From Planctomycetota bacterium (GTDB taxonomy: Bacteria; Planctomycetota; SZUA-567; JAKLDR01): a stretch of 64,000 nucleotides of DNA. A program made the position numbers and the translations under genes. The notes under the pieces are model-generated. The model worked only from the letters and a program-made list of their open reading frames with translations, made no database searches and was not told the DNA's origin. Numbering within the stretch: position 1 is the first letter of the stretch; every line of letters begins with the position of its first letter. The stretch covers positions 62,001 to 126,000 of the forward strand of contig JAKLDR010000004.1 in assembly GCA_022703445.1 (NCBI GenBank), written 5' to 3'. Below are positions 1 through 64,000 of this stretch, piece after piece.

Positions 1-864
1 GGCGAGGACGAGACCGGGGGCGACGCGTTCGACCTGGGCGAGCTCTGCCGCTCGGCCCACGAACTCCTCGAGGGCAAGGCCTCGGCGGTGCTCCCGCAAC
101 TGCTGCGTGCCGGCGGCAGCCCGGGCGGCGCCCGGCCGAAAGTGCTGGCCGGCGTCCGGGGCGACGCAATCCGCTCGGGCGAGGGCGACCTGCCCGAGGA
201 TTGGGACCACTGGATCGTCAAGTTCCCGGCGCGGAGCGACGACACCGACGCCGGGGCGGTCGAGTACGCCTACTCGCTGATGGCCCGGGCCGCGGGCCTG
301 GAGATGCCCGAGACGCGGCTCTTCGCGGCCGCCGGCGGCGGGCGCTTCTTCGGCGCGGCGCGCTTCGACCGCCGGGGCAACCGGCGCTTCCACGTCCACA
401 CCTTCGCCGGCCTGATCGAGACCGACTTCCGGGTGCCGGCGTGCGACTACGCCGACCTGCTCCGGGCCGCCTCGCTCCTCACGCGCAACCAGCGCGAGGT
501 GGCCAGGGCCTTCCGGCTGATGGCCTTCAATGTCCTGGCCCACAACCGCGACGACCACGCCAAGAACTTCGCGTTCCTGCTCGACGACGAAACCAAGGAG
601 TGGCGCCTGGCGCCGGCCTACGACCTGACCCTGGCCCCCGGCCCGGGTGGCGAGCACACCATGACCGTCGCCGGCGAGGGCCGCTCGCCCTGCGCGGAGC
701 ACATGCAGAAGCTCGCCGCCGGCGCCGGGATCAAGCGCCGCGCCGCCGCGGAGGTCATCGCCGAGGTCCGCGCCGCGGTCAGGCGCTGGCCGGAGTTCGC
801 GGAGGGTGCCGGGCTCGGGCGGGAGGCTGCCGGCAAGGTGGCGGAGCGGCTTGGGGCGGGGTGA
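1..864 (+). CDS. HipA-like serine/threonine kinase (5' end outside window)
   Basis: The reading frame is open from base 1, so the N-terminus lies outside the window; 287 residues are visible. A glycine-rich loop (GGSPGGARPK) is followed by the HipA catalytic motif HNRDDHAKN and an AYDLTLAP segment equivalent to the metal-binding DFG region, then a helical C-terminus. HipA-family kinases are toxins of hipBA-type toxin-antitoxin pairs that phosphorylate translation factors such as glutamyl-tRNA synthetase. A HipB-like antitoxin would be expected upstream, outside the window; nothing downstream looks like one. The family call is firm; a toxin role is inferred. Confidence 0.85.
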   Translation, partial: GEDETGGDAFDLGELCRSAHELLEGKASAVLPQLLRAGGSPGGARPKVLAGVRGDAIRSGEGDLPEDWDHWIVKFPARSDDTDAGAVEYAYSLMARAAGLEMPETRLFAAAGGGRFFGAARFDRRGNRRFHVHTFAGLIETDFRVPACDYADLLRAASLLTRNQREVARAFRLMAFNVLAHNRDDHAKNFAFLLDDETKEWRLAPAYDLTLAPGPGGEHTMTVAGEGRSPCAEHMQKLAAGAGIKRRAAAEVIAEVRAAVRRWPEFAEGAGLGREAAGKVAERLGAG

Positions 865-871
865 GGGGCAC

Positions 872-913
872 GGGTTGCGCGTTCTGAGTCTCGGGTTGCG
901 AGTTTGGAGGTAC
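872..913. repeat. Degenerate 7-mer tandem array (single arm)
   Basis: Six consecutive 7-base units with the pattern G-R/C-G-T/K-rich (GGGTTGC, GCGTTCT, GAGTCTC, GGGTTGC, GAGTTTG, GAGGTAC) start 7 bases after the kinase stop codon. No complementary arm is visible. It belongs to the short-tandem-repeat family seen at seven other intergenic loci here. Confidence 0.5.
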
Positions 914-989
914 TGACGCCAGGCAAATCATCGCAGTTGACCGGGAGGAACCGTCAGAGACAATTGCCGGCGCAGATAGGAGGTATCGC

Positions 990-1559
990 GTGAAAAAGAC
1001 TTCCTGGACGCCCAGGCACTGCGGCTGGCTCTGCCTCGTCGCCATGGCGATTCTTGCCGGATGCACAGCGTCCCGGCAGAGCACCACAAGCACTAATGCT
1101 GAGGAACTGCTCCAGAAAGTGCAGGTTCAGAGAATCGATCTGGATCTTCCAGACAACATGGATAAGACCAACAGGCTCCTTTGGGATCGTTTTGTGAACC
1201 AACCCTACGAGGGCCAGTTCAGCGGTCTCAAGGCAATGGACTGGCAGGCCAATTGGCCCAAGTTCCGGAAGAGGCTGGTGGCCTTGGCTCGGGCCGGCGG
1301 GCACGATGCCGCCGCCCTGGGGCAGATCATCGATGACCGTTACCCGAAGCTCACGGCGAATGACGCCGCGCTACCGGTCGGGGCTTTTGCCGCGCGTCAA
1401 GGGGAGGACGAAGTCTGGATCCTGGTCATCAAACGGGAGTCTATCTCGGCATCCCTGGGCCCCCCTGAGGTTAGGGCACGACTCACCCTCTGCCACATTG
1501 GCGTAACCGCCTATCGCATCAGGGACTTCAGGATCGTCGGCGGCGTGTCTTGCGACTAG
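990..1559 (+). CDS. Small lipoprotein of unknown function
   Basis: A GTG start at 990 is set by AGGAGG six bases upstream. The 189-residue product begins with a lipoprotein signal: basic KK, a hydrophobic run and the lipobox LAGC with Cys25. The mature part is soluble and has no family motif I recognise; it contains DRYPKL and an EDEVWILV strand-like segment. It stands alone between the HipA-like gene and the convergent RpiR gene train, with a shared hairpin at its stop codon. Base use is less extreme in G+C than its neighbours, which could hint at a different origin. A surface or periplasmic lipoprotein is the most that can be said. Confidence 0.7.
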   Translation: MKKTSWTPRHCGWLCLVAMAILAGCTASRQSTTSTNAEELLQKVQVQRIDLDLPDNMDKTNRLLWDRFVNQPYEGQFSGLKAMDWQANWPKFRKRLVALARAGGHDAAALGQIIDDRYPKLTANDAALPVGAFAARQGEDEVWILVIKRESISASLGPPEVRARLTLCHIGVTAYRIRDFRIVGGVSCD

Positions 1560-1571
1560 AGTCGCAGACAC
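1545..1571. terminator. Bidirectional hairpin between convergent genes
   Basis: A perfect 7-bp stem (1551-1557 with 1560-1566, core TGCGACTAGAGTCGCA) is extended by GTGTC/GACAC across one bulged base. It spans the stop codon of the lipoprotein gene and lies just past the end of the minus-strand gene train. There is no clear U-tract, so terminator function is inferred from position. Confidence 0.5.
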
Positions 1572-1584
1572 CCCACGATTCCCG

Positions 1585-3594
1585 CTAGATCCTCGCCACC
1601 GGCACCGACAGTATCTCCACATCCTCCTTGCACGGCGTGTGCGCGATCCAGAGCCGCCCGGCGTGCTCGAGGGCATTGGGGTAGTCGAAGCCGCAGACCT
1701 TGTGCATGCCGGCGAAGCGCGGCTTCACGATGGGGTCGTGGACCAGCTTGTGCATGGCCATGAAGCTCCGGCCGCCGTCGGCCGAGACGGAGAGGGCGAG
1801 CAGCCGCCGCCGGAGCGCGTCGGGCGACGGGTTGCCGACCATGGTCACCCGGCCGTCGGCGAGCCGCATCGCGAAGAACTTGGAGGTCGCGTCCGGGAAG
1901 TCGGTGGGTACAGGCGTGCTCCAAGAGCTTCCGCCGTCAGCGCTCTCCGAGAGCCAGAGCCGGCGGCTGCCGGCATCGTCGCGGAGCAGCATCCGGAGCT
2001 TGCCGCCGCACTCGTACCAGGACGGCTCGGTTAACTTGGTTCCGGCGACGCTGAAGCCGTCGCGGCGCGCGGCGATGGTGACGAGCTGCAAGTCGCGCGA
2101 GTCGGGCGATGAGCCGATGGCCGCGACAACCTCGGCGTGCGAGTTGACGCCGGGGATGATCCAGCGGCCGCCGGGGAGCTGCCGCGGGCGCTCGTTGGGG
2201 TAGAGGTCCGGGATGGCGCGGCCCCAGCGCACCCAGCGTGAGCCCTTCCGGCGGAAGAACTCGGTGACCAGGTCCTCCCAGAGCTGGTGCGGTGCGGCGT
2301 CGCCGTCGACGTAGCGCGCGCGGCGGTAGCGGCAGGCGACCATGCCGAGCGCGCCGGCCTCCTCGAAGAAGCCGCAGGCCGTCCAGCGCAGACGGTCGGC
2401 AGGCGGATCCATAACCGTTCGCGGCTTCGACCAGGCGCGGCCGTCGGGGCTGGTCGCCCACATCACCACTTGGCCGGGGCTGTCCTCGTTGACCCAGCCG
2501 GCCGACCACGTCGCCCAGAAGCGCCCGCCGTGGCAGGCGATCTGGACGTGGTGGTTGTACTGGTAGCCGCCCTCCACAGCGCGGTGGATGGTCGTCCGCC
2601 GGAGGCCCTTCGGCGGTTTGGCGGCCAGGCACTTCTCGTAGAGCCCGGGGGCGAGGAGCCTGACCGGCGTCGGACGCGGACCGGCGGCCGGCGCGGCGCC
2701 GGGGACTCCACCCCCGCGGAAGCGCAGCTTGGGGGCGGCCTCGACCTCCGCCGCCGGGATGACGTCGTGCGGGCGCCGGGGCTTGCCGGCGGGCAGGTCG
2801 AGCTCGTTCATCATGGCCTTCAAGAGCGCGATCAGGTTCGAGGACTTCTCGAGGACCGCGCTCACCCCGGCGAGGTAGGCGGCCTTGCGCGCGTCGCCGG
2901 CGAAGGCCTCGGCCGACTCGGCCGGCAGCGCCGAGGAGAGCGAGTCGATGCAGCCGTCCGCGCCGGCGGCGGCGAACGCGACGCGCTGGTGCGGCCAGCC
3001 CGAGAAGATCAGGAACCCCGGCGGCACGAGCTTCCGGATCGCGGCGGCGCGAGCGGCGTCATTCGTGGCGTCCTTGATCCCGATGACCTTGGGGAAGAGC
3101 CGCTTCGCTACCTTGGCGATGGCCTCGACGGGCCAGTCGAGGTGGGTGCGCGACGGGATGTGGTAGAGGATGATCGGCAGCGGCGAGCTCTCGGCGAGCT
3201 CCGTGTAGTAACTCTCGAGCGCCTCGGCCGAGGCCTTCTCGAACCAGGGGGTGAGCGCCATGGCCGCGTCGCAGCCGCAGTCGGCGGCCAGGGCGATGAG
3301 TTTCCTGGCCTCGCACGTCGTGGTGGCGCCGGTGCCGGCCACCACCGGGACCCGGCCGCGGGACTGCTCGACGGCCAGCCGCCAGAGCTTGGCGCGCTCG
3401 TCGGGAGTCAGTGCATGGGCCTCGCCGGTCGTCCCGGCCACCACCAGGCCGTCGACCCCGCAGCCGACCGTGTATTCGACCAGCGCGCGGAAGGCGCCGA
3501 GGTCGAGGGATTCATCGGCGGCGAACGGCGTGACCAGCGCAACGTAGAGTCCCCCGCGGACGCGGCACGGTTTGATTCGGTTTGAGGCGGTCAT
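1585..3594 (-). CDS. DapA/NanA-family lyase fused to a sialidase-like propeller
   Basis: This 669-residue protein has two parts. Residues 10-300 are a class I aldolase TIM barrel of the dihydrodipicolinate synthase/N-acetylneuraminate lyase family: GTTGE at 54-58, Tyr144 in the YHIPSRT segment, and Schiff-base Lys174 in GIKDAT. Residues 315-669 form a sialidase/BNR-type beta-propeller with three Asp boxes (S-x-D-G-x-x-W/F) near 382, 551 and 604. There is no signal peptide, so the product is probably cytoplasmic. The start ATG follows the RraA gene stop by one base, so it is the last gene of the train. Fusing a lyase to a sialidase-like domain suggests coupled release and cleavage of a 2-keto-3-deoxy or nonulosonic sugar, but the substrate is unproven and the propeller may only bind. 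The frame is continuous across the junction. Confidence 0.85.
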   Translation of the reverse strand: MTASNRIKPCRVRGGLYVALVTPFAADESLDLGAFRALVEYTVGCGVDGLVVAGTTGEAHALTPDERAKLWRLAVEQSRGRVPVVAGTGATTTCEARKLIALAADCGCDAAMALTPWFEKASAEALESYYTELAESSPLPIILYHIPSRTHLDWPVEAIAKVAKRLFPKVIGIKDATNDAARAAAIRKLVPPGFLIFSGWPHQRVAFAAAGADGCIDSLSSALPAESAEAFAGDARKAAYLAGVSAVLEKSSNLIALLKAMMNELDLPAGKPRRPHDVIPAAEVEAAPKLRFRGGGVPGAAPAAGPRPTPVRLLAPGLYEKCLAAKPPKGLRRTTIHRAVEGGYQYNHHVQIACHGGRFWATWSAGWVNEDSPGQVVMWATSPDGRAWSKPRTVMDPPADRLRWTACGFFEEAGALGMVACRYRRARYVDGDAAPHQLWEDLVTEFFRRKGSRWVRWGRAIPDLYPNERPRQLPGGRWIIPGVNSHAEVVAAIGSSPDSRDLQLVTIAARRDGFSVAGTKLTEPSWYECGGKLRMLLRDDAGSRRLWLSESADGGSSWSTPVPTDFPDATSKFFAMRLADGRVTMVGNPSPDALRRRLLALSVSADGGRSFMAMHKLVHDPIVKPRFAGMHKVCGFDYPNALEHAGRLWIAHTPCKEDVEILSVPVARI

Positions 3595-3595
3595 T

Positions 3596-4372
<777 letters not shown>

Positions 4373-4394
4373 GGGCAGTGTCTCCAAGTGGGTT

Positions 4395-5213
4395 TCACAC
4401 ATTGATCCTTCCGGCCTCGCCGGCGGGCTTGTCACCAAAGGCCGCGCGGATGGCGCCGAGCTCGGCGGCCAGGCCCCGGACGGCGTAGACGACGTCGGCG
4501 TGCTGGATGAGCAGGTTCGCGCCCCAGCGGAGCCACTCGACGGCCAACTCCGTTGGACCGCAGCTCATGAAGTGAATCCCGGCGATGAGCCCGCGCCGGC
4601 GGGTCTTCTCGAGGATCTCGCGGAGCACCGCGGAGAAGGCCGGGCTGGTGTAGTCCTCCGGCGCACCCAGGCTGCAGGACAGATCGTGCGGGCCGACCAC
4701 GATGCCGTCGAGGTCGGGCACCGCCAGGATGGCGTCTAGGTTCTCGATGGCCGGCAGGCTCTCGATGTTGACGAGCAGCAGCCGCTCCCGGGCGCGCGCT
4801 CCGAGGTACTCGGCGAGCTCCGGCTCGGGCCGCTCGGCGCCGGAGAGGATCCGCGCCAGGCGCTCGCCCTTCAGGGGCGCGAGCTTCACCGCCCCGCGCA
4901 TGAGCTGGACCTGCTCGACCGTCTCGATGTAGGGCGCGATGATCCCGGCCGCTCCGCCGTCGAGCATCCCCGACGCGGCGAAGGGATCCGGCGAGGGCAC
5001 CCGGACGATGGGCGCAATTCCCGCCGCGGCGTACGCCCGGCACATCCAGGAGACGGTTCCGCGGTCGAGCGCGATGTGTTCGGTGTCGATGAAGACGAAG
5101 TCGAGCCCTGCCCCGGCCAGGTGCACCGGCCAGTGCGGCGATGGCGAGACCACCAGCGTGCCGTAGATCCGGCCGCCGGCGCAGAGCTTCGCGCGGATCT
5201 CGGGAACCATCAT
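4395..5213 (-). CDS. HpcH/HpaI-family class II aldolase
   Basis: 272 residues. The start at 5213 forms an ATGA overlap with the stop of the upstream FAD oxidoreductase, indicating translational coupling. Family motifs are FIDTEH (41-46), VRVP (70-73), metal ligand Glu151 in the NIESLPAIEN segment, and GPHDLS (174-179) with Asp177. HpcH/HpaI enzymes are metal-dependent aldolases that split 2-keto-3-deoxy acids to pyruvate and an aldehyde, for example 2-keto-3-deoxyrhamnonate or 2-keto-3-deoxyglucarate aldolase. The specific substrate cannot be read from the sequence. It is the third of five genes in the cytoplasmic part of the train. Confidence 0.88.
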   Translation of the reverse strand: MMVPEIRAKLCAGGRIYGTLVVSPSPHWPVHLAGAGLDFVFIDTEHIALDRGTVSWMCRAYAAAGIAPIVRVPSPDPFAASGMLDGGAAGIIAPYIETVEQVQLMRGAVKLAPLKGERLARILSGAERPEPELAEYLGARARERLLLVNIESLPAIENLDAILAVPDLDGIVVGPHDLSCSLGAPEDYTSPAFSAVLREILEKTRRRGLIAGIHFMSCGPTELAVEWLRWGANLLIQHADVVYAVRGLAAELGAIRAAFGDKPAGEAGRINV

Positions 5214-6574
5214 CGCAGGATTCCGCCGGCCTCTTCGAGCCGCTTCTGTAGCTCGGCGACCGGCAGTTCGGCGAAGGACGCGTCCCGCTCGATGCCCAGC
5301 GCCGCGGCCCGGCCGGCGGCCTCGCCCATGATCATGCACTGGGTCATGAAGCGGGTGGAACCCAGCGCCCCGTGGGTCGCGCCGTGGCAGCGCCCGGCGA
5401 CGATGAGGTTGGCGGGCCCGCTTCGGGGCACCAGCGTCCGGTACGGGATCGAGTAGTACTTCCCGTCGGGCAGCCGGAAGATGTTGTTCTGGTCCTGCCC
5501 CGGCCCGTCCGGGCTGTGCACGTCGGTGTGCGAGCTGCCCAGGGCGATGCTGTCCTCGAAGATGGTCGCCGCCCGGATGTCGTCGACGGTCATCATGTAG
5601 AGCGCCTCGATCCGCCGGGTCTCGCGGATGCCCAGGTACTGGGCGGTGTCGATCAGGAAGCTCTTCTCGAAGCCGGGCACCAGCGCCTTCATGGCCCGGT
5701 AGGCCTCCTGCACCTGCCGGCGGCCGAGCGCGCAGGCCTTCGACAGCGCCCGGAAGTCGGTCGCGTCGACGTGCATGTGGCTGAAGTTGGGGACGACCTC
5801 GCCGGGCCGGTTCTGGTTCCACCAGAGCCCGCTGCAGGCCGAGCGCCACGGGCCGAGCAGGCCCTGGGCCTGGGCCTTCCGGCAGAACTCCTGCATCTGC
5901 GGGTCCTGGTTGTAGAAGTAGTCCTGGGCGCGCGCGACGTCCACGCCGCCGACCCGGTAGAGCAGCGAGACCGGCTGCATTCTGCCGTCCTCGGGCCGGC
6001 CCTTGACCGTGGGGCAGCCCGAATGGAAGGCCAGGTCGCCATCGCCGGTGCAGTCGATGAAGCGCTTGGCGCGCACCGCGAAGCAGCCGCTCTTGTTGGT
6101 GACGACCGCCGCCGTTATCCGGCCGCCCTCGACCACGGCGTCGGCCAGCTGGGTGTGGAAGAAGACCTCGACGCCGGCCTCCTCCATCATCCGGTCGAGG
6201 AGCAGCTTGAAGCCCTCGAACTCGATCATCAGCTCCTCGACCATGTGGCCGGGGACGTCCTTGGCCCCGCGGCGCAGCCACTTCATGCCGTCGGCCTCGG
6301 CGATCGAGCGATGGAAGAGCTCGGCGGTGATTCCGCCAGCGATGTCCGGCGAGTGGCCGTAGGCGGTGAAGCGGGCGACCTTCTGGTTCATGGCCACCGT
6401 AGCCGTGCCGCCGAGACACCCGAACTGCTCGACGAGCAGCGTCCGGCAGCCCGAGCGCGCCGCGGCCAGCGCCGCCGTGACTCCGGCCGGCCCTCCGCCA
6501 CAGACGACCACGTCGTAGTCGCCGGCCACCTCCACGTCGCGGGCCGGCAGACGGATGGTTGAGGTCTTGCCCAT
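5210..6574 (-). CDS. FAD-dependent oxidoreductase (copy 1)
   Basis: 454 residues with an N-terminal FAD-binding Rossmann fold: GGGPAG at 26-31 and an acidic residue at the end of strand 2 (LLVEQFG). A conserved CTGDGD segment near 170-175 is typical of the FAD_oxidored family found beside carbohydrate genes in planctomycete-type bacteria. GGGAG lies seven bases before the ATG. It overlaps the aldolase gene by ATGA and follows the DapA-type gene by 22 bases on the transcript. A second homologue, with the same motifs, is at 28490-29815 under IclR control. It probably oxidises a sugar or polyol to a keto form for the adjacent aldolases; that step is inferred. Confidence 0.85.
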   Translation of the reverse strand: MGKTSTIRLPARDVEVAGDYDVVVCGGGPAGVTAALAAARSGCRTLLVEQFGCLGGTATVAMNQKVARFTAYGHSPDIAGGITAELFHRSIAEADGMKWLRRGAKDVPGHMVEELMIEFEGFKLLLDRMMEEAGVEVFFHTQLADAVVEGGRITAAVVTNKSGCFAVRAKRFIDCTGDGDLAFHSGCPTVKGRPEDGRMQPVSLLYRVGGVDVARAQDYFYNQDPQMQEFCRKAQAQGLLGPWRSACSGLWWNQNRPGEVVPNFSHMHVDATDFRALSKACALGRRQVQEAYRAMKALVPGFEKSFLIDTAQYLGIRETRRIEALYMMTVDDIRAATIFEDSIALGSSHTDVHSPDGPGQDQNNIFRLPDGKYYSIPYRTLVPRSGPANLIVAGRCHGATHGALGSTRFMTQCMIMGEAAGRAAALGIERDASFAELPVAELQKRLEEAGGILR

Positions 6575-6596
6575 TGCAGTGCTCCCTGCGCGATCT

Positions 6597-7535
6597 TCAG
6601 AGGATCCCCAGCTTGACGAGAGCCTGGCGCACCTTCTCGCGCTCCGGCTCCCTGAAATGATGGAAAGGCTCGGCCATGAAGTCGCTGCAGATCCCCCGTA
6701 GCGAGAGCGCGCACTTCAGGCCCTTCAGGTAGCTCGAGCCGTGCCGGCCGACGGCGTAGACCGAGCCGGCGATGGCCATGATCCGCCGGTGGAGCTCCTG
6801 GGCCTTGGCAAGTTCCCCGGCCCGCGCCGCCTGGTAGGCCGCGACGTAGAGCTCCGGGCAGAGGTTGGCTCCGCCGCAGATGCCGCCGTGGCCGCCGGCG
6901 AGCACCGACTCGACCAGCAGCTCCTCGGGGCCGACGAGCAAAGCGAAGTCCGGCCGGTCGGCGAAGAGCGCCCGCAGCCGGTGGAAGTAGCCCATGTTCC
7001 CGGAACTGTCCTTGAGCCCCAGGACATTGGGCAGCTCGGCCGCCGCCCGGACGGTGTCCGGCTCGAAGAAAAGCTTGGTGTAGCTGGGCATGTTGTATAG
7101 GAAGACGGGGAGCGCGAGCTCGGCGGCGAGGTGCTGGATGTACTCCAGGAGTTCCGGCTGCCCGGCCGGGAAGTAGAAGGGCGGAGCGAGCACGACCGCG
7201 GCGGCGCCGGCTTTCTTCGAGTGCGCAGTGAGGTTCACCGACTCGACGAAGGAGGTGTCGGTGATGCCCACGAGCACCGGCACGCGCCCGGCGACGTGGT
7301 CGCAGACCCTCTCGGCCAGCTCCCGGCGGAGGCGATAGCTGAGGCTCGGGGCCTCGCCGGTCGAACCCAGGGCGAAGATGCCGCTCGCGCCGCCGGCCAG
7401 GATGTGCTCGACCAGCCGCCCCAGTCCGGGCGCGTCGAGCTCGTCGCGACCGACCAGCGGCGTGACCAGCGGCGGAATGATCCCGCGCCAGGATGGTTTG
7501 GCGGGGGCGCTCTTCTTGTTCGCGGGCTTGGCCAT
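6597..7535 (-). CDS. DapA/NanA-family lyase, stand-alone
   Basis: 312 residues starting at the ATG at 7535; GGAG lies about nine bases upstream, whereas the in-frame TTG at 7550 has no ribosome site. The TIM-barrel class I aldolase motifs are present: GSTGE at 57-61, Tyr147 in YNMPSYT and Schiff-base Lys175 in GLKDSSG. Family members include dihydrodipicolinate synthase, N-acetylneuraminate lyase and 2-keto-3-deoxy sugar acid aldolases; the YNMP form and the catabolic setting favour the sugar-acid side. It is the first gene of the five-gene cytoplasmic block and sits 192 bases downstream of the GH130 gene. A second family member is fused to a propeller at 1585-3594. Confidence 0.85.
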   Translation of the reverse strand: MAKPANKKSAPAKPSWRGIIPPLVTPLVGRDELDAPGLGRLVEHILAGGASGIFALGSTGEAPSLSYRLRRELAERVCDHVAGRVPVLVGITDTSFVESVNLTAHSKKAGAAAVVLAPPFYFPAGQPELLEYIQHLAAELALPVFLYNMPSYTKLFFEPDTVRAAAELPNVLGLKDSSGNMGYFHRLRALFADRPDFALLVGPEELLVESVLAGGHGGICGGANLCPELYVAAYQAARAGELAKAQELHRRIMAIAGSVYAVGRHGSSYLKGLKCALSLRGICSDFMAEPFHHFREPEREKVRQALVKLGIL

Positions 7536-7580
7536 GTTGCTTGTCTCCAACTAGTAGTTTGTGACTATGGATTCTGCGGG

Positions 7581-7705
7581 GCCGAGCAGGAGAGCAGTTG
7601 AACAGGAGACCGCCGGCGAGCACCGGCGGCTGCTGGCCGCCATCTCCGTTCCGTGTTGTCTATCCGTCCTCACCTGATCACCTGTTCTCCTGCTCGCCTG
7701 CTCTA
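7581..7705. repeat. Inverted pair of degenerate 8-mer tandem arrays
   Basis: The left arm, 7581-7610, has 8-base units ending in CA (GCCGAGCA, GGAGAGCA, GTTGAACA). The right arm, 7667-7705, has units ending in CC (TCCTCACC, TGATCACC, TGTTCTCC, TGCTCGCC). The arms are imperfectly complementary, so the 125-base stretch can fold into a long hairpin between the GH130 and DapA-type genes. Confidence 0.6.
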
Positions 7706-7731
7706 GCAGGCCGTTATCAACGGCCTGCTAG
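7703..7731 (-). terminator. Perfect 13-bp hairpin over the GH130 stop codon
   Basis: CTAGCAGGCCGTT (7703-7715) and its exact complement (7719-7731) flank a three-base loop, and the hairpin includes the GH130 stop codon. There is no U-tract on either side. It may stabilise the 3' end or attenuate read-through into the aldolase block rather than act as a classic terminator. Confidence 0.5.
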
Positions 7732-8714
7732 GCGTGCCGGCTCAGCGGCGGCCGGAAGGCCGGGTGCTTGCGGGGGTGTTCGTACTTTGGCGGATTGAGG
7801 CAGAAGTCGAGCAGCTGGTCGACCGAGGTCTCGGCCAGCGCCACGGTCTTGTCGGCCGCGCCGTAGTAGAGCTTGATGGCGCCGTCATCCTCCAGGATGG
7901 CGCCGGTCGGGAAGACCACGTTGGGCCGGAACTCGGGGTCGGTTTCGTAGGGGGCCTCGGGCTCGAGTAACGGCGCGTCCGGCCGGGCGACGATCTTCGA
8001 TGGGTCCTCGAGGTCGAGAAGCATCACGCCCGCGCGGTAGGTCTTCTTCCAGGCGGTGTCGGTGCCGTCGGGGTACTCGGCGCCGTGGTAGATCACCAGC
8101 CACCCCTTCTTGGTGCGGATCGGCTGCGGGCCGGGGCCGATCTTGTTGTTGCCCCAGGCCACGTCGGAGTAGGAGAGCAGCAGCCGGTGGTCGCCCCAGT
8201 AGCGCAGGTCCGGCGAGCGCGACAGCCAGATGTCGTAAGCCCGGTCCTGATAGTACCACCGGGTGAAGGGCCGGTCCAGGCGCACGTAGAGCCCGCCGAT
8301 CTTGTCCGGGAAGAGCACGGCATTGCGGTTGTCGGGCTCGGAATAGTAGAGCCGCTCGAAGCTCCGGAAGTCCTTCGTCGCCAGGATGCCGATGCGGATG
8401 CCGCTGGGCGGGTCGCTGCAGTAGACGATGTAGTACGTGTCCCCGATACGGGTCAGCCGCGGGTCGTTGAGCCGGCCCTGATCCTCCGGGGCGGGCTTGA
8501 GGATCGGCTCGGGCGCGATCTCGAACTTCAGGCCGTCAGCGCTCGTGGCCAGCGCCAGCGATTCCGAGCGGTCTGGGCCGATCACCCGGACGAGCAGCAC
8601 GTACCCCCCCTCGAACTTCTCCGCCGCCGGGTTGAAGCAGCGAGTGCAGGGGAAAGGGATGTCCGCCGCGCGGATCAGCGGATTGGCGGGGTGGCGGGTG
8701 ATGTACTTGCTCAC
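7728..8714 (-). CDS. GH130-family glycoside phosphorylase/hydrolase
   Basis: 328 residues from a GTG at 8714; AGGAGG lies 10 bases upstream, and a second in-frame GTG at 8720 is four bases from it, so the start is uncertain by two codons. The five-bladed propeller signature of GH130 is recognisable: HPANPLI near the N-terminus, FNPAA, the NDPR motif carrying the catalytic Asp84, a GPGPQP loop and a C-terminal YYGAAD motif. GH130 enzymes phosphorolyse or hydrolyse beta-mannosides. There is no signal peptide, so it acts in the cytoplasm on imported oligosaccharides. The usual EDPR is NDPR here. Confidence 0.8.
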   Translation of the reverse strand: MSKYITRHPANPLIRAADIPFPCTRCFNPAAEKFEGGYVLLVRVIGPDRSESLALATSADGLKFEIAPEPILKPAPEDQGRLNDPRLTRIGDTYYIVYCSDPPSGIRIGILATKDFRSFERLYYSEPDNRNAVLFPDKIGGLYVRLDRPFTRWYYQDRAYDIWLSRSPDLRYWGDHRLLLSYSDVAWGNNKIGPGPQPIRTKKGWLVIYHGAEYPDGTDTAWKKTYRAGVMLLDLEDPSKIVARPDAPLLEPEAPYETDPEFRPNVVFPTGAILEDDGAIKLYYGAADKTVALAETSVDQLLDFCLNPPKYEHPRKHPAFRPPLSRHA

Positions 8715-8728
8715 TGGCACTCTGCCTC

Positions 8729-10117
8729 CTACTTGCCGGCCGGCTCGGCAGCCTTCTTGTGCCGGTAGACCCACATGCTCCCGGTGTAGGCGCTCTGGAC
8801 CACGAAGACGTTGAACTTCGGGTCGTAGTAGCCCTTGCCGGTGCAGTAGGGCGGCTTGGGCATGCCCGAGCCCTTGGGGCTGAGCTTCTCCCACTTGTTG
8901 GCCGCGGGGTCGAACGCCGCCACGGCGTTGGCCCGCGGGTCGGCCAGGAGGAAGGCGCCGGCGTTGGTGTCGCAGGCGAAGACCGTGTTGCAGTCCATCG
9001 CGGTGAACGGGATGTCGTCATTCAGCTTGGACCACTCGTTCTTGTCGATGTCGTAGGAGTAGGTGCTCTTCTCCAGCACCGCCACCATCTTCCTGTGCTT
9101 GGGGCTGTACGCGGTCTGCAGCTCGGAGCCGGGGGCGAGCTTGCCGTTAGACAGCCCGGCGATGCCCTTGCCGCCGTTGGGCTTGAGCTCCTCCCACTTG
9201 TCGGCCAGCGCGTCGTAGGTGACCATGGCGTGGGCCTGGGGCGTGACGTTCTGGGCAGAGACGTAAAAGATGGTCTTCTTCCAGTCGGGGATGTAGCACA
9301 TGGCTGCGCCCATGCCGCGCAGCTCGGCGAGCGGGCTCTCGCTGGCGTAGTGCTCCCATTTCTTCGCGGCCGGGTCGAAGGTCCACATGGTCTTGTAGGG
9401 CACACCCTTGGGGTTCTTGCCGAGTTTGGCCCTGACCTCGTCGAGCGGCATGCCCGTGAACTTGGTGTGCAGGATCGGGCTGCCGGCGCAGTGCGCGCCG
9501 GTGCCGTGGATCATCCGCTTCACGTTCGGCTCGTAGACCAGCGTGTCCCAGGTGTGGCCGACCAGGAGCGGCGCCTCGGCCTCCTTGGTGACGAAGTGCC
9601 CGTCCTTGAGGACCACGAACTCGTTCCAGAAGGCCTTGGCGGCGTCGAGCTGCGGCTGCTCCTTGTCGGTCAGCTTGTAGTCCGGGTCCTTGGCCCACTT
9701 GTTGGGCATGAACATGAGCATGTTCTTGTGGGCCGCGTGGTCGCCGCCGATGGCCCGCTGCAGGCAGTGCCAGGTGTTGGAACCCAGGTGGAACTCCCAG
9801 ACGTCGTTGGTCCGGCCGGCGCCGTGGTTGCCGCCGGCGTAGAGCGCGGTCGAGCGCTCCGGAGCCCAGACCATCTTGTTGGTGTAGTCGCGGGCGTAGG
9901 GACTGTCCCGCCCCTCGCCCTTGATGGCCTTGCCGTCGCGCATGTGCTTGACCGGCGGCAGGACCAGCGACTCGCCCTCGCCCAGGGCGGCGAGCTTGGC
10001 GACGACCTCGGGGTCGTCCTGGTAGGGAGGCGCGGCCGGGGCGGCCTCGCCGGCGCGGGCCCCCGTGATGGCGAGCGTCAGGGCCAGTGATGACAGTGCA
10101 ACGCTGAGTCTGATCAT
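8729..10117 (-). CDS. Secreted kelch-repeat propeller protein (short form)
   Basis: 462 residues. The start is the ATG at 10117: GAGGAG sits six bases before it but touches the alternative ATG at 10123. A Sec signal peptide ends near ARA-GE (residue 22). The mature protein has kelch/galactose-oxidase type repeats, with glycine pairs such as YAGGNHG and repeated N-x-W or K-W strand ends (NTWHC, KKWEHY, DKWEEL, NEWSKL). It is related in style to the three large kelch proteins upstream but lacks their helical insert. No catalytic Tyr-Cys pair of galactose oxidase could be assigned, so it may bind rather than oxidise. Confidence 0.75.
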   Translation of the reverse strand: MIRLSVALSSLALTLAITGARAGEAAPAAPPYQDDPEVVAKLAALGEGESLVLPPVKHMRDGKAIKGEGRDSPYARDYTNKMVWAPERSTALYAGGNHGAGRTNDVWEFHLGSNTWHCLQRAIGGDHAAHKNMLMFMPNKWAKDPDYKLTDKEQPQLDAAKAFWNEFVVLKDGHFVTKEAEAPLLVGHTWDTLVYEPNVKRMIHGTGAHCAGSPILHTKFTGMPLDEVRAKLGKNPKGVPYKTMWTFDPAAKKWEHYASESPLAELRGMGAAMCYIPDWKKTIFYVSAQNVTPQAHAMVTYDALADKWEELKPNGGKGIAGLSNGKLAPGSELQTAYSPKHRKMVAVLEKSTYSYDIDKNEWSKLNDDIPFTAMDCNTVFACDTNAGAFLLADPRANAVAAFDPAANKWEKLSPKGSGMPKPPYCTGKGYYDPKFNVFVVQSAYTGSMWVYRHKKAAEPAGK

Positions 10118-10143
10118 CGACATCTCCTCGTATCCGCCCGGCC

Positions 10144-11421
10144 TTACTTGGCCGGCTCGACCTTGATGGTGTGCTTCACGGGCACGACCTTCATGTTCTC
10201 GAGGGCCCGATCCAGGCGCTTCTGCATCCCGGCGTCGCCCTTGTGCTCGTTGGCCAGCCAGCGCCGGCACTGGTTGCGCTCCTCCATGCCGGCGAGGACC
10301 TTGGCGAACGGGCCGCGGAAGGGGTTGTCCATGAACTCCGCGGCCAGGTTCACGCCCTTCTCGAGCGCGGCGGCCTCGAACTCCTTGCTCTGCGTTCCCC
10401 AGGTGACTTTGAGCCTGCCGGTGCCGCCCTTGACCACCAGGGTCAGGCGATTCAGGTCCTGGTTGAATGGGAAGAGGTCCGCGACCGTGGTCGTGGCGTT
10501 GGCGCTCTTGTCCTCCTTGGGCCGGTTCGGGTCCGAGAGGAAGCAGAATGGGTAGCGGGCGCTCTCGAGCTCGACGCTCCCCGCCGCGGCGGAGAGCACC
10601 TTGTGGCCGGCGCTGGCCTCGGCCTTGCCGCCCTGGGCGAGGTCCACGGTGATCGTGCCTATCTCCCCGTCATAGCCCAGGGCCTTGAGCATGACCCAGG
10701 CCATGACCAGGTGGCCGGCCCGCCCCGGGTGGACGCCGTCGCCGCCGCCGCCGGCGAAGGCGTAGCCGGTCCCGTACTTCTCCTTGGCCTTGGCCATGAC
10801 CTCGACCATCGGCGTGTGCATGTCCGCGAAGACCAGGCCCTCGGCCGCGGCCAGGCGCTTGGCCTCGTCGCGCAGCATCGAGAGGTTCTTCTGGGTGGCC
10901 TCGATGGGGCCGGGCTGGGGCGGCGCGCTCTGCGAGAGAGTGAAGTGGGTGCTGTCGATGCAGCCCGGCGAGGCGAGAACTATCACTCGCACACCGGCTT
11001 CCCTGAACTTCTTGACCACCGCCAGGATCTCGCCGTCGGCCCATCCCTTGGCGCCGGCCTCGGCCATCACCTTGCCGCTCCGGCAGTTGTTCATGCCGTA
11101 GCAGATGGTCGCCACGGTGGGCTTGGCAGGAAGCACGTCCTTGTCCATGACCGGCGGGAACTGCCGGGCGGTCTCGCCCCAGCGGCCGAAGTTGAGCAGC
11201 GTGGCCTTCGGCTCCGGCCGGCAGACCAGCTGATACATCTCCATGAACAGCGGGTAGGCCCCCGCCGAGGTGATCGAGTCGCCGCAGAGGGCGACGATGT
11301 CGCCCTCCTTGAGCTTGAGCTCAGGCTTGGCCCCGGCAGCCTCGCCGGCAGCCGCCCTGACTGGCACCGTCGCCAGAAGCAGGCAAGCGGCGACATGCAG
11401 GATCCGCACTCTCGTCTTCAT
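10144..11421 (-). CDS. Secreted SGNH/GDSL-family hydrolase
   Basis: 425 residues from the ATG at 11421, with GGAG seven bases upstream; GTG and ATG codons just before it are too close to the ribosome site. A signal peptide ends near residue 24. SGNH block I is GDSI with nucleophile Ser49. NFGRWGET supplies the block II glycine, YGMNN the block III asparagine, and DGVHP the Asp-x-x-His of block V. Such enzymes commonly deacetylate polysaccharides or act as esterases and lipases. A C-terminal region of about 150 residues beyond the hydrolase domain has no clear assignment. In this train it probably removes ester groups from the target glycan. Confidence 0.85.
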   Translation of the reverse strand: MKTRVRILHVAACLLLATVPVRAAAGEAAGAKPELKLKEGDIVALCGDSITSAGAYPLFMEMYQLVCRPEPKATLLNFGRWGETARQFPPVMDKDVLPAKPTVATICYGMNNCRSGKVMAEAGAKGWADGEILAVVKKFREAGVRVIVLASPGCIDSTHFTLSQSAPPQPGPIEATQKNLSMLRDEAKRLAAAEGLVFADMHTPMVEVMAKAKEKYGTGYAFAGGGGDGVHPGRAGHLVMAWVMLKALGYDGEIGTITVDLAQGGKAEASAGHKVLSAAAGSVELESARYPFCFLSDPNRPKEDKSANATTTVADLFPFNQDLNRLTLVVKGGTGRLKVTWGTQSKEFEAAALEKGVNLAAEFMDNPFRGPFAKVLAGMEERNQCRRWLANEHKGDAGMQKRLDRALENMKVVPVKHTIKVEPAK

Positions 11422-11439
11422 CATCACTCTCCGTTCAAC

Positions 11440-11471
11440 TCAGCGCCCCAGTGCCTGAGTGCCTCAATGCC
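11440..11471. repeat. Degenerate 8-mer tandem array (single arm)
   Basis: Four 8-base units (TCAGCGCC, CCAGTGCC, TGAGTGCC, TCAATGCC) fill the gap between the NHL protein stop and the SGNH hydrolase ribosome site. No second arm was found. Confidence 0.5.
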
Positions 11472-14185
11472 TACTTGATCTCGCAGCTCTCCTCCGCGGC
11501 GTAGACCAGCTTGCAGCGCAGCAGCCGCCGGTTCGAGGCGTCGCCGATGTAGAGGTGCTTGTCGGTGGCGCCGACGCTGGCCGGGTGGGCCATGGCGATC
11601 TCCGGCTCGGCGAAGGGGCTCTTCAGCTCCTTGGGGTCCTCGGCCCGCCGCGCGCGGAGCTGCTTAGTGGTCGGGTCGACCACCGGCGAGTCCGGACCGC
11701 AGTTCTCCGGGTTGCCGTAGCCGCCGATCTGGGCGATGGCGTTACCGGCGGTATCGATGACCCGGACCTTGAAGAGCGTCATGTCCGGGAAGAAGGACCG
11801 GCCGAACTCGTCCACGTCGAAGGTCACGTTCTCGCAGTTGCAGCGCAGGAAGCCGACGTTGCCGATGCCCGGGTGGATCCACTCGGCGCCGGTGACCTTG
11901 ACCGGCGAGATCTGGCCCCAGCCGATGCACTCGGCCTCGAAGCTCTTGAGCCCCGGGTCCAGCTTCGCTTCGCCGTCGAACGGGTCCGGCCCGTTGGTCG
12001 GGGGCACGTCGCCCTTCTTGGTCGGCCAGTGGACCATGCCACCCTTGGGGCCGAACTTGAGGATGCTGCCGTGGAGATTGATGTATTCCTTCTGGGCCCC
12101 GACGCCCTTCACGCCTCTGGCCTCCAGGTACTTCTGCAGTTCGGGCGGCAGCTGCCAGCCCTTGGGCCGGAGGGCCTCGGCCACGTAGATGTTCCCGGCG
12201 GCGTCGAACTTGGGGCCGACGGTGGCGTCGGAGACCTTCCAGAGCACCGGCGTAGCGTCGGTGGTCACCCGCTTGCCGCTGGGCAGGTACTCGTGCATGG
12301 ACTTCATGGTCCGTCCGCCGATGCCCCACTGCCGGCTCAGCGGCTCGATGACGAAGAGGTGCCCGTCGCTCCAGCGCACGCCCAGGGTGTGCGGTTGGGC
12401 GCACATGGCCACCGCCACGAAGGCCTCGCTCGGGTTCTTGGAGACGGTCTTGCCGTACTCGTAGACCTTGAGCTCCTCCGGCGTGGGGATGCGCGGCTCG
12501 GCCCACGCGGCGGGCTTGCCATTGCGGTCCCACTGCATGAACCGGTGCTCCCAGCACAGGCCGTAGATGTTGCCGTTGGGCGCGGGCTGGTACTGGTAGC
12601 CCCAGCCCTGGCCATTGCCGGCGGCGCCCGCCGGGTAGACCGCCTCCATCTTGCCGGTGGCGTCGTCGAAGCGCTCCAGCCGGCCGCCGTATGAGCCGTT
12701 CCGGACGTAGACCTCCTTGGTCAGCCGGTCGACGACCATGGCCACGTAGCACTCGTCGGGCGTGCCGTCGCGCCAACCGGGGCTGATCTCCTTGATGTCG
12801 AACTTCGCGCCGAGGTCCTCGGCGCGGACCAGCTGCCCGGCGTCGCCCCAGCTGATCCAGACGACCGCCTTGTCGCCGCTGGAGTCCACCGCCAGGCGCG
12901 ACGGCCAGTACCAGCCCTTGGGCCGGAAGGGCACCTCGGCCACCTTCTGCCCATCCTTCCAGCCGCCGTACTTGACCACGCCCTCCTTGAAGCAGCCGTA
13001 GACGGCGCCGGTCTTCCGGTCGACGCCCAGACCGTGCAGGCTGCTCCGGTCGACCTTGGTTTCGCCCTGGAACTTGCCGTCGCCTTCGCTCACCGCCACG
13101 ATCCGCTTGTTGGCGGGGTCGGCGATGAGCAGGTTGCCCTTGCCGTCGCTGGCCAGGCCGGCCGGCGTGGCCCCCAGGTGGGTCTGGTCGCCGCCGGGCT
13201 TGCCCGGCTCTCCGAAGAAGACCTCGATCTCCGCGCACTCCGGAAGCTTCACCCGGTAGACGGCCCCGGCGAGCTTCTTGCTGTCCCACTGGTCGGCCTT
13301 GAGCCCGTTGAAGAAGAGCGACTTCCCATCCGAGGAGATGGCCAGGCAGGACTCGCCGGCGAAGCCGCCCTTGAAGGGCAGCGCCCCGACCTTGTCGGGC
13401 AGGCGGATGCCGCCCTGCGCATCGGCAGAGCCGAATTCGGTGGCCACGCGCAGGATTCCGCCGGAGAGGGCGTAGAGCGTCTTGCCGTCGGGGCTGACCG
13501 CCATGCTGGAGTAGAGCGGTCCGCCCCAGCTGGCAATGTCGTTGGGGCTTGACTTGACCGGAGCCGTCCGGCCGTCGAGCTCCATGACCGGCAGGCCCCG
13601 GCCCTCCTTGCCGTCGGCGGTGGCCGGGAAGGGCATCAACGTCCGACGGTAGCTGCCGTCGCGGTTCAGGGCCACGATCTGGCAGTGCCCGAAGATGGCG
13701 TCGCTGTTGTTGGTCCGGACGTAGAGCGTCCCGTCCGGCCCGACGCCCAGCGAGCTCTGCCCGGCGAAGCTGGTCGGCCGGCTGGACAGCACCTTGTCGT
13801 ACCTGGCGCCGAGCCCCAGCGCCACACGCACCTTGAACGGCCCGCCCTCGGCGGGCTTGCCGTAGTCGGCCTTGCCGTCCCACTCGACGGTCTGGGCCAG
13901 GCCGGGCTTGAGCGGCTCCGGCGGCGGGTTGGCGCCACCCAGGACTCCGGCCACCAGGTGCCGGACGATCTTGCCCTGGGCGTTCTCGACGAACACGGCC
14001 ACGTCGGTCGGCGCGGAGACGGCGAAGGTGATCTTCGTCTTCTCCCCGTCCTTGGCCGCAGTGGGTTTGGCGGAGAAGGAGACTTCTCCGGCGCCGGCCG
14101 GCGCTGCGGCGGCCATGATGAAGAACGCAACCAACGCAAAACGCCTCGTGGTCTTTCCCCTTCCGCTGTCCGCGCTACTTGACAT
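11471..14185 (-). CDS. Secreted NHL/beta-propeller protein A with FlgD-like Ig domain
   Basis: 904 residues. GAGGAG lies seven bases before the ATG at 14185, and the gene start overlaps the upstream paralogue by 11 bases. The N-terminus carries basic residues and a hydrophobic signal ending near AGA-GE. Residues 35-130 form an Ig-like domain (SFSAKPTAAKDG; PPPEPLKPGLAQ; EWDGKADYG) resembling FlgD Ig folds. The rest has NHL/SMP-type repeats such as GVGPDGTLYV, AVSPDGKTLYAL and ASDGKGNLLIADP, and ends with a short Glu/Lys tail. It is clearly paralogous to the next gene. A role in glycan or surface binding is inferred; no catalytic motif is seen. Confidence 0.8.
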   Translation of the reverse strand: MSSSADSGRGKTTRRFALVAFFIMAAAAPAGAGEVSFSAKPTAAKDGEKTKITFAVSAPTDVAVFVENAQGKIVRHLVAGVLGGANPPPEPLKPGLAQTVEWDGKADYGKPAEGGPFKVRVALGLGARYDKVLSSRPTSFAGQSSLGVGPDGTLYVRTNNSDAIFGHCQIVALNRDGSYRRTLMPFPATADGKEGRGLPVMELDGRTAPVKSSPNDIASWGGPLYSSMAVSPDGKTLYALSGGILRVATEFGSADAQGGIRLPDKVGALPFKGGFAGESCLAISSDGKSLFFNGLKADQWDSKKLAGAVYRVKLPECAEIEVFFGEPGKPGGDQTHLGATPAGLASDGKGNLLIADPANKRIVAVSEGDGKFQGETKVDRSSLHGLGVDRKTGAVYGCFKEGVVKYGGWKDGQKVAEVPFRPKGWYWPSRLAVDSSGDKAVVWISWGDAGQLVRAEDLGAKFDIKEISPGWRDGTPDECYVAMVVDRLTKEVYVRNGSYGGRLERFDDATGKMEAVYPAGAAGNGQGWGYQYQPAPNGNIYGLCWEHRFMQWDRNGKPAAWAEPRIPTPEELKVYEYGKTVSKNPSEAFVAVAMCAQPHTLGVRWSDGHLFVIEPLSRQWGIGGRTMKSMHEYLPSGKRVTTDATPVLWKVSDATVGPKFDAAGNIYVAEALRPKGWQLPPELQKYLEARGVKGVGAQKEYINLHGSILKFGPKGGMVHWPTKKGDVPPTNGPDPFDGEAKLDPGLKSFEAECIGWGQISPVKVTGAEWIHPGIGNVGFLRCNCENVTFDVDEFGRSFFPDMTLFKVRVIDTAGNAIAQIGGYGNPENCGPDSPVVDPTTKQLRARRAEDPKELKSPFAEPEIAMAHPASVGATDKHLYIGDASNRRLLRCKLVYAAEESCEIK

Positions 14186-16850
14186 CGACAGTCTCCTCGG
14201 CTGAGTAGCTCTTGTCCACCCGCACCACGCTGCGGTTGAGTTGGTCGCAGACGTAGATGTGCTCGTCGCTGACCCCCGTGCCGATCGGCCAGCCCAGCGG
14301 GATGTAGCCTACTGGCGCCGCCGGTTTCCCATCCTTCAATTCCGGCGGCAAGTACTGCGAATCGTAGTTGGCGTAGCCGCCGAACTCCACCACGGTGTTG
14401 CCGGCGTTGTCGCAGACCCGCACCGAGTTGGTCACGCAGTTGGGCAGGTAGAGCCGGTCGTAGCGGTCCAGGTCGAAGCGCGCCGAGCGGCAGTCGCAAA
14501 AGGTCTTGCCGAAGTACTCGTAGCGGCCGGTGCCAGCCCCGCTGCCGCCGCTGAAGGGGGCAACCCCCGGATAGGCGGCGACCGCCCCGCCCAGGAAGTT
14601 GCCGCGCTCCATCATCAGGCCTTTGGCCCCCTCCGGCAGGGGCTTGTCCTTCGCCGGACGAGTCCACTCGCCTCCCTCCGGCGGGAACTTGACCACGCTG
14701 CCCACCATGTAGTCCCAGACCCGCCGCCAGCCGTCGTTGCCCTCGATCCTGGCGACGTACTCGGGCTTGGCCAGGCCCTCCTTGGGAAAGAGGGCCATGC
14801 CGATGTAGATGTTGCCCCGGGAGTCCACCCGCACCCCGCCGTTGGTTTTGGGAATGGGGCCGATGATCGCCGAGGTCAGCCCGTGCTTGGTGGGCTTGAA
14901 CTCCCCGGCATCGCCCTTCTGGTCGCCCAGGACCCCGGTTCCCTTGGGGTCCGCCAGGTACTTCCCCTCCATGAACTTGCCGTCCGGCCCGAAGCCCCAG
15001 ACGCAGTACTGGGTCCAGCGGTACATGGCCGTGACGTACTGCTTGCCGTCGCGGCCCACGCCGATGCCCTTCTCGCCGAAGCCGGCGCCCCAGCGGCTGT
15101 AGATGCCGTCCTGCTTGATGACGTGGGTGCCGCTGCCCGGGAAGGGCGCGGGTTTGAGGTTCCGGTCGAGCCGGACGTACGGGCCGTCCCATTCGGGCAG
15201 GCTGGTGCGCACGTAGAGGTAGCCGTCCGGCCCCACGGTCAGGTCGGTGGCGTAGAAGTCCTTCTGCACCTTGCGGAGGTTGCCGCCCTGGCCGGTCAGG
15301 CCGTTGTAGCGGTACATGCTCCGGTAGTCGTCGTTGACGTAGACGTCCTCGGTGGCCGGGTCCACCGCCATGGTGTCGTGGCAGCCCAGGGCGTCGGGGT
15401 CCTTCTCGTGGATCTTCACGGCGGCCTCGAACTTGTCGCCCCGGTCGTCGTAGCGGGTCAGGTCGCCGCGGACCAGGCGCTGGCCGCCGCCCATGGAGTT
15501 CCCGCCGCCGACCACGTTGGCACCGGCGCCGGCCACCCACACCGACGTGCGCTCGCCGCGCACGGTGACGGCCAGGTACGGGCTGGCGCAGTTCCAGGTG
15601 CCCAGATCCTGCATGGCGAGCTGCTTGGGCTCCTTCCATCCAGAGAACTTGAGCAGCTGAGTGCGCACGCGGTTGTAGGCCGACTCCGGGATGGCCAGGA
15701 CGTAGATCTCGCCGGTCTTGGGGTGGACCGCGGCGCGGCAGGCGCCCTTGACCGGAAGGGCCCCCAGCTTCTTACCGTCGGGCCCGAGCACGGCGATCTC
15801 GCTGCCGGTCACCGCGTAGACGTTGCCCTGCGCGTCGGTCGTCAGGCTGCCGGCGCCCTGCGTCGCGAAGTCCTGGACCGCCCCGGGCTTCCCGTCCAGC
15901 TTCAGGGAACAGATCCTGCCGGCGGGCCAGGCGGTCTTGAACTCCTGGGGCGCGTCCGGTTTGGCCGCCGGGGCCACCGCGTAGAGGGTCGAGCCGTCCT
16001 GGGATACCGCCGCGGACACCGGGCAGGAGATCTTGTACTGGTCGCCCTTGGTTCCGAAGATCCTGGACAGGAACGGGTCGGTCAGCAGGAAGGGCTTGCC
16101 GCCGGTGCCGCCCCCGAGTTCCAGCCGGTAGATCCCGCCGATCCAGTAGAAGACGATCCCGGACTCCTTGGTGACGCGCTGCGAGGCCAGGATCGGCCCG
16201 CCGCCGAACTCATTGCGCCGGTGCCAGGCGATGGGCAGATACTCCGGATAGACATCCAGGTAGTTGCGCATGACCGGGCGCTTGCCGGCCTCGTCCCAGG
16301 CGGTGAAGTCGGCGATGGACTCCTTGGGCAGGTCCGCCGCGGGGGGCAGCACCGTTCTCACGTACTTGCCCTCGTCGCTGAAGACCTGGAGGTAGAAGGA
16401 GCCGTACCCGAAGTTCCGCTGGAAGACGTAGACGTTGCCGTCGTCGTCGGCAGCCAGGCCGCACGGGTTGGCGAGCATGTAGGGGCTGTCCGAGACCGTC
16501 CGGCCGAACTTGACGCCGGTCCCGGCGCGCACCCGGACCTTCGCGCCCGGCGCCGCCTTGCCGAAGTCGTCCTTGCCGTCCCAGTCCAGAGACTGGGCCA
16601 GGCCGGGCTTGAGCGGCTCGGGCGGCGGGTTCTTGGCGCCCAGCACCCCGGCGGCCAGGTGGCGGACCACCTTGCCGTCGGCGCCGAGCACGGCCACCTC
16701 CACATCCGTCGGCGCGGCGACCGTGAAGGCGATCTTCACCTTGTCGCCGTCCTTCGAGGCGGTCGGCTTGGCGGAGAAGCTGATCTCGCCGGCTGAGGCC
16801 AGCCCGGCCAGGATCAGAGCGGCGGCGATCGGCAGGCTGCGCTTCATCAT
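14175..16850 (-). CDS. Secreted NHL/beta-propeller protein B with FlgD-like Ig domain
   Basis: 891 residues with GGAGGAG nine bases before the ATG at 16850. A signal peptide ends at SA-GE (about residue 20). The Ig-like domain that follows repeats the motifs of the downstream paralogue: SFSAKPTASKDG, PPPEPLKPGLAQ and DWDGKDDFG. NHL-type repeats follow, for example AADDDGNVYVFQ, TTDAQGNVYAV and VGPDGYLYVRTS. Compared with paralogue A it has extra loops in the first propeller. The overlap with the next gene suggests co-translation. The two copies look like an ancient tandem duplication, since similarity is strongest in the first 100 residues. Confidence 0.8.
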   Translation of the reverse strand: MMKRSLPIAAALILAGLASAGEISFSAKPTASKDGDKVKIAFTVAAPTDVEVAVLGADGKVVRHLAAGVLGAKNPPPEPLKPGLAQSLDWDGKDDFGKAAPGAKVRVRAGTGVKFGRTVSDSPYMLANPCGLAADDDGNVYVFQRNFGYGSFYLQVFSDEGKYVRTVLPPAADLPKESIADFTAWDEAGKRPVMRNYLDVYPEYLPIAWHRRNEFGGGPILASQRVTKESGIVFYWIGGIYRLELGGGTGGKPFLLTDPFLSRIFGTKGDQYKISCPVSAAVSQDGSTLYAVAPAAKPDAPQEFKTAWPAGRICSLKLDGKPGAVQDFATQGAGSLTTDAQGNVYAVTGSEIAVLGPDGKKLGALPVKGACRAAVHPKTGEIYVLAIPESAYNRVRTQLLKFSGWKEPKQLAMQDLGTWNCASPYLAVTVRGERTSVWVAGAGANVVGGGNSMGGGQRLVRGDLTRYDDRGDKFEAAVKIHEKDPDALGCHDTMAVDPATEDVYVNDDYRSMYRYNGLTGQGGNLRKVQKDFYATDLTVGPDGYLYVRTSLPEWDGPYVRLDRNLKPAPFPGSGTHVIKQDGIYSRWGAGFGEKGIGVGRDGKQYVTAMYRWTQYCVWGFGPDGKFMEGKYLADPKGTGVLGDQKGDAGEFKPTKHGLTSAIIGPIPKTNGGVRVDSRGNIYIGMALFPKEGLAKPEYVARIEGNDGWRRVWDYMVGSVVKFPPEGGEWTRPAKDKPLPEGAKGLMMERGNFLGGAVAAYPGVAPFSGGSGAGTGRYEYFGKTFCDCRSARFDLDRYDRLYLPNCVTNSVRVCDNAGNTVVEFGGYANYDSQYLPPELKDGKPAAPVGYIPLGWPIGTGVSDEHIYVCDQLNRSVVRVDKSYSAEETVDVK

Positions 16851-16869
16851 GGCTGTACTCTCCTCCGGC

Positions 16870-19542
16870 CTACTTGGCCGGGTCCTCGGAAACCACCAGC
16901 GTCTTGGGATCGAATTTCAGGACGTACATGGCCTTGTAGTCCGACGGCGCCCAGAGCACGTTGCGCCTGGTGTCCAGCACCGGCGAGAAGGTGATGCTGC
17001 CAACCGCACCGTCCGCCTTGGGCGCGGCGAAGCTCCAACTTCCCTTGGCCGCGTCGTAGCTGGCCTTGGCGGAGGTCTTGGTGATGTTGAGGACCGCCCA
17101 GCGACTCTTCTCCGGGTCGTAGACCACCTGCCTCCCGCCGACCCAGCCCATGCCGAAGAGCACCAGGTCCAGCTCCGGCAGGTAGACCGTCTCGCGGTAG
17201 GTGTGGAACTTGTCGCCGATGGCCGCGCGGCCGGCGGGATCGACCACGGTCATCTCGCCGGTGGCCGGGTCGTAGCGGTGGACGTGACCGTCGGGCTTCT
17301 GATAGTCACCGGCGGCATATATGTATAGGATGCCGCGCTTGGAATCCCAGGCCATCCCGCCCTCGTCGCCGTGGACGTTGCGCGGCACCTTGCCCTTGAC
17401 CGGCAAGGGCGTCCACTTCATGGCCTTGACGTCGAATAGCTGGAAGTAGATCGGCCCCGGCCCGCCGTCGTTGCAGCCGCCGGCCCAGGCCACCACGCCC
17501 TTGGGCGTGCCCACGCACTTGCCGCTGTAGCTGTTGTAGGGGAAGAGCTGCTCAGGCGTGAAGCCGACCCACTCGCGCTTCTCCGGGTCGTAGACGTGGG
17601 TGCCGGAGCGCTGGGTCGCGACCATCTTCCGGGAGACCGGATCGAAGGCGAAGTTGTGGTAGGTGTGGTTGTTGCAGTCCGGCCGGCCGGTCAGCTGGTT
17701 GCCCAGAGCCCCGCCGCCGGCCACGTAGGGCAGGCTCCAGCGGTTCACGCCGGGGTGGTAGTGGTGGACGATGTCCGCCGGGTCGGCGCAGTGGCCGCCC
17801 GACCAGGCGAAGATCTGGTCGTGGTCGGGGTCATAGACCGAGGTCCCCCACGAGCGCTCCGGGCAGGGCCGCGGCGCGGTCGGGACTTCCACCCACTGGT
17901 TGGCCGGCATCTGGGCGATGAGCTTGTCGATCTCCGCGGTGTTCCCCCGCGGGGCGGCGTCGTACCACTGCGGGTTGTAGGCCTCGACCTTCTGAGAGCG
18001 GTAGAGCCTCTGCCCGCCGACCGTGCCGGCCTTGGCCGAAGCTGCCGGGTCGGACGCGGCCGGATCCAGGCGGACCATCCAGGTGCTGCTCACCATGTAG
18101 TCGTGGTAGCTGTTGCCGCCCACCGCGGGACAGAGCAGCACGCCGCCCTCGACCAGCACCACCGGGTTGTTGACCCGGAAGATGGCCATGCCGTCGCTCG
18201 ACTTCTTCTCGATCTCCGGCCCGGGCCTGACCAGCAGTTCCCAGGATGCCGCCTCCGGGTCGAAGGTCCAGACCTCCGGCGCCAAGCCCTCGTCGAAGCG
18301 CTGGTAGACCATGCGGCTGAGATACGTGCTGCCCGCCAGCATGGCGACCTTCTTGGCGCCGGCCAGCCAGAACATCTGCGCGCCGTAGCGGTGCCCGGGC
18401 GAGACCTTGGCCCAGACCTGCCGCCAGGTCTTCTTGGCGCAGTCGTAGAGCCAGGTGTCGCCGAGCATGTAGTCGCCGTGGTCTCCGCCGTAGAGCACGA
18501 AGGCCTTGCGCTCCGGGTCGTACATCCCGCAGGCGTAGCGCCGCGGGGTGGGCTCGGGGGCCATCGCCGCAGAGGCCTCGTCCAGCCGCCAGGAGGCGTC
18601 CTCGGCCGAGGCCAGGAGCGCGGCGTCGAGCTTGCCGGCGGCGAAGCCGTCGCTGGCGGCCTGGGACTTGGCGAGCGCTTCCTTGGCCAGCTTGACCGCG
18701 GCGGCCAGGCTCTCGGCGGCGACACCGGCCTTGGCGCCCTCCTTCTCGATGCGGTCTGAGGCCTCGGCCACCGCCTTGAGCGCCGCGGCCTGGGCCGTGA
18801 GGAGCTTCTCCTTGACCGCCTTGGCTTCCTCGGCCGCCGGCATGGTTGCATAGAAGATATTGCGGGCGGCGGCGACGACGTCCTTCTGTGTGCGCCCGGC
18901 GGCCTCGACGACGGCGCGGAGCTCCCTGAGTTCCTTGGAGCCGAACTCGGAGCGGCGCCATTCGTTCTTCTCTACCGAGTAGATCCAGTTGCCGGCGGAG
19001 CCTGCGGCCATGCCCGGGGCCGACCCGCCCACCAGGTGGACCTCGCGGTTCACCGGGTCAAGGAAGACCGTAGCCCCGAAGAGGTGTTCGTGGCCGAGGA
19101 TCTTGGACGTGCCCTCCAGCGGCGAGTTGGCCGGAACCTTCTCGCCGGCCAGCTCCTTGAGTTCCTCCGGCAGCGTCACCGCGACGTTGAGCCGCTTGGC
19201 CGCGTCGCGGATCCGGAGCACGGGGGCCGCCGGAGGCAGCGCCGGCTCGTTCTTGTACTCATCCCACTTGCCGGAGGCCGGGTCGAAGATCATGCTGCCC
19301 GGGCGCTTGGGCTCGCGGTGCGAGGCGCTGTGCTGCCCACCGGAGATGAAGAGCTTCTTCTCCTTCTCCAGCCAGACCACCCTGGCGCCGATGCGGTTGC
19401 CGGACTGCTTCTCGTCGATCAGCGTCCATTTGTTGGCCGGGAGCTTGGCAACCCATTCAGGGCTGGTGGCCTCACCGGCTATCACAGTCCCGGCAAGCAG
19501 CGCGCCCAGCGCTACGGCCATCAGAATCCGATCGCGTCTCAC
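16870..19542 (-). CDS. Large secreted kelch protein with helical insert (paralogue 1)
   Basis: 890 residues from a GTG at 19542; the ribosome site is weak (a G run about 10 bases upstream). A signal peptide is at 1-23. Kelch-type strands at both ends are interrupted around residues 205-330 by an Ala/Lys/Glu-rich helical, probably coiled-coil, segment that begins with ARNIFYA. Then come the family hallmarks CAKKTWRQVW, GGHCADP, HYHPGVNRWS and PDCNNHTYHN, and a tail ending DPKTLVVSEDPAK. Two relatives with the same order of features are at 22211-24988 and 25002-27170. The function is unknown; the repeated secreted architecture suggests recognition of a surface or extracellular polymer. Confidence 0.75.
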   Translation of the reverse strand: MRRDRILMAVALGALLAGTVIAGEATSPEWVAKLPANKWTLIDEKQSGNRIGARVVWLEKEKKLFISGGQHSASHREPKRPGSMIFDPASGKWDEYKNEPALPPAAPVLRIRDAAKRLNVAVTLPEELKELAGEKVPANSPLEGTSKILGHEHLFGATVFLDPVNREVHLVGGSAPGMAAGSAGNWIYSVEKNEWRRSEFGSKELRELRAVVEAAGRTQKDVVAAARNIFYATMPAAEEAKAVKEKLLTAQAAALKAVAEASDRIEKEGAKAGVAAESLAAAVKLAKEALAKSQAASDGFAAGKLDAALLASAEDASWRLDEASAAMAPEPTPRRYACGMYDPERKAFVLYGGDHGDYMLGDTWLYDCAKKTWRQVWAKVSPGHRYGAQMFWLAGAKKVAMLAGSTYLSRMVYQRFDEGLAPEVWTFDPEAASWELLVRPGPEIEKKSSDGMAIFRVNNPVVLVEGGVLLCPAVGGNSYHDYMVSSTWMVRLDPAASDPAASAKAGTVGGQRLYRSQKVEAYNPQWYDAAPRGNTAEIDKLIAQMPANQWVEVPTAPRPCPERSWGTSVYDPDHDQIFAWSGGHCADPADIVHHYHPGVNRWSLPYVAGGGALGNQLTGRPDCNNHTYHNFAFDPVSRKMVATQRSGTHVYDPEKREWVGFTPEQLFPYNSYSGKCVGTPKGVVAWAGGCNDGGPGPIYFQLFDVKAMKWTPLPVKGKVPRNVHGDEGGMAWDSKRGILYIYAAGDYQKPDGHVHRYDPATGEMTVVDPAGRAAIGDKFHTYRETVYLPELDLVLFGMGWVGGRQVVYDPEKSRWAVLNITKTSAKASYDAAKGSWSFAAPKADGAVGSITFSPVLDTRRNVLWAPSDYKAMYVLKFDPKTLVVSEDPAK

Positions 19543-19586
19543 GGTCCATGCCCCCCAATCAGGCCGCAGATGCGGCCACTCTCATC

Positions 19587-22214
19587 CTACCTGGCGCCCG
19601 CCGCCGCTGCCTGGGCGGCCAGTTCCAGCAGCTGCGCGTCGCTCTCCGCCTGCCCGGCGATGCTCCACTGCTCGCGGAAGGCCTCGCCGCGGTCGTACCA
19701 GTCGCGCACGAAGGTCGTGCCCCGCTGGTCGAGGAAGGCGTTGACCTTGCGCTCCAGGTCGCCGGAGATCTTCTTCTCGGCCAGCGCCCGCTCCAGGAAG
19801 ATGACGGCCTCGGCCAGCTCCGTGCCCTCGCGGAACATCTCGAAGCGCTCGGTGGCCACCGGGCCGTCGGGGCCCGGCGCCAGGAGTGCGCGGGTCGAGG
19901 CGCAGTTGCCGCCGCCGGTCCCGCGCCCGGTGGGCAGGAAGACGAACTTGCCCCGGGCGTCCTTGATCGGGAAGTTGTCGGAGCCGAAGTCGCCGCCGCC
20001 GTCGTGCCCGCGCAGGATCAGCTCTTCCGGCAGGTTGCGCAGGATGGCAAGCGGCGACCAGTCCCAGTGCCGGGAGCGCGCCGCCCCGTTCCACAGTCCG
20101 GGGCGGGGCTTGACCAGGGCCTGTGCGCCCCGCGGCCGGAGCGCGCCCTCGGTCCAGACCGTGGACGCGTACTTCACGAGCATGGAGACGCCCGGCTCCG
20201 CGGCCTTCCAAGAGCCGCCGCAGCCGCCGTTGTGGGCCGTGTACATCCAGACGCCATCGGGCCAGAGCTTCTTGGCCACGCTGACAATCTTGGGCTTGGG
20301 GTCGTAGCAGTAGCTGTTGTGGCCGAAGGCGGTAACTTCCTTCCAGCCGAGCGCCGAGCTCTTCTGTAGGACGTGGTCGACCACCGGCTTCCAGAAGGCG
20401 CAGCTCTCCTCGGTGCCAAGCGTCGGCTGAGGCAGGTTCTCGACTTTGCCGGTGACCGGGTCGAGCAGGGTGACGTTGGCCCCGCAGCCCTCGTTCTTGC
20501 CGTCCTTGTCGAGCTCGCCCCAGCAGTTGACCCGCAGCGGGAAGGGCTTGCCGACGGTCTTGGCGGTCAGGTCCAGGTACTTGTCGAGGATGGTGAAGTC
20601 GTGCTTGTAGCCATCGCCATCCTTGATCCAGCGGACCATGGACTCGCGGTTGCCGCCGTAGTAGTTGCAGCACAGGTTGACCGGCACCTTGCGGGAGTTG
20701 ACCTCGGCCAGGAGCGCCAGCGACTTGCCCATGTACTCGAAGTGCTTGTCGGACCAGAGCGGCACGTTGTAGTGGTAGGCGGCCGACTCCTGCTCCACGC
20801 GGATGGTGTGATGCTGGCGGAAGTCCTGGGGGTCGGGCATGACCCAGTCGTGGACGGTCACGACCAGCGGCACGGCCTTGGCCGCCAGCCCCTGGGCCTC
20901 CAGGGTGATCGCCCCCTCGTACTTGCCGGCCTTGGCGTCCTTGGGCACGCGCACCGTGAACCAGAGCGGCGCCGTCGCCGAGCCGCGCGCCACCGGGATG
21001 CTGGCCGGAATGGCCTCCAGCAGGCCGTCGAAGAGTTGGTGCTTCCAGTTCCACTGCATCCGCCAGCTCTTCTCGGCGACCGCCGGCTCGGCGCAGCGCA
21101 CCCGCACGGCCGAGGCCGGCAGCGTCGCCCCCCCGGCCGCCTTCATGTCGCCCACCGCCACCTTCAGCCCGGCGATCGGCCCGTCGGAGCTCACCACCAG
21201 CCGGCCGGAGAAGACGCTGTTGCGTGCTGCGTGCACCTGCACCGGCAGGGGGTCGCCCACGTCGCCGTAGCTCAGGCTGCCAACGGTCTCGAAGGCCGCG
21301 GCGTTCCAGACCTGGATGCCCTTGGGCCGCTCGACGTTGGGGAGCGCCCCGCCCGCCGAAGCTGCGCGCAGCGACAGGCTGGCCAGGCCCACGTAGGCCC
21401 ACATGCCCGGGACGTCGTTCATCCCGCCGCGGTCGACGCGCTTGGCGTCGATGGCCGGCTCGTTGATCGGCGCGCGGTGCACGTCGACCGCCAGAACGTT
21501 GGTCCCCTTGACCAGCAGCTTGGCCGGCACGACCACGTCGGCCAGCTTGCGGTAGCGGCGGTTGAAGCCTTCCTGGTTCTTGCCGATGTCCTGGAGGTAG
21601 AGGCCGTTCGGCTCGCAGTACAGATCATCGGGGTACTTCTCGGCGAGGGTATCGGCCTTGATCTCACCAGCAGGCATGCCGCCGCGGGCGATCTCCTGCC
21701 CGTTGAGGTAGACGGCGACGCCGCCGACGTAGCTGAGGGACAGCTTCAGCTCCGGCACCGCGGCCGGGTCGGCCACCAGGAACTTGCCGCGCAGGCAGAT
21801 CCGCGAGCTCGAGGTGGCGGTGTGCCGGGCGGCCTGGCTCCAGCGGCTGGCGTAGCCGGGCGGCACCTCCACCGGGGCGCTCTTGCGGTTCCAGCCGGAG
21901 TCGTCGAAGTCCGCCTTGACCCAGTCCGCCGGCGGCGGGGCGGATTCGAAGTCCGGCAGCGGGGTGGGCGTCTTGGGCGGCCCCCACTGGCCGCCCGGGT
22001 CGAGCGGCACCTTGAGCTCGCCGCTCTTGGTCAGGGCGATCGGCGTCTTGAAGGTCAGGAAGGCGCGCAGCAGCGTGGCGTTGCCGAGGATCTCGACGCC
22101 GGCCGGAGCGGGCGCGGCAGGCGCCGGGGCGGAACCGGCCAGAGCCGGCCCGGCGGAGGCCAGGAGGCACGCCGCGGCCAGGGCCGCGAGTCGGAGCGAA
22201 CCAGCGGGTTTCAC
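19587..22214 (-). CDS. Secreted GH123/DUF4091-like glycosidase candidate (copy 1)
   Basis: 875 residues from a GTG at 22214, with GGAGG seven bases upstream and a GTGA overlap with the preceding kelch gene. A signal peptide ends near ALA-GS. Residues 60-290 resemble a galactose-binding jelly roll (DFDDSGWNRK; VYLNGQEIARGG; NVLAVDVHRAP). Beta-sandwich segments follow, then a TIM-barrel-like region with VPLWSDKHFEYM, MVRWIKDGDGY and DKYLDL. This layout matches the DUF4091/DUF6067 proteins related to GH123 beta-N-acetylgalactosaminidases. A homologue is at 39207-41918, sharing VPLWSD, MVRW and YLD. Catalytic residues were not assigned with confidence. Confidence 0.7.
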   Translation of the reverse strand: MKPAGSLRLAALAAACLLASAGPALAGSAPAPAAPAPAGVEILGNATLLRAFLTFKTPIALTKSGELKVPLDPGGQWGPPKTPTPLPDFESAPPPADWVKADFDDSGWNRKSAPVEVPPGYASRWSQAARHTATSSSRICLRGKFLVADPAAVPELKLSLSYVGGVAVYLNGQEIARGGMPAGEIKADTLAEKYPDDLYCEPNGLYLQDIGKNQEGFNRRYRKLADVVVPAKLLVKGTNVLAVDVHRAPINEPAIDAKRVDRGGMNDVPGMWAYVGLASLSLRAASAGGALPNVERPKGIQVWNAAAFETVGSLSYGDVGDPLPVQVHAARNSVFSGRLVVSSDGPIAGLKVAVGDMKAAGGATLPASAVRVRCAEPAVAEKSWRMQWNWKHQLFDGLLEAIPASIPVARGSATAPLWFTVRVPKDAKAGKYEGAITLEAQGLAAKAVPLVVTVHDWVMPDPQDFRQHHTIRVEQESAAYHYNVPLWSDKHFEYMGKSLALLAEVNSRKVPVNLCCNYYGGNRESMVRWIKDGDGYKHDFTILDKYLDLTAKTVGKPFPLRVNCWGELDKDGKNEGCGANVTLLDPVTGKVENLPQPTLGTEESCAFWKPVVDHVLQKSSALGWKEVTAFGHNSYCYDPKPKIVSVAKKLWPDGVWMYTAHNGGCGGSWKAAEPGVSMLVKYASTVWTEGALRPRGAQALVKPRPGLWNGAARSRHWDWSPLAILRNLPEELILRGHDGGGDFGSDNFPIKDARGKFVFLPTGRGTGGGNCASTRALLAPGPDGPVATERFEMFREGTELAEAVIFLERALAEKKISGDLERKVNAFLDQRGTTFVRDWYDRGEAFREQWSIAGQAESDAQLLELAAQAAAAGAR

Positions 22215-24988
22215 TTGGCCTCCTCCGACGCGTCCATCGTCGCCGGGTCGATCTTCAGGACGAAGTTCTCGTTGTACTCGCCAATGGCCCAGACCAGGTC
22301 GCGCTTGCTGTCGTAGACGTAGCCGGAGCCGACGCCGCCGAGCGCCTGGGGGTTGTGCTTGCCGCGGGTGATGGCCAGGGTGACCCAGCGGTTCTTCTCG
22401 GGGTCGTAGGCCACCTGGCGGGTGCCGGCGGCGTTGAAGTTGTTGAAGAGCACCAGGTCCTGCCTGGGCAGGTAGACGGCCTCGCGCCAACCCTTCATGG
22501 ACGCGCCGATGCTCGCCGCGCCGGCGGGATCGAGCTGCTCGATGCCGCCGGTCTTCAGGTCGTAGCGCCAGATCCGCCCGGTGGGCTTGGCCCCGCCCGA
22601 GGGGTCGCCGGAGAGGATCCAGAGCACGTCGCGCTTGGGGTCGTGGCGCATGACGCAGCTGTCCGAGTGACCGGGCTGGGGCGCACCCTTGGCCCCCTTC
22701 ATGGGCATGGCCTCGAACTTGCCGGCCTTGGCGTCGAAGAGGCCGAAGAACGGCACCATCTGCTGGCCCTCGCAGTGGCCGGGGTTCCAGAAGACCACAC
22801 CCTTCGGTGTGGCCACCGCCTTGGTCACGTAGAGATTGAAGCCGAAGGGCGGGATGTGGTGCGAGTCCCAGTCGCGGCGCTCGGGGTTGTAGACGCTCAC
22901 GCCGCCGAAGGAGGCGGCCACCATGCGCTTGGTGGCCGGATCCCAGGCGTAGGTGATGTAGGTGTGGTTGGAGCAGTCCGGCCGGCCGTTGAAGCTCATG
23001 CCCTTGTTGGTCGAGCCGAAGAATTCGGCCACGTATCCGATGCTCCAGCGGTTGGTGGCCGGGTGGTAGGTGTGGACCAGGTTGCTGCAGTCCGACTGGT
23101 GGCCGCCGTCCCAGTAGTAGATCTCGTCCATCTCCGGGTTGTGGACCGCCGTGCCCCAGGTGCGGAAGGCGACCATCCGCTGCGGCTTGGGCAGGACCGT
23201 CCAGGTGTTGGGCTTAAGACTCGCGTAGAACGCCTCCATCTCCTTCGGGTCGCCGCGCGGGCCGGCGTCCAGCCAGGTCGGGTCGTAGCAGCTGACCTTG
23301 GTGAGGTAGACCCGCGCGCCGCCGGGCACGGCGGCCTTGGCGGTGGCGGCGGCGTCGCCGGCGGCCAGGCGCAGCAGGTTGGTGCTGCCGTCCCAGTTGT
23401 GGCCGCGGCCCTCCACATAGTGCACGTTGCAGCAGGCCAGGCCCAGGACCACGTCACCGTCGCCGGCGGCCAGGGAGGAGGTCAGCGTCCACGGCCGCCA
23501 CTGGTCGATGCCGCCCAGGTCCGCCGTCCCGATGATTGCCCACTGGCCGCTGGCCGGGTCGAACTCCCACATGTCCGGCGTCGCCGGGTTGTCGCGGCTC
23601 TGGATCACGAAGCGGTTGCCGATGGTCGAGCCGCCGACGATGGCCATCTTCTTCCGGCCGGGCAGGTGCAGCATGGTCGAGCGCATCCGCCCCGGAGGCG
23701 CGCTCTTGGAGAAGACCTGCCGCCAGGACCGCTTGGCGCAGTCGTAGATCCAGGTGTCGCCGTAGACGAAATCGCCGTGGTCGCCGCCGAAGAGAACGAC
23801 GCCCTTGATGTCCGGGTTGTAGGCGGCCGCCGGGAACATCCGCGGCGGCGGCGAGGAGGCCAGGCAGTCGGCGGCCTCGTCGAGCGCCCAGGCGGCGTCG
23901 AAGGCGTTCTTGATGAGCGCGGCCGAAACTTGTCCGCCGGCCAGGCCGGCCTGGGCGGCCTTGAGCCCGGCGAGCGCCGCGGCGACCTTGGGCCTGGCGG
24001 CCGCGAGAGCCTCGGCCTCCCAGCCCTCGCCCTTGGCGCCGGCGAGCGCCGCGGCGAGCTCCTCGCCGGTCTTGACCGCGTCGGCCAGGAGCTTCGCCGG
24101 CTGCCCCCTGGCAGCCTCGGCCTCCTTGCCGTTGGGCAGCGCCGCGTAGAAGACGTTGCGGGCGGCGTTCTCGCCGTCGCGGGCCAGGCGCGCCGCGGCC
24201 AGGGCCTTGGCGCGCAGCGGGTCGAGAAGCGCGGAGGCACACTCCATCTTCCGCCACTGTTTCGTGTCCAGCGACAACGCCCAGTCGCCGACGGTGCCCC
24301 GCGGGGCCCCGTGGCTGCGGCCGCCGAGCTGGAGGATTTCGCGGTTGACCGGATCGAGGACGTTCTGGGCGCCCTCCAACGTCGCCCGGCCGGCGCCGCC
24401 GCCCAGCGAGTAGGTGCCGGCCGTGACCGGCAGGTCGGGGATCTTGCCGAGCTCCCAGGTCCGCCCGGCCACGTCGTAGCGCATCATGTTGGTGCCCAGC
24501 AGCACGTAGAGCTGCCCGGCGACCGGGTCGAAGACGAAGCTGTTGGCGATGGCCGTGCTGGGCATGAGCCGGATGACACCCTCCGCGTCCTTGACCCGGA
24601 AGTCCCACGAGTTCCCCGGGAATCCCGGGGCCTTGGAGGCGCCGGTCTTTTCGCCCCAGACGCCCTCCTTGCCCTTGGGGAAGACGTTGGCGAACTCCTG
24701 CGTCGCCGGGTCGAAGGTCTGGATCTCGTAGGGATAGGTGATCTTGCCCACCCGGTCCTCGTTGGCGTTGTACTGCATGCCGTCGACAACCAGGAACTTC
24801 TTCTCCCCGGCCAGCCAGACCACCGCGGCGCCGTTGCGCACCCCGCAGGAGCGGCCCTTCTCCTTCTCGAGCCGGGTCCACTTGTTGGCTTCGAGCTTGG
24901 CGGCCCATTCGGGTGCGCCCTCAGCGGCGAGAGAGGAGAGGGCCAGCAGGAGCGGCAGTGTCGCGACAAGGAAACGATTCGGTGTCAT
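22211..24988 (-). CDS. Large secreted kelch protein with helical insert (paralogue 2)
   Basis: 925 residues with GGAGG nine bases before the ATG at 24988 and a signal peptide at 1-22. It has the same plan as its two relatives. N-terminal kelch strands are followed by a helical Ala/Glu/Lys-rich insert at about 260-375, beginning AARNVFYAALPN, and then CAKRSWRQVF, GGHQSDC, TYHPATNRWS and PDCSNHTYIT. The tail ends DPATMDASEEAK. It overlaps the downstream GH123-like gene by four bases and lies 13 bases after the third paralogue. The conserved Cys and His in the GGH and PDC motifs may be structural or metal-binding; this is untested. Confidence 0.75.
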   Translation of the reverse strand: MTPNRFLVATLPLLLALSSLAAEGAPEWAAKLEANKWTRLEKEKGRSCGVRNGAAVVWLAGEKKFLVVDGMQYNANEDRVGKITYPYEIQTFDPATQEFANVFPKGKEGVWGEKTGASKAPGFPGNSWDFRVKDAEGVIRLMPSTAIANSFVFDPVAGQLYVLLGTNMMRYDVAGRTWELGKIPDLPVTAGTYSLGGGAGRATLEGAQNVLDPVNREILQLGGRSHGAPRGTVGDWALSLDTKQWRKMECASALLDPLRAKALAAARLARDGENAARNVFYAALPNGKEAEAARGQPAKLLADAVKTGEELAAALAGAKGEGWEAEALAAARPKVAAALAGLKAAQAGLAGGQVSAALIKNAFDAAWALDEAADCLASSPPPRMFPAAAYNPDIKGVVLFGGDHGDFVYGDTWIYDCAKRSWRQVFSKSAPPGRMRSTMLHLPGRKKMAIVGGSTIGNRFVIQSRDNPATPDMWEFDPASGQWAIIGTADLGGIDQWRPWTLTSSLAAGDGDVVLGLACCNVHYVEGRGHNWDGSTNLLRLAAGDAAATAKAAVPGGARVYLTKVSCYDPTWLDAGPRGDPKEMEAFYASLKPNTWTVLPKPQRMVAFRTWGTAVHNPEMDEIYYWDGGHQSDCSNLVHTYHPATNRWSIGYVAEFFGSTNKGMSFNGRPDCSNHTYITYAWDPATKRMVAASFGGVSVYNPERRDWDSHHIPPFGFNLYVTKAVATPKGVVFWNPGHCEGQQMVPFFGLFDAKAGKFEAMPMKGAKGAPQPGHSDSCVMRHDPKRDVLWILSGDPSGGAKPTGRIWRYDLKTGGIEQLDPAGAASIGASMKGWREAVYLPRQDLVLFNNFNAAGTRQVAYDPEKNRWVTLAITRGKHNPQALGGVGSGYVYDSKRDLVWAIGEYNENFVLKIDPATMDASEEAK

Positions 24989-25001
24989 GGCGGCGGTCCT
25001 C

Positions 25002-27170
25002 CTACTTCGTCGGGTCGTCCGAAAGGATCAGTGTCTTGGGATCGAGCTTCAGCACGCTGATCCGCTTGTAGGAGTTCAGGTTCCAGATCACCTCGCGCTT
25101 GGGGTCCCAGTTCAGGGTGTCGCTGACTCCGCCGAGGTTGAGCTTGGGGTTGTGAGTCACGTTGGAGAGAACCACCCAGCGGTTCTTCTCGGGATCGTAG
25201 GCCACTTCCTTGCCGGCCACGAACTGGTTGTAGAGCACCAGGTCCACGCTCGGCACGTAGAGCGACTCGCGGATCTCGCCGCTGAAGCCCTTGGCCTTGC
25301 CGATGGAGTCGGCGTTGGCCGGGTTCATGGCCTGGACCTGGCCGGTCTTCATGTCCAGCCGCCAGATGTTGCCGCTGGGCTTCTGGTAGCCCTGGAAGGA
25401 GCTCATCCAGAGCACATCCCGCTTGGAGTCGTAACACAGAGCCGAGCCATCGCACTGCGGAGCCGGCGGCTTGCCGACCACCGCGAACTTCTTCCAGGCC
25501 TTCTCCTTGTAGTCGAAGAGCCAGGTCTGCCCGCCCTGGCCCCAGAGCACCACGCCCTTGGGTGTGCCGGCCGTGCAGGTCTCGTAGATCTGGACATTGA
25601 ACGGCTGGTCCACGGAGTACTCGAAGTCCCGCGTGTCAGGGTTGTAGACGCCGGTGCCGCCCATCGAGGCGCAGATCAGACGCTTCGAGATCGGGTCGTA
25701 GGACCAGTGCAGGTAGGTGTGGTTCATGCAGTCCGGCCGGCCGTTGAAGCTCATGCCCTTTTGGCCGATCTCGGCCACGTAGGGGACGCTCCAGCGGTTG
25801 ATGCCCGGGTGGTAGGTGCTGACCATCGTGGACGGGTCGGCGCAGTGGCCGCCGGTCCAGCGGTAGATCTGGTCGCGGTCCGGGTCGTACCGTGCCGAGC
25901 CCCAGTCGCGCTCCGGGGCCGGGGCCGGCTGCATGGGCACCTCGGTCCAGGTGTTGGGCTTGAGGCCGGCCAGCCAGTCGGCCACCGCCTTGGGATCGCC
26001 GCGGGGCGCGGCGTCATACCAGCGGGGGTCGTAGGCCGAGACGATCGTCCGGTAGATGCGCAGTCCCGTCGCCGCGCCGGCCTCGCCCTTCCACTCGCCG
26101 GACTTGGAGTCGAAGGTCCACTCGCCGGCGGGTGCGGGCATGCTGCCCCGCTGATAGACCATCTTGTTGAGGACGGTCTCGCCGCCGGAGAGCACCAGGG
26201 CCTTCTTGCCCTCGTCATACCTGAGGCCGGCGCCCATCCGTGCCGCCGGCGCACTTTTTGTCCAGACCTGCCGCCAGGACTTCTTGGCGCAGTCATAGAT
26301 CCAGGTGTCGGCGGTCATGTAGTCGTGGTGGCTCCCGCCGAAGAGCACGACACACTTGTTCTCGGGGTCGTAGGCGGCCGAGGGTGCCTCGCGGGGCGCC
26401 GGGAAACTGGCCAGGCAGTCGGCGGCTTCGTCGAGCGCCCACTGGGCGTCGAAGCAGCTCTTGAGCACCGTCGCGTCGACCTTGCCGCCCTCCAGGGCGG
26501 ACTTGGCGCTCTTCAGCCCGGCCAGGGCCCTCTCGACCAGTGGCCTGGCGTGCTCGATCGCGTCCTTCTCCCAGCCCTCGGCCTTGGCGCCGGCCAGCGC
26601 CGCGGAGGCCTCCTCGGTCAGCTTGACCGCCTCGGTCAGCAGCTTGGTCGGACCGTTCTTCGCCGCCTCGGCCTCCTTGACGGCCTCCATCGCAGCGTAG
26701 AAGACGTTCCTCGCCGCAGCCTCGCCGTCCTTGGCGGGCTTGCGCGCCGCGACGCACTTCCCGCGGAGCGGGTCGAGGGTCGCCGACGTCCACTTCTGTT
26801 CCTTCCAGGTCTTGCCGTCCTCGGCCAGCGCCCAGTTGCCCATCGTCCCGAAGGGCATGCCGCCGTTGTGGCCGCCGAGGAAGAGCGCCTCCTTGTTGAC
26901 CGGGTCGCAGACGATGGCGACCCCGAGCCAGGGGAACTTGTTCTCCCGGTAGCCCCACTCCTGGGCCGGCCAGCGCGGCGCCGGACTGACCGGCGGCAGC
27001 GGCGCGGCGTCCTGCGGCTTCTTCACCGGCCGGGTGTACTGGGCCTTGATCTTCGCGAACCACTCGGGCTCGGCGCCGGCTGCCGGCTCCTCGCCGGCCG
27101 GGACCCGGGCCGGGGCAAAGAGGCCCGCGGCAAGCAACATGGCGGACAGTGCGATCAGCTTGGTCTTCAT
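25002..27170 (-). CDS. Large secreted kelch protein with helical insert (paralogue 3)
   Basis: 722 residues, the shortest of the three. It overlaps the regulator gene upstream by ATGA, and GAGGAG precedes the start. A signal peptide is at 1-25. The helical insert is at about 135-255 and begins AARNVFYAAMEA. It is followed by CAKKSWRQVW, GGHCADP, TYHPGINRWS, PDCMNHTYLH and a tail ending DPKTLILSDDPTK. It lacks part of the first kelch region of its relatives. As the first structural gene after the regulator, it is probably the most highly expressed of the set. Confidence 0.75.
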   Translation of the reverse strand: MKTKLIALSAMLLAAGLFAPARVPAGEEPAAGAEPEWFAKIKAQYTRPVKKPQDAAPLPPVSPAPRWPAQEWGYRENKFPWLGVAIVCDPVNKEALFLGGHNGGMPFGTMGNWALAEDGKTWKEQKWTSATLDPLRGKCVAARKPAKDGEAAARNVFYAAMEAVKEAEAAKNGPTKLLTEAVKLTEEASAALAGAKAEGWEKDAIEHARPLVERALAGLKSAKSALEGGKVDATVLKSCFDAQWALDEAADCLASFPAPREAPSAAYDPENKCVVLFGGSHHDYMTADTWIYDCAKKSWRQVWTKSAPAARMGAGLRYDEGKKALVLSGGETVLNKMVYQRGSMPAPAGEWTFDSKSGEWKGEAGAATGLRIYRTIVSAYDPRWYDAAPRGDPKAVADWLAGLKPNTWTEVPMQPAPAPERDWGSARYDPDRDQIYRWTGGHCADPSTMVSTYHPGINRWSVPYVAEIGQKGMSFNGRPDCMNHTYLHWSYDPISKRLICASMGGTGVYNPDTRDFEYSVDQPFNVQIYETCTAGTPKGVVLWGQGGQTWLFDYKEKAWKKFAVVGKPPAPQCDGSALCYDSKRDVLWMSSFQGYQKPSGNIWRLDMKTGQVQAMNPANADSIGKAKGFSGEIRESLYVPSVDLVLYNQFVAGKEVAYDPEKNRWVVLSNVTHNPKLNLGGVSDTLNWDPKREVIWNLNSYKRISVLKLDPKTLILSDDPTK

Positions 27171-28132
27171 GGCTGTTTCTCCTCACTTCCTGCCGCGCGC
27201 CCGTTCCGGGCAGCGCGGGCCTGATTACCCCGGGCCTTGCGGGCCTCGATCACCTCGTGGACGGCGGCGGCGCGCTCGTCGAACTCGGCGCGGCGGGAGA
27301 TGGCCACCGCCGCAGCCAGGGCGTCGATGACGTAGAGCTCCGCTGCGGCGATGCGCGCGCCCAGCGACACGTAGCTGGAGAGCGACCGGCGGGGCGGCAG
27401 CTCGAGAATGAGGTCGGCCTGGGCCGCCATGGCCGAGCCGCGGTTGCCGGTCAGAGCGATGGTGGTCGCGCCGCGCCGGCGGGCCAGTTCCAGGCCCTCG
27501 GTCAGCTCCGGCTGCTCACCCATGTAGCTGACCGCCAGGGCTGCGTCGCCGCGCCCGAGCGCCGCCAGATGAATGAGCTGGACGTAGCTGTCGTTGGAGC
27601 CGGTTACGCTCAGGCCCGCCCTCAGCAGGGCATACTGCCCCATCTCGGCGACGTGGCCGCTCACGCCCATGCCGAAGACCACCACGCGGCGGGCCGAGCA
27701 GAGCGCGGCCACGGCCGACTCGAAGGCAGCCGGGTCGAGGCGGGTGACCGCGGCCTCGACCGATTCGAGGTAGGCGGCGCCCACCTTGCGGGCCACGTCG
27801 CGCGGGGACTCGCCGCCGTCGAGGTTCACGTCCGGCCCAGGCACCTCCGTCGCGCGCCCGGCTGCACGGCGGCTGGCCTGGAGCACGGCCATCTCCTCGG
27901 CCAGGTCGAGCTTGAGCTGCCGGTACCCGCGCCGCCCGACCGCGCGGCAGACTGCGAAGATGACGGGCTCCGTGGTGCCGGTGGCGCGGCAGACGGTGGT
28001 TACTGCGGCGTCGCGGACCTTCTCCGGGTGCCGGAGCAGGTAGTCGGCGACGCGCTTCTGAGGAGTGGTCAGCTCCGGGTAGACCCGGGAGAGCTCCTCG
28101 AAGAGTGGCGTCCTGGAAGTCCCTGGCGTCAT
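27167..28132 (-). CDS. MurR/RpiR-family transcriptional regulator (HTH + SIS)
   Basis: 321 residues. An N-terminal HTH_6 domain (about 10-85, with the helix pattern LTTPQKRVADYLL) precedes a SIS sugar-phosphate-binding domain at about 120-265, with VVFGMGVSG, the SYMGEQPEL loop and IALTGNRGS. RpiR-type proteins sense phosphosugars and usually repress or activate adjacent catabolic genes. AAGGGGG lies six bases before the ATG. Its stop overlaps the first kelch gene by ATGA, so it is co-transcribed with and probably controls the gene train down to 1585. The effector is unknown; MurR relatives respond to N-acetylmuramate-6-phosphate and NanR-like ones to N-acetylmannosamine-6-phosphate. Confidence 0.88.
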   Translation of the reverse strand: MTPGTSRTPLFEELSRVYPELTTPQKRVADYLLRHPEKVRDAAVTTVCRATGTTEPVIFAVCRAVGRRGYRQLKLDLAEEMAVLQASRRAAGRATEVPGPDVNLDGGESPRDVARKVGAAYLESVEAAVTRLDPAAFESAVAALCSARRVVVFGMGVSGHVAEMGQYALLRAGLSVTGSNDSYVQLIHLAALGRGDAALAVSYMGEQPELTEGLELARRRGATTIALTGNRGSAMAAQADLILELPPRRSLSSYVSLGARIAAAELYVIDALAAAVAISRRAEFDERAAAVHEVIEARKARGNQARAARNGRAAGSEEKQP

Positions 28133-28163
28133 GAACGGCCCCCTTAGCGGTTGGGAACACGGG

Positions 28164-28192
28164 ATGATACACCGCGGTAAGAAAGTTGTCGC
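28164..28192 (-). promoter_or_regulatory. Candidate promoter of the RpiR operon
   Basis: Minus-strand GCGACA (28187-28192) and TATCAT (28164-28169) are separated by 17 bases, about 32 bases before the regulator start. The -10 matches at five of six positions and the -35 at four. An ACCGCGGT palindrome lies in the spacer. Confidence 0.35.
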
Positions 28193-28263
28193 GTAAAATT
28201 CTATGGATAATGTTCTTATTCTGTTATTCTGCGGACCGCCGCATCTCTATGTAAGATACGTAT

Positions 28264-28389
28264 TTATGATTGTTGCGTGTATATCAGCTGCGCGCTAGCC
28301 AGGCAGTCTCGGCCCCGCACGAGGCGCACCCAGTGGGCGCTTAAGCCTGCCGGGAACTCGTGGTGGACGTAGCCGCCGGCCTCGGAGAC
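28264..28389 (-). pseudogene. C-terminal remnant of a lost protein gene
   Basis: On the minus strand an open frame of 41 codons runs from just after a TGA (28390-28392) to a TAA. It reads VSEAGGYVHHEFPAGL, then SAHWVRLVRGRDCLASAQ, then LIYTQQS. This looks like the conserved end of a beta-rich protein, with an HHxFPxGxxAHWVR pattern and an alternating hydrophobic strand, not random sequence. It has no start codon or ribosome site. Its upstream side abuts the 8-mer hairpin, as if the rest of the gene had been deleted there. The parent family is not identified with certainty. Confidence 0.5.
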
Positions 28390-28396
28390 TCAGGGG

Positions 28397-28483
28397 CGTG
28401 TGTGGGTGTGTGGGTGTGTAAGTGAGAGCGCGGGGCCGTACCCACACACTCACATACTCACATACTCACATACCCACACACCC
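28397..28483. repeat. Inverted pair of 8-mer tandem arrays (GT-rich / AC-rich)
   Basis: The left arm, 28397-28426, repeats GTGTGTGG-like units. The right arm, 28441-28483, repeats CTCACATA and CCCACACA. The arms are complementary with slippage and can form a hairpin directly after the stop codon of the FAD oxidoreductase gene, where it may also end transcription. Confidence 0.65.
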
Positions 28484-28489
28484 TAGGGC

Positions 28490-29815
28490 TCACGCAACGA
28501 TGCCCCGCTCGTCGACGATCGCGCCCTGGCCGCGGAGCTCGTCCTGCAGCCTGCCGACATCGATCCCCCGCGGTGAAGTCCCATCCTTGAGCGCCATCGC
28601 CGCGGCGACGCCGGCGGCCTCGCCCATGACTCCGCACTGGGGCATGACCCGGAGGCTGCCCAGCGCCTCGTGGTCGCAGCTGGCGCATCGCCCGGCGACG
28701 AGCAGGTTCTCCACGCCCTTCGGGACGATGATCCGGTAGGGGATCTGGTACTTGAAGCCCTGCGGCGGGCGCCAGACCTTGTCGTCCATGCCCGGCCCCT
28801 TGGTGTTGTGGATGTCGATGAAGAAGGAGCCCCAGCCGATCGAGTCCTCGAAGGAGCGGCCGGCCATCACGTCCTCGCGGGTCAGGCGGTACTCGCCGGC
28901 CACGCGCCGGCTCTCGCGGATGCCCACGGTGTTGGGCGTGCTCACCATGTAGCACTGTTCCATCCCCGGGACGTACTTCCGGAAGACGGCGATGGACTCG
29001 TAGGCCTGCCTGCGGCCCTCGACCGTGGCGGCGGTCAGGTCCTCGGCCCGGGTGGCGTCGACGTTGTTGATGTGCGTGAAGTTGATCCCGACCTGGTCGG
29101 GGCGGGTGGGCGTCCACCAGAAGCCCATGATCTTGGTCTGGAAGGGGCGCATGTCGCCGCGCTCCTGGGCCCGCTTCCAGACGTCGGCCAGCTCGTAGCT
29201 GGTGCGCGCCGCCTTGACCCGGCCCCAGTCGACGCCGCCGATGGTGAACATCAGCGTCACCGGCTGGCAGAGCCCGGTCTCAGCGTCGCCGACCTCGAAG
29301 GCGCAGCCGGCCGAGGCGGCGACGTCGCCGTCGCCGGTGCAGTCGATCACCTGGCGGGCCAGGATCCTCTGCCGCCCGCCCTTGTTCTGGACCACCGCGC
29401 CGACCGCGCGCCCGTCCTCGACCAGCGTCTCAGCAAACATCGTATGGTAAAGTAGCCGGCAGCCGCACTCCCCGGCCATTTGCTCGAGGACCAGCTTCAT
29501 GCCCTCGACCTCGAAGTCGGCCGCCGAGCTCGTGACGGCGCCGTAGCCGGCCTCGGCGGTGCGCCGGGCCATCTCGTAGGGGACGCCCCCGACCACCCGG
29601 GCGCCGCCGCCCCAGACCGAGTAGAGGCAGATGTGCCCGTGGCCGCCGGCGGTGGCCACGCCGCCGAGGCAGTTGAACTGCTCGACGACCAGGGTCCGGG
29701 CGCCGCGGCGGGCCGCCGCGAAGGCCGCGGCCACGCCGGCCGGCCCACCGCCGACCACCAGGACGTCGACCTCGTGGGCCACGGGGAGCTTGCGGGCTTC
29801 GTTCGGGTCGATCAT
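28490..29815 (-). CDS. FAD-dependent oxidoreductase (copy 2)
   Basis: 441 residues with AAGGAG seven bases before the ATG. The FAD Rossmann motif GGGPAG is at 22-27, followed by LVVEQFNCLGG. The later motifs DCTGDGDVAAS and a C-terminal VAGRCASCDHEALGS match copy 1 at 5210-6574, including the ASGHGALGS-like region. Family members are probably flavin-dependent dehydrogenases of carbohydrate-derived compounds; no substrate can be named. It forms a two-gene unit with the IclR regulator, 44 bases downstream of it. Control by IclR rather than RpiR suggests a different inducer from copy 1. Confidence 0.83.
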   Translation of the reverse strand: MIDPNEARKLPVAHEVDVLVVGGGPAGVAAAFAAARRGARTLVVEQFNCLGGVATAGGHGHICLYSVWGGGARVVGGVPYEMARRTAEAGYGAVTSSAADFEVEGMKLVLEQMAGECGCRLLYHTMFAETLVEDGRAVGAVVQNKGGRQRILARQVIDCTGDGDVAASAGCAFEVGDAETGLCQPVTLMFTIGGVDWGRVKAARTSYELADVWKRAQERGDMRPFQTKIMGFWWTPTRPDQVGINFTHINNVDATRAEDLTAATVEGRRQAYESIAVFRKYVPGMEQCYMVSTPNTVGIRESRRVAGEYRLTREDVMAGRSFEDSIGWGSFFIDIHNTKGPGMDDKVWRPPQGFKYQIPYRIIVPKGVENLLVAGRCASCDHEALGSLRVMPQCGVMGEAAGVAAAMALKDGTSPRGIDVGRLQDELRGQGAIVDERGIVA

Positions 29816-29832
29816 GGGGAGTCTCCTTGGGC

Positions 29833-29867
29833 TAGTTGCCTGTTGCCAGTTGTCAGTTGTCAGTGCA
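29833..29867. repeat. Degenerate 7-mer tandem array (single arm)
   Basis: Five 7-base units (TAGTTGC, CTGTTGC, CAGTTGT, CAGTTGT, CAGTGCA) lie between the regulator and oxidoreductase genes and run into the regulator's last codons. No complementary arm is visible. Confidence 0.5.
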
Positions 29868-30591
29868 GCAGACCTTGGGAGATGCGCTCGGCGGTTTCTC
29901 GCAGGCGGCGGACCAGGTCATCGCGGTCGTGGCCGGCGAGCTTCCCGGCGACGGCCAGGCCTGCGACCGGCGGCTCGCCCACGGCCACGCCCAGCGTGGT
30001 GTTCTCGTAGAGCGCCCAGCCGTCGCGAGCGGCGGCGTCGAGCGCCCCGAGCAGTCCGTCGAGCTCGGCGCGCGGCGTCCCGGCGTAGAGTTTCCGGACC
30101 TCGGAGCGCGGTTGGGCGGCGAGCAGCACCCGGCCGATGCTCGACTTCTCGGCGGGGTAGAGGTCGCGGCCGGCGACGGCCACCCGCGGATCCTCGCCGG
30201 GAGTAGCGAAGTACACGTAGACGACCTGCCGGCGCCAGAGTACCCCCAGGGCCACGGCCAGGTCCGGGAGCCCGGTGCGGAGCGCCTCGAGGTGCGGCAG
30301 CGCCGCGGACAGGAGCCGCGAGCCGCGCAGGCTCATGGCGGCGAGGACGTGGAGCCCGGGCCCGGGGGCGTACTTGCGTTCGGCGGTCCTCTCGGCGAGG
30401 CCCATGTGCGCGAGGGTGCCCATCAAACGGCTGACGCGGGTGTGCTCCATGTCGAGGAGCCGGGCCATCTCCCTGCTGCCGACGGGCGAGGCCGCGCCGG
30501 CCAGGGCCTGGAGCAGCTCCAGACCCGAGATCAAGCTTTCGTTCGCCTGGGCGGGGCGGGGAGCGGCGACCCGGGGCTTGGTTCGGGGCAT
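29860..30591 (-). CDS. IclR-family transcriptional regulator
   Basis: 243 residues with AGGAGG eight bases before the ATG. A winged HTH at about 20-80 (LLQALAGAASPVGSREMARLL; MEHTRVSRLMGTL) precedes an IclR effector-binding domain (about 90-235) with AAMSLRGS, the GRVLLAAQP helix and an AVAGEPPVAG-like strand. IclR proteins bind palindromes near promoters and respond to small organic acids. The gene's own promoter lies inside a perfect palindrome, which points to autoregulation and control of the downstream FAD oxidoreductase. Confidence 0.88.
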   Translation of the reverse strand: MPRTKPRVAAPRPAQANESLISGLELLQALAGAASPVGSREMARLLDMEHTRVSRLMGTLAHMGLAERTAERKYAPGPGLHVLAAMSLRGSRLLSAALPHLEALRTGLPDLAVALGVLWRRQVVYVYFATPGEDPRVAVAGRDLYPAEKSSIGRVLLAAQPRSEVRKLYAGTPRAELDGLLGALDAAARDGWALYENTTLGVAVGEPPVAGLAVAGKLAGHDRDDLVRRLRETAERISQGLLH

Positions 30592-30611
30592 GGCTTCGAC
30601 CTCCTGGCCTC

Positions 30612-30647
30612 TGGTGCTATAATAGCACCATCTGCCGGGAAAGTCAA
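30612..30647 (-). promoter_or_regulatory. iclR promoter with overlapping palindromic operator
   Basis: Minus-strand TTGACT (30642-30647) and TATTAT (30619-30624) are 17 bases apart. The -10 lies in the centre of the perfect inverted repeat TGGTGCTATTATAGCACCA (30612-30630, 8-bp arms, 3-base centre). A protein bound there would block the -10, as expected of an autorepressor. Confidence 0.75.
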
Positions 30648-30777
30648 GGACTTTGTGGGAAACTATGGGATGATGAAGGGACGCGGAGACGGCAAGATCG
30701 ATACGCTACGTACCCGGGGCGGGGACTGCGAGATACTGCTTCCCGCTCTTCAGCGCGGCGCCGGAGCAGCCGGATCA

Positions 30778-31380
30778 TCAGTTGGGCGCACGCAACCTCC
30801 GATCGACGCATCCGGCTTTCAGGAGGCCTTCGGCAAGAGCCTTGAAACCGTCGCGGGTCTCGGCCAGCCTCTTGATCCTCTCCGCCTCCTCGGGCTTGAA
30901 CGCCGCCAGGAACGTCTCCTTGTCTCTGGCGGCATCGTAGGTGGTCAGCTCGCGGTCCAGACGGAGTCGGAGGTTGCGGGCGATCTCGAAGCTGCCCTGC
31001 GGATCGCCTCGTGACGTATCTTCCATGAGGGAAAGGATTCGCCCTGACAACCTCTCCGTCTCTTTCCACGGCAAGGCGTCCACAATCTCATCGCGAATGG
31101 CCGCGTTGCAGACCCGGGCGTTGGCTGTCAGGAACCCGCACAGTCTCTCGTACTCTTCCGGACCTATGCTATCGACACAGAATTGGACCGTGAGGCACTT
31201 TCCCACTGTCTTGGACACCTCTTGGTCGGATGGCTGCCGGGTCTTCCATAGCCAGAGCGCAACGCCCAAGGCAAGCAGGGCAACTGTTAGGAGTAGAAGG
31301 AGCTTCCTCCGCTTCAGCCTCGGCGGCTCGTAGGGCTTGGCGTCGAGCGTTTCGTCTAGCTTAGCCGGCTCATCGGGCAT
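30778..31380 (-). CDS. Single-pass membrane protein of unknown function
   Basis: 200 residues, starting at the ATG at 31380 with AGGAGG nine bases upstream. A Pro/Lys-rich cytoplasmic N-terminus of 26 residues is followed by one transmembrane helix (about 27-45, LLLLLTVALLALGVALWLW) and a charged, probably helical, extracytoplasmic domain containing four cysteines (62, 68, 81 and 91) that could pair. No family is recognised. It is downstream of the nucleotidyltransferase pair on the same strand, 56 bases away, and may be co-transcribed with it. Confidence 0.65.
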   Translation of the reverse strand: MPDEPAKLDETLDAKPYEPPRLKRRKLLLLLTVALLALGVALWLWKTRQPSDQEVSKTVGKCLTVQFCVDSIGPEEYERLCGFLTANARVCNAAIRDEIVDALPWKETERLSGRILSLMEDTSRGDPQGSFEIARNLRLRLDRELTTYDAARDKETFLAAFKPEEAERIKRLAETRDGFKALAEGLLKAGCVDRRLRAPN

Positions 31381-31436
31381 AGGCGCGATCCTCCTGCCGA
31401 CGACATTCTCGCCGACGATTGCCCCTGCGCAAGCCC

Positions 31437-32084
31437 TCACGCCCCGACGGCGATCAGGTACTCCCGCCGCACGCGGTGGGCGGGCTCGTAGGAGCAGCCC
31501 ACCCGGCTGCGGATCTCCGCGGCGGTCTCCGCGCCCTCCTCGATGGCGGTGACGATGTCCGCGCGCCAGCAGGCTCCGTAGAGCAGCCGGTTGCGGTATT
31601 GCCGATTCGACTTGGCCAGTTCCTCGACCGAGAGCACGTCCGCCGGTCGGATGCGCAGACTGCCCTTGGCCGTCAGGATCCTGTGCGCGGCCAGCCACGG
31701 CTCGGCGCCCTTGAACTCGACGGCGCTCGGGGCCGCGGCGCTCGATGAGAGCTGCGTCGGCTTCGCCGGCGCGCTGATCAGCTTCTTCCAGCGGTGCCGA
31801 CCCCGGCTCAGGGCGTAGGCGGCCAGGGCGCTCACCACGAGGCGCGCGTCGCCGCTTCCTTCCGCGGCGCGGAGCAGCCCGCGCAGCCGGTCCACGTTGA
31901 CGCGCTCGGCGTGCACGTGCACCCACGAGAAGAGCAGCGAGAGCAGCCGCCCGTCGCTCCGGGCCACGGCCGCGGCGTCGAGCAGGGCGCGCTCGATGTC
32001 CTCCGCGCGGGCGCGCCGCGGCACGGCCACGCCGGCCAGCCGGAAGCCGATGGCGGCCAGCCGGGAGTTAAGGTCGGCGTCCAT
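31437..32084 (-). CDS. HTH-ending partner of the nucleotidyltransferase (putative antitoxin)
   Basis: 215 residues. The start overlaps the nucleotidyltransferase gene by 17 bases. The N-terminal half is helical without a known motif. The last 50 residues (YGACWRADIV; EEGAETAAEIRSRVGCSYEPAHRV) form a winged-helix-like DNA-binding motif: a helix, then a turn containing GCSYEPAHRV. Partners of this kind commonly accompany DUF6036-type nucleotidyltransferases. DNA binding would fit autoregulation through the palindrome at 32628-32642. The antitoxin label is inferred from gene order and domain type. Confidence 0.65.
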   Translation of the reverse strand: MDADLNSRLAAIGFRLAGVAVPRRARAEDIERALLDAAAVARSDGRLLSLLFSWVHVHAERVNVDRLRGLLRAAEGSGDARLVVSALAAYALSRGRHRWKKLISAPAKPTQLSSSAAAPSAVEFKGAEPWLAAHRILTAKGSLRIRPADVLSVEELAKSNRQYRNRLLYGACWRADIVTAIEEGAETAAEIRSRVGCSYEPAHRVRREYLIAVGA

Positions 32085-32607
32085 GCCCCAACTCCTCCGC
32101 CAGTGCGCGAAACGCCCGCTCGACGTGTGCAGGCCAAAGCGGGTTGGCGTCGCGCTCGGTCACCCAAGGCAGGCACTCGCGCAACTCCTCAGCCGTCGGC
32201 GCAAGAGCCACGCAGTCCTGTTCGTCCTGGCCGCGGTCGCAGAAGGCGAACAGCTTGGTCCTGAGCAGGTCGAGGCGGCCCAGGGTGTGCAGCGTGATCC
32301 CAGGTCCCGAGCAGAGCGGCACCAGGCGCTCGCGCCAACCGGGCGGCAGGTCGTTCCGGAGATCCTTCGGACCGCTGTTGAGCCACTGCTCCTCGAGCGG
32401 CGCGCCCGGACCGCGGTGGATCCCGGCGAACTCCCGGGCCGCCGCCTGCACCGGCTCCGGAATGTCGGGGTCCAGGCAGTCCACGTCGTTGGTGGCGCGA
32501 TCGATGACGCCGGCGACCAAGAGCGCGGCGCCGCCGATGATGGTGGCTTCGAAGCGCAGCCCGCGCTCCGCGAGGAACCGGCCGAAGCTGAGCAGTGTGT
32601 CCTTCAT
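32068..32607 (-). CDS. DUF6036-like nucleotidyltransferase (putative toxin)
   Basis: 179 residues. Residues 23-46 carry the minimal nucleotidyltransferase signature: an IGGAALL loop, then RATNDVDCLDP with the paired Asp residues that bind metal. This matches the DUF6036/AbiEii-MenT-like group. MenT-type toxins transfer nucleotides to tRNA 3' ends; AbiEii is the toxin of a type IV abortive-infection system. The gene is first in a two-gene unit and overlaps its HTH partner. Its promoter is strong and embedded in a palindrome. G+C is similar to neighbours, so recent transfer is not obvious. Confidence 0.75.
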   Translation of the reverse strand: MKDTLLSFGRFLAERGLRFEATIIGGAALLVAGVIDRATNDVDCLDPDIPEPVQAAAREFAGIHRGPGAPLEEQWLNSGPKDLRNDLPPGWRERLVPLCSGPGITLHTLGRLDLLRTKLFAFCDRGQDEQDCVALAPTAEELRECLPWVTERDANPLWPAHVERAFRALAEELGHGRRP

Positions 32608-32627
32608 TGACGGCCCCCTACCTTCTC

Positions 32628-32662
32628 ATTGTATTATACAATACAAGAGCACTCCAAGTCAA
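32628..32662 (-). promoter_or_regulatory. Nucleotidyltransferase operon promoter inside a palindrome
   Basis: Minus-strand TTGACT (32657-32662) and a consensus TATAAT (32633-32638) are 18 bases apart. The -10 lies within the 15-base palindrome ATTGTAT-N-ATACAAT (32628-32642), with 7-bp arms. This layout is typical of autoregulated toxin-antitoxin promoters. Confidence 0.78.
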
Positions 32663-32735
32663 GTCCCACCTAGCCTTAGGCAGATGGCCTGCTCATGAAC
32701 CTCGGTACTCTGGACAACTCATGGGGCAATTCCGC

Positions 32736-32763
32736 TTGCCGGCCAGAGCGCAACAGCTAGAGT
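32736..32763 (+). promoter_or_regulatory. Promoter for a probable leaderless solute-binding-protein mRNA
   Basis: TTGCCG (32736-32741) and TAGAGT (32758-32763) are 16 bases apart. The start ATG is only seven bases after the -10 and has no Shine-Dalgarno sequence, so the transcript would begin at or next to the start codon. Confidence 0.5.
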
Positions 32764-32770
32764 TAGCCCT

Positions 32771-34333
32771 ATGAACCGCTCCGTCGGCCTGCTCGTCTTC
32801 CTGGGAATTCTGCTCCTGGCCTTCCTGGTCCTGGGGCTCTCCGGCGGCCGCAGGGCCGGCGGCGGCGACGATCGCCAGACCCTGCGCATCGCCGTGCCCA
32901 AGGACCCCAAGACCCTCGACCCCATCGAGATCGACGAGACCCTGCCAGAGGGCGTGGCCCGGCGGATCTTCAACTGCCTGGTGCGCTACAACCCGGACCT
33001 GTCGCTGGCGCCGGACCTGGCCGAGAGCTGGACGGTCTCCGCCGACGGCCTGGTCTACACCTTCACGATGCAGTCGGCGGTGCGCTTCCAGAACGGCCGG
33101 GAGATGACCGCGGCCGACGCCGCCTGGTCGCTCTCGCGCCTGGCCGACCCCAAGGTCAGCCGGCGCTTCGACCTGCTCCGCGACATGGAGAGCTGCTCGG
33201 CACGGGACCGCCGCACGCTGGTGGTGAAGCTCAAGCGCGCCCAGCCGCTCCTCCTCAACATCCTGGCCATGATCCCCTGCGCGATAGCGCCCCGCGAGGA
33301 AGTCGAGCGCCTCGGCCGGGACTTCGCCCGGAGGCCGGTGGGCACCGGCCCCTTCCGCCTGGTCGAGTGGGCCGATGGCCAGCGCCTGCGCCTCGCGCGC
33401 TTCGCCGACCACTTCGCGGGCGAGCCGGAGCTGGCCGCCGTCGAGTACCTGATCAGGACCGAGCCGACGGTGCGCTTCCAGGCCTACGTGCGCGGCGACG
33501 TGGACATCTGCGACGTGCCCCTGGGGCGGCTCCGCGAGGTCCGCGCCTGGGCCGACCATCGCTCCTGGCCGGAGCTCGACACCTTCTACCTGGGCATCTC
33601 CTTCACCCGCGAGCCGGGCCGGTCGAACGTCCACCTCCGCCGGGCGCTCAACTTCGCGGTCGACCGCGAGCGGCTTTGCCGGGTGATCCTGGAGGGCCGC
33701 GCCGAGCCGGCCAGGGGCGTCCTGCCGCCGGCCGTGCCCGGGCACGACCCAGCCCTCGCCGGCTACCGCTTCGATCCGGCGGCGGCCGCCCGGGAGCTGG
33801 AACTCGCCGGCTTCCCCGGCGGGAAGGGGCTGCCGCCCGTCGACCTCTACTACGCCGCCGGCGACGGCGACGCCCAGATGACGGCCATGGAGCTCCAGCA
33901 GCAGTTCCGCCGCGCGGGCATCCCCGTGGAGCTCTCCGCCTGCGACAAGGGCAAGCTCCGGGACATGACCCAGACGGACCCGCCGCCGCTCTTCCCGCGC
34001 TCCTGGGTGGCCGACTACGCCGACCCCGAGAACTTCCTGTGGAGCTGCTTCCACAGCTCGCTGGCCGGCCAGAGCAACCGGGTGCACTATCGCGACCCGG
34101 AGGCCGACCGGCTGCTCGAGGCCGCCGCGGAGCTCCCGCCGGGGGCCGAGCGCCTGGCCGCCTGGGCCCGCGCCGAGCGCCGCATCGTGGACCAGGCCCC
34201 CTGGGTCTTCCTCTACCACCGCAGCGCCCACCTGCTGGTCAAGCCGTCGGTCCGGGGCCTCACCTTCACGCCTCTGGACACCGGCCCGGAGCTGCCCTGG
34301 GCGGACTTCGTGCGGGTGCGCAAGCAGGGATGA
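32771..34333 (+). CDS. Family 5 (oligopeptide-type) ABC solute-binding protein
   Basis: 520 residues beginning with an uncleaved-anchor or signal segment (residues 6-26, hydrophobic). The SBP_bac_5 fold is recognisable from LRIAVPKDPKTLDP, the LVRYNPDLSLAPDLAESW stretch and FAVDRERL in the second lobe. Such proteins deliver oligopeptides, opines or oligosaccharides to DppBC/OppBC-type permeases. No permease or ATPase gene is next to it, so it either works with a transporter elsewhere or has a sensing role. No conserved lipobox is present; the N-terminal helix may anchor it in the inner membrane. The start lacks a Shine-Dalgarno site and fits a leaderless promoter. Confidence 0.85.
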   Translation: MNRSVGLLVFLGILLLAFLVLGLSGGRRAGGGDDRQTLRIAVPKDPKTLDPIEIDETLPEGVARRIFNCLVRYNPDLSLAPDLAESWTVSADGLVYTFTMQSAVRFQNGREMTAADAAWSLSRLADPKVSRRFDLLRDMESCSARDRRTLVVKLKRAQPLLLNILAMIPCAIAPREEVERLGRDFARRPVGTGPFRLVEWADGQRLRLARFADHFAGEPELAAVEYLIRTEPTVRFQAYVRGDVDICDVPLGRLREVRAWADHRSWPELDTFYLGISFTREPGRSNVHLRRALNFAVDRERLCRVILEGRAEPARGVLPPAVPGHDPALAGYRFDPAAAARELELAGFPGGKGLPPVDLYYAAGDGDAQMTAMELQQQFRRAGIPVELSACDKGKLRDMTQTDPPPLFPRSWVADYADPENFLWSCFHSSLAGQSNRVHYRDPEADRLLEAAAELPPGAERLAAWARAERRIVDQAPWVFLYHRSAHLLVKPSVRGLTFTPLDTGPELPWADFVRVRKQG

Positions 34334-34507
34334 CGGGGCCGGCCGCCAAGGGGTGGAGGGAGTGGCCTGCGGCTCAGCCGGTTCCTCCTCCGGCGTTTGA
34401 CAGAACCAGCCCCGCCGGGAAGATGGCACGAATGCCCGGCCACCGAGGCGTCCGCCGTGGACGCCCCGGACCGTTGGCAACCGCGAGAGTCACAGGGGAG
34501 AAGATCC

Positions 34508-35110
34508 ATGAAACGCCTCATGCTGTCCCTGTCCGCCATCGGGCTCCTGCTGGTCCCGGCCCTGGCGGCCGAGACCTCCACCGCCGACAACCTCAAGGCC
34601 GCCCACCAGGCGTCGCTTGACGCCAAGGCCCGCTACGAGGCCTTCGCCGCCAAGGCCGGCGAGGAGGGCTACAAGTCGGCCGCGGCGCTCTTTCGCGCAG
34701 CCGCCAAGTCCGAGGACATCCACATCGCCAAGTACGCCTCCGTCCTGAAGGAACTGGGCGTCGAGGCCAAGGCCGAGGCCGCCAAACCGGAGGTCAAGAC
34801 CACCAGGGAGAACGCTGAGGCGGCCATCAAGGACAAGACCGCCAACAGGGAAACGCTCCTGCCCGGCCACGTCAAGGCGGCCGAGGCCGACAAGCAGAAG
34901 AAGGCGGTCATGTTCTTCAAGGGCGCCATCGCCGCCGACGGCGAGTGCCTCAAGCTGTTCGAGCAGGCCAAGGGCAACCTCGATGGCTGGAAGGCCGGCG
35001 ACAAGGAGTTCCTGGTCTGCACGGTCTGCAGCTACGTGATGGCCGCCCCGGCACCGGGCAAGTGCCCGATCTGCTCGGCGTCGAACGAGAAGTACGAGTC
35101 GTTCAAGTAA
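34508..35110 (+). CDS. Exported rubrerythrin-like protein with degenerate diiron site
   Basis: 200 residues from the ATG at 34508, chosen for GGGGAG seven bases upstream and because a signal peptide (1-21, ending ALA-AE) starts there. A four-helix domain is followed by a rubredoxin-like metal centre with Cys171, Cys174, Cys186 and Cys189. By motif alignment with classical rubrerythrins, the first helix Glu ligand is Ser36. Glu69 and His72 remain. The second-half ligands are replaced (Lys, Asn, Asp144, Cys147). Rubrerythrins are usually cytoplasmic peroxidases in anaerobes, so the export signal is also unusual. A TTGACA hexamer at 34397-34402 is a possible -35. The ferric-reductase-like gene follows. 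Confidence 0.78.
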   Translation: MKRLMLSLSAIGLLLVPALAAETSTADNLKAAHQASLDAKARYEAFAAKAGEEGYKSAAALFRAAAKSEDIHIAKYASVLKELGVEAKAEAAKPEVKTTRENAEAAIKDKTANRETLLPGHVKAAEADKQKKAVMFFKGAIAADGECLKLFEQAKGNLDGWKAGDKEFLVCTVCSYVMAAPAPGKCPICSASNEKYESFK

Positions 35111-35178
35111 CGGGGGCCTAGACACCCAACATGCCCCTCGACACACTTCCGCTCGGGGCCCTGAGCAAGGCCGAAGGG

Positions 35179-35271
35179 CAACACGTAACATTCAGCACGC
35201 AACGAATGTCGGAAATAGCCGATTCCTTTGCGTTGGGTGTTGAGTGCTGCATGTTGTGTGTTGCATGTTCG
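35179..35271. repeat. Inverted pair of 7-mer tandem arrays
   Basis: The left arm, 35179-35206, has units CAACACG, TAACATT, CAGCACG and CAACGAA. The right arm, 35231-35271, has TTGGGTG, TTGAGTG, CTGCATG, TTGTGTG and TTGCATG. Complementary arms flank a 24-base centre between the rubrerythrin-like and ferric-reductase-like genes. Confidence 0.6.
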
Positions 35272-35285
35272 TTCCATTGTATGCC

Positions 35286-36656
35286 ATGAGACTCCTCTGG
35301 CTCGGCGTCCTCGCCTCCCAGCTCGCGGCCGTGGTCGGGTTCTGGGCCTGGAACCACGTCCACCATCCGCTCGGCAACCAGCTGACTGGCGACTCGACCG
35401 CCCAGTTCCTGGCCTGGGGCCGGCTGGCGGGGCTGCTCGCCGCCTTCGGCTGCCTGCTCCAGATCGTCCTGGTCGGCCGGACCCGCTGGGTCGAACGCGC
35501 CTTCGGCCTGGACCGCCTGAGCCGGCTGCATCACGTCGTCGGCTTCGGGCTGGTCCTGGCCATCGTCGCCCACCCGGTGCTGGTGACCGCGGGGCACGCG
35601 CTCCAGGAGGAGAACTCCTTCGGCGGACAATTCGCCGCCTTCCTGAAGAACTGGGAGGATGTGGCCGGCGCCACGGTCGCCGTGGGCATCATGCTCGCGG
35701 CGCTGGTCTTCTCGGTCCTGGTCCTGCGCCGGAAGATGCGCTACGAGTGGTGGCACGCCACCCACCTGACCTTCTACATCGCCATCGCCCTGGCCTTCGG
35801 CCACCAGCTGGCGGTGGGCTGGGATTTCGACACCAACCTTCCGCCGGACCCCGATCGGGGCTTCGACGCCCACCGCTGGTTCCGGTACTACTGGCTGGGG
35901 CTCTACGTCTTCGTCTTCGCCAACCTGCTCTGGTACCGGGTAGCCCGGCCGCTCGCCGGCTACTGGCGGCACCGCTTCCGGGTGGCGCGGCTCGTCCCCG
36001 AGGCCGGGGCTGTCACCTCGGTGCACATCGAGGGGCGCCGGATGGAACGGTTCCTGGCCCGCGGCGGGCAGTTCGTCATCGTCCGCTTCCTGGCCCGGGG
36101 CTTCCGCTGGGAGGCGCACCCCTTCTCGCTGTCGGCGCCGCCCGACGGCCGCCGGCTGCGGCTGACCATCAAGGCCCTGGGCGACTACACCCGGAAGATT
36201 CCGGAGCTCGCGCCAGGGACCGGCGTCATCATCGATGGCCCCCACGGAATCTTCACCGCCGGGCGCTGCAAGGGCGCCAAGGCCCTGCTGGTCGCCGGCG
36301 GCATCGGCATCACCCCAATCCGCTCGATGGCCGAGGACCTCGCCCGCCGCGGGACGGATCTGGTCCTGCTCTACGCCAACCGCGACCGCAAGAGCATCGT
36401 CTTCGAGACGGAGCTCGCGGAGCTGGCCGCCGCCACCGGCCGGCTCAAGGTGATCCATGTGCTCAGCGCCGACCCGGACTGGGCCGGCGAGCGCGGCCAG
36501 ATCGACCGGGAGCGCCTCGCCCGGCTGGTGCCCGACGTCCGCGAGCGGGAGGTCTTCCTCTGCGGGCCGCCGCCGATGATGAAGGCGGTCCGGGCCGCGC
36601 TCCGCAACCTGGGGGTGCCCCGCGGGCGGATCTACTACGAGCGCTTCGCGCTGTAG
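35286..36656 (+). CDS. Ferric-reductase-like transmembrane flavoprotein
   Basis: 456 residues from the ATG at 35286; an upstream ATG at 35244 lies inside the repeat array and is less likely. About six transmembrane helices carry heme-ligand candidates: HH in SRLHHVVG, H in VAHPVLVTAGH, and H in WWHATH and FGHQL. This is the ferric_reduct domain. The soluble C-terminus has a ferredoxin-NADP reductase fold, with HPFSLSAPP for FAD, AGGIGITPIRSM for NAD(P) and LCGPPPMMKAV near the end. Such proteins move electrons from NAD(P)H through FAD and heme across the membrane to iron or another periplasmic acceptor. The exported rubrerythrin-like protein upstream could be that acceptor; this is inferred. 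Confidence 0.85.
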   Translation: MRLLWLGVLASQLAAVVGFWAWNHVHHPLGNQLTGDSTAQFLAWGRLAGLLAAFGCLLQIVLVGRTRWVERAFGLDRLSRLHHVVGFGLVLAIVAHPVLVTAGHALQEENSFGGQFAAFLKNWEDVAGATVAVGIMLAALVFSVLVLRRKMRYEWWHATHLTFYIAIALAFGHQLAVGWDFDTNLPPDPDRGFDAHRWFRYYWLGLYVFVFANLLWYRVARPLAGYWRHRFRVARLVPEAGAVTSVHIEGRRMERFLARGGQFVIVRFLARGFRWEAHPFSLSAPPDGRRLRLTIKALGDYTRKIPELAPGTGVIIDGPHGIFTAGRCKGAKALLVAGGIGITPIRSMAEDLARRGTDLVLLYANRDRKSIVFETELAELAAATGRLKVIHVLSADPDWAGERGQIDRERLARLVPDVREREVFLCGPPPMMKAVRAALRNLGVPRGRIYYERFAL

Positions 36657-36668
36657 CCGGATCCGCCG

Positions 36669-39155
36669 CTACTTCTTGGCCGCCGCCTTCCAGTGGGCGT
36701 ACTGGAGCAGGTGGCCGGTGCGCAGGGTCATGCCCGCGTCCCGGCTCCAGGTGCTGTTGTTGAGCAGGAAGACCGGCGGGCACTTGGACTCCGGGAAGCT
36801 CTGGGCGAAGAGATCGGCGGCGGTCTCCAGGTACTCGGGCTTGCCGCTCTTCATCCCGACGTAGGCGAAGAGGTCCGCGAGATACCGCGGTGCCTCGAAG
36901 AAGCTGTCCGGGAAGGGCTTCTCGCAGCCCTCCTTGAGCAGCTTGAAGACCGTCTCATCGCCGGTCCGCCGGTGCAGCTCACACAGCGGAACGATGGCAT
37001 GGCAGTACTTGAGGTCCTCCTGGATGTAGTCCTGCGACTGGATCTGGTTCGCGCCGTCGTGGAGGTGCGGGCCGAGCCCCTTCCACTTGGGTACCACGTT
37101 GGCGTTGAAGAGCTTGAGCCCCTCGTCCAGCCACTTCCGGTCGGCGGTCAGGTCGTAGAGCGTGCAGAAGGAGAACATGCCCCAGCCGTTGGCGGCCATG
37201 TCGCCCTGCGGGCCGCCCCAGGCCTTGGCCTTGGCCACCCAGTCCCAGGCGGCTCTGAGGCCCTCGCCGTTGCGGAGGCAGCACTCCAGGGCCTTGGGCT
37301 CGCCGGTGAGCATGTAGTAGAGGGCCACGCCCGAGATCCAGTTGGCTCGGCCGTCGGGCACGTAGTAGAGCCGGTTGCAGTGGTACGACGGGAAGTTGTA
37401 GTCGGAGCGCTGCAGGCCGCGGCATTCCGCCAGCTCGCGGTCCGACCAGAGCTCGTCGATGTCGATGCGATGCCGGGCCATGGAGGCGCCCAACCTGGCG
37501 AAGCTGGGGTCGCCGGTGCGCATCAGGTTGAGCCACATGATCCAGGTCCAGTCGTAGTGCAGACTGACGTGGCCGCGCCCGGGCACGCCCAGGTCGCCGA
37601 ACTCCATCCAGCCGAACCAGTTCGAGGAGTCGCTGATGTAGCCGACTCCCGACTCCACCGAGGTCTTCCGGGCGCTCCAGAGGCTCGAGGGGCTGGCCGG
37701 GTCGGCGGAGCTGGCGGTCATGCGCATCCAGGCGGCGAGCTTGGCGTTGCAGTCCTTGTCGGCCGCGGTGCGCGCCTCCGGCGGGGCGAAGAGCGCCGGG
37801 GCCGCCTCGGTGGCGGCGTAGTACTCCGGCGCCGCCAGCGCGAAAAGCGGAGCGCTGAGCTCGGCCAGCGATTCCCGGGCGTCGCGGCCGGAGAAGTCCA
37901 GGACGAGCTCGTGGCCCTTGTGGACCGACCCGGGCAGGAGGTACAGGCCCGGCTTGGGCAGGCCCTGCAGGGTGCGGTCGAAGAGCCCGCCGTCGGTCAG
38001 GCGCGGCCGGGGCCGCGGCCACTGGCGCCCTTCCGGCCAGAACCAGAAGCGGAGCGACTTGCCGTCAAGCTCCACGGCCTTCTCGTAGTTCTGCCAGAAG
38101 TCCCGCAGCGCCGCGGTCAGCCTGCCGGCCTGGCCCTTGAGCTCGACGAGGCCGTCGGTCCGGTCGCCCTTCTTGAGTTCCTTGCCGCCACCGGTGATCG
38201 TGTACTCGAAATCGTCGTAGGTGTAGAAGGGTGGCTTGACGTAGTCGAGGTTCTTGACCGACTGCTGGCTCTTGGCCATGTGGCAGATCTGCGAGACCCG
38301 CAGGCTGCCCGTCCCCTCGGCTCCCTCGCACTTGGCGGCGACCGGGTCGCCGAGCCCCAGGCCCAGGTCCAGGCACAGGCCCTTGAATGCGAACCACTCG
38401 GCGTTGGGGGATGCGTCGCCCTCGCCCTTGGCCCGGAACAACCCCATGGATCCCTGGTTCTCGATCCAGACCTGGACCTTGAGGTGTCTGCAGCCCGCGA
38501 AGGCCGAGACCCGCACGGTGTAGGCCAGGAGGTCGTTGTGGACTCCGGGGAACTTGCCCTTGGCGCAGACGATGGCCCGCATGGTACCGGCCTGCTCGAC
38601 AACGACCTCGGTCGGCGCGCCGGCCTGGACGTCGCCGCCCTCGGCCTTGAGCACCACCAGGCCGCGGCCCGCCGAAGTGATCAGCTCCTTGCCGTCGACC
38701 TTGACCGACTCGAAGAGGCCGGGCTTCTTCTTGCTGATTACGAAGGCCAGCGGCCCGGTCGAGACCCTGACCGCCTCGGCGCCGTCGTCCACCTTGACCG
38801 GCGCCGCCGGGGCCGGGTTGCCGCCGGCGTCCGACAGGACCAGCTCGGCCTTCCCTCCGGCCGGCACGTCGACCTGCACGTCCACCAGCGCCCAGCGCAC
38901 CGAGCCGTCGTCCCAGGCCACGGTCTTCAGGAACTGGGCCGGCAAGGCCTTGCCGCCGGCCTTGACCGCGAGCTTGGCGACGTCCTTGAGCTCGCCTCTG
39001 GCGAAGGGCACGCCGGTCGTCACCACCGCCGGCGTGCGGGCGACCTTGTCGGTCTCGGTCACGGTCAGCTTGGTTTCCAGAGCCTCTGCGAGTCCGCCGC
39101 CCACGAAGAGGGCGGCGCAAGCCAGGGCCGAAAGCGGCGTGATCTTGTGGGTCAT
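36669..39155 (-). CDS. Secreted RIFT-barrel (PcRGLX-like) polysaccharide lyase/hydrolase candidate
   Basis: 828 residues; the ATG at 39155 has GGGAG six bases upstream, while the ATG at 39161 touches it. A signal peptide is at 1-25. The N-terminal region (about 28-300) is beta-rich, with TTGVPFARGEL, a motif of RIFT-barrel domains in PcRGLX/YetA-like exo-rhamnogalacturonan lyases. The middle and C-terminal parts are helical and Trp/Tyr-rich (FWFWPEGR; HYDWTWIMWLNLMRTGDP; ANWISGVALYYMLTG), consistent with an alpha/alpha toroid. It is paired with the GH123-like gene 51 bases upstream. A pectin- or glycan-degrading role is inferred; active residues are not assigned. Confidence 0.72.
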   Translation of the reverse strand: MTHKITPLSALACAALFVGGGLAEALETKLTVTETDKVARTPAVVTTGVPFARGELKDVAKLAVKAGGKALPAQFLKTVAWDDGSVRWALVDVQVDVPAGGKAELVLSDAGGNPAPAAPVKVDDGAEAVRVSTGPLAFVISKKKPGLFESVKVDGKELITSAGRGLVVLKAEGGDVQAGAPTEVVVEQAGTMRAIVCAKGKFPGVHNDLLAYTVRVSAFAGCRHLKVQVWIENQGSMGLFRAKGEGDASPNAEWFAFKGLCLDLGLGLGDPVAAKCEGAEGTGSLRVSQICHMAKSQQSVKNLDYVKPPFYTYDDFEYTITGGGKELKKGDRTDGLVELKGQAGRLTAALRDFWQNYEKAVELDGKSLRFWFWPEGRQWPRPRPRLTDGGLFDRTLQGLPKPGLYLLPGSVHKGHELVLDFSGRDARESLAELSAPLFALAAPEYYAATEAAPALFAPPEARTAADKDCNAKLAAWMRMTASSADPASPSSLWSARKTSVESGVGYISDSSNWFGWMEFGDLGVPGRGHVSLHYDWTWIMWLNLMRTGDPSFARLGASMARHRIDIDELWSDRELAECRGLQRSDYNFPSYHCNRLYYVPDGRANWISGVALYYMLTGEPKALECCLRNGEGLRAAWDWVAKAKAWGGPQGDMAANGWGMFSFCTLYDLTADRKWLDEGLKLFNANVVPKWKGLGPHLHDGANQIQSQDYIQEDLKYCHAIVPLCELHRRTGDETVFKLLKEGCEKPFPDSFFEAPRYLADLFAYVGMKSGKPEYLETAADLFAQSFPESKCPPVFLLNNSTWSRDAGMTLRTGHLLQYAHWKAAAKK

Positions 39156-39206
39156 GGCCATCTCCCTATCGCCGGGATCGAGGACGGGAATCCATGCGTC
39201 TCACAC

Positions 39207-41918
39207 CTACTTCTTCTTCTCTTCGTTCTTCAGATTCGGCTGGGGCTCCTTGTCTCCGTACTTGGCGGCGACCTCGGAGGCCAGACCGAAGAGCAGGTCG
39301 CTGCGCCGGGCCCAGTCGGAGCTGATGTACCAGCTCTCGCCCTCGCCCTCGGCGCAGAGGCCCATGCGGATGCGCTCGTCCAGGGCCTCGCGGCAGCGCT
39401 TCCCGAGATCCTCGCCGAGGACCGTCTTGGCGTTGTCGTCGAGGAGCGCCTTCTCGAGGTAGACGCGGGCCTCAACTTCCTGCAGGCTCTCGCGGAAGGC
39501 CTCGGAACGCACCGTGGCCAGCGGCCCCGTCTTGCCCTTGCCCAGGATGTACGGGATGCAGAAGTTGAGGTTGAGCTGGCCCCAGGCGGCCTCCGGGTAG
39601 CGGCCGGCCAGGCTCCCGCGGACCCGGCCGCGGTCGTCCTTGAGCACCGGCCAGAAGTCGGCGCCGATCCGGCCGAGCCCGCGCGGGCCCACGCCCTTGG
39701 ATACGAAGGGCGTGTAGCTGCGCTTGGCCCCCATCCAGCGCTCGAGCTTGACCCGATGCTCGACCAGCGACGACTGCATCTTCATCTCGCGCGGGTAGTA
39801 GGACAGCCACATGGGGTTGGACCAGCCGAAGGAGTAGCCTTCGCGGGGATCGACCGGCGTCACCCCTATGCCCCACAATGCGATGCCCATGCCGATGTCG
39901 TAGCCCTGCCACTTGTCGCAGTAGAAGTGGCTGTGCACCGCCCATTTGGCGCCGGGCACGCCGGCGGTGATGTCGTCCATGGCCTGCTTCGTGGGCCGGG
40001 CATCCCCGATCAGTCCGAAGAGCATGGAGTTCTCTATGCCCCGCTTCTTGAGCACCGGCCCGATGCCGTCGGTCAGCTTCTTCCAGAACTCCTTGCTCTC
40101 GGGCGTGCCCCAGGCCGGGCCCTGGCGGGGCTTGAGCTTCCCGGTGGCCGGGTCCACCAGGGTGATGAGGATGGGCTTGTCGTAGGTGCGCGCGGCCGTC
40201 CCCGCGCCGCCGGCGTGGCCCTGGCTCTCCGGCGGCTCCCAGCAGTCGAGGATCACGCCCGGGATCTTTCCGAGATGCTTCGTGGCCACGTCCAGGTACT
40301 TCTCGGCGATGCTGAAGTCCGGAGTCAGTTCGCCGTCGTCGCCGCGGACCCAGCGGACCATGGCGTGCTCGTTGCCGAAGTGCGTCCGCCGGATGCAGGA
40401 GATGAAGACCGTCTTGTTGGCCAGCGGCGCCAGGATCGAGAAGGTCTTGTCCAGCAGCTTGAAGTGCGCGTCGGACCACAGCGGCACGTCGTAGGCCATG
40501 GCCACGCTCTCCGGCGACTGGATGACGTCCATGCAGGAGATGTACTGCTGGACCGGCGGCAGCTTCCAGTCCAGGACCTTGAGGGTCACTGGCACGATCG
40601 CGGGCTTGACGCCCTCGGCGCTGACCGTCACCGTCCCGGTGTAGGCGCCGGGCTTGGCGTCGGCCGGAACGTTGACCGTGATCCAGACCGGCTGGACCGA
40701 GCCGCCGTGCTCCTTGTAGACCGGCACCTCGGCCGGCGCGGCCTCCTCGAGCGAGTCGAAGAAACCGGGCACGCCGTAGCCGGAGGCGCCGTCGGCCACC
40801 TCGTAGCGAACGACCACCGCCGAGGCCGGGATGGTCCCGGGGCCCTTCAAGTCCGAGACCTCGGCCTTGAGGCCCTTGATGGGCTTCTCGTCGCCGACCA
40901 CCACCTGGCCGGCGAAGGTACCGTTTCTCACGCCGATCAGGCGCACCGGCGAAACCGGCGTGAAGGGGTCGGGGTAGTCGGGCAGGAAGACGGTCTGGAT
41001 GATGCTCTGGTTCCAGACCTTGAAGCCGCGGCCGGCCAGCGGGCCGGTGTTGGCGGCCACGCCGGCCCCGGCCGGAGCGGTCAGCCGGATCTCGCTCAGG
41101 CCGATCTTGGCCCAGTAGCAGTCGCCGTGGAAGTCGCCGCCGCCCTTGTTGCGGCTGGCATAGATCCGTCCCAGGGTCGGCGCGCGGTGGATCTCCACGG
41201 CCACCACATTGAGGCCCTTCTTCAGCTTGGCGGTCGGCAGCCTGCATTCGGTGATCTTGCGGATGCGCTTCTCGATGCGCGGCTTGCCTTCGGGGCTGCG
41301 GTCGCCGCGGAGCAGGGCGAAGCCGTCCGTGGTGTAGTAGGCCTCGTCGGGGTAGGCCTCGGCCGGGGTGTAGAGGTTCAGCTCGCCCTTGGGCATGAAG
41401 GCGCGGGTCAGTTCCTCGCCGTTGAGGTGGACGACCGCACCGCCGCGGAAGTCGAGGGAGAGCGTCAGGTCGCCGGCCTTGGCCGGGTCCTCGACCTCGA
41501 AGGCTCCGCGCATCAGGATCAGCTTCCAGGCCTCGTTGGGCGAGCCGGCCAGCATCGGCCCGCGCAGGCGCGCCCAGGTGCTGTCGTCGAAGCCCGGCTT
41601 CATCCAGTCGGCGGGGGTCTCCGCCGGCAGGCGCACCATGGCCACGTCCTCGAACTTGTAGTTGGACTCGGGCGCCTGGCCCTCCTTGGGGTTCTTCTGG
41701 AACCAGCCGTAGACGTCCTTGCCGACCAGCCGGGCGTGCTTGACTTCGCCGGAGGGCAGGACGAGCTCCGGCGTCTCCCAGACCGTCCGGAAGCGCCAGA
41801 AACTCTTGGTGTCCAGGACCGTCGTACCGCCGCCGGGCGCGGGCGCGTTCTCGCCGGCCGCGGCCGCGGCCCCTGCGAGGAGGAGCCCAAGGATACCCAG
41901 CATCCGGACTTTGCGCAT
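39207..41918 (-). CDS. Secreted GH123/DUF4091-like glycosidase candidate (copy 2)
   Basis: 903 residues with AGGAG six bases before the ATG at 41918 and a signal peptide at 1-21. The layout matches copy 1 at 19587-22214. A jelly-roll region carries GFDDSTWARL, VHLNGEELTRA and NVVAVEIHRAP. Then come an Ig-like region and a barrel-like region with VPLWSDAHFKLLD, EHAMVRWVRGDDG and EKYLDVATKH. The tail is basic and acidic (NLKNEEKKK). It is the first gene of a two-gene unit with the RIFT-barrel protein. The shared VPLWSD, MVRW and YLD motifs mark the two as one paralogous family. GH123 members act on N-acetylgalactosamine-containing glycans; whether this applies is unknown. Confidence 0.72.
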   Translation of the reverse strand: MRKVRMLGILGLLLAGAAAAAGENAPAPGGGTTVLDTKSFWRFRTVWETPELVLPSGEVKHARLVGKDVYGWFQKNPKEGQAPESNYKFEDVAMVRLPAETPADWMKPGFDDSTWARLRGPMLAGSPNEAWKLILMRGAFEVEDPAKAGDLTLSLDFRGGAVVHLNGEELTRAFMPKGELNLYTPAEAYPDEAYYTTDGFALLRGDRSPEGKPRIEKRIRKITECRLPTAKLKKGLNVVAVEIHRAPTLGRIYASRNKGGGDFHGDCYWAKIGLSEIRLTAPAGAGVAANTGPLAGRGFKVWNQSIIQTVFLPDYPDPFTPVSPVRLIGVRNGTFAGQVVVGDEKPIKGLKAEVSDLKGPGTIPASAVVVRYEVADGASGYGVPGFFDSLEEAAPAEVPVYKEHGGSVQPVWITVNVPADAKPGAYTGTVTVSAEGVKPAIVPVTLKVLDWKLPPVQQYISCMDVIQSPESVAMAYDVPLWSDAHFKLLDKTFSILAPLANKTVFISCIRRTHFGNEHAMVRWVRGDDGELTPDFSIAEKYLDVATKHLGKIPGVILDCWEPPESQGHAGGAGTAARTYDKPILITLVDPATGKLKPRQGPAWGTPESKEFWKKLTDGIGPVLKKRGIENSMLFGLIGDARPTKQAMDDITAGVPGAKWAVHSHFYCDKWQGYDIGMGIALWGIGVTPVDPREGYSFGWSNPMWLSYYPREMKMQSSLVEHRVKLERWMGAKRSYTPFVSKGVGPRGLGRIGADFWPVLKDDRGRVRGSLAGRYPEAAWGQLNLNFCIPYILGKGKTGPLATVRSEAFRESLQEVEARVYLEKALLDDNAKTVLGEDLGKRCREALDERIRMGLCAEGEGESWYISSDWARRSDLLFGLASEVAAKYGDKEPQPNLKNEEKKK

Positions 41919-42028
41919 GGCGGTCTCCTAGCAGCCCGGCGGGTCAACCGGACATGTTGATACTACACCGGAGGGACTTCCGGCGGAGAAGAACGCGAAG
42001 GTTTTCACGGGTCCAAGCGGGAAAGAAC

Positions 42029-42055
42029 CGGGCCCCCGCGGTCAGCGGAGGCCCG
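42029..42055 (-). terminator. Rho-independent terminator after tRNA-Leu
   Basis: An 11-bp stem (42045-42055 with 42029-42039, one G-U pair) and a 5-base loop are followed on the minus strand by GTTCTTT. It begins 10 bases past the tRNA 3' end. Confidence 0.75.
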
Positions 42056-42065
42056 AGGTCGGAGA

Positions 42066-42152
42066 TGGTGCGGCCGAGTGGAGTTGAACCACCATGAGGT
42101 TGCCCTCACTAGCTCCTGAAGCTAGCGCGTCTGCCAGTTCCGCCACGGCCGC
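42066..42152 (-). tRNA. tRNA-Leu, anticodon CAG
   Basis: 87 bases including an encoded CCA end (42066-42068). The acceptor stem GCGGCCG pairs with CGGCCGC and the discriminator is A. The anticodon stem CTAGC/GCTAG encloses the loop TTCAGGA, giving anticodon CAG. A long variable arm (TGAGGGCAACCTCA) identifies a class II tRNA, as expected for leucine. The T arm carries GGTTCAACTCC. Confidence 0.95.
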
Positions 42153-42168
42153 ATGGAACATCAGGCAA

Positions 42169-42205
42169 CGGCCCGGGATTATAAGCCCGGGCCGGCTCCG
42201 GTCAA
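42169..42205 (-). promoter_or_regulatory. tRNA-Leu promoter embedded in an inverted repeat
   Basis: Minus-strand TTGACC (42200-42205) and a perfect TATAAT (42178-42183) are 16 bases apart. A 9-bp perfect inverted repeat, CGGCCCGGG (42169-42177) and CCCGGGCCG (42186-42194), flanks the -10. The same hairpin lies 30 bases beyond the GH57 stop and may also end that transcript. Confidence 0.75.
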
Positions 42206-42224
42206 GCGCTCCGGCCGGAAAACT

Positions 42225-44372
42225 TCAGCTCTCCGGACCGGCCAGGGCAAACCGTATCCGGCCCTCCTGGGGGATGGCCTCGACGGCCCCGCCGGGGAGC
42301 TGCAGCTCGACGCCCAGCGCGCAGTCCGCGCCGGGCGCCAGGCCGAGCGCGTCGAGAGGGACGGCGACCTCCAGGATGTGGTCCAGCGCCGCCCGGCAGC
42401 CGCTGGCCTCGACCCGGTCCGGGGAGGTCCAGAGGCAGGCCGGGGCCCGGCCGGCGTCCGCAGGACCCTTCCCGGGCGGTCCGGCCAGCAGGGTGAGCCG
42501 CGCCCCGGCGGCCAGTTCCTCGCGGCGGCCGGCGTGGAAATCGGCCCGGACGTACAGGTTGGCCGCGTCGTTGCCAAAGAAGAGCATCTCCACCAGCGGG
42601 GGCGGACCGCTGCGGTCCATGGCCCCGGCGGCCGTCCGGTAGGAGCCGGCCCTGATCCACTCGTGGTAGTCGGTGGCCCGGCCGTCGAGGGTGGCCCGGA
42701 ACTGTCCGCCCGGCCGGGTGGCCTGCATCCGGCCGGCTCCGGACGACTTGATGGGCTGGCTGAGGAAGTCCGGCGGCCGCCGGCCAAGGGCGCGGTAGAC
42801 ATTGGCCAGGTGCATGCGGAAGAGCTCGTCGAAGGCGTCGTCGTTGCCGGAGTTGTGGTCGTCGCCGTACCACCAGCACCAGTCCGAACCTTCGGCCGCG
42901 TAGAGGCACTCCCAGGCCCGCTCGAGCTGCCGGTCGCCGGCCGGGCGCCCGGCGCCCATCGACTCCAGGTCGGCGCGCACCCGGAAGAGGTAGTCCCAGG
43001 CCTGCTGGTCCTGGTGGTGCCCGGCCCAGATGTAGAAGTCGTGGTTGATCCAGGATCCCGGCCAGAGCCGCTCCAGCCGCCGGCCGCGCCGGGAGGCGAG
43101 GAACTCGCCGGGCAGCACCGGCACGACCTCCCCGCGCTCCGCGGCCCGCGAGAGCCCGCCGTAGAGCTCGCGCAGGAAGGGCACGCCGCCGCCGGGGTAG
43201 TGTTCCCAGGCGTTCTCGCCGTCCAGGATGACGCTGACCAGCCCCTCGCCGCAGCCCCGCACCTTGGTGATGAAGTCCCGCGCCGCTCCCAGCTGGTCCC
43301 ACCAGCTGTGATAGTTGAAACCGACCAGGTCGGAGAGCCCCCGGTCGCGGAAGATCACGCCGAGCTCCCGGCCGGGCGGCCCGGCCCGGTACGGACGGTA
43401 GAGGCCGGCCCCGGTGCGCTCCAGCGGCTCGCCCAGCGAGTAGGCCAGGATGTCCTCGTCGGTGGCGGCCCACTTGAAGCCGGCCTCGGCCAGCATGGGG
43501 AGGACCGCCTCGCTGACCGAGCCTTCGCTGGGCCAGCAGCCGGCCGGCCGCCGCCCGAAGCGCCGCTCGTGGCTCTCGACCGCGCGGCGGAGGTGCTCCC
43601 TGGCGTCCTCCGGCACCGGCTTCCAGTGGGCCGGCAGCCGCACGCCGGGCATGGCCACCTGGGCGGCGCGCATGTCGGCCAGGAGCGGCAGGATGGGGTG
43701 GTAGTGGGGCGTGGCGGTCAGCTCGACCTGGCCGCGCTCGGCCAGCCGCCGGTACTTGGGAATCACCTCGGAGAGCACGTCCCGCTGGCGGTCGAGGACG
43801 TAGAGCTTGTCGTCCTCGGTGAACTCCCGCGCCTTGAAGACCAGCGAGCGCAGGCCGGGATCGCGGTCGATGACCAGCGGGTGGTACCAGGCCAGGGTGA
43901 ACCAGGCCTGCAGGTCGCGGAGGTCCGCGGCGGAGAAGTCCCCGGAGGCCTCGGCCTCGGCGGCGGAGCGCTTCCAGGGGGCGCGCATCTCCAGGAGCTC
44001 GCCGTAGCGCGGGTGGACCCGGATCATCCGGTCCCAGTTGGCGTAGAAGAAGACCTCCAGGGCGCGCCGGCGCTGCTCGGCGGAGAGGTCTTCGGCCGGG
44101 ATCCGGGCGAGCGTCTCGCACTCGTCGGGAGACGTCCCCGCGGCGGCGGCCTCGAGCTGGTCCAGCAGCGAGGGCACGACGTTGACGGCGCACCTGACCC
44201 CCGGGAACTCCTCGAGGAGCGCGGCCATGCCCCAGTAGTCCTTGATGCCGTGCAGCCGCACCCAGGGCATGTGCACCCGGCCGGAGAGGATGTCCCGGTA
44301 GCAGGGCTGGTGGAAATGCCAGAGCAGGGCCAGGCTGGTCGGGCCGGCGGCCGCGGGAGTCGCGGTGGTCAT
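42225..44372 (-). CDS. GH57-family alpha-glucan-active enzyme
   Basis: 715 residues from the ATG at 44372. The GH57 signature HFHQP is at 19-23. Nucleophile Glu283 lies in CWPSEGSVS, and acid/base Asp384 in ILDGENAWEHY. The (beta/alpha)7 barrel occupies about 10-480, followed by a helical segment and a C-terminal beta-rich region. Family members are amylopullulanases, 4-alpha-glucanotransferases, branching enzymes and alpha-galactosidases. The HNSGNDDAFDELFR segment after the barrel resembles the amylopullulanase/DUF1957-type group. There is no signal peptide, so it acts in the cytoplasm, probably in glycogen turnover. The start lacks a Shine-Dalgarno sequence and fits a leaderless promoter. 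Confidence 0.85.
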   Translation of the reverse strand: MTTATPAAAGPTSLALLWHFHQPCYRDILSGRVHMPWVRLHGIKDYWGMAALLEEFPGVRCAVNVVPSLLDQLEAAAAGTSPDECETLARIPAEDLSAEQRRRALEVFFYANWDRMIRVHPRYGELLEMRAPWKRSAAEAEASGDFSAADLRDLQAWFTLAWYHPLVIDRDPGLRSLVFKAREFTEDDKLYVLDRQRDVLSEVIPKYRRLAERGQVELTATPHYHPILPLLADMRAAQVAMPGVRLPAHWKPVPEDAREHLRRAVESHERRFGRRPAGCWPSEGSVSEAVLPMLAEAGFKWAATDEDILAYSLGEPLERTGAGLYRPYRAGPPGRELGVIFRDRGLSDLVGFNYHSWWDQLGAARDFITKVRGCGEGLVSVILDGENAWEHYPGGGVPFLRELYGGLSRAAERGEVVPVLPGEFLASRRGRRLERLWPGSWINHDFYIWAGHHQDQQAWDYLFRVRADLESMGAGRPAGDRQLERAWECLYAAEGSDWCWWYGDDHNSGNDDAFDELFRMHLANVYRALGRRPPDFLSQPIKSSGAGRMQATRPGGQFRATLDGRATDYHEWIRAGSYRTAAGAMDRSGPPPLVEMLFFGNDAANLYVRADFHAGRREELAAGARLTLLAGPPGKGPADAGRAPACLWTSPDRVEASGCRAALDHILEVAVPLDALGLAPGADCALGVELQLPGGAVEAIPQEGRIRFALAGPES

Positions 44373-44380
44373 GGGCAGGG

Positions 44381-44408
44381 AGTCTAGCCCGGACGGGGCC
44401 GGATTCAA
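44381..44408 (-). promoter_or_regulatory. Promoter for a probable leaderless GH57 mRNA
   Basis: Minus-strand TTGAAT (44403-44408) and TAGACT (44381-44386) are 16 bases apart. Eight bases separate the -10 from the start ATG, and no ribosome-binding site lies between them. Confidence 0.5.
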
Positions 44409-44424
44409 GGCACGGTAATTCCTC

Positions 44425-44452
44425 TTGAATTCGCCGTCCGATGGCTTCTAAT
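44425..44452 (+). promoter_or_regulatory. Candidate ilvB promoter and leader hairpin
   Basis: TTGAAT (44425-44430) and TCTAAT (44447-44452) are 16 bases apart, divergent from the GH57 promoter. The leader downstream can form a hairpin (CCCCCG at 44471-44476 with CGGGGG at 44487-44492, outer GGCGC/GCGCC). No T-box features or run of branched-chain codons were seen. Confidence 0.4.
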
Positions 44453-44531
44453 TCCCGCTGCGGCGCGCCTCCCCCGAGACTATGACCGGGGGGTGCCGGA
44501 GCGCCCTACAGCCGGGAAGGAGTTCTGCCAG

Positions 44532-46205
<1,674 letters not shown>

Positions 46206-46278
46206 GGCCCGCGCCGGGGCCGGTCGTTCGCTTCGGCGGTTCCGACGGCGCCGCCGTCGGCGGCGGGAGGGGGCGCCT

Positions 46279-49200
46279 ATGACCGAGCAGTCCGAAACTT
46301 CCGGGGCCGGCCCCCGGCCCGGTCCGGGCCTGCCGCAGTCCCCCGAGAAAGCCCTGCCGGACATAGCCGAGCGCTACCGCCAGCTGGTGGAGCTCTCCCC
46401 GGACGCCATCCTCATCCAGTGCGAAGGGCAGATCGCATTCATCAACCGGGCCGGCATGCGCCTGCTCGGAGCGCGGGAACCGGGCGAGGTTGTCGGGCGG
46501 CCCGTGCTGGAGTTCGTGCACCCCGATCACCGTGCGATCGTCGCCGCGCGCATGGCCGCGGTCCGCACCGCGGGGGTGAACGCCCCCCTCCTCGAGGAGA
46601 AGTACCTCCGCGTCGACGGCGGGGTGGTCGACGTCGAGGTCGTGGCCGCGCCATTCCGATACGAGGGCCGGCCGGCCGCCCAGGTGGTCATCCGCGACAT
46701 CACCGAACGCAAGCGCGCCGAGCAGGCCCTGCGCGAGAGCGAGGACCGCGTCCGCTCGCTGGCCGAGGGCCTGTCCGGAGGCATGGTCTACCAGATCCTG
46801 CGCAGGCCCGACGGCACCAGGCGCTTCACCTACCTGGGAGACACGGTGATCTCCCTCTACGGCTGCACGCCACAGGAGGCCATGGCCGACCCAGAGAAGA
46901 TATACGGCCGGGTCTGCCCCGAGGACCAGGAACGCCTCTTCGAGGAGGAGGAGTCCGCCCACCGGACCATGTCCGTGTTCCGGGCCGAGGCCCGGATCCG
47001 CCCGCCCTGCGGCCCGATACGGTGGTCGTCCTTCGTGTCCAACCCCAGGCTGCTGCCCGACGGCTCCACGCTGTGGAGCGGCATTGAGCTGGACATCACC
47101 GCGCAGAAGCGGGCCGAGGAGGCCCTGCGCGAAAGCGAGGCGCGCTTCCGGAGCATCGTGGACGCCTCGCCCATGGGCATGCACCTCTACGAGCTCGGAG
47201 ACGGCGGGGAACTGATCTTCTCCGGGGCCAATCCCGCCGCGGATCGGATCCTCGGGGTGAACCACTCCAAGTTCCTGGGCCTGCGCATCGAGCAGGCCTT
47301 CCCGGGCCTGATCAGCACCGAGGTCCCGGCCCGATACCGGGAGGTGGCCGCCCGCGGCGGGCAGTGGCGCACCGATCAGATCGACTATGATCGCGCCGGC
47401 ATCCGCGGGGCCTTCGAGGTGGTCGCGTTCCAGACCGGGCCCGGCCGGATGGTCGCGCTCTTCAGCGACGTCACCGAGCGCAAGCGTTCCGAGAAGGCCT
47501 TGCGAGACAGCGAGGCGAGGTTCCGCTCCATCGTCGAGACCAGCCAGGAGTGGATCTGGGCCGTCGACGCCGAGGGCCGGCACACCTACTGCAACCCGGC
47601 CGTCGAGAAGATCCTCGGTTTTCGACCTGATGAGATGGTCGGCCGCGACGCCCAGCCCCTCCTGTACGAGGAGGACCGCGGCACGGCCCGCGAGGCGCTG
47701 GCCAGGAGCCTGGCCGGCCGGACCGGCTGGTCGGGCCTCGTCCTGCGCTGGAGGCACAAGGACGGCTCCATACGCCACCTGGAGAGCACCGCGACCCCCA
47801 TCCTGAACGCGGCGGGGGATATGGCGGGGCTGTGGGGAGCCGATCGCGACATCACCGGGCAAGTACGTGATCAGGAACAGATCCAGCTGCTGAGGAACAG
47901 CATCGACGCCCACCGCGACGGCGCTTACTGGATGGACAGCGACAACCGAATCGTCTACGCCAACGACGCCGCCGCCAAGGCACTCGGCTACCGGCGCGAC
48001 GAACTGCAGGGGATGGCGCTGAGCGCCATCAATCCGCTGGCAACGCCCGAGCGGATGGCCAAGGTGTGGGACAGGCTCCGAAGGAACGGCTTCTTCCTGA
48101 CCGAGTCCATGCATCGCCGCAAGGACGGCAGCGAGTTCCCGGTGGAGGTCATGTCCACTTACGTCCGCCTGGCCGGGAAGGAGTACAACTGCGGCTTTGC
48201 CCGCGACATTGCCGAACGCAAGCGCACCGAGAAGGCCCTGCGGGCCAGCGAGGAACGCTACCGCGCGCTGGTCGAGGCCACCGACACGGGATTTGTGATC
48301 ATCGACTTCCAGGGCCGGGTCCTGGATGCCAACCGCGAGTACGTCCGCCTGACGGGGCGCGGGCAGCTTTCCGAGATTCTGGGCCACAGCGTGGTCGAGT
48401 GGACAGCCGCGCACCACGGGGACAAGAACGCCCAGGCGGTGGAACTGTGCTCCCGGGAAGGCCGGGTGCGCCAACTGGAGGTTGACTACGTCGACGGCCA
48501 GGGGCGCTTCACTCCGGTGGAGATCAACGCCACCGTGGTCGACACCGCCGATGGCCCGCGCATTCTCACGCTGGTCCGCGACATCACCAACCGCAGACGG
48601 ACCGAACAGGCGCTCCAGGAAGCCCACGCCGAGAAGACCAGGCATCTGGCCTTCACCGAGGCGCTGCTCTCCGCCATCCCCACGCCGGTGTTCTTCAAGG
48701 ACGCCGAGGGTCGCTACCTGGGCTGCAACCAGGCCTTCGCCGAGCAGATGGGCGTGACCGCCGAGCAGATCAAAGGCAAGACCGTCGAAGAACTGTGGCC
48801 CGGCGAACACGCCGCCGTCTACCACGCCAAGGACCTGGAACTGATGCGCAACCCCCGGCGGCAGATATACGAGTTCAAAGTCCGGGACAGGCACGGCGAG
48901 GACCGCAACGTCATCTACGCCAAAGACGTCTTCCGGGATGACGCCGGCCGTCCCGCCGGCATCGTCGGCGCCTACGTGGACATCACCGACCGCAGGAGGG
49001 CCGAAGAGGCCCGAGCCCAGAACGAGGCCCGACTGCGCAGCGTGATCGAGTCCACCGCCGACGGCCTGCTGGTTGTCGATCAGGACGGCCGGACCATAGC
49101 CGCCAACACGCGCTTCGCCCAGCTCTGGCGGATCCCCGGCGACCTGCTGGAACGCGGCGACGATGCCGCCCTGCTGGCCCACGTCCTCGACCAGCTGGAG

Positions 49201-50529
49201 GACCCGCAGGCCTTCCTGGCCAAGGTCCGCCGACTGTATACCACCGATGCCGAGGACATGGACGAGATCCGCTTCAAGGACGGCCGGGTCTTCGAGCGTT
49301 ACTCCAGGCCTTTGACCATGGGTGGGGCGGTCGCCGGTCGCGTCTGGTCCTTCCGGGACATAACCGAACGCAGGAGAGCCGAGGAGGCCCTGCGCCTCAG
49401 CCGCCAGCAGCTGCTCACCAACCTGGAGAACACGCCGCACGTCGCCGTCCAGTGGTACGACGAGGCCGGCCGGGTGCTCTACTGGAACCCGGCTTCCGAA
49501 AAGATCTACGGCTTCACCTCCGCCGAGGCCGTGGGCAAGACCCTGGATCAGCTCATCCTGTCTCCCGAGGAGGCCTCCTTCTTCCTGGACACCCTCCGCA
49601 AGATCTCCTCGACCGGGCAACCCTGCGGCCCCTACGAGATGCAGATCCGCAGGCGCGACGGAGGTTCCGGCTGGGTCCTGTCCACCACCTTCGGCATGCC
49701 CATGGCGGAGGGCCGGCCCGGCTTCGTCTGCATGGACGTGGACATCACCGATCGCAAGCGCGTCGAGGCCGAGCGTGAGCGCCTGCTGGTTGACCTGGAG
49801 TCCCGCAACGCCGAACTGGAGCGCTTCACCTACACGGTTTCGCACGACCTGCGCAGCCCGCTGATCACCATCCGCGGCTTCCTGGCCTACCTGGAGCGGG
49901 ATCTGGCCGAGGGCAACGCCGAGCGCCTCAAGTCCGACGTCGGACGCATCACCAGCGCCACTTACAAGATGGAACGACTGCTCCAGGAATTGCTGGAGCT
50001 CTCCCGCGTCGGCCGGGTGGTCAATCCGCCGGAGGACGCGCCCTTCGCCGCGATCGTCGCCGAGGCGGCCGAACTGGTCACCGGCCGCCTGCGGGAGCAC
50101 GGAGTGACCCTGGACGTCACCCCCGACCTGCCGGCGGTCCGCGGCGACCGGCGGCGCCTGGTGGAGGTGCTTCAGAACCTCCTCGACAACGCCGCCAAAT
50201 TCATGGGCGACCAGCCCACCCCGCGCATCCAGATCGGCGTCCGCGGGGAGCCGGCCGGCGGGCAGGCGGTCTTCTTCGTCCGCGACAACGGCATGGGCGT
50301 CGACCCGCAGTACTGCGAGCGGGTCTTCGGCCTTTTCAACAAGCTGGACCCCAAGAGCGAGGGGACCGGCGTGGGGCTGGCCCTGGTGCGGCGCATCGTC
50401 GAGGTGCACGGGGGCCGCATCTGGCTAGAGTCGGAAGGCATCGGCCGGGGCTGCACCTTCTGCCTGCAGCTCCCGCTGGCCGGGGCGAACTGCGATTCCC
50501 AGGAGCGGGGAGGCGACCATGAAGGGTGA
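46279..50529 (+). CDS. Soluble histidine kinase with nine PAS domains
   Basis: 1416 residues with GGAGG about nine bases upstream and no transmembrane segment. Nine successive PAS modules occupy about residues 30-1175; most end in a DIT-x-R/K-RxE-like PAC linker (ITERKRAEQAL, VTERKRSEKAL, IAERKRTEKAL, ITNRRRTEQAL, ITDRRRAEEA and others). The phosphoacceptor His1189 lies in SHDLRSPL. The ATPase has an N box (NLLDNAAK), DNGMG and GTGVGL. The FGLFNKL and LLDNAAKFM pattern is that of phytochrome-type kinases that pair with Rcp1-like receivers, and such a receiver gene overlaps its 3' end by 11 bases. The protein is a cytoplasmic sensor of redox or ligand signals; cofactors cannot be read directly. 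Confidence 0.92.
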   Translation: MTEQSETSGAGPRPGPGLPQSPEKALPDIAERYRQLVELSPDAILIQCEGQIAFINRAGMRLLGAREPGEVVGRPVLEFVHPDHRAIVAARMAAVRTAGVNAPLLEEKYLRVDGGVVDVEVVAAPFRYEGRPAAQVVIRDITERKRAEQALRESEDRVRSLAEGLSGGMVYQILRRPDGTRRFTYLGDTVISLYGCTPQEAMADPEKIYGRVCPEDQERLFEEEESAHRTMSVFRAEARIRPPCGPIRWSSFVSNPRLLPDGSTLWSGIELDITAQKRAEEALRESEARFRSIVDASPMGMHLYELGDGGELIFSGANPAADRILGVNHSKFLGLRIEQAFPGLISTEVPARYREVAARGGQWRTDQIDYDRAGIRGAFEVVAFQTGPGRMVALFSDVTERKRSEKALRDSEARFRSIVETSQEWIWAVDAEGRHTYCNPAVEKILGFRPDEMVGRDAQPLLYEEDRGTAREALARSLAGRTGWSGLVLRWRHKDGSIRHLESTATPILNAAGDMAGLWGADRDITGQVRDQEQIQLLRNSIDAHRDGAYWMDSDNRIVYANDAAAKALGYRRDELQGMALSAINPLATPERMAKVWDRLRRNGFFLTESMHRRKDGSEFPVEVMSTYVRLAGKEYNCGFARDIAERKRTEKALRASEERYRALVEATDTGFVIIDFQGRVLDANREYVRLTGRGQLSEILGHSVVEWTAAHHGDKNAQAVELCSREGRVRQLEVDYVDGQGRFTPVEINATVVDTADGPRILTLVRDITNRRRTEQALQEAHAEKTRHLAFTEALLSAIPTPVFFKDAEGRYLGCNQAFAEQMGVTAEQIKGKTVEELWPGEHAAVYHAKDLELMRNPRRQIYEFKVRDRHGEDRNVIYAKDVFRDDAGRPAGIVGAYVDITDRRRAEEARAQNEARLRSVIESTADGLLVVDQDGRTIAANTRFAQLWRIPGDLLERGDDAALLAHVLDQLEDPQAFLAKVRRLYTTDAEDMDEIRFKDGRVFERYSRPLTMGGAVAGRVWSFRDITERRRAEEALRLSRQQLLTNLENTPHVAVQWYDEAGRVLYWNPASEKIYGFTSAEAVGKTLDQLILSPEEASFFLDTLRKISSTGQPCGPYEMQIRRRDGGSGWVLSTTFGMPMAEGRPGFVCMDVDITDRKRVEAERERLLVDLESRNAELERFTYTVSHDLRSPLITIRGFLAYLERDLAEGNAERLKSDVGRITSATYKMERLLQELLELSRVGRVVNPPEDAPFAAIVAEAAELVTGRLREHGVTLDVTPDLPAVRGDRRRLVEVLQNLLDNAAKFMGDQPTPRIQIGVRGEPAGGQAVFFVRDNGMGVDPQYCERVFGLFNKLDPKSEGTGVGLALVRRIVEVHGGRIWLESEGIGRGCTFCLQLPLAGANCDSQERGGDHEG

Positions 50530-50962
50530 ACCCATCAGGATTCTGCTTGTCGAGGACAACGCCGATCACGCCGAGCTGGTCCGGCGCTCCCTCGCCGATC
50601 ACCGGGTGGCCAACCGGATCACCCACCTCAGCGACGGGGCCGCGGCCCTGGATTACCTGCACAACCGCGGGGACTACGCCGATGCCGAGAAGAACCCCCG
50701 CCCCCACATCGTCCTGCTCGACCTGCGGCTGCCCAAGATCGACGGCCTGGAGGTGCTCCGCGTGCTGAAGCAGGACCAGCGGCTGGCAGCCATCCCCGTG
50801 ATCATCCTGACCACCTCCGAGGCCGACGCCGACATCGCCCAGGCCTACGGCAACCACGCCAACAGCTACCTGGTCAAGCCGGTCGGCTTCGAGAAGCTCA
50901 AGTCCATGATGCAGGATTTCGGGTTCTACTGGCTGGGCTGGAACACCCACCCCGAGCTGTAG
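50519..50962 (+). CDS. Rcp1-type single-domain response regulator
   Basis: 147 residues that overlap the kinase gene, with GGGGAGG about seven bases before the ATG. Receiver-only: the acidic pair is Glu12-Asp13, the phosphoacceptor Asp68 is in LLDLRLP, the switch Thr is in ILTTSEAD, and the conserved Lys is in YLVKP. The insertion around residues 45-62 (LHNRGDYADAEKNPRPH) and the C-terminal FYWLGWN tail mark the Rcp1/phytochrome-partner subfamily. It is the likely phosphate acceptor of the nine-PAS kinase and may relay phosphate to the downstream regulator. Confidence 0.92.
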   Translation: MKGEPIRILLVEDNADHAELVRRSLADHRVANRITHLSDGAAALDYLHNRGDYADAEKNPRPHIVLLDLRLPKIDGLEVLRVLKQDQRLAAIPVIILTTSEADADIAQAYGNHANSYLVKPVGFEKLKSMMQDFGFYWLGWNTHPEL

Positions 50963-51004
50963 ACCGCGGCGGCACCCCGGGAACGGCAGCACTGGAGACC
51001 ACCC

Positions 51005-53905
<2,901 letters not shown>

Positions 53906-54159
53906 GCGGATAGTAATTATCCATCTGTCACAAGACGCGTTATTACGAGCGTTAGGGCGATGGTGCGCAATTATTAGCCAACTGTGATCTCCAATGGAAA
54001 CACAGCATTCACGGACGTAGACTTCTCTATAGACAGGTAACACCCTGTCATACAACATGATACGCTATGCTGTCGGCATTCTACCACCGCCTCACGCCAT
54101 TTGGCCCAGGGGTTGCTCTTCCAGCTGCCCACAACGGCAAAGCGGAAAGGGAGGATCCC
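53906..54159. other. 254-base A+T-richer leader region with small palindrome
   Basis: This gap is less G+C-rich than its surroundings. It contains GACAGG (54032-54037) and CCTGTC (54044-54049) as an inverted repeat and a GGATA/TATCC pair just after the activator stop. TAGACA at 54031-54036 on the minus strand's complement side could be a -35, but no convincing -10 or sigma54 site (TGGCAC-N5-TTGC) was found. Confidence 0.35.
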
Positions 54160-54621
54160 GTGAGTCTCGGTACCGAGCGCGAAGCCAGCCGCCTGGCCAA
54201 TCCCTTCTCCGCCCTGCGCGGAACCAAGGTCCGGCGGGTTGTTGTTCTGAGCCAGGACTCCGTCATTCGCGATTTGAGCGAAGTTATCCTCAAGGGCCAC
54301 GGTTTCATCGTGGAACAGGCCGAGGCGCTGCTGGACGTGCGGACCCTGGTGGCCACCAGGCCAGTGTTCGCCTGCCTGGTGGACTGCCGCCGGCTCACGG
54401 CCAGGGGCACCAAGCTGCTCCGGCAGGTGGCGGAGCTCGATCTGATCCACAGCGTGGCGCTGGTCGACGCCGGCGATTCCGAGGGGGAGGTCGCCGCCTA
54501 CGCGGCCGGTGCCGTCGCGGTCGTCGCGTGTCCTTTCGAGAACGTGGCGCTGATCGCGGCGGTCTCCGGCCTTCCGGAGTTCCGTCAGCGCCAGGAAATA
54601 TTGAACGGAGGCAGGCAGTGA
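54160..54621 (+). CDS. Degenerate receiver-domain protein
   Basis: 153 residues from the GTG at 54160, with GGGAGG five bases upstream. A receiver-like alternation of strands and helices is visible. The putative phosphoacceptor Asp75 (ACLVDCRRL) remains and one Asp of the acidic pair (Asp33). The conserved Lys is replaced by Cys124 in VVACPFE, and the switch Ser/Thr is lost (VALVDAGD). It may therefore signal without normal phosphorylation. It overlaps the CheD-like gene by GTGA, giving a three-gene unit up to 55573. Confidence 0.65.
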   Translation: MSLGTEREASRLANPFSALRGTKVRRVVVLSQDSVIRDLSEVILKGHGFIVEQAEALLDVRTLVATRPVFACLVDCRRLTARGTKLLRQVAELDLIHSVALVDAGDSEGEVAAYAAGAVAVVACPFENVALIAAVSGLPEFRQRQEILNGGRQ

Positions 54622-55118
54622 GCGGCAGGATCCCCAGTTCGGCCGGCAGCCGCAGGCTGCCGCGCCAGTCTCCTGAGCCCGGACGCGACCGCCGGATGAC
54701 CATTCACCTTGTGTCGGTGGGCGAGACCGTCGTCGCCGACTCCAGCGCCGTGCTGGTCATGCGCACGGCCGGCTCGGCGGTCATGGTGCTCCACGATCCG
54801 GTCCGGCAGGTGGCGGCGGCGGCGCATTTCGCCCTGCCGCATAGCCGCGCCGAGCAGGCATCCCAGTCGAGATCCGTGCCGGCCGACCTGTTCGCCAGGC
54901 TGCTGGCCCGGGGCAGCCGGCCACAGGATCTCGAGCTTTACGCCGTCGGCCCGGGGCTCCCGCTCGAGCTCCCGGGCGCTCAGCAGAAGGGGGCCCCGGC
55001 AGGGCCGCCCGCGAGGGTGGCCCTGGGCTGCCGGGTCGATTCGATACGCGCGCCGCGCCGCGTGGAGTTCAGCGTGGACATGGGCAGAATGGTGGTTGAG
55101 GGAGGCTGCAGGCCATGA
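54618..55118 (+). CDS. CheD-like protein lacking the catalytic cysteine
   Basis: 166 residues from the GTG at 54618, with GGAGG six bases upstream and a GTGA overlap with the receiver gene. Residues 27-75 follow the CheD pattern VSVGE...AGSAVMVLHDP...AAHFALP. CheD deamidates glutamines on chemoreceptors with a Thr-Cys-His triad. Here the Cys position is Ala54 (GSA in place of GSC), the Thr position is Met48, and only His70 is kept. The C-terminal DSIRAPRRVEFSVDMGRMVV segment fits the family's last strands. It is predicted to be catalytically dead and to serve as a binding partner, perhaps of the flanking receivers. No chemoreceptor or che gene is nearby. Confidence 0.6.
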   Translation: MSGRIPSSAGSRRLPRQSPEPGRDRRMTIHLVSVGETVVADSSAVLVMRTAGSAVMVLHDPVRQVAAAAHFALPHSRAEQASQSRSVPADLFARLLARGSRPQDLELYAVGPGLPLELPGAQQKGAPAGPPARVALGCRVDSIRAPRRVEFSVDMGRMVVEGGCRP

Positions 55119-55573
55119 GCACTATTAAACCGTCCCAGCCGTCTTCCGGGGCCCCGCGCAAGCGTCGGGTTCTGCTCGTGGACGACTGCGAGGAACTACT
55201 CAGCCTCATGACCTGCGTCCTGCTGGAGCACGGGTTCGAAGTCGGCGCCGCCATGGACGCCAAGCAGGGCTACAAGCTGGCGCTGGACGGCGGCTTCGAC
55301 CTGCTGGTCACCGACCTGGTCATGCCGGACGTCAAGGGCAACTCGCTGATCAGCATGCTGCGGGCGGCCGGGTTCGGCGCTCCGATCATCGTGGTCTCCG
55401 GCTACGTCGGATGCCTCGAGGCCAGCCGCCTCAAGGAGCTCGGCGTCGCCGGGGTGATGACCAAGCCCTTCAAGCTGGCCGGCTTCCTGAACTGCGTCTA
55501 CAAGGCCATGGGCCTGCAGATGGAGGAGGAGGAGCTCCACGTTGCCGGCGAAGAGCGCGCGGGGGCCTGGTAG
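55115..55573 (+). CDS. Single-domain response regulator (intact)
   Basis: 152 residues, overlapping the CheD-like gene by ATGA. A 17-residue disordered N-terminus leads into a complete receiver: Asp23-Asp24, phosphoacceptor Asp67 in VTDLVMPD, a Ser switch in VVSGYVG and Lys in MTKPFK. The last 20 residues are acidic. It has no output domain. Co-translation with a degenerate receiver and an inactive CheD-like protein suggests a small signalling complex in which this is the only normally phosphorylatable member. Confidence 0.85.
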   Translation: MSTIKPSQPSSGAPRKRRVLLVDDCEELLSLMTCVLLEHGFEVGAAMDAKQGYKLALDGGFDLLVTDLVMPDVKGNSLISMLRAAGFGAPIIVVSGYVGCLEASRLKELGVAGVMTKPFKLAGFLNCVYKAMGLQMEEEELHVAGEERAGAW

Positions 55574-55684
55574 GCCGGACCCCGTCCGGACATTATCCAC
55601 ATTATCCGAAAGAACCGACGCCCGGCCGCCGAATAACATATATGATGGGGCGGATGCCATGGGCCCCGAACCGGGGGGATTCCT

Positions 55685-56581
55685 GTGCGCATAGTTTCGT
55701 GGGGACCGCGCCGGGGAGAGCGCGCCGGCCTGCTCTCGGACGGATTCGTCGTGGACCTCAACCGGGCCGACGGAGCCCTGCCGTCCGACCCGCGGGACCT
55801 GTTCCGCGGCTGGGAGCGGCTGGAGCCGAAGCTCCGGAAGCTGTCCGCCGCGCCGGCCGCGTCGCTCGCCTCCTCCTGCCGGGAACCGCTCGGCTCGGTC
55901 CGCCTGGGCGCCCCCTCGCCGGATCCGGGCGAGATCGTATGCCTGGCCGGCAACTACGAGGAGCACATCAAGGAGGGGGAGTGCGTGCGGGAGATGAAGC
56001 GCACCGCCCACCCCAAGCTCTTCAGCAAGGCCGGAGTCACCGCCTCCGGGCCGGCCGACGACATCGTCTACCCCCGGGGCGTCGAGAAGCTCGACTACGA
56101 GGTTGAGATCGCCGTGATCATCGGGCGCGCCGCGCGCTCCGTGCCGGCCGCGAAGGCTTCCGGAGTCATCGCCGGGTACTGCGTCCTGAACGACGTCTCG
56201 GCGCGCTGCGCCCAGTTCGGGGACGGGCAGTTCTTCCGGGGCAAGTCCTTCGAGACCTTCGCGCCCATGGGCCCGGCGCTGGTGACGCCGGACGAGGCCG
56301 GCAACGTCGCCGACCTGCGCCTGCGCTCCTGGGTCAACGGCCAGGTCCGCCAGGACTCGCGCACGAGCCGCATGACTTTCCCGATCCCGGAGATAGTGGA
56401 GTTCGTCTCCGGCGTCTTCACCCTGCGCCCAGGCGACGTCATCGCCACCGGCACCCCCGCCGGGGTGGGGGTCTTCATGAATCCGCCGGGCCTGCTGCAG
56501 GCCGGCGATCTCGTGGAGATGGAAGTGGATGGACTGGGCCGGCTGGCCAACCGGGTGGCCGCCCCGAGGGACGCATCATGA
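55685..56581 (+). CDS. Fumarylacetoacetate hydrolase (FAH) family protein
   Basis: 298 residues from the GTG at 55685 (GGGGGA five bases upstream). The FAH fold is shown by CLAGNYEEH, the metal ligands Glu-x-Glu in DYEVEIAVIIG, VLNDVSAR, and KSFETFAPMGP, with VIATGTPAGVG near the C-terminus. Members hydrolyse or decarboxylate acylpyruvates and 2-oxo acids, for example acylpyruvase or 2-oxohept-3-ene-dioate hydratase. The gene overlaps the amidase gene by ATGA. With lpxK and the amidase following, the context does not point to one pathway. A TATGAT hexamer at about 55640 may be its -10. Confidence 0.88.
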   Translation: MRIVSWGPRRGERAGLLSDGFVVDLNRADGALPSDPRDLFRGWERLEPKLRKLSAAPAASLASSCREPLGSVRLGAPSPDPGEIVCLAGNYEEHIKEGECVREMKRTAHPKLFSKAGVTASGPADDIVYPRGVEKLDYEVEIAVIIGRAARSVPAAKASGVIAGYCVLNDVSARCAQFGDGQFFRGKSFETFAPMGPALVTPDEAGNVADLRLRSWVNGQVRQDSRTSRMTFPIPEIVEFVSGVFTLRPGDVIATGTPAGVGVFMNPPGLLQAGDLVEMEVDGLGRLANRVAAPRDAS

Positions 56582-57453
56582 TGAACACCCGATCCGGGAA
56601 CCAGGCCAGCGGGCTGATCCTCGGCCCGGTCGCCCCGCGCCGGGTGCGCCGCGCGGCGCCGCCGGCCCCGGCAGCCGTGCCCGGCCCCTTCGAGGAGGCC
56701 CTGGTGTCCTGGGGACTCAGGCTGCTCTTCGTGCTCCTGGCCGCCGGAGTCGCCGGCTGCAAGGCCTACAGCGAGGTGCCCTCCGCCGACGTGCAGCCGC
56801 CGGTCTGCCCGCCGACGCCGGCCGGCGCGGAGGCCTGCTGGGAGCCGCCCGCTCCGCTCGGACCCTGGCGCTACATCATCGTCCATCACAGCGCCACGCC
56901 GGGCGGCTCGGCCGCGCTCTTCGAGAAATACCACCGCAACGTCCGGCACTTCGAGAACGGCATGGGTTACCACTTCGTTATCGGCAACGGCGTGGACGTG
57001 ACCGACGGCCTCGTCGAGGTCGGTGACCGCTGGGTCCGCCAGATCCAGGGGGCGCACGTCGGCGGCGAACTCAACCGCGAGTGCATCGGCATCTGCCTGG
57101 TGGGGGATTTCTCCCAGGGCCGCCCCACCGCCAGGCAGGTGGCCTCGCTCGACCGGCTGCTGAAGTTCCTGCTGGCCCGCTGCCGGATACCGCCCTCCCG
57201 CGTCATAGGCCACTGCGAGGCCCGCCCGGGACACACGGTCTGCCCCGGCCAGCACTTCTCCATGGACGCGCTCCGCAAAACCCTCTCCGGCGGATCCTCG
57301 GTCTGCCAGATACCGGTTGAGCCGGCCGGGGGCCAGCCCCCGCCGGCCGAAGCAGCCCCCAGTGCCGCTCCACCCCCGGCGGCCACCGGCGGCTCGGCCG
57401 CCTCCGCCCCGCAGAACTTCCGGGTCTACGGGTCGGTGCGCAGCCTGCGCTGA
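56578..57453 (+). CDS. N-acetylmuramoyl-L-alanine amidase-type zinc protein (Amidase_2/PGRP)
   Basis: 291 residues in an ATGA overlap with the FAH gene. The zinc site is His103 in IVHHSAT, a second His in GHCEARPGH and Cys in TVCPG. Adjacent GAHVGG and NRECIGICLVGDF are family motifs. A membrane or lipoprotein segment (about 42-61, ending LAAGVAGC) precedes the domain. An alternative GTG at 56704, five bases after GAGGAGG, would make that segment an N-terminal lipoprotein signal; the upstream codons are G/C-rich at third positions, so both starts are possible. The C-terminus is Pro/Ala-rich. It probably trims or recycles peptidoglycan at the envelope. Confidence 0.85.
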   Translation: MMNTRSGNQASGLILGPVAPRRVRRAAPPAPAAVPGPFEEALVSWGLRLLFVLLAAGVAGCKAYSEVPSADVQPPVCPPTPAGAEACWEPPAPLGPWRYIIVHHSATPGGSAALFEKYHRNVRHFENGMGYHFVIGNGVDVTDGLVEVGDRWVRQIQGAHVGGELNRECIGICLVGDFSQGRPTARQVASLDRLLKFLLARCRIPPSRVIGHCEARPGHTVCPGQHFSMDALRKTLSGGSSVCQIPVEPAGGQPPPAEAAPSAAPPPAATGGSAASAPQNFRVYGSVRSLR

Positions 57454-57542
57454 CCGCGCGTTCCCCAAGATGGTGGAAGTTTCCGGCAGCGCGGATATGA
57501 TTTCCGCGGTCGGCCGTCATTGAGCGGCCCCGGAGACGCCAC

Positions 57543-58637
57543 GTGGCCCGCGAGTACGCGCTCGAAGACCTGGAGCTCTACCTCCTCTCGGTGATGGAGG
57601 ACCGCCTGCACGGGGTCATGCCATCGCTGCTGCGCGGGGTCGCCGCCGCGGCCAGTTGGCCGTTCGCGGGGGCCGCCGCCCTGCGGCGCCAACTCTACCT
57701 CGGGGGAAAGCTGCGGCGGCGCCGCGCCCCGCTGCCGGTGATCTCGGTCGGCAACCTGGTGGTCGGCGGGGCCGGCAAGACCCCGTTCTCGTCCTATCTG
57801 CTCCGCGGGCTGTCCCGGCAGGGCCGGCAGGTGGCGGTCATCGCCCGGGGCTACCGCTCGGGCAAGTCCGACGCGGTCAACGACGAGCTGGTCATGCTCG
57901 GCCGGCAGGTCCCGGACGCACTGACCCTGGCCACTCCCAACCGTCTGACCGGCTGCCGCAAGGCCGCCGAGCTCGGGGCCGAGGTGGCGGTGCTCGACGA
58001 CGGCTTCCAGCACATCCCGCTGATGCGCGACCTGGACATCCTGCTTCTGGACGCCACCCGCCCCTTCGGCAACGGCCGGCTGTTGCCCCGGGGAACGCTG
58101 CGCGAGCCGCCGGAGTGCGCCCGGCGCGCGGACATAGCCGTGCTCACCAGGGTCGACCTGGCCTCGCGCGGCCAGGTCGGCGAGCTGCGCACCTGGCTGG
58201 GCCGGCTCCGCCGCAACATGCCCGTGGCCGAATGCTGCTTCCGCCCGGCGACGCTCAAGCCGGTGGTGGCCGGGAGTGCTCCACCGCTTGACCCGGAGGC
58301 CCTCTCCGGCCGCCGCATCGGGGCCTTCGCCGGGCTGGCCGACCCGCGCAGCTTCGGGCGGCTGCTCCGCGCCCTGGGCGCCGCCGTGGTCTACTCCCGG
58401 CGCTTCCGCGACCATCACCGCTACACCGGACGGGATCTGGCCGAGGTCGCCGCCGAGGCCCGCTGGGCCGGCGCCGAGCTGCTGGTCACCACCGAGAAGG
58501 ACGCGGTCAAACTCTCCCGGCTGACCGCCCCGGAAGCCCCCCTCTACTACCTGCCCATCGAGGTGGAGATGCGCGAGGGCGAGGACCTGCTCTGGGCCGA
58601 GGTCGGCCGGGCGCTGGCCAACTTCAAGAAGCCTTAG
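57543..58637 (+). CDS. lpxK: Tetraacyldisaccharide 4'-kinase
   Basis: 364 residues from the GTG at 57543, with GGAG seven bases upstream. LpxK phosphorylates the 4' position of the tetraacyldisaccharide lipid A precursor at the inner membrane. A P-loop, GNLVVGGAGKTP, is at 70-81; DDGFQH supplies the catalytic Asp; RGTLREP and a C-terminal TTEKDAVKL are family motifs. Length is normal. Its presence shows a lipopolysaccharide-type outer membrane. It stands apart from other lpx genes, which is common for lpxK. Confidence 0.93.
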   Translation: MAREYALEDLELYLLSVMEDRLHGVMPSLLRGVAAAASWPFAGAAALRRQLYLGGKLRRRRAPLPVISVGNLVVGGAGKTPFSSYLLRGLSRQGRQVAVIARGYRSGKSDAVNDELVMLGRQVPDALTLATPNRLTGCRKAAELGAEVAVLDDGFQHIPLMRDLDILLLDATRPFGNGRLLPRGTLREPPECARRADIAVLTRVDLASRGQVGELRTWLGRLRRNMPVAECCFRPATLKPVVAGSAPPLDPEALSGRRIGAFAGLADPRSFGRLLRALGAAVVYSRRFRDHHRYTGRDLAEVAAEARWAGAELLVTTEKDAVKLSRLTAPEAPLYYLPIEVEMREGEDLLWAEVGRALANFKKP

Positions 58638-58643
58638 AGCTTT

Positions 58644-58775
58644 TCACCACCAAGACACCGAGACACAGGAGACGGCAGGGGATTTCCATCCGCGGACGAG
58701 ACCGCTCCCGATTGGAGAACGGCGCGCGCCGCGAACTGTGATCAACGTTGTTACTGGTGTCCTGGCGGTTGGGCG
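58644..58775. repeat. Inverted pair of 8-mer tandem arrays
   Basis: The left arm, 58644-58673, has TCACCACC, AAGACACC and GAGACACA. The right arm, 58744-58775, has TACTGGTG, TCCTGGCG and GTTGGGCG. The arms are imperfect complements around 70 bases and fill the gap between two convergent genes. Confidence 0.55.
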
Positions 58776-58776
58776 C

Positions 58777-59088
58777 TCAGTCCACCGCGGCCAGGGCGCG
58801 GGTCTCGACGGCCGATTCTTCGGCCTCGGCCATCTCCAGCGCCCGGCGGGACGCCCGGCAGGCGGCGCCGTGGAGCCAGCCGCAGATGGTCCGCCGGCCG
58901 GCCAGCCCACGCGCACCGCGGGCCAGCATCAGGAAGACGGCCCGGGTGGCGGTCTCGGCCAGGCGCCGGTCGCCGGTCATTCGCAGGCAGGCGGAGTAGA
59001 CCATCGGCGCGTGACGCTCGACCAGCGCGCCCAGCGCCTGCGCCGAGCCGCGCGCCGCGTAGCCGTCAAGAAGCTCGCCGTCGGTCAT
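58777..59088 (-). CDS. ECF sigma-factor region-2-only protein
   Basis: 103 residues with GGAGG five bases before the ATG at 59088. It resembles the first domain of ECF sigma factors: DGELLDGYAARGSAQALGALVERHAPMVYSACLRMTGD, followed by AETATRAVFLMLARGA, the -10-recognition and core-binding helices. The protein ends after an acidic tail with no region 4. The frame closes with a proper stop, and no broken region 4 sequence is visible downstream, where the repeat array begins. It may be a truncated sigma factor or a stand-alone core-RNA-polymerase binder. Confidence 0.65.
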   Translation of the reverse strand: MTDGELLDGYAARGSAQALGALVERHAPMVYSACLRMTGDRRLAETATRAVFLMLARGARGLAGRRTICGWLHGAACRASRRALEMAEAEESAVETRALAAVD

Positions 59089-59164
59089 CGCCCCCTCCGT
59101 GCTGTAGGGGGAATATACACCGCGGACGCTCCAAGGTTCGCCGACGGCAGGTGCGCACAAGAAC

Positions 59165-59189
59165 GGGGGCCGCGCGCTGCGCGGCCCCC
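59165..59189 (-). terminator. Strong hairpin terminator of the dehydrogenase gene
   Basis: An 11-bp perfect G+C stem (59165-59175 with 59179-59189) and a three-base loop lie 21 bases beyond the stop codon. The minus-strand sequence continues GTTCTTGT, a short U-rich tail. Confidence 0.75.
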
Positions 59190-59210
59190 GGCGGACATGG
59201 CGGAATCGGG

Positions 59211-60197
59211 CTACTTCTTCAGCTTCTCGTAGACCTTGGGATTCACGCAGCTCTTGGGCCGCTCGCCCTTGAGCACGGCCGCGGCGGCCTTGGCGGTCTC
59301 GTCCTGGAGCTCCTGGATGGACTCCTCGGAGTACCAGCCGGCGTGGTCGGTGAGGACCACGTTGGGGATCTTGCGGAGCGGCGAGTCCGCCGGCAACGGC
59401 TCCTTCTCGTAGACGTCCAGACCCGCCGAGGCCGGGCGGCCCTTCTTGAGGGCCTCGGCCAGGGCCGCCTCGTCGATGACCGGCCCGCGGGCGGTGTTGA
59501 CCAGCACGGCGGTGGGTTTCATCAGGCCCAGCCGGCGCGCGTCGATCATGTGGAACGTCTCCTTGTTGCTGGGCGCGTGGACGGAGACGTAGTCGCTCTC
59601 CTTGAGCAGGGTGTCGAGGTCGACGAGCGTCACCCCGGCGGCCTTGGCGGCCTCGGGCTTGAGGTAGGGGTCGTGGACCAGCACCTTGAAGCGCCAGCCG
59701 CCGATCTTCTCGTGCAGCCGGCGGGGGATCGAGCCATAGCCGACCAGCCCGAAGGTCTTGCCGGTCATGCGGAAGACGGGGTCCTTGGGGCCGATGTCCC
59801 ACTCGCCGGCGCGGACCCGCTTGTCGTGGTCCACCAGCTTGCGGGCGCAGGCCATGATCAGAGCCAGGGCCTGGTCGGAGACCTCCTCGACGCAGTAGCC
59901 CAGGACGTTGGCCACGACCACACCGCGGTCGGTGGCGGCCTGGAGGTCGACGTTGTCCACGCCGATGCCATAGCGGACGATGACCTTGAGGTCGGTCAGC
60001 GACTCGATCAGCGCCTGGTCGATGGGCGCCTGGCGCACCAGCAGGCCGTGCGCGCCCTTGCAGCCCTCGAAGAGCTGGCAGGGGTCCTTCCAGACCACCG
60101 GCCCAGCCAGTTCGGCGCCGGCTTCGGCCAGGATGCGCTTCTCTCCCGCGTAGCTCTTGTAACCGGGGTCGGTGACGACGACTTTGAACTTGGCCAT
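59211..60197 (-). CDS. D-isomer-specific 2-hydroxyacid dehydrogenase
   Basis: 328 residues. NAD(P)-dependent oxidoreductase of the phosphoglycerate dehydrogenase/glyoxylate reductase family. The catalytic trio is visible: Arg in NTARGPVID, Glu in DVYEKEP and His in TDHAGWYSEES. The nucleotide-binding loop reads GYGSIP where GxGxxG is usual, so its third glycine is Pro. The substrate is not evident; the C-terminal ACT domain of true SerA is absent. No good ribosome site precedes the ATG, and a 7-mer repeat array fills the gap to the receiver gene upstream, from which it may be transcribed. Confidence 0.88.
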   Translation of the reverse strand: MAKFKVVVTDPGYKSYAGEKRILAEAGAELAGPVVWKDPCQLFEGCKGAHGLLVRQAPIDQALIESLTDLKVIVRYGIGVDNVDLQAATDRGVVVANVLGYCVEEVSDQALALIMACARKLVDHDKRVRAGEWDIGPKDPVFRMTGKTFGLVGYGSIPRRLHEKIGGWRFKVLVHDPYLKPEAAKAAGVTLVDLDTLLKESDYVSVHAPSNKETFHMIDARRLGLMKPTAVLVNTARGPVIDEAALAEALKKGRPASAGLDVYEKEPLPADSPLRKIPNVVLTDHAGWYSEESIQELQDETAKAAAAVLKGERPKSCVNPKVYEKLKK

Positions 60198-60201
60198 GGA
60201 T

Positions 60202-60303
60202 CAGTTCCCTGTTCTCAGTTCCCAGATCTCAGTTCCCAGTTCCCAGTTCCCAGCACGACTGCCCCGTTCCCGGCTGAGAACTGGGAACTGGCAACCGGGA
60301 ACT
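60202..60303. repeat. Inverted pair of 7-mer tandem arrays (CAGTTCC type)
   Basis: The left arm, 60202-60257, has eight units close to CAGTTCC. The right arm, 60276-60303, has GAGAACT, GGGAACT, GGCAACC and GGGAACT. This is the clearest example in the window and would form a stem of about 28 bp around a short loop upstream of the dehydrogenase start. Confidence 0.75.
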
Positions 60304-60311
60304 ACTTTGTC

Positions 60312-60686
60312 TTACTTCTTGCCTTCCTCGGCGCGCTTCTTGATGACGCTCTTGATGGTCTCCTTGAGCTCGGTCAGATCCGAGGACTTGACCACGTAGG
60401 CGTCGGCCGCCCAGGACAGGAAGTTGTCCTTGTAGTTGGCGTAGGCGGTGTTGAGGATCACCGGGATGGTGTTGTCCACGCCCAGGACCTTGCCCAGGGC
60501 CTCGATGCCGTCCATGCCCGGCATGGAGATGTCCATGATCACCAGATCCGGCCGCTCCTTGGATATCTCGGCCAGGGCCTCCTTGCCGCCCGCGGCGGTG
60601 CAGACGGTGTAACCCTCGTCCTCGAGCTCCTGCTCGTAGAGCCGCCTCTGGTTGGGGTCGTCCTCGACCACCAGCAGCTTGGTCAT
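60312..60686 (-). CDS. Single-domain response regulator (CheY-like)
   Basis: 124 residues with AAAGGAG six bases before the ATG. Receiver-only: Asp9-Asp10, phosphoacceptor Asp52 in IMDISMPGMDG, Thr in NTAY and Lys in YVVKSSDL. No output domain or adjacent kinase. It has its own promoter (60742-60771), and its leader contains a 7-bp hairpin (60704-60722). The dehydrogenase gene lies 114 bases downstream on the same strand. A stress or motility relay is possible but not indicated by context. Confidence 0.88.
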   Translation of the reverse strand: MTKLLVVEDDPNQRRLYEQELEDEGYTVCTAAGGKEALAEISKERPDLVIMDISMPGMDGIEALGKVLGVDNTIPVILNTAYANYKDNFLSWAADAYVVKSSDLTELKETIKSVIKKRAEEGKK

Positions 60687-60741
60687 GACCTGCTCCTTTC
60701 GCCGATTCGCAGCTGGCGAATCCCCCCAGCTTGCGCGCGGG

Positions 60742-60771
60742 ATTCTAATCCACCGGGATAGCGGATGGCAA
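60742..60771 (-). promoter_or_regulatory. Promoter of the receiver gene
   Basis: Minus-strand TTGCCA (60766-60771) and TAGAAT (60742-60747) are 18 bases apart, each matching consensus at five of six positions. A GATTCGC/GCGAATC hairpin lies in the leader just before the ribosome site. Confidence 0.6.
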
Positions 60772-60783
60772 GCAGAGATTTTG

Positions 60784-60802
60784 CCCGGCGGAGTCCGCCG
60801 GG
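60784..60802 (-). terminator. Hairpin after the kinase-like gene
   Basis: CCCGGCGG (60784-60791) and CCGCCGGG (60795-60802) form a perfect 8-bp stem seven bases beyond the stop codon at 60810. The sequence after it is CAAAATCTC rather than a U-tract, so function is uncertain. Confidence 0.45.
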
Positions 60803-60809
60803 GCGGGCC

Positions 60810-61478
60810 TCAGCTCCCGAAGGGGCTGCCGGCGGCGGGGACTGCCAGGACGGCCTCCAGGCTCCGGCGGGCGGACTCCGCGGTGGTCTGCGGGCCCACC
60901 GCCACCTCCTCGACCCGGACGCCCCGCGCGCGGTAGTGGCCGAGCAGCGGGGCGATGCGCCCGCGGAAGAGCTCCAGCCGCCGGCGCACGGCTTCGAGAT
61001 CGTCGTCGGAGCGGCCGGAGCGGTCGCCGCCGGCGTCCGTGCGGATGCGCTCCCAGGCCACCTCCGCCGGGCAGGAGAGATGGACGACCAGGCGCACGTC
61101 CAGGACGGGCTCGAGGTCGCGGGCCTGGCCGGCGTGGCGCGGCAGGCCGTTGAGCACGCAGATGTCGCCAGCCGCGAAACCGCGCGCCGCCAGGAACGAC
61201 TCCAGAATCCGCCGGGCCAGCGGGAAGTGCTCGTCCTCGAGCAGCCTCCCGGCGGCGACCACTTCCGCCAGGAAGGCGGCCTCCGCCGGGCTGAAACCCG
61301 GGTCGCCGCCGGCGGCGATCCGGCGGAGCTCGGCCCCGAAGTCGAAGTGCACGCACCTCGCCGACCGCAGGCCGCCGCGCTCCAGCTCCTCGCCCAGCGG
61401 AGTCTTGCCCGACCCGGACGGCCCCACCAGCAGCAGGGCCCGCCTCCGCCCGGGGCGCGCGGCATGCGGCCGGTCCAT
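60810..61478 (-). CDS. Adenylate-kinase-like nucleotide monophosphate kinase
   Basis: 222 residues; the start follows the priA stop by two bases. A P-loop GPSGSGKT is at 19-26. The NMP-binding motif LNGLPRHAGQA resembles the DGFPR-x-x-Q-A of adenylate kinases, and a short LID-like region carries RSDDDLEAVRRRL. The zinc LID of long adenylate kinases is absent. The usual Asp of DGFPR is Asn (LNGLPR), and several substrate residues are less conserved, so the acceptor may not be AMP. It is translationally linked to priA and ends at a hairpin. Confidence 0.75.
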   Translation of the reverse strand: MDRPHAARPGRRRALLLVGPSGSGKTPLGEELERGGLRSARCVHFDFGAELRRIAAGGDPGFSPAEAAFLAEVVAAGRLLEDEHFPLARRILESFLAARGFAAGDICVLNGLPRHAGQARDLEPVLDVRLVVHLSCPAEVAWERIRTDAGGDRSGRSDDDLEAVRRRLELFRGRIAPLLGHYRARGVRVEEVAVGPQTTAESARRSLEAVLAVPAAGSPFGS

Positions 61479-61480
61479 GG

Positions 61481-63883
61481 TCAGAGCATGGCCGCCGGGT
61501 CGGCGTCGAGCGTCGCGCGGACGCCGCGGGCGGAGCCCTGGCACTCGGCGCGCAGGACCGCCAGCAACTCCTCGGACTCGGACCCGGGGCGGCACTTGAT
61601 CATCAGGTGCCAGCGGTACTGGTCCTCGATCTTCTCGAGGGGGCAGTGCGCCGGCCCGAGCACCTGCGGCGGCCGGCCCCCCGGGCCGCCCGCCGCGGAG
61701 GCCGCCGGGCAGGCCGCGCGGGCGGCGGCGGCGATCGCCTCGGCGCGCTCCCGGGCGCGGACGGAGTCCTTGGCGCTGGCCACCACGCGGAGCAGCCGCG
61801 CGTACGGCGGCCAGTAGAACTCCGAGCGCGAGGCCAGCTCCGCCTCGGCGAAGGCCAGGTAGTCGTGCTGCGCGGCCGCGGCCACCGCCGGGTGCTCGGG
61901 GAAGGCGGTCTGGACGGCCACCCGCCCGCCCATCTCGCCGCGGCCGGCCCGGCCGGCCACCTGGCTCACCAGCTGGAAGGTGCGCTCCGCCGCCCGGAAG
62001 TCCGGGAGGTTCAGCGCCGTGTCGGCGTTGACCATCGCGACCAGCGTGACCCGCGGGAAGTCCAGGCCCTTGCCGACCATCTGGGTGCCGACCAGGACAT
62101 TGGTCTTGCCCTCGCGGAAGTCGGCCAGGATCCCGGCGTGGGCGGTGCGGTTGGCCATGACGTCGCTGTCCAGGCGCGCCACCCGGGCCTCGGGGAAGAA
62201 CTTCGCCACCTCGGCGGCGACGCGCTCGGTGCCCAGCCCGATCCGCCGGAGCGGACCGCCGCAGTCCGGGCAGGCCTGCCCGAAGGACTTCTCCGCCCCG
62301 CAGTAGTGGCAGAGGGCCGCGTCCTGCTCGCGGTGGAAGACCATGGCCACCTGGCAGCGCGCGCAGCGGGCCACGAAGCCGCAGCGCGCACAGACGATGG
62401 CCGTGGCCCAGCCCCGCCGGTTCAGGAAGACGATCGCCGAACCGCCCTCCTTGAGGCAGGCGCCCAGCAGCCGCTGCATGCGCCGGCTCAGGGCCAGGAA
62501 TGCGCGGTTCTCGCGGCTCTCGATGCGCGTGTCGATCAGCTCGACCGGCGGCAGGGGGTAGCCCGCGGCGCGCTTTTCCATGACGTGCAGCCGCGCGCGG
62601 CCGCCCCGCGCCGCGTGGAAGCTCTCCAGCGACGGCGTGGCCGAGCCGAGCACGCAGACCGCGCCCTCCAGCTCCGCGCGCCGGGCGGCCGTCTCCCGGG
62701 CGTGGTACCGTGGCGCGGAGTCCTGCTTGTAGGAACCCTCGTGCTCCTCGTCGACCACCACGAGCCCCAGCCGCGGCACGGGCGCGAAGACCGCGCTGCG
62801 GGCGCCGATGATCACGTCGGCGCGGCCCTCGCTGATCCGGCGCCACTCCTCGGCGCGCTGCCCCGGGGTGAGGTGGGAGTGCAGCACGGCCAGCGAGGCG
62901 AAGCGGCTCCGGAAGCGGGCGCAGGTCTGGGGGGTGAGCGCGATCTCCGGCAGCAGGACGATGCTCTGCCTCCCGCGCTCGAGCGCCGCCCGGGCGGCGC
63001 GGATGTAGACCTCGGTCTTGCCGCTGCCCGTGACCCCGCGGATGAGGTGGACCGCAGCCGCGCCGGGGCCGCCGTCCATGGAGGCCACGACGGACTCGAC
63101 CGCGGCGCGCTGCTCGCCCGTGAGCTCGAACTCCCTGGCGGCCTCCGCGCCGTAGCCCATGAAGACCCGCTCCTGCGGGTACTCTTCGACGATGCGCAGG
63201 TGCATCTTGCGCCCCAGCGCCCGGACCGCGCCCTCGCCGGCGTCGGCCACCAGGAGCAGCTCGCCGACGGTCAGCCGCCCCGCGCACTCGGCCAGCGTCT
63301 CGAGGATCACGGCCTGCTGCGGCGCTCGATCGGCCATGGCGGCGGCCAGACGCCGCGCCTCCTCGGGCTTCTCGAGGAGCTCGACGAAGCGGATCTTCTC
63401 GGAGCGCTTGTGCGCCTTGACCGCCGCCGGGGTCATGGCGCCGAGCGCCTCGCCGAGGCTGGCGCCGTAGTGCCGGCTCATCCACCGGCCGAGCTCGAGC
63501 ATCTTCGCCGATAGGAAGGGGGCCTCGTCGGCGGGCTTGATGGCCTCGCGAACCGCGGCCAGGACGTCGGCGTCGCGGCCGGGGGATGCGGCGCTGGCGC
63601 CGGAGCCCTCGTCGCCGCCCATTCCGGGCAGGCCCTGGCTCTCGGCCGCGGGGGCGGGCTTCTTCCTGCGGCCGGCGCGCTCGGCGAGCTTGGCGCCCAG
63701 CTCCGCGCGAACCTCCTCCTCGGAGACGACCCGCAGCAGGTAGCCGGTCGCCCGGCGCGGCCCGAGCGGCGCGACCACGCGCAGCCCCGGGACCGGCTCG
63801 ACCGGGAAGCCCTCCGGCAGCCGGTAGAAGTAGGTCTGGTCCTGGGGCGTCTCGAAGCAGAGCTCGATGTAGCGATCGTTCAC
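61481..63883 (-). CDS. priA: Primosomal helicase PriA
   Basis: 800 residues from the GTG at 63883. PriA restarts stalled replication forks by loading the replicative helicase. The N-terminal DNA-binding region (QTYFYRLPEGFPVEPVPGLRVVAPLG) precedes a Lys/Pro-rich insert at about 70-110. The helicase core has Walker A GVTGSGKTE, the DEEH box, and four CxxC pairs (CARC, CARC, CHYC and CPDC) binding two zincs, then QVAGRAGR (motif VI). The start has no Shine-Dalgarno site; a TAGAAT -10 lies eight bases before it, predicting a leaderless mRNA. The kinase-like gene follows after two bases. Confidence 0.95.
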   Translation of the reverse strand: MNDRYIELCFETPQDQTYFYRLPEGFPVEPVPGLRVVAPLGPRRATGYLLRVVSEEEVRAELGAKLAERAGRRKKPAPAAESQGLPGMGGDEGSGASAASPGRDADVLAAVREAIKPADEAPFLSAKMLELGRWMSRHYGASLGEALGAMTPAAVKAHKRSEKIRFVELLEKPEEARRLAAAMADRAPQQAVILETLAECAGRLTVGELLLVADAGEGAVRALGRKMHLRIVEEYPQERVFMGYGAEAAREFELTGEQRAAVESVVASMDGGPGAAAVHLIRGVTGSGKTEVYIRAARAALERGRQSIVLLPEIALTPQTCARFRSRFASLAVLHSHLTPGQRAEEWRRISEGRADVIIGARSAVFAPVPRLGLVVVDEEHEGSYKQDSAPRYHARETAARRAELEGAVCVLGSATPSLESFHAARGGRARLHVMEKRAAGYPLPPVELIDTRIESRENRAFLALSRRMQRLLGACLKEGGSAIVFLNRRGWATAIVCARCGFVARCARCQVAMVFHREQDAALCHYCGAEKSFGQACPDCGGPLRRIGLGTERVAAEVAKFFPEARVARLDSDVMANRTAHAGILADFREGKTNVLVGTQMVGKGLDFPRVTLVAMVNADTALNLPDFRAAERTFQLVSQVAGRAGRGEMGGRVAVQTAFPEHPAVAAAAQHDYLAFAEAELASRSEFYWPPYARLLRVVASAKDSVRARERAEAIAAAARAACPAASAAGGPGGRPPQVLGPAHCPLEKIEDQYRWHLMIKCRPGSESEELLAVLRAECQGSARGVRATLDADPAAML

Positions 63884-63891
63884 GGGGGCTG

Positions 63892-63919
63892 ATTCTAGCC
63901 GGCCTCCGGCGCGGTACAA
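63892..63919 (-). promoter_or_regulatory. Promoter for a probable leaderless priA mRNA
   Basis: Minus-strand TAGAAT (63892-63897) is separated by 16 bases from TTGTAC (63914-63919). Only eight bases lie between the -10 and the GTG start. The -35 is weak (three of six). Confidence 0.5.
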
Positions 63920-63956
63920 GCTTGACGGCGGCGCGGGGTCAAGGTAGGCTGGGGCG

Positions 63957-64000
63957 ATGGGCAGAAGGTTCCGGCTCAGCGTCGTCTGGCGTCCAGCCGC
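63957..64000 (+). CDS. Start of a divergent gene (cut by the window edge)
   Basis: An ATG at 63957 opens a frame (MGRRFRLSVVWRPA) that runs off the window. TTGACG (63922-63927) and TAGGCT (63945-63950), 17 bases apart, end six bases before it. Too short for a family call. Confidence 0.3.
   Translation, partial: MGRRFRLSVVWRPA

Follow-up and report, generated by a model that had tools for sequence, protein, structure and literature searches.

A metagenome-assembled genome of the Planctomycetota carries, on the + strand, a three-gene operon for a degenerate receiver, a CheD homolog lacking the catalytic cysteine and an intact receiver, with overlaps between successive genes. The operon is real and unusual, and the best reading is that it specifies a binding-only module. 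The window (the whole stretch of DNA analyzed, 64 kb) includes the three genes at the following positions.

54160-54621, + strand: CDS1, degenerate receiver of 153 amino acids, GTG start (identified by Pfam and translation)
54618-55118, + strand: CDS2, CheD homolog of 166 amino acids, GTG start (identified by NCBIfam, Thermotoga maritima CheD, TmCheD, and our own HMM)
55115-55573, + strand: CDS3, intact single-domain receiver of 152 amino acids (identified by Pfam and translation)

CDS1 and CDS2 share 4 nt (GTGA), and so do CDS2 and CDS3 (ATGA). These overlaps imply coupled translation and bear out a preliminary description of the region, in which a CheD-like gene was said to be translationally coupled to two receivers. 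CDS1 has an alternative ATG start at position 54067, but the Shine-Dalgarno-like sequence GGGAGG precedes the GTG at 54160 and none precedes the ATG. The third codon positions are rich in GC, as in genuine local genes (GC3 of 0.83, 0.86 and 0.92 for CDS1, CDS2 and CDS3). Codon scores were 0.27 for CDS1 and 0.11 for CDS2, compared to about 0.5 bits per codon in most neighbors.

Profile comparisons indicate that CDS2 is a genuine CheD relative. A profile search had been named as the analysis that could place it outside this family; instead, two NCBIfam CheD models matched its N-terminal core (E 1.4e-5 and 1.9e-5), and our own HMM, based on 18 Planctomycetota CheD sequences, matched with E 7.6e-9, the best of 2000 shuffles reaching E 4.6. 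The sole PDB sequence match was TmCheD (2f9z_C; phmmer, E 1.3e-3). The Pfam CheD model (PF03975) did not match CDS2 at E≤1, and in the Cys-less relatives described below the matches to this model start past the active-site region. An AlphaFold model of CDS2 fed with an alignment had a pLDDT of 76, with values above 90 in the core (blocks 31-70) and below 50 at residues 119-140. In a Foldseek search the best match of this model was again 2f9z_C (E 2e-7, probability 1.00), a partly circular result because the input alignment contained CheD sequences; the next matches were YfiH and NTAN1, which belong to the same cysteine-hydrolase superfamily. The model obtained from the single sequence was poor (pLDDT 43). 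CDS2 shares with CheD deamidases (PF03975/NF041119; T. maritima 2F9Z and B. subtilis) the N-terminal core motifs, the His at the catalytic position, the DP and LP motifs, the length and perhaps the fold.

The active site is where CDS2 departs from these deamidases. The catalytic triad of TmCheD consists of Cys27, Thr21 and His44 (PMC7022378). In the alignment of both proteins Cys27 corresponds to Ala54, Thr21 to Met48 and His44 to the conserved His70, exactly the residues given in the preliminary description, and one residue is deleted after the Cys position. A sequencing error at codon 54 was ruled out, since GCG is three substitutions away from TGC. The C-terminal half of CDS2 has changed too, its GGA, N and DVGG motifs being lost or eroded. 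Because CDS2 lacks the catalytic Cys and Thr, it is not expected to deamidate receptor glutamines by the known mechanism.

The two receivers differ in their state of conservation. The match of CDS1 to Pfam Response_reg (E 1.6e-5) scored 25.4 bits, below the cut-off of 30.2. Asp75 is kept, but of the receiver residue set (DD, D, T/S, K) the switch Thr/Ser and the Lys are missing, with ALVDAG and VACPFE found in the respective regions, as had been noticed before. CDS3, previously described as intact, does carry the full set (DDC, TD, VVS and TKP) and matches Response_reg with E 2.2e-17. Both proteins resemble single-domain and atypical receivers in that they are stand-alone, one intact and one degenerate. 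What sets them apart is that they are translationally coupled around a CheD homolog.

A cluster of signaling genes lies directly upstream of the trio, and the intergenic region includes a promoter-like element. These features are as follows.

46279-50529, + strand: multi-PAS histidine kinase of 1416 amino acids (Pfam: six or seven PAS, HisKA, HATPase_c)
50519-50962, + strand: stand-alone receiver (Pfam Response_reg, E 1.1e-20), overlapping the kinase gene by 11 nt
51005-53905, + strand: sigma-54-dependent activator of 966 amino acids, with receiver, PAS, AAA+ and Fis-type HTH regions
53864-53879 (inside the activator gene) and 53954-53969, + strand: 16-nt direct repeat, 14/16 positions identical
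54102-54117, + strand: sigma-54-type -24/-12 promoter-like element TGGCCCAGGGGTTGCT (GG-N10-GC, pattern match)

The activator matched Pfam Response_reg, PAS, Sigma54_activat (E 1.6e-65) and HTH_8, and its translation includes GAFTGA. In the 254-bp gap between this gene and CDS1, TGGCCCAGGGGTTGCT precedes the CDS1 start by 43 nt. The window has no other match to TGGCN7TTGCW, against 0.68 expected from shuffles (0.14 for the stricter TGGCMC form). About 0.0013 chance matches are expected on the + strand of the gap, a value to be read knowing that the motif was noticed before being counted. Across the genome the strict -24/-12 pattern was not clearly enriched (20 matches, versus 15 in the reversed control), which makes the location of the match, rather than the motif by itself, the argument for a promoter. 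No sigma-70-like site was found for the trio. The genome has a sigma-54 gene, so that the sigma factor, an activator and the GG-N10-GC element of a candidate sigma-54-dependent operon are all present. Since the sole -24/-12 match of the window is located just upstream of the trio and behind the kinase, receiver and activator genes, the trio is probably a target operon of the adjacent activator. The imperfect 16-nt repeat lies between the 3′ end of the activator gene and the promoter-like element. When the region was resampled 60 times with a Markov model, 14 identical positions were reached twice; the second copy is a candidate activator site, albeit a suggestive one only. By its position, the multi-PAS kinase is the likely source of the signal input for the trio.

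The preliminary description also stated that there are no che genes nearby. Inspection of the open reading frames listed for 50500-60000 revealed none, but the surroundings are far from devoid of signaling genes, given the PAS histidine kinase, the receiver and the sigma-54 activator directly upstream. The canonical CheD of this genome is encoded on another contig (C282), beside CheR, a CheY-like receiver and an MCP-like sequence. The precedent originally invoked for the trio, the binding of Bacillus CheD to CheC and CheY-P, found no support. The CheC model (PF04509) had no match in the genome, an absence that is uncertain because the assembly is 81% complete; the same model matches 15 of the 29 genomes of the class. 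With the CheC partner of the B. subtilis and T. maritima CheC-CheD systems missing from the present assembly, a CheC-based reading of the trio is unlikely. In B. subtilis, the binding role of CheD outweighs its deamidase activity, its Met101 and Phe102 contact CheC, and CheY-P strengthens the binding between CheC and CheD, which is not the same as CheD binding CheY-P alone (PMC3513319). The CDS2 residues at these contact positions are Pro-Leu. Met-Phe is likewise absent from the closest intact relatives, so this is a trait of the lineage and no sign of decay. The proposal of a binding-only system draws on the loss of the catalytic Cys and Thr and on the predominance of binding over deamidation in B. 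subtilis, and a partnership of CheD with receivers is supported by proteins in which the two are fused.

Two such fusions were found in the same class (L095:1036-1968 and L083:2001-2936). They are proteins of about 311 amino acids with a CheD region (E 6.8e-23 and 1.6e-20) and a CheB-like receiver (Response_reg, E ~1e-21). Frames of comparable length, which may include more fusions, occur in several other genomes of this class. The L095 and L083 fusions argue independently for joint action of CheD and a receiver, and in this functional joining they resemble the trio. They differ from CDS2 in being one polypeptide, in having the intact GSC Cys and in that their receiver resembles that of CheB.

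CDS2 is not unique in lacking the Cys, as 15 further distinct Planctomycetota proteins share this property. Among 76 distinct CheD frames in which the site is covered, a set enriched for weak matches whose counts do not represent frequencies, 60 keep the Cys (57 GSC, 3 GNC) and 15 have ASG, SSG, SYG, SFG, GYS or GNS; CDS2 is the sole GSA. The contig names obtained for the close Cys-less CheDs are those of Planctomycetota, and the set includes L123:3421-3951, L122:2436-2963, L124-L129 (with L128:2900-3418), L073:1107-1592, L074:1913-2401, L075:1901-2389 and L082:1983-2522. Neighbors were checked for a subset, most of which is in che operons. The L123 protein has CheA on one side and CheR-CheB on the other, with an intact CheD further on; that of L122 is flanked by CheW and CheR. 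The genes flanking that of the L073 protein encode an MCP and CheR, and next in line is an intact CheD. Those of L126, L128 and L129 adjoin, by eye, CheR- and CheB-like frames, and a che-operon context was not clearly visible for L082 and L075. A canonical and a Cys-less CheD are found within one operon in two genomes (G004 and G063). These observations indicate that nucleophile-less CheD proteins are retained in che operons of the phylum. CDS2 shares with the ASG, SYG, GYS and GNS types the homology to CheD and the missing nucleophile, but the proteins checked are mostly encoded in MCP/CheW/CheA-CheR-CheB operons and keep the C-terminal motifs, neither of which is true of CDS2. In the best tree CDS2 has a very long branch (5.7), its nearest sequences are L031, L033 and the CheD of the same genome (L001), and it branches outside the Cys-less clade, although its joining the clade was not rejected (AU p 0.27). 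It is possible, then, that CDS2 lost its Cys separately from the other Cys-less CheDs. No description of Cys-less CheDs was found in the open-access literature, the search not extending to subscription papers.

A search for the same trio in other genomes, suggested in the preliminary description, found none in 99 relatives, in 29 genomes of the class or in a wider collection of genome contigs. CDS2 itself gave a single match in the 99 relatives (in G035), dropped because it reads as a glycosyltransferase-like protein, only noise in the class genomes, and 285 pattern matches in the contig collection, none of them confirmed by tblastn. A plasmid match was discarded as an Azospirillum CheD with intact GSC. 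Using the CDS3 receiver to look for a second copy of the trio recovered only receivers with 33-36% identity in other contexts. As the trio occurs in no other genome searched, conservation cannot prove selection.

The analysis established the sequences of the trio, their order and overlaps, their homology, the loss of active residues and the presence of a promoter-like element; on this basis the following mechanism can be proposed. The sigma-54 activator next door would switch on transcription of the trio. CDS2 would keep the CheD fold without deamidation by the Cys-His-Thr mechanism and would most likely bind the intact receiver, CDS3, in a phosphorylation-dependent manner, with CDS1 acting as a partner or competitor that does not respond to phosphorylation. 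Through the module, the local phosphorylation state, set by the multi-PAS kinase and the receivers, would be passed on to a protein target; this target may be the kinase or else one of the chemoreceptors that belong to the separate che system of the genome. We give about an even chance to this reading of the trio as an activator target operon that encodes a small binding module with a non-deamidating CDS2. Counted against it were the lack of the trio in the other genomes searched, the absence of a clear genome-wide enrichment of the -24/-12 pattern, the long branch, the loss of C-terminal motifs and the fact that the fusions bear the Cys. A variant, in which the sigma-54-induced module is independent of chemoreceptors and the dead CheD serves as an adaptor controlled by a phosphorylated receiver outside chemotaxis, appears rather improbable.

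The same features must be weighed against other explanations. CDS1 and CDS2 could be former signaling genes that are losing their function in a decaying or relaxed operon and are intact by chance. Active residues are gone from both, their codon scores are low, and the branch length of CDS2 and the lack of the trio in relatives fit as well. However, none of the three frames is interrupted, their starts are coupled and GC3 is high, CDS3 is fully intact and the CheD core is modeled confidently (31-70 above 90 pLDDT), though from a CheD alignment, and we consider decay unlikely. Competition within the ordinary chemotaxis system of the genome is similarly unlikely. CDS2 could compete with the canonical CheD of C282 for receptor sites and adjust adaptation while the sigma-54 pathway is active, as the presence of that CheD next to CheR and an MCP-like sequence and the paired CheDs of G004 and G063 would suggest, but the trio lies well away from che genes and the GGA-type motif of CDS2 is altered. 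That CDS2 is still an enzyme, with another nucleophile or as a Cys-independent hydrolase, is very unlikely. His70 is kept and two cysteines, Cys138 and Cys164, are left in the C-terminal half, yet neither aligns with a known catalytic position, and residues 119-140 are the stretch modeled below 50 pLDDT.

CheD is usually regarded as an enzyme. In B. subtilis a single protein combines binding and deamidation. A naturally nucleophile-less CheD that is coupled to receivers and encoded apart from che genes, together with the Cys-less CheDs that recur in che operons of Planctomycetota, would permit separate study of the binding function. A stand-alone intact CheD, with no che neighbors annotated, was also observed on an Azospirillum megaplasmid (L146:4953-5600).
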